Assembly: GCA_003724325.1 (NCBI GenBank)
Contig: RHFD01000030.1
Span: forward strand, 1-33,733
DNA length: 33,733 nt
Source of the DNA: Nitrosopumilus sp. D6
GTDB taxonomy: Archaea > Thermoproteota > Nitrososphaeria > Nitrososphaerales > Nitrosopumilaceae
Direction: 5' to 3'
In this document: in pieces, positions 1-33,733 of the stretch
Numbering within the stretch: position 1 is the stretch's first letter
How the letters are laid out: the number at the start of each line of letters is the position of its first letter
Translations under genes and position numbers: made by a program
The notes under the pieces: generated by a model
What the model saw: the letters and a program-made list of their open reading frames with translations, nothing else
What the model was told of the DNA's origin: nothing
Databases searched by the model: none

Positions 1-92
1 CTAGCGCTGCCACCTTTTTGGTGCCCTCCTCAAAGAGTCTCTTTGTCTCGTCTGAAGAGTCGGCTATCTGGGGGCGGATCTTTTCTTGGAGG
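1..92. repeat. Direct repeat copy A (92 bp, 1 mismatch to copy B)
   Basis: 1-92 matches 481-572 except position 11 (c versus t); period is exactly 480 bp (160 codons). Confidence 0.95.
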
Positions 93-480
93 CGCTCTGC
101 AATCTTTAGGAATATCTGGGGGCCGTGGTCTGGCATTTCGTTCCGGCCCGTCCCCGTAGGATTGCCGCCAGTCGCTCTGACTGCGTTCTTGACCTCTTGG
201 AGGGTCTCAAAGGCGGCGCCCGGCTGGCCGTCTGCGATCTGCTGCGACGCCCTTGCAAGCAGTCTGTCTATCTGTGTAAAGTCTGCATCAGGGTTGAGTT
301 CCTTGGCCTTTGCCACGAACTTTTGAATCTTTTCAAGAAATACAGTGGGATCCTTTGTACCAAGACTCCATACATCCCGTATGCCTTCCCATTTTTCGCC
401 GGATATCTCTTTGAATATCATCATCGCGGCCTGAAAGTTCTCCTTTGCCGCCTCTGCATCACCATCTGAGATGGCCTGCT

Positions 481-572
481 CTAGCGCTGCTACCTTTTTG
501 GTGCCCTCCTCAAAGAGTCTCTTTGTCTCGTCTGAAGAGTCGGCTATCTGGGGGCGGATCTTTTCTTGGAGG
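481..572. repeat. Direct repeat copy B
   Basis: See copy A; identity ends at ...ttcttggagg. Confidence 0.95.
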
Positions 573-640
573 TTCGGCATGCGCCCCTCCGATCATGGTA
601 CCTGTGGCAAGTACTAGCAGACATGCCATGACGGGTATAT

Positions 641-1594
641 TCATGATGAATCCTCCCGGAGTCTTACCAGATTCTGCTGATCCTTTTTGGTTATCTCTAT
701 TGCGCCCTGCCTCTCCAGCCGCTTTACTGCGCGCCACATTGTGGTCCTGGGAAGCAAAAACCTCTTTCTCAGCTCGCTTTCGAGCGCCTGCCCGCCGTTC
801 TCAGATAGGAATATGAGAATCTTTTTGTCATCTTCGCGCATCTCTGGCTCCTCTATGACAGTCTCTTCGGGCACACCTGTCTCTGCAACTGCACGTAGAG
901 CCCTCTTTCTTACCAGCACTGCAATCCCGGCAGCAGATACAGCAAGCGCCACTCCAAGTGTAATCAGGGACAGGTTGTCATTGTCTGGTGCAGGCTCTAT
1001 TACGGGGGTTGTAGCTCCAAAGATATAGTTGATCTCAGAGAGTCCCGCGCCCAGCTGCAGCATTATCTGATCGTTGCGGAGATCCATATTTGATGGGGCC
1101 GCAGTCATCCCGACTATGATCGAGTTTGGTGGCATCAGCAGCGAATATGGACTGTGTGAGTCAAGTGCAAATGTCCAGATTCTCCCCTCCTTTGAGACAA
1201 GATCATGAATGTCATACTCGACTGTTACAGAAGAAGAGCCAAACGTGGAGACTGCCGCCTCGCTGCCGTCCAGCTCACTTGAAAGCAAAAGGTCATTCTC
1301 GCCTAGCGCGATGAGGTTGTCTATGGAGGAGCCAAACAGGTCCACCTTGAGATCCGGTTCGAGCGGATCTACATCGAGCTGGTTTGTAACATGTGCAGAG
1401 CCGTCTGAATACAAGATGAGATCAAGGGTTCGAGTGGTGCCCAGTGAGGACTGTATGGGAACTGTAAGCGCCACTACAATCATGCCGGTAATTACAAGCG
1501 GGACTCTGACCATCGTTTCGATGGTATCATCAGTCCTTACAAAAAGCATTCCATCGGGGGTCGGTTCTGCCTTGGTAATAGCGTGTGTGTTCAT
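641..1594 (-). CDS. Membrane-anchored protein with extracytoplasmic domain, TM segment and C-terminal winged-HTH (putative membrane-associated transcriptional regulator)
   Basis: 317 aa; N-terminal hydrophobic segment VPLVITGMIVVALTVPI, second TM LITLGVALAVSAAGIAVLV, then wHTH-like KILIFLSENGGQALESELRKRFLLPRTTMWRAVKRLERQGAIEI. ATGA overlap with the downstream gene. Confidence 0.8.
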   Translation of the reverse strand: MNTHAITKAEPTPDGMLFVRTDDTIETMVRVPLVITGMIVVALTVPIQSSLGTTRTLDLILYSDGSAHVTNQLDVDPLEPDLKVDLFGSSIDNLIALGENDLLLSSELDGSEAAVSTFGSSSVTVEYDIHDLVSKEGRIWTFALDSHSPYSLLMPPNSIIVGMTAAPSNMDLRNDQIMLQLGAGLSEINYIFGATTPVIEPAPDNDNLSLITLGVALAVSAAGIAVLVRKRALRAVAETGVPEETVIEEPEMREDDKKILIFLSENGGQALESELRKRFLLPRTTMWRAVKRLERQGAIEITKKDQQNLVRLREDSS

Positions 1595-1597
1595 ATC

Positions 1598-1933
1598 TCA
1601 ATACCTCAGATTCATGCTGTCGACTAGTCCCTGGAACCTCTTGAACTCTTGGAAGAATGCAAGCCCCTTTTCAGTTATCTGGTAGATCTTGTTTCTGTTT
1701 GTCTGAATCGCCCTCATCAGGCCGGCATCTACGAGCTTGCTGCATTTGTCTATCACGGCATAGTGTGATAGATTGGCCTTGCGTGATATGGCAGATATGA
1801 TGATTCCCTCGCGACCGCCGTCTGCAGTCACGTCTAAAATGTCTCCCAATATGCCCATCTCGGATCGGTACTGTTGTTTTGACAACGCATGATATACGTC
1901 CATGTAGTTTAAGAGGAATGTTTTGAAACCCAT
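1598..1933 (-). CDS. Archaeal winged-HTH transcriptional regulator (HTH_45-like)
   Basis: 111 aa; wHTH pattern ISAISRKANLSHYAVIDKCSKLVDAGLMRAIQTNRNKIYQITEKGLAFFQEFKRF. The start could also be an internal Met (MDVYHALSK...). Confidence 0.75.
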   Translation of the reverse strand: MGFKTFLLNYMDVYHALSKQQYRSEMGILGDILDVTADGGREGIIISAISRKANLSHYAVIDKCSKLVDAGLMRAIQTNRNKIYQITEKGLAFFQEFKRFQGLVDSMNLRY

Positions 1934-2191
1934 AGCGGAACACGGGATGAAACGGCATTTTTGTACCCTCCTTTGGACGGGTTGATAGGTAATCCAAAAC
2001 CTGTAATTGACTTGCTGTCTGGATCACCCATATTTACCAGAGCCGACGCCTGACAGGCATCATTTCTAATCGCCTGTGGCTCCAAAATGTTCGTTTTGAG
2101 CGTCTTTTGTTAGCCTGCACTAATTTTCATATCACAGTGGTGCCTGTACCATAAAAAAAATATTTAAAAGCATGTAGACCATACTAATAGT

Positions 2192-2338
2192 ATGAGATTG
2201 CGAAAGTCAGTCATTGTTGTAATAGTAGTGGCTGTCGTTGTAACTGTAGGTGCCAATATAGCATATGGAGCCTATTGTGGCATTCCGGGTATTGATCCTG
2301 CACCGCCACCGACAGCGTATTGGAGTGCCTGTTTTTAG
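2192..2338 (+). CDS. Small secreted/membrane peptide, 48 aa, not in ORF track
   Basis: ATG 2192 to TAG 2338: MRLRKSVIVVIVVAVVVTVGANIAYGAYCGIPGIDPAPPPTAYWSACF. TATA-like tatttaaaag centred about 26 nt upstream fits a leaderless transcript. Confidence 0.6.
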   Translation: MRLRKSVIVVIVVAVVVTVGANIAYGAYCGIPGIDPAPPPTAYWSACF

Positions 2339-2439
2339 CATAGATTATCCGTATTTAGAGCTCAAATCCCACAGGCACGAGTTCCCAACTTGGGCACCAT
2401 ACTAGCAGATTTATTAAAAGAAAAGCACAGAGTCAGGGT

Positions 2440-2661
2440 GTGAAACAGGAGACATGCGCCTATTGTGGGGATAAGACAGACATGGCCTTTCAGTGTAATT
2501 ACTGCAAGGATCAGTTCTGTCCCGAACACCGACTGCCTGAGGAACACCGGTGTGTAAAGCTCAGCCAGATCAGGGCAAGCCGGTTCGGTCAGAAAAAGGT
2601 AATCCGGGATGGCGGATCCAACAAGCCGGGCATCTTTAAGAGAATGTTCGGGAGATCCTAG
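2440..2661 (+). CDS. AN1-type zinc finger protein
   Basis: 73 aa, GTG start; CxxC...CxxC...CPEHRLPEEHRC pattern of AN1 zinc fingers. TATA-like tttattaaaag about 26 nt upstream. Confidence 0.85.
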   Translation: MKQETCAYCGDKTDMAFQCNYCKDQFCPEHRLPEEHRCVKLSQIRASRFGQKKVIRDGGSNKPGIFKRMFGRS

Positions 2662-2942
2662 TAGGGGCTCTTCTCTGGCGAAATTTTTGCGCGCTTTCCC
2701 TGGTATACTAGCGCGATTCCGAGCGCAAACAGTACTAGCGCAGTCAGTGGAAAGTTTTGTGGCGCCGGCAGGACAAACCAGTAATAGGCGCCAAATCCAA
2801 ACGAGACTACCGCCTGCGTCCAGAGCTTTATCCATTTGGGGGCCCTAAACAGCCTGCTTGCCAGCTCTACTGCAAAGATCCCCATTACCGGGTAGATTGT
2901 ATAAAACAGAAAGTCTATCACGTCTACTCCCGTATGCGACAT
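2658..2942 (-). CDS. Small membrane protein (94 aa)
   Basis: ORF with three hydrophobic segments and a charged C-terminus; convergent with and overlapping the AN1 gene by 4 bp. Confidence 0.6.
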   Translation of the reverse strand: MSHTGVDVIDFLFYTIYPVMGIFAVELASRLFRAPKWIKLWTQAVVSFGFGAYYWFVLPAPQNFPLTALVLFALGIALVYQGKRAKISPEKSPY

Positions 2943-2973
2943 ACAATAGGTGTGTGACGGGGATAATTTCTAT

Positions 2974-3528
2974 CTAGTCTTCCAGACGCACTCTTGTTGC
3001 GGCGCCTTTTGTAATCAGGGCCTGGGCGTTGTCGTATGGAATCGTGGCAATGTCTTCTGCCTTGAACGGGCCGTATCTCTGCATGTCTGCCCCCATGAGC
3101 TCGTCTGCATCCTGGAGAATCCTGACTGTAACCCTCTTTGTCTTGTGTCCGTGTGCAATCGACTCGAGGAACTTTGACTTGCCGTTTATGGTGGCAGATA
3201 TAATCATCTCTGTTCTCTCCTGCTGCTCTTCTTGCGAGTCGAGTATGAATTTTTCCTCATCAAGCAGGCGCCCTGCCGGTGCATCTAGCAATCTAGTCTT
3301 TTCAAGCCTTGTGCTCAGCAGTAGTGATGTGAGCTGTTCTGCCATGTCTATGAGGGCGGCTTTTATCTTGTTTTCGACGCCATCGTATTCTTGCTTTTTG
3401 AGACCTCCTACAAACTCTGAAAGATCTCGATAAAATGACGGCTCGAGCTCTGTGAGGGCATCGCTTTCTGTCTCCCTTTGCACCCTGAGGTGCAGTGACG
3501 CTATGTCAATTCTGTTTGTCTCAGTCAT
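2974..3528 (-). CDS. DNA replication GINS complex protein (Gins51/Gins15-like)
   Basis: 184 aa; EPSFYRDLSEFVGGL, LLDEEKFILDSQEEQQERTEMI and C-terminal YGPFKAEDIATIPYDNAQALITKGAATRV are typical of archaeal GINS (Sld5/Psf1 type). Confidence 0.8.
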   Translation of the reverse strand: MTETNRIDIASLHLRVQRETESDALTELEPSFYRDLSEFVGGLKKQEYDGVENKIKAALIDMAEQLTSLLLSTRLEKTRLLDAPAGRLLDEEKFILDSQEEQQERTEMIISATINGKSKFLESIAHGHKTKRVTVRILQDADELMGADMQRYGPFKAEDIATIPYDNAQALITKGAATRVRLED

Positions 3529-3573
3529 CTACCCAATCCTTAAATGATGGGAGTATTTGTGTTTGAAGTGTAA

Positions 3574-5034
3574 TTGCCCTATAAAGTCAGTCATGGAAAG
3601 GCGATCCCGATAACTTATTCGCCCGACGAGGTCTTTTCGAGGATTCAGCACGAAGGTATCAAGTTTATAGATCTGCAGTTTACCGGCCTTACTGGCCACT
3701 TTCATCACACGACCATATCTACTGATACCTTTACCCCCCAGCAGATGCGCGACGGTCTGCCAAAGCTTGACGGCTCGTCAATAGTTGGCTTTACCACTAT
3801 TGATGACTCGGATCTGATCCTCAAGCCGGATCCAAACACGTTTGCAATAATTCCCTGGATGACAGAAAACCGCACTGCCCGGCTCTTGTGTGATATCTAC
3901 TGGGGGGAAGACAGGGGAAGACTCTCAAGGGATCCGAGGGGGATAGCGCAAAAAGCAGAAGAGTACATCAAGACGCAGGGCTTTGACTATAGCACGTGGG
4001 GTCCAGAGGTGGAGTTTTTTGTGTTTGACAAGGTCAACTGGGATGTGCTGACTCCGTACAAGGGGCAGTCGTACTCGATTGAATCAAAAGAGGCTCCATG
4101 GAGCCAGGATGGCAACGGATACCCGATGGGACTGCAGGAGGGATACTATCCGAGCACCCCGTCTGACACACTGACTCCGTACAGAAACGAGTGTGTCAAC
4201 ATACTAAACAGTAATTTTGGAATACTGTGTGATAACCACCACCACGAGGTAGCTACTGCCGGACAGTGCGAGATTGACATAAGGTATGATCATCTCACCA
4301 ATGCGGCAGATGCGGCCCAGTCCTACAAGTATGTAATTAGAAACATTGCAAAAAAATACGGCAAGGTTGCTACCATGATGCCAAAGCCCATAGCAATGGA
4401 CTCGGGGTCGGGGATGCACATCAATGTAAGCTTGTGGAAGGGAAACAAGAACATGTTTTACGAGCCAGCCGACGAGATAGAGCTGAGTCAGACTGCGAGA
4501 TATTTCTGCGGCGGGATAATCAACCACGCAAAGGCGCTCTCGGCAATATGCAATCCCACCACAAACTCGTACCACAGGCTCGTGCCCGGATACGAGGCCC
4601 CCGCATACATTGCGTGGAGTTCGGGGAACCGCTCGGCCATAGTCAGGGTTCCAAAACACCTCAAGGGAAAAGAGTACGCCCACCTCAAGAGGCTCGAATT
4701 CAGGGCTCCTGACCCGTCTTCAAACCCGTATCTTGCCTTTGCCGCAGTTACAGCAGCCGGAATGGACGGTCTCAAGAAAAAGACGGAACCCGGAGAACAG
4801 GTCCGCGACGATATTTTCAAGATGACAAAGTCAGACAGGGCCAAGAGGGGCATCGGCGTCCTGCCAAAGAGTCTAGGCGAGGCGCTCGACGCACTAGAAT
4901 GTGACAGAAAGTTCCTAAACACCATCTATACCAATGACGTGATAGACAAGATCATAGAGCTTGAGAGAAGAGATCAGCGCGAGATATCCATCAGGCCACA
5001 TCCGCACGAGTTTTATCTTTACTTTGATGTCTAA
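3574..5034 (+). CDS. glnA: Glutamine synthetase, type I
   Basis: 486 aa; WGPEVEFFVFD, SGSGMHINVSLW, NRSAIVRVP, RLEFRAPDPSSNPYLAFAA. Apparent TTG start at 3574. Confidence 0.97.
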   Translation: MPYKVSHGKAIPITYSPDEVFSRIQHEGIKFIDLQFTGLTGHFHHTTISTDTFTPQQMRDGLPKLDGSSIVGFTTIDDSDLILKPDPNTFAIIPWMTENRTARLLCDIYWGEDRGRLSRDPRGIAQKAEEYIKTQGFDYSTWGPEVEFFVFDKVNWDVLTPYKGQSYSIESKEAPWSQDGNGYPMGLQEGYYPSTPSDTLTPYRNECVNILNSNFGILCDNHHHEVATAGQCEIDIRYDHLTNAADAAQSYKYVIRNIAKKYGKVATMMPKPIAMDSGSGMHINVSLWKGNKNMFYEPADEIELSQTARYFCGGIINHAKALSAICNPTTNSYHRLVPGYEAPAYIAWSSGNRSAIVRVPKHLKGKEYAHLKRLEFRAPDPSSNPYLAFAAVTAAGMDGLKKKTEPGEQVRDDIFKMTKSDRAKRGIGVLPKSLGEALDALECDRKFLNTIYTNDVIDKIIELERRDQREISIRPHPHEFYLYFDV

Positions 5035-5330
5035 AACGACAGGCGCACTCTGTCAGTCAGGATGAATATCTCAAATAATGCAAGCGCCAGTATGCCGAGG
5101 CCTGCGCCCAGAAAGATTCCGCGCCTCTTGGCAGAGGTGGCAGCCTTGTACAGTAGGATTCCTCCAACCAAGCTGAAGAGAAGGGTCAGGATGCCGCCAA
5201 TTACTTTGTCAAGATGTCTGTCATCGTTTAGTATTGGGTAGAATACCGCAGAGAGCAGGGCAAAAAACACCACTATGTAGACGTACTTGAAGCTGGAGAT
5301 GAGGAGTTTTGGTATCATGTCGTTCATCAT
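5031..5330 (-). CDS. Small membrane protein (99 aa)
   Basis: ORF with three hydrophobic segments; overlaps the glnA stop by 4 bp (convergent). Confidence 0.6.
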   Translation of the reverse strand: MMNDMIPKLLISSFKYVYIVVFFALLSAVFYPILNDDRHLDKVIGGILTLLFSLVGGILLYKAATSAKRRGIFLGAGLGILALALFEIFILTDRVRLSF

Positions 5331-5363
5331 GTATCGTAATTGGAATCAGCAAATAAACCTAGT

Positions 5364-7082
5364 CTACATCATGCCGGGCATTCCACCCATTCCAGGTGGC
5401 ATGCCTCCCATACCGCCCATGCCTCCCATTCCAGGTGGCATTCCGCCCTCCTCGCCTCCGCCGGGCGGGCCGCCTGCGGATTTTTGTGTTGCAATCACAT
5501 CATCAATTCTCAGTATCATGCACGCGGCTTCTGTGGATGCAGATACTATCTGTAGTTTTACTGCAAGCGGCTCGATGATGTCGCCGGACTTCATGTTGGA
5601 GATCTTGCCTTTCATCACGTCAATGCCGGTCCATTTTTCGCCCTTTTGCTGCTTTGAGCGCAGCAGTGTGAGTGTGTCAATGGGATCCATTCCGGCATTC
5701 TCTGCAAGCGTGAGTGGAATCGTCTCTAGGGCATCTGCAAACTTTTCGACGGCCAGCTGTTCCCTGCCCTCTAGGGACTTTGCCCAGCCCCTCAGTTTTG
5801 TGGCTGCAAACGTCTCTGGCGCCCCTCCTCCTGCGACGATCTCTGGCTTTAGCATTACATCTCTTACCACCATGAGCGCGTCGTGTACAGAGCGCTCTAC
5901 CTCGTCTACAACCCTCTGCGAGCCGCCACGAAGTAATAGTGTGACGGATTTTGGATGCTTGCAGCCTTCTACAAACACCCACTTGTCCTCTTCAATCTTT
6001 CTCTCCTCCACCATCTCTGCGCTGCCGAGATCTTTCTCAAACAAGTCATCTAGATTTGTAACTATCCTGGCTCCGGTCGCCTTTGCAAGCTTTGTAAGAT
6101 CGCTCTCCTTTATTCTCCGCACCGCAATGATGCCTGCCTTTGCAAGATAGTGCTGGGCCATATCATCAATGCCCTTTTGGCACAAAACCACGGTTGCGCC
6201 AGAGCCGATCACCTTGTCTACCATTGTCTTTAGCATGTTGTTCTCTTCATCAAGGAACGACTTTAGCTGCTGCGGGTTTGAAATGTTAATCTTTGCATCA
6301 GTTTCTGTCTTGCTGATCTCTAGCGCCGTGTTGATGAGTGCAATTTTTGCGTTACTTGCGTGTCGGGGCATGCCGCCGTGCACGATCTCCTTGTCTAGTA
6401 CAATACCCTGAATTATCATCGAGTCTTTTACCGAGCCGCCAGCCTTTTTCTCCACCTTTATGTCATCAATGTCAACATCATGAACATCGCCGATCTTTTC
6501 AGATACGGATATTACGGATTTTACAACAATGTCTGCAAGCTGTGCAGAGTCCTTTCTGACAAGCTTTGTCTGCATGGACGTCTTTGCCACCTTTGTCAGT
6601 ATGACCTTGTCATTTGCTACCACCTTGTCTGCAATACTCTCTAGGAATTGTTTTGCCTTTTTCCCGGCCTTTCTATACCCGTCTACAATGATGGTCGGAT
6701 GAACATCCTGATCAATTAGGAATTCGGCGTGCTCTAGCAGTGCCCCTGCAAGTACTACTGCAGATGTCGTGCCGTCGCCCACCTCGTTGTCGGTGGTCTT
6801 TGATATCTCTACTAGCATCTTTGCGGCCGGGTGCTGTACGTCGATCTCCTTTAGTATCGTGGCCCCATCGTTTGTAATAGTAACATCCCCAAGCGAGTCA
6901 ACTAGCATCTTGTCCATGCCACGCGGGCCTAGACTGGTGTGGATTATCTCTGCAATGATTTTTGCAGCCCCAATGTTGTTTTTTTGTGCGTCACGGCCCT
7001 TGGTCTCCGTGCCACCCTCTTTTAGTAGCACGACTGGCATATTACCCTTGGAGGTTGCCTGCATTCCCATAAGTGCGGACAT
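5364..7082 (-). CDS. Thermosome subunit (group II chaperonin)
   Basis: 572 aa; [40 protein letters not shown]-terminal GGM-rich tail ([16 protein letters not shown]). TATA-like tttttata upstream at about 7092. Confidence 0.97.
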
Positions 7083-7170
7083 CCCAAATCCCTTTTTATA
7101 CCTTACAGATCACCTGCCTGATCCGGGGAGCGGGCGGTGTTTTTAAATTGGGAAAATCAGGCTCCAAGAT

Positions 7171-8490
7171 ATGGCAGGATCACAAAAAGAGTCTTATAAA
7201 AAAATTTTCGCAAAGATAAAGGAGCATCACACGTGGTTTGCAAACTCGATTCCGCTCATCGCAAGCGAGAACATACCCAGTCCGGCAGTCCGGGAGGCGA
7301 TAGTCTCGGACTTTGGAAACCGGTATGCAGAGGGCTGGCCCGGAGAGCGGGTGTATGCCGGGTGCACGTACATTGATGATGTAGAGTTTGAGTGCATAAA
7401 GCTTGCAAAGAGACTCTACAAGGCAAAATTTGCAGACGTGCGTCCCATCTCCGGCGTGGTTGCAAACCTTGTGATATATTCAGCATTCTCAAATCCCGGG
7501 GATGTAATGCTGGCGCCATCAATTCCCGCCGGCGGCCACATCTCACATGGTAAAAAGGAGCATTCCGGGACTGCGGGGCTGGTTCACGGGCTGGATATCG
7601 AGTTCTACCCGTTTGATGCACAAGAGATGACCATTGATGTGGACAAGACAAAGAAAAAAGTAGCCGAGCTCAAAAAAAGCGGGCGTCTTGCCAAGATTGC
7701 AATGTTTGGCGGCTCGTTGTTTTTGTTTCCGCATCCCGTCAAGGAGCTGTCGGATTTTCTAAAAGGGTATGGTGTGCACATTAACTATGACGCGGCTCAT
7801 GTGGCTGGACTGATTGCAGGTGGTAGATTTCAGAATCCACTGCGCGAAGGAGCAGACACGATGACCATGAGCACCCACAAGACGCTGTTTGGCCCGCAGG
7901 GGGGGCTGGTTCTGGGATCCGAAGAACACGCCGAGCAGATCAAAAAGGCGACGTTTCCGGGACTTACAAGCAGCCACCACATCAACAACATGGCAGCAAA
8001 GGCAGTCGCATTTGCAGAGGCGCTCGAGTTTGGCAAGGCGTATGCAGACCAGGTCATAAAAAACGCAAAGACACTTGCAGTAGCTCTGAGTGATGCGGGA
8101 TTCAAGGTGCTGGGGGAGCGCAGGGGGTTTACAGAATCTCACCAGATAGCAGTCAACGTGTTGGATTACTCTGATGGGGGAAAGGTAGAGGCAGATCTTG
8201 AAAAGGCAAACATTATAGTAAACAGGCAGCTTATTCCCGGAGACATAAAGGCGGGAAGAAACTATTTCCATCCCGGGGGAATCAGGCTGGGTGTCTCTGA
8301 GATTACACGGTTGGGAATGAAAAAGGATCAAATGTGTGAGATTGCAGGCCTGATAAGGCAGGTGGTCATTGAAAAGAAGGATCCAAAAAAACTGCTGCCA
8401 AGGATAAAGGCGCTCAGAAAAAACTATCAAAAAGTCAGGTTTTGTTTTGACGACAAGCTTGGCGCCTATGAATACGTCAGGCTTCGATGA
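7171..8490 (+). CDS. glyA: Serine hydroxymethyltransferase
   Basis: 439 aa; SENIPSPAVREA, NRYAEGWPGERVYAGC, STHKTLFGPQGGLVLG (PLP lysine motif). Confidence 0.95.
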   Translation: MAGSQKESYKKIFAKIKEHHTWFANSIPLIASENIPSPAVREAIVSDFGNRYAEGWPGERVYAGCTYIDDVEFECIKLAKRLYKAKFADVRPISGVVANLVIYSAFSNPGDVMLAPSIPAGGHISHGKKEHSGTAGLVHGLDIEFYPFDAQEMTIDVDKTKKKVAELKKSGRLAKIAMFGGSLFLFPHPVKELSDFLKGYGVHINYDAAHVAGLIAGGRFQNPLREGADTMTMSTHKTLFGPQGGLVLGSEEHAEQIKKATFPGLTSSHHINNMAAKAVAFAEALEFGKAYADQVIKNAKTLAVALSDAGFKVLGERRGFTESHQIAVNVLDYSDGGKVEADLEKANIIVNRQLIPGDIKAGRNYFHPGGIRLGVSEITRLGMKKDQMCEIAGLIRQVVIEKKDPKKLLPRIKALRKNYQKVRFCFDDKLGAYEYVRLR

Positions 8491-11400
8491 CTAGTAGTCA
8501 GTGAGTAGCGCCTGGTCGCCGCTGCTCTTGCCAAATACCAGCTCGATCTCATCAGAGAGCGCGTGGATTCTTCCGCGCTGGTATGCCCCCACGTCATACT
8601 TGTCTACAAGCCTCTTTGCAAGCTTTAGATATTTTTCAATTGACGGGCGCGTTATGGTCGGAATAAGATCCCGGCCGCATGTGCATGTCTGGATGAGTGG
8701 CACGCGCCTGTATGACGTGCCACAGTTAGTACACCTGAATTTTTGCCGGGCATATGCCCTGAGGTTTCCCATTATGTCGGGGACTAGATGTGTAGAGATG
8801 ACGTTTGAGACAATTTCTGACGTGTTTACAACATTGATCAACTCTGCGTTTTTTATCTGCATGTCAAACTTGTCAAGCATTGAGCCAAGCGTCGAGTATG
8901 CGCTGCGCGACTTTGACGTGGTCAGAGACGATGTCGTGTGCGTAAAGAAATAGTCACAGAACTGCCTTTTTGTATCTAGGTGCGACTTTATCATGTCTAC
9001 AGAAGAGATGTCTGCAGCCTTGGGAGCCTCTAGTGTAGACTCGAAGAACTCGAGCGGAAACGACTTTACCACCTCTAGGTTGTGCGCCTGCGACTGGGAC
9101 TCGTACGGCATGACTAGCGGTTGCACAAGCAACGGCGCATCCATCAGTCCCCCGATTCTGTCGGAGAGAAACTGTCTTGAAAAGTTCAGCAGGCTGTCCA
9201 TTAGTAGCATTATCGAGTCTGCGTCCCCGTCGGCATCCCGCCTCTTTGCAGAATGCCAGTTGGGGGTTCCAAAGCAGACATGCGTCTCTGTATACCCGAC
9301 TATCCGCCCCACTATTCCCACAGACGTGTGTGGTGCAAGACCGATTACCAGATGACCTACAAGATCCTCTTGGTTTTTTACGTTATAGAATGCTTTCTGG
9401 CCGTAAAACTTTTTCAGGAGCGTGTCGATGTATTTGGAGGTAGAGACGAGATACGAGCCGCTCTCATATGGGATTATCACGTCTTGCATTAGCAGCTCTA
9501 CTGTCTGATCCGGATCCTCAAGCGGCCTGCCGTCTATATCATGCAGGTATCCCATCTCGCGCAGCCTTTGTACCGGCGTTCCTATCCATGACGGCTTGAA
9601 TTGGGTAAGCGGCGAGTTTGTCGCATCAAACCTGACTGTTCCATCCTTGAATACTGAGAGTCCGTAGCTTTGGCGCACAAGCCCCTTTTCAAGCGGCTCG
9701 GCGATCCTGTCCTGGTTGATGAGATCCTTGACACCTTTGAAGGGCTCCTGGGCGCGGATTTCGATGCGCTCTTGCGCCATGACTAGCTCGGCCTTTAATG
9801 GAAACTTTTGGTACGTGTGCGCGACTGCCCTGCGCCCACATTCCTCGCAGTACGGTTCCTCAGTTGCCCTTTTGCATTTCACACAACTATAAGACATGGT
9901 AGTCTTGGTGTTGCATTTGGGGCATCGTATTCCAAGGGAGAGGCTCCCGCATTTTTCACAGTGCCTGTCAGAAATGTTTGCAAAAAAATTCTCCGTCCTT
10001 GAGGCCTTTAGAAGATCCCGGGTCGCGCCTCCCTTGTTGCCTACCGGGAACAGTGTATGGGTGGGCGGCTTCATCACCCGGGCGGCGGCCTTTTCGGGCC
10101 TGCCTATACGGACTCCGATGGATGTGGAAAACTTGGGCCTGATCCGGATCCCGGAGGACTCGGAGATGGCATCAGGTACGGATGCTCCAGACGCCGGCTT
10201 TTTTTTAAACAGCAGATTATAAAAAATTCCGGACTCTGTCTCTGCTAAAAGTATGCTCGCATCCCTTACCGTGTGCGGAACTCCGAGTTTTTCCAGTATT
10301 TTTTTGGCGCCTGCAGGGTACTCGATGGAGGCAGCCGTTGTCTTTTGCGGTTCAAGCAACACGGCAAGCTCTTCAGGCGTGATCATGTCCCAAAAATACA
10401 GATATTTCGGATGTAGTGACACCCCGGATTCAAGTGAAAGATGCAGCGCCTCGTCTGCAGTAGGAATTTTTTTGAGAAATTCGCCCAGCCGCGCATCAGA
10501 GCCTGCCATGTGCCGCAGTTCTGCCTCCCAGAACTCTTCCACATATCCGGTTGGAACCACCTGGGCGTTGTTCTCTACAAAGTCCCCAAACGAGATCAAG
10601 ATGTCCCCAAGATGCAGAATCTTTTCAATCCTGTTTTTGATCTCCAGTCCATGTCTTATGTCCCGGATCCGTACTACGCTGCCGTCTGTAAGCCGGACAG
10701 TCGGGGTGTCAATTGTATCTACAAAGGCAACAGTGGCGCCCTTGCCGGGAATGTCCGTCTTGATCTGCGTTCCGACGGCAATGGTATGATCCAGTATCTC
10801 TGCAACTACCGGGTGAATTCCCACTGCTGCAAAACCAGTGTTGCACGACCGTCCATATCTGAGCCGGAACCCACCAAGTTTCTTTGGAACAGACAGCACA
10901 GATCTGCCGGCAATTACCTCGCTTAGTCTCTTTGCTCCCGCATCCTCATGATCCCCACCTGTCGGCACTGCGCCCTTGAGATCACCGAGCCACTCCCATC
11001 CGTCAAGATCATATTCCTCGATTCTTTTCAAGAGTTTTTTGGCCCTTCCAATCAGCCCGTCATTGAGTACGCGCAGGGCGCCGCCACGAACCCTGTCTGT
11101 CTTTATGCGCGCCATGGCCCTGTGGTTTACCACCTCGAATGGATCCGTGTCCACCCCGTCAAGCTCTACTGGCAGGTTGGAGATCACATGCTCAATGTCC
11201 TCATCTAGTATGTGAAACTGAAAGCTTGCCTCCCTCTCGTAGATTCGAAGCTCCTCGACAAACCTGCCTGTCTCGTCATCAAAACAGTTGGCCTGAAATT
11301 TTGAGAGCCCGACTGCCTTTCTTACGTGGTCGGCAATAAGCATCGTCACGGCAGACTCTGTACCACCTGCCGATCTCATGGGGCCGGCAATCGATACGGA

Positions 11401-11847
11401 GAGATACTCGCTGCCATCCTTGTTCTTTTTTATCTTTACCTCGTTGATTCCCTGCAGGGGGGCTATGGTCACCCCCTCTGTGACTATTGCTAGACCCACC
11501 CGGACTGCAAGATCCAGCTTTTCTTCCAGGGTGGCATCAGAGGGCAAGTACTTGCCTAGAGCAATCTCCTTGGAGAGCATTAGGGCAGAGAGTTCCTTGC
11601 CGTTTGTAAGTAAAAGCTCCCTCAGAGGCTCTACAATGTCGATCTCGTGCATTTTAGATACCCGTTCGGGCAGATCAAAGGCGATCTTGGGCTCTACTGC
11701 GCCCGACGAGTCAACAAGGGTGGATTTTGCCTTTGCTGCCTTTGCATAAATCTGGTGCGTTCCAGCAGAGAGGCTAGAGTAGTATTTCAGGTAGTGATCC
11801 GGCATTGGGATGTTTTTGATGCGGGAGATTGCGTCGGTTTCAGACAT
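8491..11847 (-). CDS. polC: DNA polymerase II (PolD) large subunit DP2
   Basis: 1118 aa; GPMRSAGGTESA, RYGRSCNTGFAAVGIHP, NWHSAKRRDADGDADS (catalytic DxD), C-terminal Cys motifs CTNCGTSYRRVPL..CTCGRDLIPT. No obvious intein. Confidence 0.96.
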   Translation of the reverse strand: MSETDAISRIKNIPMPDHYLKYYSSLSAGTHQIYAKAAKAKSTLVDSSGAVEPKIAFDLPERVSKMHEIDIVEPLRELLLTNGKELSALMLSKEIALGKYLPSDATLEEKLDLAVRVGLAIVTEGVTIAPLQGINEVKIKKNKDGSEYLSVSIAGPMRSAGGTESAVTMLIADHVRKAVGLSKFQANCFDDETGRFVEELRIYEREASFQFHILDEDIEHVISNLPVELDGVDTDPFEVVNHRAMARIKTDRVRGGALRVLNDGLIGRAKKLLKRIEEYDLDGWEWLGDLKGAVPTGGDHEDAGAKRLSEVIAGRSVLSVPKKLGGFRLRYGRSCNTGFAAVGIHPVVAEILDHTIAVGTQIKTDIPGKGATVAFVDTIDTPTVRLTDGSVVRIRDIRHGLEIKNRIEKILHLGDILISFGDFVENNAQVVPTGYVEEFWEAELRHMAGSDARLGEFLKKIPTADEALHLSLESGVSLHPKYLYFWDMITPEELAVLLEPQKTTAASIEYPAGAKKILEKLGVPHTVRDASILLAETESGIFYNLLFKKKPASGASVPDAISESSGIRIRPKFSTSIGVRIGRPEKAAARVMKPPTHTLFPVGNKGGATRDLLKASRTENFFANISDRHCEKCGSLSLGIRCPKCNTKTTMSYSCVKCKRATEEPYCEECGRRAVAHTYQKFPLKAELVMAQERIEIRAQEPFKGVKDLINQDRIAEPLEKGLVRQSYGLSVFKDGTVRFDATNSPLTQFKPSWIGTPVQRLREMGYLHDIDGRPLEDPDQTVELLMQDVIIPYESGSYLVSTSKYIDTLLKKFYGQKAFYNVKNQEDLVGHLVIGLAPHTSVGIVGRIVGYTETHVCFGTPNWHSAKRRDADGDADSIMLLMDSLLNFSRQFLSDRIGGLMDAPLLVQPLVMPYESQSQAHNLEVVKSFPLEFFESTLEAPKAADISSVDMIKSHLDTKRQFCDYFFTHTTSSLTTSKSRSAYSTLGSMLDKFDMQIKNAELINVVNTSEIVSNVISTHLVPDIMGNLRAYARQKFRCTNCGTSYRRVPLIQTCTCGRDLIPTITRPSIEKYLKLAKRLVDKYDVGAYQRGRIHALSDEIELVFGKSSGDQALLTDY

Positions 11848-11889
11848 TGTTCTACATGCTATCAGCCGATCTTTATTGTTTTTTAAATA

Positions 11890-12639
11890 CTATTTGTCCC
11901 GGATCGCCCTTGCTATATCCCGGAGTTTTTTGATACTGCCGCCTTTTTCAAGCAGTGTGCCAATTACTAGGGCGTCGGCTCCGGCACGGACCAGACTCTT
12001 TGCAGTCTTTGCCTCCCGGATGCCGCCTCCAACTATCAGAAACCCGTCAAATGTGCGCCTGACAGTCTTGACCATCTCTGGCGTGACAGATGTCTTTGCT
12101 CCAGATCCTGCCTCTAGATACACAAACCTCATGCCCAGAAACTGTGCTGCAAGGGCGTACGCTGCTGCAATCTTTGGCTTTTCAAATGGAATTCCCCGCG
12201 CAGAACCTACAAACCATGCAGACGTCCCCTCGCCTATTACCAGGTATGCGGTGGGCAGCGGCTCGAGGCCGAACTTGAGTACGCTGGGGGCTCCTAGGGC
12301 CTGCGCCTGGGAGATAAAGTAGGGATTCTCCGAGTTCATCAGCGAGCTAAACAGGATCGCGTCTGCATTGGGTACAACCCCGGTCACGTTACCAGGAAAG
12401 AGGATTACGGGAATCTTTGTCTCTTTTTTAATGTCTTTTACCACGCGCGCCATCTCGATCTGATCAGTGGCAGAGGAGCCACCCACGAGTATCGCAGATG
12501 CACCAATTCGCTCCACGTCCCGTGCAAGCTTGCCTGATGTGCCGGGATCAGACACCTCGGAATCAACTAGTACGAATAAGAGTGCCTTTTTCTTCCGCAG
12601 TTCGGACTTTAGGAACGACTCTACCCTGTCTCTAACCAT
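11890..12639 (-). CDS. Geranylgeranylglyceryl phosphate synthase (PcrB-like)
   Basis: 249 aa; LFPGNVTGVVPNADAILFSSLMNS, YLEAGSGA, VGGGIREAKTAKSLVRAGADALVIGTLLE. Confidence 0.92.
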   Translation of the reverse strand: MVRDRVESFLKSELRKKKALLFVLVDSEVSDPGTSGKLARDVERIGASAILVGGSSATDQIEMARVVKDIKKETKIPVILFPGNVTGVVPNADAILFSSLMNSENPYFISQAQALGAPSVLKFGLEPLPTAYLVIGEGTSAWFVGSARGIPFEKPKIAAAYALAAQFLGMRFVYLEAGSGAKTSVTPEMVKTVRRTFDGFLIVGGGIREAKTAKSLVRAGADALVIGTLLEKGGSIKKLRDIARAIRDK

Positions 12640-12704
12640 GAGGTGGGTTTGTAGGTGCCGCTTTAAAGTTTAATTGGAGTACCAACATACAGAATTGTAT
12701 AGCT

Positions 12705-13067
12705 ATGGACGAGTCTGCCGAGCCCAATTTTAACAACATTCTACGGAAAATCATCAAAAAATCGCTGTTTACAGAGCGACAGATTGAAATTATTTTAAAT
12801 CAGAAGGATCTTCTCAACTCGGAGTTTTCCATCACAAAAGGTGCGTACTATAGGCAGGTGGGGCAGTCTAGAGAGAAACTAGTCTCATTCTTCTATACAG
12901 TCGTGCTTTTACGCAGTCTGGGCATACTTTTACCTGATGACATTGATGTGATATCAAAACTCTCCGAGCAGGTTCGTGTGATAAGTGAGAGTGATTTCTT
13001 TCCAGAAAGAGAGGTAGATGTCATTGATGTGATAGACAATCTCGTCCGCCGTGCGTGCAAACTGTGA
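12705..13067 (+). CDS. Conserved hypothetical protein (120 aa)
   Basis: Open ORF with AT-rich upstream region shared divergently with the GGGP synthase gene; no domain recognised. Confidence 0.55.
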   Translation: MDESAEPNFNNILRKIIKKSLFTERQIEIILNQKDLLNSEFSITKGAYYRQVGQSREKLVSFFYTVVLLRSLGILLPDDIDVISKLSEQVRVISESDFFPEREVDVIDVIDNLVRRACKL

Positions 13068-13194
13068 CGAGTGTGTGAGTATGGGCGCCGTGTGCAGGGA
13101 GGTGTGTGTGATAATATGTGTGAGTATGTTCATCCAAAATGTGAAATAATATTGTTCAATCACAATAAATCACAATACATGCGTAAATTTTGTG

Positions 13195-13788
13195 ATGTTA
13201 GTAGAGATCCCGGATCCTGACGTGATTTTGAGTGTGATTCTGGCGTTCCTGGGCGGCTTGGGCGCGTTGTATCTATTCTACAAGGTGCGCCCGCACATCA
13301 GGTCTGGAAGTAAGACATCTACCATGCCTGACGAGCGGCTTGAATACTATGAAAGGCAGTTAATTGATATGAAGATACGTCTGGATGCCATGGAGATTCA
13401 GGGTGTGGAGCAAAAGACTGGTGATTCGGCCACCGAGTTAAAGGAGATTCTTGGTAGGTTGGCAGCAGGCAGGGTGCAGGGAGGCGCATCCGAGGCAGAA
13501 ACGCCCAAGGTTGTGCCTGAAAAGATCGAGCAGGCACCACCCGTTCTGGTAACTAATTCAAGCCCCACAGACTATGTGTTGCATCTAATCACAGACAAAG
13601 CTATGACGTCACGTGATATACAAGTCACACTAGGCAAAAGCAGGGAGCACACATCACGTCTGATGAAGAGATTGTTTGAGGAGGGTTTTGTAGAAAGGAA
13701 CACGGAGACAAAACCATACACTTACTCTATCACTGAGAAAGGCCGGGTGAGGGCAGGTAAACGCCAGACCAACTCGATTGCTGCATAG
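13195..13788 (+). CDS. Membrane-anchored protein with coiled-coil linker and C-terminal winged-HTH
   Basis: N-terminal TM ILSVILAFLGGLGALYLFYKV; predicted coiled coil DERLEYYERQLIDMKIRLDAMEIQ; wHTH MTSRDIQVTLGKSREHTSRLMKRLFEEGFVERNTETKPYTYSITEKG. Track start 13192 is GTG; ATG follows at 13195. Confidence 0.75.
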   Translation: MLVEIPDPDVILSVILAFLGGLGALYLFYKVRPHIRSGSKTSTMPDERLEYYERQLIDMKIRLDAMEIQGVEQKTGDSATELKEILGRLAAGRVQGGASEAETPKVVPEKIEQAPPVLVTNSSPTDYVLHLITDKAMTSRDIQVTLGKSREHTSRLMKRLFEEGFVERNTETKPYTYSITEKGRVRAGKRQTNSIAA

Positions 13789-13919
13789 TGTGTCAGAGGG
13801 ATCGGATCCCGGGGTTCTCGATGTATGTTTTGGGTGATTTCAAGCCAAAATAAGATGATTTTATGATGAATTATTGTAATTCGAAATTATTAAATTCTCT
13901 ATATTATGATTAATAATAG

Positions 13920-14081
13920 ATGTCAGAAGAAGAGATGGGCGTACTAGTCAAGATCACATCTGCAGGCACCATCTCCATCCCAAAACAGTTCAGAAAGTAC
14001 ATGGACATCCAAAAGGGAGAGTACGTAAAGGTGGTTTTGAGGGGAGACCAGTTGATTGTGAGAAAGGTAACCATATCGTAG
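13920..14081 (+). CDS. AbrB/MazE-like SpoVT-AbrB domain protein, 53 aa, not in ORF track
   Basis: ATG 13920 to TAG 14081: MSEEEMGVLVKITSAGTISIPKQFRKYMDIQKGEYVKVVLRGDQLIVRKVTIS; swapped-hairpin AbrB pattern (G.I.IPK.FR...I..GEYV.V...GDQLIV). Confidence 0.8.
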   Translation: MSEEEMGVLVKITSAGTISIPKQFRKYMDIQKGEYVKVVLRGDQLIVRKVTIS

Positions 14082-14082
14082 A

Positions 14083-14472
14083 TTATGGGTGTCTTTGTGA
14101 TATTTTGATCGTTTGATACGTCCATTCCCGACCGGTTCTAGTCCTATTTACCCTGCCTTTTGATGAGAATCGTGATAGATAAGTCGATATCACACTCAGT
14201 TTCACAGGCTCGTTGAACTCGTCTTCAAACTTTTCAAGTATGTTTGTAGAGGTGAATTTGCCCATTGGGAAGAACTTGTCTACTACATGCCATATTTTGG
14301 AGCCCACAGAGTTGGGAGCCTGTACTGTTTGGTCATTCTCCTCGATATTCATCAGGTCCAGCATCTCAAAGATCTTTAACACCTTTTCTCTGGTAATGTT
14401 CCCCTCGAGTTTGAGGTTGTAAGAGCCTCCGCTTTGATCCTGCATGTCTATCCTGATGCGTTTTTTTGCCAT
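14083..14472 (-). CDS. Conserved archaeal protein with predicted C-terminal winged-HTH (129 aa)
   Basis: TSTNILEKFEDEFNEPVKLSVISTYLSRFSSKGRVNRTRTGREWTYQ resembles a wHTH; basic, no TM. Confidence 0.6.
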   Translation of the reverse strand: MAKKRIRIDMQDQSGGSYNLKLEGNITREKVLKIFEMLDLMNIEENDQTVQAPNSVGSKIWHVVDKFFPMGKFTSTNILEKFEDEFNEPVKLSVISTYLSRFSSKGRVNRTRTGREWTYQTIKISQRHP

Positions 14473-14630
14473 TTTGGAGATCTACAAAGTTCTAGATTGA
14501 TAGTTTAACGGATCTAGGGAAGTTTGTTAACTGTGGGAGTTGTTAATGTTGACTGCCTAGCCCACGCCTAGGCCTGTTTTTGTTGTTAACAGATGGGTTC
14601 AACCACCCAACCTTAATTGAGTGGTTTTGT

Positions 14631-14658
14631 GCCTAGAGTGGAAATAAGGGGGTCAAAA
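14631..14658 (+). repeat. ORB-like origin recognition box, copy 1
   Basis: gcctagagtggaaataagggggtcaaaa; resembles the archaeal ORB/mini-ORB (..CAGTGGAAAC-AAGGGGG..). Confidence 0.75.
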
Positions 14659-14692
14659 TGACCATATTCACACTGTTAACATCCAGATTCAC

Positions 14693-14720
14693 GCCTAGAG
14701 TGGAAATAAGGGGGTCAAAA
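14693..14720 (+). repeat. ORB-like origin recognition box, copy 2
   Basis: 28-bp identical copy of 14631-14658, offset 62 bp. Confidence 0.75.
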
Positions 14721-14787
14721 CAGGGTTTTTGGGATGTTTCTTCACATTTGATTAACATTTTGTTAATTTGCAGGCGTGATGGTGAAT

Positions 14788-14818
14788 TGACCCACACACC
14801 TCTCTTTCCACTGTGTCT
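14788..14818 (-). repeat. Degenerate inverted ORB-like element
   Basis: Reverse complement gacacagtggaaagagaggtgtgtgggtcaa shares AGTGGAAA, a G-rich run and GGGTCAA with the two direct ORBs. Confidence 0.5.
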
Positions 14819-14950
14819 TTTTTCATTTTTTTTCTCAGGAAATACCTAAATTAAAAATAATTAATTACAAACTAAACTAGAGTTATTATCAGGTTCTAAA
14901 CACTTCTAATCCATGTATTGGTATGAGAGTAGAAACAATGGTGTGTGGGT

Positions 14951-16153
14951 ATGTCTGACCCAGTAGACCGGATCATCGACTCTGCAAAAGACGGCAAGTC
15001 AATCCTCAAAGACAGGAGCGTCCTTCATTTTACACACATCCCCAACACCATCTTTCATCGGGATGCCGAACAAGAAAAAGTGACCCAGTCCCTGCTCCCA
15101 ATACTAAAACACGCCAAACCCTCAAACCTACTAATCTATGGCAAGCCAGGAACAGGCAAGACCCTGGTGGTCAAAAAAGTAATCTCTAAAATTCAAGAGC
15201 GGGTGGACCAATCAGAGTTTCCAACCAAACTCATATACACAAATGCAAAAAACGAGTCCACCACCACCGGTCTGCTGATAAGCGCCGGCAGGCAGTTGGG
15301 GTTGGATGAAAAAGAACTGCCAATGACAGGTCTGGCAACAGGCGAGGTCTTCAAAAGACTGCTTGACTGCATTGACAAAAACAACCTCAATGTGATATTT
15401 GTAATAGATGAGATCGACTATCTGGCACAACTAATCGCAAGGTCACACAAAGACACAATGTATCAACTCACAAGGGCAAACGAGCGGCTCGGGCGCGGCT
15501 CTTTGGCGCTAGTGGGAATCTCAAATGACCTCAAATTCAAAGAGATGCTTGATGCCAGGGTAATCAGCGGCCTTAGTGAGGAGGAGGTGGTGTTTGCAAA
15601 CTATGATGTGGATCAACTTGCAAAGATACTAGACGAGCGAATCGGAGAGGCCTTTATGCCTGACTCTGTAGAGCCGCAGGCTCTGAGTTTGTGTGCTGCC
15701 ATGGCAGCCAAGATGCACGGTGATGCCAGAAGGGCAATAGATTTGATCCGTGTGGCAGGCGAGATCGCAGAGAGAGAGCAGGCAGACAAGGTTACTGCCA
15801 GACACGTCCGGGACGCGTCCCAAAAAATAGAAGAAAACAAGGAGGAGACTGCGCTAAAGTCCTATCCACTACATGAAAAGCTGGTAATTCTGGCAGTGAT
15901 GAGGGCAGGAGGCTCCTCGACTGGCGAGATCTATACCTCGTACAAAAACCTCTGCAAGGCGACTGCCCAGGATCCACTCTCCCAGAGACGAGTTACCCAG
16001 ATGCTCAACGAGGTGGAAGTCTCTGGACTGATTGACGGGAGAATCGTCCATCAGGGAATGCATGGCAGGACAAAAAAATACAAACTTACGATTCCCACAG
16101 AGACAGTCAAGCGGGCATTCAAAGACGACCTGTCATTGGAGGATGTTATCTGA
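14951..16153 (+). CDS. cdc6: Orc1/Cdc6 replication initiator (AAA+ with C-terminal wHTH)
   Basis: NLLIYGKPGTGKT (Walker A), VIFVIDEIDYL (Walker B), GDARRAIDLIRVAGEIAE sensor 2, C-terminal WH region. Track start 14945 is GTG; ATG at 14951. Confidence 0.95.
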   Translation: MSDPVDRIIDSAKDGKSILKDRSVLHFTHIPNTIFHRDAEQEKVTQSLLPILKHAKPSNLLIYGKPGTGKTLVVKKVISKIQERVDQSEFPTKLIYTNAKNESTTTGLLISAGRQLGLDEKELPMTGLATGEVFKRLLDCIDKNNLNVIFVIDEIDYLAQLIARSHKDTMYQLTRANERLGRGSLALVGISNDLKFKEMLDARVISGLSEEEVVFANYDVDQLAKILDERIGEAFMPDSVEPQALSLCAAMAAKMHGDARRAIDLIRVAGEIAEREQADKVTARHVRDASQKIEENKEETALKSYPLHEKLVILAVMRAGGSSTGEIYTSYKNLCKATAQDPLSQRRVTQMLNEVEVSGLIDGRIVHQGMHGRTKKYKLTIPTETVKRAFKDDLSLEDVI

Positions 16154-17575
16154 GTTCTCGCTGAGGTCCTTGGTGAATACCTTGAATGTCTTGAGGTTTA
16201 CCAGTACTGCGATCCCGGGATTGGGAACCATTCCGACACTTGCCTGAAAGGGTGTCTGCCTCTGCCAAGACCCGGAATTTATCAGCAAGACCCCGCGATA
16301 CCTGTCAACTTCCATCCTGTGGACATGGCCCACATGAAAGATGTCAGGCACATCCTCTATTACCAGGAGATCCTCTGTCTCCGGGGCGATGGGCGTCTGG
16401 CTGCCATAAATGGGACTCAGATGTCTTGCACGCAGCAGATGCTTCATCACATCTGCAGGCCTGTCATAACTTAGTCCCGGTGTGGTCTTTACTATATCAT
16501 CTATGCTCTGACCATGAAACATTGCCACCTTTACCCCGTTTAGCGAGACCGTGGCCGGGTTTCCAACCATGAGTACATTCTCCCGCTCCCACAGGCCGGC
16601 ATTGTATTTTTTTGGTATGGCAGGCTGCGGAAGAGCCCTCCTCCCGGGATCATGATTCCCCGGCATTATCACTATCTTGATGTGTCCGGGAATTCTGCCG
16701 ATGATCCCTTCTGCCTTTGCAAGCTGCTCTTCGAGCGTCTGGCAGACAAGCTCCCTGTTTTGGTTTGGGTAGATTCCGACCCCGTCTACAAGGTCTCCAC
16801 CAATCAGGACAAAACGGACCTTTTTTGCCACCGGATCCGGGCTTGAGAGCCACGAGACAAACTCGGCTAACTCCTTCTCCATAAAGTACCTGCTTCCTAT
16901 GTGCAGATCAGAGAGAAATACGGCATATGCCTCTGATTCGGATCTGTTGGCTGGCTTGTCAGGTATGTCCGGCATGATAATCTCCCGGATGATAAAGCCG
17001 GAATTCTTATCAAAGACGACCCTTGCCATGACAAACTGGTCAATCAGTAACGCGCCCGCAGTCTTTTGCAGCTCGGCATCAAAGATAATACCCTCAATGG
17101 TGCCAGACGGATCCTCTAGCACCACCTTTGTAATACTTCTCTCAGAACTCCTTGATGTGACTAGACCGCACACATGCACCCCTTTTTCTGACTTTTCGTC
17201 CCTTGATGCGGATATGCCCCTGAGCATCTTGGCCTCTGGCCGGTCAGAGATGATCCGCTTTAGCTTGTTAAAGCGGCTGCTAAAGAGGGCGTTGTACCCC
17301 TTTACCCCCTCCCCCGTAGTTATCTTGGAGGTGGGATCAAAGAGTACGACAGCCTCTGCCAAAAGCATGGGATCGTCTTTTATTCCAAGATATACCTCTA
17401 GGTCATCCTGGTTTATCTGGAAGAGTTTCTGCCGGGTCTTTTCTCTTACTATCTCTTTTATGATCTTTTCAAGCTTTTCTGCATCCACACTCTCGAGGAT
17501 CTCAAAGGCGCCGGGATGGATTTGAAACCCCCGGGTCAGTGCATAGTCAAGTGCAAGGCTCATCTCTTTTTTCAT
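16133..17575 (-). CDS. polB: DNA polymerase II (PolD) small subunit DP1
   Basis: 480 aa; calcineurin-like phosphatase motifs FLSDLHIGS, LIGGDLVDG, VIMPGNHD, FHVGHVHR. 3' end overlaps the cdc6 3' end by 21 bp. Confidence 0.95.
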   Translation of the reverse strand: MKKEMSLALDYALTRGFQIHPGAFEILESVDAEKLEKIIKEIVREKTRQKLFQINQDDLEVYLGIKDDPMLLAEAVVLFDPTSKITTGEGVKGYNALFSSRFNKLKRIISDRPEAKMLRGISASRDEKSEKGVHVCGLVTSRSSERSITKVVLEDPSGTIEGIIFDAELQKTAGALLIDQFVMARVVFDKNSGFIIREIIMPDIPDKPANRSESEAYAVFLSDLHIGSRYFMEKELAEFVSWLSSPDPVAKKVRFVLIGGDLVDGVGIYPNQNRELVCQTLEEQLAKAEGIIGRIPGHIKIVIMPGNHDPGRRALPQPAIPKKYNAGLWERENVLMVGNPATVSLNGVKVAMFHGQSIDDIVKTTPGLSYDRPADVMKHLLRARHLSPIYGSQTPIAPETEDLLVIEDVPDIFHVGHVHRMEVDRYRGVLLINSGSWQRQTPFQASVGMVPNPGIAVLVNLKTFKVFTKDLSENSDNILQ

Positions 17576-17639
17576 ATCAAAAAATACCTTTCCGTTTAAT
17601 TAAATCAACCCTCAAATACTGACCGGAAACAGTACCAGT

Positions 17640-18158
17640 GTGAACAGGATCCGACTGGCACTCTTCTTCATATTTCTAGGAGTCGATGTCGGGGTCTTTA
17701 TGGTTGGCACTGCATCAGAGCTGACAGAGGAGGAGGCCAATCTGTTCATGTCAGAGTTTGAAAAAATTATTGCCGACATTGATGCGTGGGGAATATTTAC
17801 ACACAACACCGTCATAGCCCTGCCAATGTTTATTCCGGGACTGGGCGTGGCGTGGGGATTCTTTTCTGCGTGGTCTACGGGAACTGCGTTTGCCGCCATA
17901 ACAATCGCCACTCCGGGGCTTGCCGGAATAAACCCACTCTCGATCTTTTTGTCCCCGTTTGGACTGATGGAGATTACCGCGTACTCGATTGGAATATCTC
18001 GGAGTTTTATCCTAATCTGGGCAATAGTCAAAAAGACGGGCCTTGGCAGACACGTTGCGCCCACGCTTGCAGAGATCGGGGTGGTGCTGTTGTTATTACT
18101 GGCGGGAGGATACATTGAGTTTTATCTGATATCTACTGCCATTGCCACCGGTAGTTGA
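17640..18158 (+). CDS. Stage II sporulation protein M-related (SpoIIM/DUF95) membrane protein
   Basis: 172 aa; HNTVIALPMFIPGLGVAWGFFSAWSTG, PFGLMEITAYSIGISRS typical of the SpoIIM family. Confidence 0.8.
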   Translation: MNRIRLALFFIFLGVDVGVFMVGTASELTEEEANLFMSEFEKIIADIDAWGIFTHNTVIALPMFIPGLGVAWGFFSAWSTGTAFAAITIATPGLAGINPLSIFLSPFGLMEITAYSIGISRSFILIWAIVKKTGLGRHVAPTLAEIGVVLLLLLAGGYIEFYLISTAIATGS

Positions 18159-18846
18159 TGTACGAATCAGAGGCTGCCTGGTCAAAGACCATTACTGACA
18201 GATCAGAGAACTCCCTTCCCTCCAACTCCCTTACGGTTCCAACAAAGCATGTCTCTGCATCAGTAGTCAGGGCCTCAAAGACGTGCACCCGCATCTTGTC
18301 AGTGGCAAAGCCGCGCTCCCGGAGATATGCAGAGATCTCCGAGGGCATAAAGTGCTTTTCAGGCCGGGACGGCCACGGCCTTGGAACCAGGATCACACTC
18401 AATCCGTCAATTAGCGCCTTTTGCAGCTCTAGCTTTTTCTCCTCAATTGTGCCAGTTACATGCATTGTAATTATCTGTGACTTGTCAAGCGGGATGCGGG
18501 TCCTTGATGCGGCCACCTGGACTGCGCTGATCCCGGGAACTAGCTCTACCTTGCCAAATATCTCTGCCAGCCTGTCTACCACCTCTGACTCTGAAAAATT
18601 TACATCACCTGTAAAGGGGATCACCAGCGTCTTGTTGCCAAGCTCTGGGAGGATCTTTTGATATGCGTCCTCTTGGCTCTTCATGGTTATCTCGCGCACA
18701 TCCTTTCCATCTGTCAAGTGCCGTATGGTGTCAAGTGTATACCTGTATCCAATTATTACATCACACTCCCTGATGATCTTGCCTGCAGCCTCTGTAACAT
18801 AACTTGGAGAACCCGGACCGACGCCAACTGCATAGACTTTTCCCAA
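18133..18846 (-). CDS. cbiE: Cobalt-precorrin-7 C5-methyltransferase (CbiE)
   Basis: 237 aa; KVYAVGVGPGSPSYVTEAA, VIIGYRYTLDTI, FTGDVNFSES, LVPGISAVQVAASR; tetrapyrrole methylase fold. Confidence 0.85.
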   Translation of the reverse strand: MGKVYAVGVGPGSPSYVTEAAGKIIRECDVIIGYRYTLDTIRHLTDGKDVREITMKSQEDAYQKILPELGNKTLVIPFTGDVNFSESEVVDRLAEIFGKVELVPGISAVQVAASRTRIPLDKSQIITMHVTGTIEEKKLELQKALIDGLSVILVPRPWPSRPEKHFMPSEISAYLRERGFATDKMRVHVFEALTTDAETCFVGTVRELEGREFSDLSVMVFDQAASDSYINYRWQWQ

Positions 18847-18848
18847 AC

Positions 18849-19337
18849 CTATCTGTTTTTCTGCCTATCCTTAATATATTGCACAAAGGGTCTCCAGTCC
18901 ACCTTCATGTATTTGGTAGGCTCTTTCATGGGGTACTTTACCCAGTCTTGCGCCACTGCGTACTGGTGTTTTTCATGCCTGCCGTCCTTTTCATACTCGA
19001 TTAATAACACACCGCCCCATACCTTGTCCTCGCAACTAACATCAAGTATGTCATCAAAGCTCACCTCTACATTCTTGACATTCTTAAGATCTGCCACGAG
19101 CTCCTTTTCATCATACCCGTCGTGGCGGATCATGGTACTCTTTGACCTGATAAAGCTGACTACCTGCCTCTGGGTAATGGCGTTCCACCAGTTTATCTTT
19201 GCTGTCGTCTTGTGCACGAACATCAGGTGCCTGTCAGTGAGTATTAGCATGCCCTCTCTTCCGCCTACAGAGAGGAATTTTTTTGACTCCCTCCACACTG
19301 ATACTACGTGGGCCTGTATCCTCTCGTCTGTCTGCAT
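18849..19337 (-). CDS. Conserved hypothetical (PH/GRAM-like domain suspected)
   Basis: Likely start MQTDERIQAHVVSVWRESKKFLSVGGREGMLILTDRHLMFVHKTTAKINWW, resembling PH-like/GRAM folds; upstream part of the tracked ORF overlaps the divergent promoter. Confidence 0.6.
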   Translation of the reverse strand: MQTDERIQAHVVSVWRESKKFLSVGGREGMLILTDRHLMFVHKTTAKINWWNAITQRQVVSFIRSKSTMIRHDGYDEKELVADLKNVKNVEVSFDDILDVSCEDKVWGGVLLIEYEKDGRHEKHQYAVAQDWVKYPMKEPTKYMKVDWRPFVQYIKDRQKNR

Positions 19338-19411
19338 ATATGACGGGTGGGGGTGGTTTGTTAAAAACCAATTCGATTGGCTTTTTAAGTACGGCAATTC
19401 GTGAAAAAACA

Positions 19412-20929
19412 TTGAAGTGGATGGTTCTGGCAGCAGCGGTGGCTCTTGCAGGTCTTGTGGGTGCGGCATCTGCACAGGATGACCGGCTGGCAGTGCTGGA
19501 GACTGGCCACGGCCAGATTGTAATCGAGTTCTTTTCAGATGATGCGCCAAACCATGTAGAGAACTTTGTATCTCTTGCAGAGTCAGGGTCATATGACGGG
19601 ACGCTGTTTCACAGGATTATCTCTGGATTTATGATACAGGGGGGAGATCCCAACACGATAAGCGGTGATCCCGGCACGTGGGGTGGGGGAGGTCCCGATG
19701 AGAACGTAGATGCCGAGTTTAACACGATAAAGCACATCCGGGGGATAGTCTCGATGGCAAGATCCGGGCATCCTGACAGCGCCGGCTCGCAGTTTTTCAT
19801 AGTCCATGCCGACACGGGCTTTCTTGATGGCCAGTACACGGTGTTTGGAAGGATTGTGACAGATGAGAGCTTTGAGACACTTGACAGAATTGCACAGACA
19901 GAGACTAACGCCAGGGATGCCCCTACGGATCCAGAGCCAGTCAGAATTACAAGTGTTACAATCACGGACAGATCCAAGGTTTTGAATTTACTGGATCTCC
20001 CAGAGCCGGAGCGCACTCAAGATGCGCCAGAGATCCCGGATCCAGAGCCCGTACGAATCCTGGGGTTTAACAGCACCGAGCTGGGAGTGCGCTTTACGGC
20101 GCCACCCGGATGGATGCTTCCACGCATTTCTCCCCAGCCGGGAGCCCCGGATGCAGTCACAATCGATCCCAAGCTTGGCAGTCTGCCTGTCATTGCACTG
20201 AGGGTAGATGAGCACCAAAAGACCTTTGATGAGATGGTATCTGACAGGGACGTCCTACTTGAAGATCTTAAAGACGCAGGATATGAGGTTCTTTCTCAGG
20301 AAAAGGACACACTAAACGGTCTGCCCACATATGTGATAACTGTAACAGGTCCAAACCCCCTCAACCCGGAATTATTGCTAAAGACGCAAGAAGTGACAGT
20401 ATACACACCAGACAAGCTCTACATAATGGAATATGCGCATCACGAGACTGGATTTGAGGACGGTCTCACACTGTTTACACAAGTGCTTGAATCCCTCGAG
20501 ATAGAAGGCAATGATCCCGGAAGCGACTCTGGAGGGTGCCTGATTGCTACTGCCACGTTTGGCTCGGAGCTTGCGCCACAGGTGCAACAGCTCCGGGAGC
20601 TCCGGGACAATACAGTGTTATCCACACAGTCCGGCTCTGCGTTTATGGATGCATTCAACTCGTTTTACTATTCCTTTTCTCCTGCAATAGCGGATCTAGA
20701 GCGCGAGCATCCCGTATTCCGTGAGGGTGTAAAGGCGGCAATTACCCCAATGCTTGCAACACTCTCGATACTAAATCATGCGGGAATCGACTCTGAGGCA
20801 GAGATGATGTCGTACGGGGCAGGTGTAATCCTACTGAACATTGGAATGTATGTGGCAGCACCAGCAGTGGCAGCATACCAGATCAGGCGGATTATTATAC
20901 GCAAGAGTGGTTCTGGCAAATACGAATGA
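19412..20929 (+). CDS. Secreted cyclophilin-type peptidyl-prolyl isomerase with PsbP-like domain and C-terminal CFI-box
   Basis: Signal peptide MKWMVLAAAVALAGLVGAASA (TTG start at 19412, TATA-like ctttttaag about 26 nt upstream). Cyclophilin core NFVSLAESGSYDGTLFHRIISGFMIQGGDP...GSQFFI. PsbP-like region TELGVRFTAPPGWMLPR. CFI-box GGCLIATATFGSELAPQVQQLRELRDNTVLSTQSGSAFMDAFNSFYYSFSPAIADLE. Confidence 0.85.
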   Translation: MKWMVLAAAVALAGLVGAASAQDDRLAVLETGHGQIVIEFFSDDAPNHVENFVSLAESGSYDGTLFHRIISGFMIQGGDPNTISGDPGTWGGGGPDENVDAEFNTIKHIRGIVSMARSGHPDSAGSQFFIVHADTGFLDGQYTVFGRIVTDESFETLDRIAQTETNARDAPTDPEPVRITSVTITDRSKVLNLLDLPEPERTQDAPEIPDPEPVRILGFNSTELGVRFTAPPGWMLPRISPQPGAPDAVTIDPKLGSLPVIALRVDEHQKTFDEMVSDRDVLLEDLKDAGYEVLSQEKDTLNGLPTYVITVTGPNPLNPELLLKTQEVTVYTPDKLYIMEYAHHETGFEDGLTLFTQVLESLEIEGNDPGSDSGGCLIATATFGSELAPQVQQLRELRDNTVLSTQSGSAFMDAFNSFYYSFSPAIADLEREHPVFREGVKAAITPMLATLSILNHAGIDSEAEMMSYGAGVILLNIGMYVAAPAVAAYQIRRIIIRKSGSGKYE

Positions 20930-21157
20930 TCCATACAAAAATTAATGCCGGGTTTTGAACTAGTTTTAAGATCTGCAAGAGCTAAAAAAGTAGCCTGATT
21001 AGAACCACAGAGCCTCCATTATGTGGTGTTGCGCCTTATACCCATCATGTCAGGCAAAACCATTTCTTGGATTCTGTGATAAAAGTAGACCGTTGGCTGC
21101 AGAGAAGATTCCGCGTACCACCCATGATACTACTACAGCATGCTATTTATATGTATC

Positions 21158-21196
21158 TTTCATTCCAACTAGTGAGAACGGCTATGTGGAATGAAA
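21158..21196. promoter_or_regulatory. Perfect 10-bp inverted repeat TTTCATTCCA-N19-TGGAATGAAA upstream of 21237 gene
   Basis: Arms 21158-21167 and 21187-21196, followed by TATA-like cttaaata at 21203. Confidence 0.6.
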
Positions 21197-21236
21197 ATAA
21201 TGCTTAAATAGTCAAGAGGCGTAACCATATGTAATC

Positions 21237-21665
21237 ATGAACGAGAGGCGTCTGACAACCCTGCTTTTGCTGACACTAGCCATGGTTCCGGCGATCATGC
21301 TAGTGCCGTTCGGTATGGAAGACGTGTTTGCTGAGCAAGTTTCTATGGGAACAGCTGTAGTCCCATACACCATAAGCGACATAGGACACGCGTTTGGAGC
21401 TATGGAGTTATTTGTAACATTGGATGGTAACTATCACCTACTGATAAACGAAACTATTGCAGATTCACATACAGAGATTACAGAATTAGACATTGTGATT
21501 GCATATGACTTTGCAACACACAGTGATGCGATAATAAATGCCATGAAAACAGGACCTGTGGGGCAAATCAACGAATTGGAATCTACAAACCCTGAACTTT
21601 GGACATATTCATGGCCCTCTAACTGGTGGGGAGCTTATGTTGCATGGTGGCATATCGTCAACTAA
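21237..21665 (+). CDS. Secreted protein of unknown function (142 aa)
   Basis: Signal peptide LTTLLLLTLAMVPAIMLVPFGMEDVFA; TATA-like cttaaata about 30 nt upstream; no family recognised. Confidence 0.65.
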   Translation: MNERRLTTLLLLTLAMVPAIMLVPFGMEDVFAEQVSMGTAVVPYTISDIGHAFGAMELFVTLDGNYHLLINETIADSHTEITELDIVIAYDFATHSDAIINAMKTGPVGQINELESTNPELWTYSWPSNWWGAYVAWWHIVN

Positions 21666-22233
21666 GCTACCCTCCTTTCTAAAAGTAGCCTGCATCACGT
21701 TCTTACATCTCTTTATTCACGGAGCAGTAGCCCTTGCGGGTGTACGTCTTGCCAAGATTTACTCCGAGATCGACAGTATAAGCGCCGACAAATACGCGCT
21801 TTATACAATAGATGTGATACAGATATGCGCCGCGGCGATTCTAGCGGCCTGGATGCTCTTTTTACTTGCAGACACGTCGCGTCTTGGAGGAATATGGACA
21901 AGGCTAGCAGACATTAATGCCGGATATCAAATACCCACAAAGACAGACATGGTGTTTGTAAGTCTGGTCGTGATAGCAAGTACTGCAGTATTGCAGCATT
22001 TTTACTGCAATTCACTTGGATCGGGGTCTTGGTCGTGCATAAACATATGGGTAGGGTTCATGGTGCTACTTGGCGCATATCTGGTATGGGTTGCCCTCAA
22101 GAGGAGATCCGGTGCGCAGATCCCAAACAGCAGGCCCAAGCTAAGCTATACTGACAAGATGCTATTCATATCTGCAAGCATTGCGGCAGTCTCTGGATCC
22201 TTGCTCACATATGCCACGATCCGGCTCTGGTAA
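21637..22233 (+). CDS. Multi-pass (about 4 TM) membrane protein of unknown function
   Basis: 198 aa; hydrophobic segments at VACITFLHLFIHGAVALAGV, IDVIQICAAAILAAWMLFLLA, MVFVSLVVIASTAVLQHF, INIWVGFMVLLGAYLVWVAL, MLFISASIAAVSGSLLTYA. Overlaps the preceding ORF by 29 bp; true start may be later. Confidence 0.65.
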   Translation: MLHGGISSTKLPSFLKVACITFLHLFIHGAVALAGVRLAKIYSEIDSISADKYALYTIDVIQICAAAILAAWMLFLLADTSRLGGIWTRLADINAGYQIPTKTDMVFVSLVVIASTAVLQHFYCNSLGSGSWSCINIWVGFMVLLGAYLVWVALKRRSGAQIPNSRPKLSYTDKMLFISASIAAVSGSLLTYATIRLW

Positions 22234-22308
22234 ATACGAGTGATCTAGACAACATAAAATCAATGACAGGTTTTGGAACGCCTATTTTTAACAGATCTTC
22301 TGCCAATG

Positions 22309-23670
22309 CTACCAGACATCATCCACCTCGTCAAGCGGCCTGTACTCCTTTTCCACATAGCGCCTAGTCAGTCTCAGTCTAGATATGTCCCTATCAAAGA
22401 AGAGATCTATCACCCAGTCAAGCAAAATCCTAAACTTTTTCTCAAACGTGGGAATCTTTGAGAGATATACATTCCTCCAGATGATCCAAGCCCAGAACCC
22501 TGACACATTCATTCCTAGAATCGTGGCAATGCCTGTCCTTTTCCCGATTATTGCCATCTGTCCCCTTGTCTTGTATGCAAATGCCTCTTTCTTTTTACCC
22601 CTGACTAATGCTGTCAGGTTTCTGATTGCCGCTTTTGCCTGCACGGTTGCAACCTGGGCAGTCGGTGGATATGGTTTTTGTGATCCCGGCTCAATACACA
22701 TTGCACAGTCCCCTACTGCAAAGACGCCGGGAAAGTCGGCGACTTCCAGATATTCATTTACTACCATCTTTCCCTTTTGGGTCTTGAATACGGATCTCTT
22801 GATGGTGTTGACCGGAGTTACACCGGCAGTCCATACCAGCGTCCTTGCGCTTATGCCCCCCGCCCGGGAGTCAACAGGGCTCCTTGGATCATCACCAAGC
22901 TGCTTTGTCATTACCTGGCTTCCATCAAAGCCGGTAACTGCAGTCTTTAATCTAATGTCTATGCCCCTAGATGTCATCTTTTTTCTTGCAAACTCGGCAA
23001 GCCCGGGATCAAATCCCGGAAGGATCATCGGCAGAGCCTCTAGCACCACAACACTGAGATCCCTCCTGTGTATGGCAGGATAGTGGATGCGCGCATCTAA
23101 GAGCAGGTCCATGAGCTCTCCTGCCGTCTCTATTCCTGCAAAGCCGCCGCCTGCCACGACAAAACTCAAGAGGCTCTTTTTTATGGCAGAATCATTCTCG
23201 TTTTCTGCCTGCTCAAACATGTCAATTACGCGGTTTCTTAACATTACTGCATCATTGAGCGTCTTCATGGTGTAGGCGTTTTGCTCTACATCTGCCATTC
23301 CGAAAAAATTCGTCTCACTGCCGAGCGCAACTATTAAAAAATCATAAGAGACTGAGATGCTCTCCCTATCACCTGTACCCCACAGCGTTACAAGCTTGCC
23401 GTGCGGATCAATGTTTTTGATCCGGCCCTCGTAAAACTTTGTCTTTTTGCAGATGGTCCGGATGGGCAGGATTATGTGGCGGGTCTCGATCATGCCAGAG
23501 GCGACCTGTGGCAGCATTGGCGTAAACAGCATAAAGTTATCCTCACTTATCATGACTAGTTCTGTCTCCATATCACCTCCAAACTCGGACTCGAGCCGTC
23601 TGGCGCACTCGATCCCGGCAAAGCCTCCGCCCAACACTACAATTCTCCTAGTCAAATACGCCCGCTCCAC
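22309..23670 (-). CDS. ndh: NADH dehydrogenase type II / FAD-dependent pyridine nucleotide-disulphide oxidoreductase
   Basis: 453 aa; RIVVLGGGFAGIECARRLE (FAD site), VVAGGGFAGIETAGEL (NAD site), VFAVGDCAMC. Confidence 0.9.
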   Translation of the reverse strand: MERAYLTRRIVVLGGGFAGIECARRLESEFGGDMETELVMISEDNFMLFTPMLPQVASGMIETRHIILPIRTICKKTKFYEGRIKNIDPHGKLVTLWGTGDRESISVSYDFLIVALGSETNFFGMADVEQNAYTMKTLNDAVMLRNRVIDMFEQAENENDSAIKKSLLSFVVAGGGFAGIETAGELMDLLLDARIHYPAIHRRDLSVVVLEALPMILPGFDPGLAEFARKKMTSRGIDIRLKTAVTGFDGSQVMTKQLGDDPRSPVDSRAGGISARTLVWTAGVTPVNTIKRSVFKTQKGKMVVNEYLEVADFPGVFAVGDCAMCIEPGSQKPYPPTAQVATVQAKAAIRNLTALVRGKKKEAFAYKTRGQMAIIGKRTGIATILGMNVSGFWAWIIWRNVYLSKIPTFEKKFRILLDWVIDLFFDRDISRLRLTRRYVEKEYRPLDEVDDVW

Positions 23671-23688
23671 ACACCCGATGAATATATG

Positions 23689-24342
23689 TCAAGTTCTTAC
23701 AATGTCCGAGTGCAAAATGTCATACGCCCGGGATGAATCCCTTTCATCAAGTATGATGGTAATGCTGTCCTGGCCAAAAAATGCATTTACCAACTCTATC
23801 CCGTTTGCATGAAGCACCTCTGCCACGTACGAGACCACATCTGACTGGTTCCGCGCCGGTATTGAGATTCTGATCTTTGCGAGACCAGTACTAAACATCT
23901 CACTGCTCACGTTTCTAAAGATCCGCCTTACATCCTCCATGTCTTCTACCAAAAACCTAAACGAGTCAGACAGCCTGAAAAACTCGTAATCATCTGTTAC
24001 CTTTGAGAACTCGTCTAGTACTGTGGCCGGATTTACTGCGCCAGAGTCCTTTACAGAGACTTTCACATCCATAATCCCATCAGTGAGTACTAGGTGCGCA
24101 TTTTTGAGCACCGACTCGTCTCGGATCTCCTCTTTTTCAAACGAGTCTGCATACCTCTTGATTGCCACCACTACGGTGTTGAGATTCACCTGACTGCCTT
24201 GTATCCGTTCTATCTCTGGATGAATCTTTACTGCAAGGGCCGTATAGTTTATCAGATCCATCTTCATACAGTCATATATTGAGCGGTTTCTGGTAATCAA
24301 CTCCCTTACAATCTCTGGAACAGACATGCCCTGCCCTCTCAT
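23689..24342 (-). CDS. ACT-domain-like regulatory protein
   Basis: 217 aa; predicted N-terminal HTH-like region and a C-terminal ACT-like segment (AKIRISIPARNQSDVVSYVAEVLHANGIELVNAFFGQDSITIILDERDSSRAYDIL). Confidence 0.6.
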   Translation of the reverse strand: MRGQGMSVPEIVRELITRNRSIYDCMKMDLINYTALAVKIHPEIERIQGSQVNLNTVVVAIKRYADSFEKEEIRDESVLKNAHLVLTDGIMDVKVSVKDSGAVNPATVLDEFSKVTDDYEFFRLSDSFRFLVEDMEDVRRIFRNVSSEMFSTGLAKIRISIPARNQSDVVSYVAEVLHANGIELVNAFFGQDSITIILDERDSSRAYDILHSDIVRT

Positions 24343-24346
24343 GAAC

Positions 24347-24443
24347 CCTATTATATGATGTCAATTATAATAGGTTTGTGTAATAGGACTGAAAAAACCC
24401 TAGAAAAGTTAATATAATGTAATACCTATTACATTTAATAGGT
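24347..24443. promoter_or_regulatory. Putative operator region with five TAATAGG/CCTATTA motifs, upstream of hsp20
   Basis: CCTATTATA(24347-24355)-N10-TATAATAGG(24366-24374); TAATAGG 24381-24387; ACCTATTA(24424-24431)-CATT-TAATAGGT(24436-24443). Confidence 0.7.
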
Positions 24444-24903
24444 GAATATGACAATGTTCGACAGTGAATTCAACCGTCTCTTCAGGAGGATGTCTGGTAT
24501 GACTGACCTCCTAGAAGAGTTTGATAGGAATGCCCAGTCTGATCCGTGCTGCTATAGCTGTGTCATAACGGGGCCGGACAGAACGCCTGCTGTACAAGAG
24601 CACGGATCAGAGGGTTCTGCCTCTGGTACAAGAGAACCTGTTGTAGATACAATTGTTGGCAAAAAAGAGGTAAAGCTCGTAGCCGAGATGCCCGGGGTCG
24701 AAAAGACTGACATCAAGATTATAGTCGACAACGGAACTGTGGATCTGTCTGCAGAACACGACGAGAAAAAGTACCACGCCAGAGTGCCCATCGAGGGCAA
24801 GATCGATGAGGATCACGTCAGGGCCACGTACAAGAACGGAATCCTGCAGATAGTCTTCAAGCTGGAAGAAAAACCCGCAGGCAAAAAGGTGGAGGTTGAA
24901 TAA
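24442..24903 (+). CDS. hsp20: Small heat shock protein (Hsp20/alpha-crystallin)
   Basis: 153 aa; VVDTIVGKKEVKLVAEMPGVEKTDIKIIVDNGTVDLSAEHDEKKYHARVPIEGKIDEDHVRATYKNGILQIVFKLEE. Start may be GTG 24442, ATG 24448 or ATG 24454. Confidence 0.93.
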   Translation: MNMTMFDSEFNRLFRRMSGMTDLLEEFDRNAQSDPCCYSCVITGPDRTPAVQEHGSEGSASGTREPVVDTIVGKKEVKLVAEMPGVEKTDIKIIVDNGTVDLSAEHDEKKYHARVPIEGKIDEDHVRATYKNGILQIVFKLEEKPAGKKVEVE

Positions 24904-24932
24904 CTCCATCCCCTTTTTTTTATGGTGATTTT

Positions 24933-27071
24933 ATGAACGAGATAATTTTAAAGATTGAAGAGATTCCGCAGCAGCATGTAGGCTGCAGCAGGGCGATAGT
25001 GGATCCCAAGATAATAGAGGAGAGGGGCTGGAGCACGGGTCAGATACTAGAGCTAACCTGTAACAAAAAGACCCACGTAAAGCTCTGGCCCGGGGCGCCA
25101 GAGGAGTACGGCTCTTGCGTGATCAAGATAGACGGTCTTACAAGGCAGAACCTGGGCGCCGGCATTGGAGACAAGGTGTCTGTAAAATCAGTAGAGGCCG
25201 CAGAGGCAGAGCAGATAATATTATCTCCGACTGAAAAGATAGCTGTAGAAGGCCTGCAGGAATACATGACTGCCTATTATCTCAACCATGTATTTACCAC
25301 CGGCGACTCTGTATCACTTAACGCACAGATGGGCGGCCGCATCCGGTGCGTGGTAACTAGCACAAAGCCCTCAAAACCAGTCATTGTAAGTGAGAGGACT
25401 GTATTCAAACTTGGCTCGATGACAAAGGCGCTCGATGCGTCGTCTCCGAGGATAACATATGACGAGCTTGGAGGCCTTGGAGGGGTGGTTCAAAAGATAC
25501 GCGAGATGGTAGAGCTGCCGATGAGGCACCCGGAACTGTTTGAAAAGATCGGCGTCGAGGCTCCAAAAGGGGTGCTATTACACGGGCCGCCGGGTACGGG
25601 CAAGACGCTGCTTGCAAAGGCAGTCGCAGGCGAGACTAACGCCCACTTTATCTCTGTGAGCGGTCCGGAGATAATGGGGAAACACTACGGGGAGAGCGAG
25701 GAGCGGATCCGGGAGATCTTTGCCCAGGCAGAGGAGAACGCACCTAGCATCATATTTATCGATGAGATCGACTCGATCGCGCCAAAACGAGACGAGGTGA
25801 CAGGTGAGGTAGAAAAGAGAATCGTCTCACAGCTGCTTACCCTGATGGATGGAATAAAGTCAAGAGGAAAGGTAACAGTCATTGCAGCCACCAACAGGCC
25901 CGACTCGATTGATCCCGCGCTCAGGCGCCCAGGACGGCTTGACAGGGAGATAGAGATAGGCATACCAGACGGAGAGGGACGTCTTGAGATTCTTGCAATA
26001 CACACAAGGGGAATGCCTCTAGATGAAAAGACGGATCTAAAGCAGATATCAAAGACTACGCATGGGTTTGTCGGGGCGGATCTTGAGGTGCTTGCAAAAG
26101 AGGCTGCAATGAGGGCGCTCCGCAGAATCCTTCCCGAGGTGGATCTTGACGAGGAAAAGATCCCGTCACAGATACTCCAAAAGATCCGCATTACTGCAGA
26201 AGATTTTGCAGATGCGCTCCGGGAGGTAAGACCTAGCGCGCTCCGGGAGGTACAGGTACAGGTTCCAGATGTAAGCTGGGATGATGTAGGCGGCCTTGAC
26301 GGATTAAAAGAAGAACTCCGCGAGGCAGTCGAGTGGCCCATCATACACAAGGAGGCATTCGAGTATGCAGGTGTGGAGACTCCAAAGGGGATACTATTAC
26401 ACGGTCCGCCGGGTACGGGCAAGACACTGATCGCAAAGGCGCTTGCAAGCATGACAGAGTCCAACTTTATCAGCATAAAGGGCCCCGAGCTGCTCTCAAA
26501 GTGGGTCGGCGAGTCAGAAAAGGGAGTCCGGGAGATCTTTAGAAAGGCGCGCCAAGCTGCGCCGTGCATAATATTTCTAGATGAGATTGATGCCCTAGTT
26601 CCGCGCAGGGGCTCTGCATCTGACTCACATGTCACAGAGAACGTCGTCTCACAGATACTTACAGAGATTGACGGCCTTGAGGAGCTCCACGGCGTAGTTA
26701 TAGTGGGGGCCACCAACCGTCTAGACATAGTAGACGAGGCGCTGCTAAGACCCGGCAGGTTTGACAGAATCATAGAGGTGCCAAATCCCAATGCAAAAAG
26801 CCGGAGGCGCATACTAGAGATTCACACGAGCAAAAAGCCGCTTGCAGGCGGGGTAGATCTTGGAAAACTAGTAGATATTACAGAGGGCTTTAGTGGGGCA
26901 GAGCTGGCCGCTGTCACAAACAGGGCGGCAATTGCTGCCCTCAAAAGACACGTCGAGTCCGGCTCTGGTGGCATGTCTGATATACGCATCACGGGGCAGG
27001 ATCTGGCAGATGCAGCAGACAAGGTGAGGCCGGCAAGAAAAGAGGCTCCACTCACACACTCCATCAAATAA
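24933..27071 (+). CDS. cdc48: CDC48/VCP-type AAA ATPase with two AAA modules
   Basis: 712 aa; two HGPPGTGKT Walker A motifs, two Walker [26 protein letters not shown]-terminal CDC48 domain. Confidence 0.96.
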
Positions 27072-27095
27072 ATACGGAGGATCTGGACGGAACTC

Positions 27096-27314
27096 ATGAA
27101 ACTATACCTTGACTTTGACCCCTGCCAAGAGTGCAACACGATGATGGCCGGACTGAGTAGCCCAGAGATGCTATTTGCAGACGAAAAGACAAGGGCAGAC
27201 GAATCGGCACGATTTCTGCGACACCTCACGTACAACCACAGCGAGGTGGTCCAGGCAGTGATGGACGATCTTCCAAAACAGAAAAAAGAACAAGAGCCGG
27301 ACTTTTACAAATAG
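27096..27314 (+). CDS. Small conserved hypothetical protein (72 aa)
   Basis: MKLYLDFDPCQECNTMMAGLSSPEMLFADEKTRADESARFLRHLTYNHSEVVQAVMDDLPKQ; closely follows cdc48. Confidence 0.6.
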   Translation: MKLYLDFDPCQECNTMMAGLSSPEMLFADEKTRADESARFLRHLTYNHSEVVQAVMDDLPKQKKEQEPDFYK

Positions 27315-27349
27315 TGATCCGGGAAGGGGCGCATCGCATACCCGGATCA
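27315..27349. terminator. Stem-loop with perfect 9-bp arms immediately after the 72-aa gene
   Basis: TGATCCGGG(27315-27323)-N17-CCCGGATCA(27341-27349). Confidence 0.45.
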
Positions 27350-27405
27350 TGTGGATGTCTTTAATGTAGACAGGTTTGACCGATAATATTATCTGGTTAT
27401 CAGGA

Positions 27406-27594
27406 CTATTTTATCGAGTCGAGGGCGTGCCCCTTGTTTGTAATCATTTGGGTTACGGCCTCGACGGCATAGTCTATTCCGTGCTCTTCTTCAAAATGAT
27501 CCCTCATCTTGCCTATCGTCTCTGCGGATCTTGCCTCGTTTAGGATATAGTCGCACTCAAAACCATAGTCCCGGCATCGAAGCTTGAGGTTCAT
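27406..27594 (-). CDS. DUF1059-like small protein
   Basis: 62 aa; LKLRCRDYGFECDYILNEARSAETIGKMRDHFEEEHGI resembles the DUF1059 family. Confidence 0.75.
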   Translation of the reverse strand: MNLKLRCRDYGFECDYILNEARSAETIGKMRDHFEEEHGIDYAVEAVTQMITNKGHALDSIK

Positions 27595-27680
27595 GTGTTT
27601 GCGGCAGAGGCGTGTATATAAAAATCATGATTATTGGATCCGGGGCGCGCATAAATAGCGCCCGGCGGCGCAAAAAACAG

Positions 27681-28061
27681 ATGAAGGGACTCGAATTCGT
27701 CTTTCTTGCGGCAGGCTCGGTGCTGGGCGCATTTCTCAGATACAAGATAACAGAGCCGCCCCTACTACTTGGTACCATACCAGTCGGTGTCCTGGCAGTC
27801 AACGTGATTGGCGCATTCATACTGGGCGCATTCATAGCACTCTCGCAGCAGTGGAGCCTTGATGGGAAATACTCACTCTTTGCAGCAGTCGGGTTCTGCG
27901 GCTCACTTACCACAATGTCTGCCTTTGCGCTGGATTCATCTGACCTGCTTGAGGGAGGCCGCTATGCATCCCTGGCAGTCACTGTTATGGCAAACGTGGG
28001 GCTCTCAATTGCGGCGCTGCTGGGGGGAAAGCACATTATTAATGCAATTGTGGGCAGCTAA
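27681..28061 (+). CDS. crcB: Fluoride channel CrcB/Fluc
   Basis: MKGLEFVFLAAGSVLGAFLRYKI...PVGVLAVNVIGAFILGAF...GFCGSLTTMSAFALDS; canonical CrcB G.LR..., N-G-F-G and GFCGS.TT.S motifs. Confidence 0.9.
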   Translation: MKGLEFVFLAAGSVLGAFLRYKITEPPLLLGTIPVGVLAVNVIGAFILGAFIALSQQWSLDGKYSLFAAVGFCGSLTTMSAFALDSSDLLEGGRYASLAVTVMANVGLSIAALLGGKHIINAIVGS

Positions 28062-28087
28062 AAATAGCGCAGTGACAGGTTGTAGTC

Positions 28088-28375
28088 ATGTTTGATCTGG
28101 ACAGCAAGGTGTTTGGAAGAGTCGCTGTAAAGGAGATCATCGGGGCCAGTCCCCCCGCATCAGAGACCCGGGAAATTCTAAAAAGAGAGCTCTTGGTACT
28201 GGTACGGGATCTGGACTCTGCAGCCGATCCCGGATCCCTGCTGGAACAGCAGATGAGGCGCGCCGCGCACATCAACAGCAGGCCCGGGGCCATGGCGCTG
28301 GCTCAGGACAAGATAAGACTCTTCAACGAGTACCATGAGAGGTATGTAGAGGAGATTAGGCAGAAGATTTCATGA
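28088..28375 (+). CDS. Hypothetical protein (95 aa)
   Basis: Short open ORF after crcB; no domain recognised. Confidence 0.5.
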   Translation: MFDLDSKVFGRVAVKEIIGASPPASETREILKRELLVLVRDLDSAADPGSLLEQQMRRAAHINSRPGAMALAQDKIRLFNEYHERYVEEIRQKIS

Positions 28376-28452
28376 CGCCGGATCCGTGCCTGCCGGCAGA
28401 GCCAAAACTTGTTGATTCATAAATACCAACTTGGGCAGAGTTGAGAGTCATA

Positions 28453-29358
28453 ATGGTAAGTAATACAAAAGAGATGTGTCCCAGATGCGCACGCGGCAAG
28501 CTGCTAACTGATAATGAATCCGGTGAGATGTTCTGCTCAAAGTGCGGGTTTGTAATTACCGAGAAACTGCAAGAGGCAGGCCCCGAATGGAGGTCTTTCT
28601 CCCAGGACGAGCACGGGGACAGGGCAAGGGCAGGGGCGCCTACCTCGCTGACAATGCATGATATGGGTCTTGCAACAATAATCAACCCGATAAACAAGGA
28701 TGCCTCCGGCAGGCCCCTTACATCCACCATGAAGAGCACCATTGAGAGGCTCAGGACGTGGGACTCGAGAAGCCAGGTGCACGAGCCAGTTGACAGGAAC
28801 TTTAGGCAGGCATTTAGCGAGTTAAACAGGCTAAAGGACAAGCTGGCCATATCTGACGCTGTGATAGAAAAGGCAGCCTACCTGTACCGCAAGGCGCTCG
28901 ACAAGGGACTGGTCCGCGGCCGCTCCATCTCTGCGCTCATGGCATCTGCATTGTATGCGGCATGCCGGGACACAGAGACGCCAAGAAATCTCAAGGATAT
29001 AGAGCAGGCAGCAAACATTAAGAGAAAAGACATTGCAAGGTGCTATCGCCTGCTGGTAAAGGAGCTTGATCTCAGAATGCCGGTAATTGACTCGATTCAG
29101 TGCATTGCCCGGATTGCCAGCAGAATCGGCGTTGCAGAAAAGACAAAGAGGCACGCAGTAAAGGTGCTAAAGCAGGCGCAAGAAAAAGAGGCGTCTGCAG
29201 GCAAGGATCCGATGGGGCTTGCAGCAGCTGCGCTATACCTTGCATGTGTAAAGCATGACGAGGACAAGACGCAGCGCGACATTGCAGATGCGGCAAACGT
29301 GACTGAAGTCACGATAAGAAACAGGTACAAGGGACTAAAAGACTCGCTTGATATCTAG
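28453..29358 (+). CDS. tfb: Transcription initiation factor IIB (TFB)
   Basis: CPRCARGKLLTDNESGEMFCSKCGFVI zinc ribbon, B-reader GPEWRSF, two cyclin folds. Confidence 0.96.
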   Translation: MVSNTKEMCPRCARGKLLTDNESGEMFCSKCGFVITEKLQEAGPEWRSFSQDEHGDRARAGAPTSLTMHDMGLATIINPINKDASGRPLTSTMKSTIERLRTWDSRSQVHEPVDRNFRQAFSELNRLKDKLAISDAVIEKAAYLYRKALDKGLVRGRSISALMASALYAACRDTETPRNLKDIEQAANIKRKDIARCYRLLVKELDLRMPVIDSIQCIARIASRIGVAEKTKRHAVKVLKQAQEKEASAGKDPMGLAAAALYLACVKHDEDKTQRDIADAANVTEVTIRNRYKGLKDSLDI

Positions 29359-29387
29359 ATTGTTTTAGATTTGAATTACTTTTAACA

Positions 29388-30011
29388 TCATGTTCGAAAC
29401 GTATCTTCTCCTCTCAATTCAATTTTACCATGATGTGGATCAACTATTGTTGAAAATTCTTTTTCATCACTAATAGTTCTCATCACGGCAAATACTCTTA
29501 TTTTTGTATTGGGAAATGCCTCGGTAATTCTGCTTGCAGCGCCTAGAATTGTAGCTCCGCGGGTTACAACATCATCTACCAAGACAATCTCTTTGGGCTC
29601 AACCAAGGTTTCCACCCCCATTGATTCGTAATGCTCAATTGCCTTTGGTCTATTTTCTGGCTTGCTTGTAGATGATTTTGGTACTGCTTTAATACGTTTT
29701 AAACATTCAACGGATTCTCCTAGTCCAATTTTTGACAGCGCTGTGGTGATCCGTCTAGTTACTGAAAATTGTGATTCTGAACTTCTTGGTAGAGGAATCA
29801 AAACTACATTTTGAGTGAAATAATCCAAAAATTTTGATTCTTTAACTAGGCGAGCAATCGATTCTGACATTAACATACCATTTTCTAATCTATTATCTTT
29901 TTTAAGATCATACATTGTTGTCTTGGATTCTTTACCATGTTTAGAACAAGGGCGTGGCGTGTATGCTAAAATTGATTCATACTCAATACTTGATAATAAT
30001 CCCATACTCAA
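29388..30011 (-). CDS. ComF-like phosphoribosyltransferase-family protein
   Basis: 207 aa; PRPP-binding motif IVLVDDVVTRGATILGAA; VVLIPLPRSSESQF...RRITTALSKIG resembles the ComF family. Confidence 0.8.
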   Translation of the reverse strand: MSMGLLSSIEYESILAYTPRPCSKHGKESKTTMYDLKKDNRLENGMLMSESIARLVKESKFLDYFTQNVVLIPLPRSSESQFSVTRRITTALSKIGLGESVECLKRIKAVPKSSTSKPENRPKAIEHYESMGVETLVEPKEIVLVDDVVTRGATILGAASRITEAFPNTKIRVFAVMRTISDEKEFSTIVDPHHGKIELRGEDTFRT

Positions 30012-30684
30012 TAATTAAACAGTTTGGGCATTTTAATGTTTGATGGTAAATGTTCCAAGATATCCTCGTATTGATCAAGGATCATTGCTCCATATTTTTG
30101 CATCTCTGCCGGCCATTCTAGATTAGAATCCTCTACAACTGATTTACAGATAAACAGCGGCTTGCCCAATCTTAATGTCTCTTTCCCTTGACTCAAAGAT
30201 CCCCCTTTATCCTTTGCCTGAACAATAACTGACGCATCTGCGATCAATGCCATTGTTCTATTTCGCAATACAAAATTTCTTGGCAATGTGTTGGAACCGA
30301 TCGGATATTGGGAGACGACCAAGTGCTCTCTCATTATTTTCTCTTGCAACTCAGAATTCTCTTTTGGATACGTCTTGTCTAGTGGTGTTCCAATTACTGC
30401 GACAGTCTTGCCGCCATTTTCTATGGCAGTTTGGTGAGCCATGGTGTCAATCCCTTTACCAACATCTCTGTAATCGCCCTAGCTTCTGCAAGCCCCTCAT
30501 CAGTTGCATCTCTTGAACCAACAACTGCAACTTTGGGAAGTGGTAGCGGCGTCTCCATCGAGCCGGCATAATATGCTGTTTTTGGGGCATACTTTTCCTC
30601 TACGTCGTTTAACTGACGTCCTAGTAGCCCTTCCAGATTGGTTGCCTGATATTTAACCTCGTCAGCCATATATTCTCGCCTCAT
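30008..30684 (-). pseudogene. DprA/Smf-like Rossmann protein split into two ORFs by a frameshift/deletion
   Basis: ORF 30421..30684 encodes PKVAVVGSRDATDEGLAEARAITEMLVKG; ORF 30008..30442 continues (I)DTMAHQTAIENGGKTVAVIGTPLDKTYPKENSELQEKI...LPRNFVLRNRTMALIADASVIVQAKDKGGSL. The usual 'xVVSGLAxGID' segment is missing at the junction. Confidence 0.75.
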
Positions 30685-30749
30685 ATTCCTCTTATTTCAT
30701 ACTTGCTTAAGATTACCGGGTTATTCTGATATACCCACGACATAATTTC

Positions 30750-32117
30750 CTACCCCTCAAAATCTCCCCGTGTAGGCTTTACAAACCCGCCTTCGACTGA
30801 TTCAGGCGGCGGTATCTTTTTTGATTTTCCAAGGCCTATGGTAGTAATGATTACAGAGGAGAGTATGATAAAAAAGATGAGCTGTGGATAGGCTCCGGCA
30901 TTTGGCAGTCCCAGTGTGATGGGATAGGTGGCAAGGACCGCTGCTGCCAGACCCCTTGGAATCATTGTGTTTGTCACGGCCTTGTCAAGCTTGGAGAATC
31001 TACTTGTCAATATTGCCTTGGCTGCCATTCGTCTTCCCACGTACACTGCTATCGTAATTAAAATTCCAAATATCATGTACTCGCTCTGTCCAAAGCTTGC
31101 AAGCAGTCCCACAAACACGAAAAAGAACGATCTTACAAGAAACGTAAGCTGATTATGAGTCGGATCGTCAATCTCTATCTTTGGCATCTTGAATCTTAAC
31201 ACCTTTGCAAGATGAGTCTTGTTTCCAAGCATCAGTCCAAATACCAGCGCAGTCAGGGCGCCCGACTCGCCAAACGAGTTTGCCAGGAAGAACAGCACAA
31301 AGAGAATTCCAAGCGTGAGCATGTATGCGTGCTGGGCGTTGCCAAGCTTTGTGCTAATGTACATCCAGGGAATGCCTACTCCGAACCCGAGCACCAGCCC
31401 CACCATTACTGCCCTTCCAAGCGTGGCCTGTAGCGTCTCGAGATCAAACTGGCCTGCAAGCACGGCCTCGAAGAGTATGAACGCAACTATCGTTGCTAGA
31501 ATGTCTGTAAGTGCTGATTCAAAGCTGAGCATGGACTTTGTCTCCTCTGATATCTTGATGTTTCTGACCAAGCCAAAGACGATTGCAGAGCTGCTCCCCC
31601 CCACTATCGAGCCAAGCAGGACGCTTTCAAGCCACGACCATCCGAGCGCATAGTGGGCGCCTACAGCAATCATTGCGACAGATATGATAAACCCGACTAT
31701 GGCCAGGGTCACCGAGAAATGAGCAGTCTTTACCACATGCTTGATGTCAAGGTTCAGACCTCCATCAAACATGATTATGATTAGCGCAAGTGAGGCAAAG
31801 TACGGCACCACTTGTATTACTGCCTCTGGCTGGATCACACCAAACAGTGGCCCGATTATTACCCCGAGTACCATCAGAAACGCCACGTCTGGAATGCCTG
31901 TCTTTTTAAAAAATGCCTCTCCTGCGACCCCCAGAAACACCACCACCCCTGCTGCAAGCAGCACCACGTGGGCGGGGGCAATTAAACCATCAGAGGATGC
32001 CAGCTTGTCTATTGACATCTGCAGCTCTGTCATCTTGTCGAGGATCTGCCCCAGACTGGGCAGGCCGTCTATCTGTCCTGCAAACACGTTTAGGATTGAG
32101 AGTACAATACCGTCCAA
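30750..32117 (-). CDS. Na+/H+ (cation:proton) antiporter, CPA family
   Basis: 455 aa; many TM segments, LMVLGVIIGPLFGVIQPE, IIMFDGGLNLDIK, SSSAIVFGLVRN, ESALTDILA. Confidence 0.88.
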   Translation of the reverse strand: MDGIVLSILNVFAGQIDGLPSLGQILDKMTELQMSIDKLASSDGLIAPAHVVLLAAGVVVFLGVAGEAFFKKTGIPDVAFLMVLGVIIGPLFGVIQPEAVIQVVPYFASLALIIIMFDGGLNLDIKHVVKTAHFSVTLAIVGFIISVAMIAVGAHYALGWSWLESVLLGSIVGGSSSAIVFGLVRNIKISEETKSMLSFESALTDILATIVAFILFEAVLAGQFDLETLQATLGRAVMVGLVLGFGVGIPWMYISTKLGNAQHAYMLTLGILFVLFFLANSFGESGALTALVFGLMLGNKTHLAKVLRFKMPKIEIDDPTHNQLTFLVRSFFFVFVGLLASFGQSEYMIFGILITIAVYVGRRMAAKAILTSRFSKLDKAVTNTMIPRGLAAAVLATYPITLGLPNAGAYPQLIFFIILSSVIITTIGLGKSKKIPPPESVEGGFVKPTRGDFEG

Positions 32118-32241
32118 CTAAATCTACCGTCTCTGGATTAAAGTTAAACTGGGCTTGTTTAATAATTTCGGGCTCTATGGTTTTTTTAGATACACCTTAA
32201 ATTGGCGCCTGTATTCGGTATACTGTTTGAGCGCAACTAAC

Positions 32242-32772
32242 ATGCTACGCGAGGATCACAGGCAGATAAGGCGCCTAGAGGAGCTAGTCAAAAGGTGCTA
32301 TGTGGCCCTGTATGACAACCAAGACGTCCCGCTGTCTGATCTGGGCAGGATTTGTACTATAATTGAAGAGTTTCTAGATGCAATCCATTACTCCCGGGAG
32401 GAGGACTCGTACTTTCCGTGCGTTGCAAGCTATGACCATCTAAAGCAAGAGATACACAACCTGCTAGTAGAGCACGAGTTCTCCCGGAGGATATCTGCCA
32501 AGATAAGGCAGTACCTCAAAAAATGGGAGGCAGGTGAGGACGCAAGGGAGCCAGTCGCCAGATATCTGAGATCCTACAAGATATACCTCGAGGACCACAT
32601 GCGCAAAGAAGATGCCTTTTTTGACAAGGCAGAATCACTGGTCCTCTCAAAGGAGGAAGAATCAGACATGTACGAGCAGTTCAAGTCAGTCATGGCAGTC
32701 TCAAAAAAAGCCCAGGACATGATACAGGAAATAGAGTATCTTGAGGGCAGACCATGGGCCATGTGCAAGTGA
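32242..32772 (+). CDS. Hemerythrin HHE-domain protein
   Basis: MLREDHRQIRRLEELVK...HYSREEDSYFP...LLVEHEFSRR...LEDHMRKEDAFF; conserved His/Glu pattern of HHE domains. Confidence 0.85.
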   Translation: MLREDHRQIRRLEELVKRCYVALYDNQDVPLSDLGRICTIIEEFLDAIHYSREEDSYFPCVASYDHLKQEIHNLLVEHEFSRRISAKIRQYLKKWEAGEDAREPVARYLRSYKIYLEDHMRKEDAFFDKAESLVLSKEEESDMYEQFKSVMAVSKKAQDMIQEIEYLEGRPWAMCK

Positions 32773-32916
32773 GATCCTCTGACTCGGGATAGGGTCACCG
32801 ATCCCGGAATCACACTCTTGGATCAAATGATTCAAAACGCGCCGGCATGTCTGAAAACTTGGACTTGTCTGAAACTCGGCGCAAGCTCTTTATGGAATGT
32901 ATCAAACCTGTGACTC

Positions 32917-33432
32917 ATGAAGCCCTTTGTGCTCTGGATGACGGGCCTGCCGTGCTCTGGCAAGACCACAATAGTAAAGGATCTGCAAAGGGATATTCCC
33001 AACCTTGCAATGCTTGATGGTGATGAGCTGCGCGAGTGGTTTTCTCCAAAGGACTTTTCAAAAGAAGCGCGCAACGAGCACAACAAAAGGGTTGCACACC
33101 TTGCAAAACTACTGCTAAAACACGGGGTTTCAAGTGTAGTCTCCCTAGTCTCCCCATACATGGAGAATCGCAAGACTGCAAGGGAGATAGTTGGCGCAAG
33201 TGGGCAGTTTGCCGAGTGTTATGTGAAATGCTCGCTTGCAAAATGCGAGGAGCGCGACGTCAAGGGCATGTATGCAAAGGCGCGAAAAGGCGAGATAAAG
33301 CAGTTTACCGGGATAGACGACCCGTACGAGGCCCCAGAAAACGCAGATCTCACAATAGACACAGAACACGAGCCGCCCTCAGAGAGCGCAGACAAGATAA
33401 GAGACTTTCTGAGATCAAAGAGCCTAGTGTGA
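32917..33432 (+). CDS. cysC: Adenylylsulfate (APS) kinase
   Basis: 171 aa; LWMTGLPCSGKTTIVKDL (P-loop), MLDGDELREWFS, SLVSPYMENRKTAREIV. Confidence 0.92.
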   Translation: MKPFVLWMTGLPCSGKTTIVKDLQRDIPNLAMLDGDELREWFSPKDFSKEARNEHNKRVAHLAKLLLKHGVSSVVSLVSPYMENRKTAREIVGASGQFAECYVKCSLAKCEERDVKGMYAKARKGEIKQFTGIDDPYEAPENADLTIDTEHEPPSESADKIRDFLRSKSLV

Positions 33433-33517
33433 TCTCAGAGCCTGGTTAAAAACAAAATCTAAAAACCCACCATTCCACATCCGAGTTTCCATATTGGAAC
33501 CAAACTCGATCCCGGGA

Positions 33518-33733
33518 TTACATTTCTGGTTCATCGGCATTTATGAGATTTTTTTTAAACTCTGAGAGAATAATATCATGAATCACGCCGTTTGTCGCAA
33601 GTATTCCGTCATGGTGGATCACATCTGCCTTGTTGTATACTAGGTGACCCCCATTCATGTCAGTCATCTTGCCGCCTGCCTCTGTAATTATACAGTACGA
33701 GGCAGCAGTATCCCACTCCTTCATCTTGTTAGT
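33518..33733 (-). CDS. Inositol monophosphatase / CysQ-like phosphatase, C-terminal part (5' end outside window)
   Basis: TNKMKEWDTAASYCIITEAGGKMTDMNGGHLVYNK...ILATNG; frame remains open to the window edge. Confidence 0.8.
   Translation of the reverse strand, partial: TNKMKEWDTAASYCIITEAGGKMTDMNGGHLVYNKADVIHHDGILATNGVIHDIILSEFKKNLINADEPEM

Follow-up and report, generated by a model that had tools for sequence, protein, structure and literature searches.

A locus in Nitrosopumilus sp. D6 that was previously read as an intact pair of DprA-like and ComF-like genes is almost certainly, by descent, a ShosTA system, in which a DprA-like antitoxin (ShosA) is followed by a phosphoribosyltransferase (PRTase) toxin, ShosT. 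As assembled, and judging from its reading frames, the locus is not a complete ShosTA system. We consider it probable that this copy was acquired between an antiporter gene and tfb and that it is now losing its function. The analysis was centred on a stretch of 33,733 nucleotides (hereafter the window) and was extended to related loci across archaea and bacteria.

Organisation of the locus and its assignment to ShosTA

Within the window, the locus and its two flanking genes comprise the following features:

29388 to 30005, minus strand: ShosT-like phosphoribosyltransferase (toxin), 205 aa from the ATG at 30005, with the PRPP loop VLVDDVVTRGAT and an open reading frame
30008 to 30442, minus strand: ShosA/DprA-like antitoxin, C-terminal fragment, 144 aa from an internal ATG, with homology extending to 30460
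30421 to 30684, minus strand: ShosA/DprA-like antitoxin, N-terminal fragment, in a different frame, 87 aa as called by the tool, with homology from near the ATG at 30669
30445 to 30460, minus strand: point at which a 34-bp deletion with frameshift is inferred from codon comparison and protein alignment
30750 to 32117, minus strand: core Na+/H+ antiporter (Pfam Na_H_Exchanger, 2.8e-37), flanking gene, context only
28441 to 29358, plus strand: TFB transcription factor, tfb (Pfam TFIIB, 5e-41), flanking gene, context only

The minus strand from 30684 to 29388 thus holds three open reading frames rather than two genes. The earlier note had described a DprA-like gene and a PRTase gene here, and both coding sequences are indeed found between 29388 and 30684, together with the DprA/Smf and ComF-like PRPP motifs that it quoted; the DprA-like gene, which it took to be part of an intact pair, is broken, with the motif VAVVGSRDATDEGL in one open reading frame and GGKTVAVIGTPLDKTYPKEN in the other (30684-30421 and 30442-30008, which overlap and lie in different frames). 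The 4-bp overlap that was reported between the two genes holds only if the TTG at 30011 is taken as the start of the toxin, giving a protein of 207 aa, while the start codons of relatives align with the ATG at 30005, 2 bp past the DprA stop codon. As in ShosTA, the gene for the DprA-family antitoxin lies directly upstream of the toxin gene on the same strand.

A comparison with PADLOC models, which had been proposed as a check, gave matches for both proteins: the ShosT model matched the toxin, with its PRPP-binding loop, at 2e-20, and the ShosA model matched the C-terminal fragment at 1.7e-48 and the N-terminal fragment at 2e-9. The Pfam family PF02481 (DNA_processg_A) was matched by the C-terminal piece at 3.8e-30 (family positions 88-210) and by the N-terminal piece at 4.5e-5 (positions 25-72), and the match of the toxin to Pribosyltran was weak (8e-6, just below the cut-off). 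The C-terminal ShosA fragment shares 66-70% identity with the ShosA of the nearest congeners. An AlphaFold2 model of the window ShosT has a pLDDT of 94 and a predicted PRTase fold, and a Foldseek search with this model ranked Helicobacter pylori ComF highest, followed by a structure of ShosT with phosphate (8zvd).

These matches also bear on the idea that the two genes form a DprA/ComF pair for DNA uptake, since the window proteins share folds and motifs with competence DprA and ComF, the PF02481 profile matches, and the best fold matches are H. pylori ComF for the PRTase and Streptococcus pneumoniae DprA for an intact ShosA. The window pair differs, however, in being adjacent, accessory and missing from most congeners: a DprA-like gene is found in only 12 of 96 congeneric genomes, which is not the distribution of a housekeeping gene, and the gene order, the PADLOC assignment and the phylogeny of the pair all fit ShosTA. 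A role in competence was therefore rejected on distribution and gene order, and we regard it as exceedingly improbable.

Next to no credence is due to a second reassignment, in which the PRTase would be an effector of PsyrTA or of a type III-A retron. The PsyrTA (RqlHI) system also combines a DprA-like antitoxin with a PRTase-containing toxin, and the window proteins gave weaker PADLOC matches to PsyrA (4e-10), PsyrT (4e-4) and PRTase_III-A (1.5e-5). The toxin of PsyrTA/RqlHI, however, also includes a RecQ-like helicase part, whereas the window toxin is a PRTase of 205 aa alone, matching the 689-position PsyrT model only at its C-terminal end (560-687). Since the models for ShosT and ShosA match far more strongly, the toxin has the wrong architecture, and the adjacent genes are an antiporter gene and tfb, both PsyrTA and the retron effectors were set aside.

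The E. coli ShosTA system, for which structures are available (8zva, 9vzo, 8zvc, 8zvd), has the same arrangement of ShosA followed immediately by the PRTase ShosT on one strand, and is likewise AT-rich and patchily distributed. It differs in that the window pair has an archaeal host and a broken antitoxin. Against the solved ShosA chains, the ShosA of a close relative gave matches of 8e-18 to 9e-18, although these chains are longer (318-331 aa, against about 230 aa for the ShosA of the window's relatives), and the fold of the window ShosT matches the ShosT structures at 1e-4. Since ShosTA has already been described, with solved structures, the pair is no new kind of module. The suggestion of a defence-like module, as opposed to competence or nucleotide salvage, was thus right in kind, given the PADLOC matches and the patchy, AT-rich and inserted character of the locus, but the system was already known and this copy of it is broken. 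ShosTA in archaea is itself on record from scans for defence systems, being listed among those of Asgard archaea (PMC11291487); the window copy differs in belonging to the Nitrosopumilaceae and in having its insertion site and state of decay worked out.

Gene order and phylogeny of ShosTA relatives

ShosT was searched for in one genome per species across 85,462 species, and ShosA was then sought beside each match. In most archaeal ShosT loci, and in many bacterial ones, ShosA was found immediately upstream of ShosT, mostly with no more than some tens of bases between the two. This order was seen in Nitrosopumilaceae, Nitrososphaeraceae, Bathyarchaeota, Thermoplasmata and DPANN among archaea, and in Acidobacteria, Planctomycetes, Myxococci and Gemmatimonadetes among bacteria, a neighbourhood search for DprA and PRTase pairs having been suggested earlier. 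The pair is also present on two viral contigs (L106 and L107).

In the trees, the window ShosT groups with Nitrosopumilaceae-type sequences in a clade of seven (100/99), and the C-terminal ShosA fragment falls in a matching clade of eleven such rows (100/99). Transfer from bacteria was rejected, since both proteins fall inside Nitrosopumilaceae-type clades. One row in these trees comes from a Nitrosopumilaceae-type ShosTA pair on a 2.6-kb contig (L030, JABAAK010000092.1) that is binned with Candidatus Paceibacter and is probably mis-binned.

In Gammaproteobacteria, we also noted ShosT-like PRTases with no ShosA neighbour (L049 4001-4630, L054 ~4001-4624, L055 ~3861-4493 and L067 ~3860-4477). 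When these loci were read by eye, the PRTase gene was seen to follow directly after a gene for a MobA/MobL relaxase-like protein, with a TraD/VirD4-like ATPase upstream. The PRTase possibly belongs to a mobilisable element and has a different antitoxin.

Insertion between the antiporter and tfb

The ShosT gene has a GC content of 0.363 and a GC3 of 0.23, and the C-terminal part of ShosA has a GC content of 0.405, as compared to 0.47-0.53 (GC3 0.55-0.60) for the flanking genes, which bears out the earlier remark that the pair is poorer in GC than tfb and the antiporter gene. By profile search, ShosA is present in about an eighth of the congeneric genomes (the 12 of 96 given above) and the antiporter in 82 of the 96. 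In seven congeners (L132-L138), the stop codons of the antiporter gene and tfb face each other across ~95-250 bp with nothing between them, and it is this junction, empty in those seven, that the window pair occupies. On sequence grounds, the pair is a small insertion whose source lies in the ShosTA clade of the Nitrosopumilaceae. The proposal of a horizontally acquired stand-alone module therefore stands as regards its patchy, AT-rich and inserted nature, with a phylogeny that fits transfer within the Nitrosopumilaceae and not from bacteria.

The same junction in another congener (G021, L121 1513-2145) carries a ShosA without a toxin, at 71% GC, which belongs to a different clade (98/83). An ancestral insertion shared with this genome was accordingly rejected, and the site has probably been used at least twice; the antiporter-tfb junction may be a recurrent insertion site. 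The C-terminal tail of the antiporter (30750-30790), which ends near the pair, is shorter than in several congeners that have a repeated GGFVKP-type tail.

A defence island was considered and rejected: of the larger open reading frames in the window, the ten compared with Pfam are mostly core genes, and PADLOC found nothing convincing among ten open reading frames. A second stretch of low GC content (0.40-0.41 in three of four 600-bp steps) lies at 12601-15000, between a PcrB-like gene and Orc1/Cdc6, and contains an open reading frame for a winged-helix protein at 13192-13788.

A probable deletion in the ShosA core

In relatives, ShosA is a single frame of about 230 aa, while that of the window is split over two frames and was recovered by profile search as two separate pieces, covering positions 1-72 (30454-30669) and 82-229 of a 230-position model. 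In the protein alignment, the residues LV are joined straight to KGID in the window, where relatives have ~11 extra residues ending in VSGLA, and codon comparison with five relatives (L004-L007 and L009) revealed that 34 bases are absent beside a short AAAG-type repeat. The residues lost include V78, S79, G80, L81 and A82, which are invariant in 25 ShosA sequences from archaea and bacteria, and a model of ShosA places strand E76-79 of the predicted Rossmann core within the deletion as well. Because the missing stretch comprises both an invariant motif and a core strand, reading through the frameshift would not restore ShosA, and these comparisons suggest that its core has been destroyed by the 34-bp deletion and the accompanying frameshift. 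A profile search of the same genome found no second ShosA or ShosT.

The main alternative, which we consider unlikely, is that the break is an artefact of assembly or of population variation, in which case an intact and working ShosTA pair would lie behind the 34 bp missing from this metagenome contig. The assembly is in 106 contigs and 85% complete, conserved ShosA sequence is kept in both halves around the junction, the toxin is open as it would be in a working pair, and antitoxin-first breaks are rare (2 of 14 broken pairs). In the nearest relative (G077, 86-88% DNA identity), the assembly breaks at exactly this place, with a contig end on either side of the junction. However, the large genes for DP2 (1118 aa), CDC48 (712 aa) and the thermosome (572 aa) are read through uninterrupted on the same contig, which argues against generally poor sequence around the locus, and the clean loss of 34 bp at a short repeat resembles a mutation rather than a base-calling error.

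State of the toxin

The frame of the window ShosT is uninterrupted for 205 codons. Of the 32 positions that at least 85% of 48 relatives have in common, the protein retains 30, and its PRPP loop VLVDDVVTRGAT is intact, with D144, D145, T148, R149 and G150 invariant in 23 sequences. Judging from the open frame, this loop and the confidently predicted fold, the toxin is not visibly dead. An active toxin without its antitoxin should be lethal, so that a decaying locus requires a toxin that is silenced or weakened; the open frame therefore implies either that the break in ShosA is recent or that the toxin is already silent or weakened. The only hint of weakening in the sequence is the replacement of a tryptophan found in 92% of relatives, together with short deletions that leave the segment a few residues shorter. 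Faster evolution of the window toxin was considered and rejected, its end branch (0.55) being not out of line with the sister paths.

It is quite improbable, in our estimate, that the window retains ShosT as an intact PRTase with no working ShosA. Were this so, archaeal ShosT would be harmless until some trigger other than the loss of ShosA, or would have been reused for another task. The reading of a solitary toxin, in which an intact ShosT is used without ShosA, for example as a metabolic or regulatory PRTase, has a slim chance of being correct. Its open frame and 30 of 32 conserved positions would fit such a use, as would a second genome (G266) with a broken ShosA beside an intact ShosT and the gammaproteobacterial PRTases that lack a ShosA neighbour, but the antitoxin is broken in only 2 of the 26 fetched copies with an intact toxin, and there is no sign of a new gene context, the neighbours in the window being core genes.

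Decay of ShosTA pairs across the order

We searched 301 genomes of the order with profiles for ShosT and ShosA, and scored the frame integrity of 40 archaeal loci by one rule. Intact pairs were found at 23 of the 40. At 12 loci the toxin was broken and the antitoxin intact (11 loci plus G328a, in which the toxin is truncated away from a contig end), while the reverse was found at 2, namely the window and G266 (L180, G266:C372:3150-4950). In one further case (G103) both genes were damaged, and the remaining 2 loci were cut by contig ends. Taking equal loss as the expectation, on the basis that the ShosT and ShosA genes are similar in length, the difference of 12 versus 2 has a one-sided binomial probability of 0.0065, a value that is indicative only, as the loci share ancestry and most of them were taken from metagenome assemblies.

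That toxins are lost first while antitoxins survive is the pattern to be expected were ShosT harmful in the absence of ShosA. The asymmetry fits toxin-antitoxin logic and leaves the window as an exception, for which recent decay, silencing of the toxin or a variant in the assembly would account.

Mechanism and implications

In E. coli, a DprA and PRTase pair protects against T7 and lambda (PMC9122126). According to a review (PMC12593503, citing Pu et al. 2025), ShosT is reported to be a phosphoribosyltransferase and pyrophosphatase that upsets purine metabolism and ShosA binds DNA; the same review names a T7 protein as a trigger of ShosTA. Carried over by homology, this mechanism suggests how the intact archaeal pairs might function: ShosA would keep ShosT in check and react to replication intermediates or abnormal DNA, and the PRTase, once released, would use PRPP to perturb nucleotide metabolism, bringing the infected cell to a halt. 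In the genome studied here, the 34-bp deletion and frameshift would have destroyed the ShosA core, leaving, as read, no regulated pair, with a toxin that may have been silenced.

By itself, the single locus in the window changes little. ShosTA, which has been studied in E. coli, can now be placed in ammonia-oxidising archaea, where its insertion site is clear and its decay can be seen. In addition, the census, with the toxin broken at 12 and the antitoxin at 2 of the 40 loci, provides comparative evidence of toxin-antitoxin behaviour in archaea, and names the pairs that are intact.
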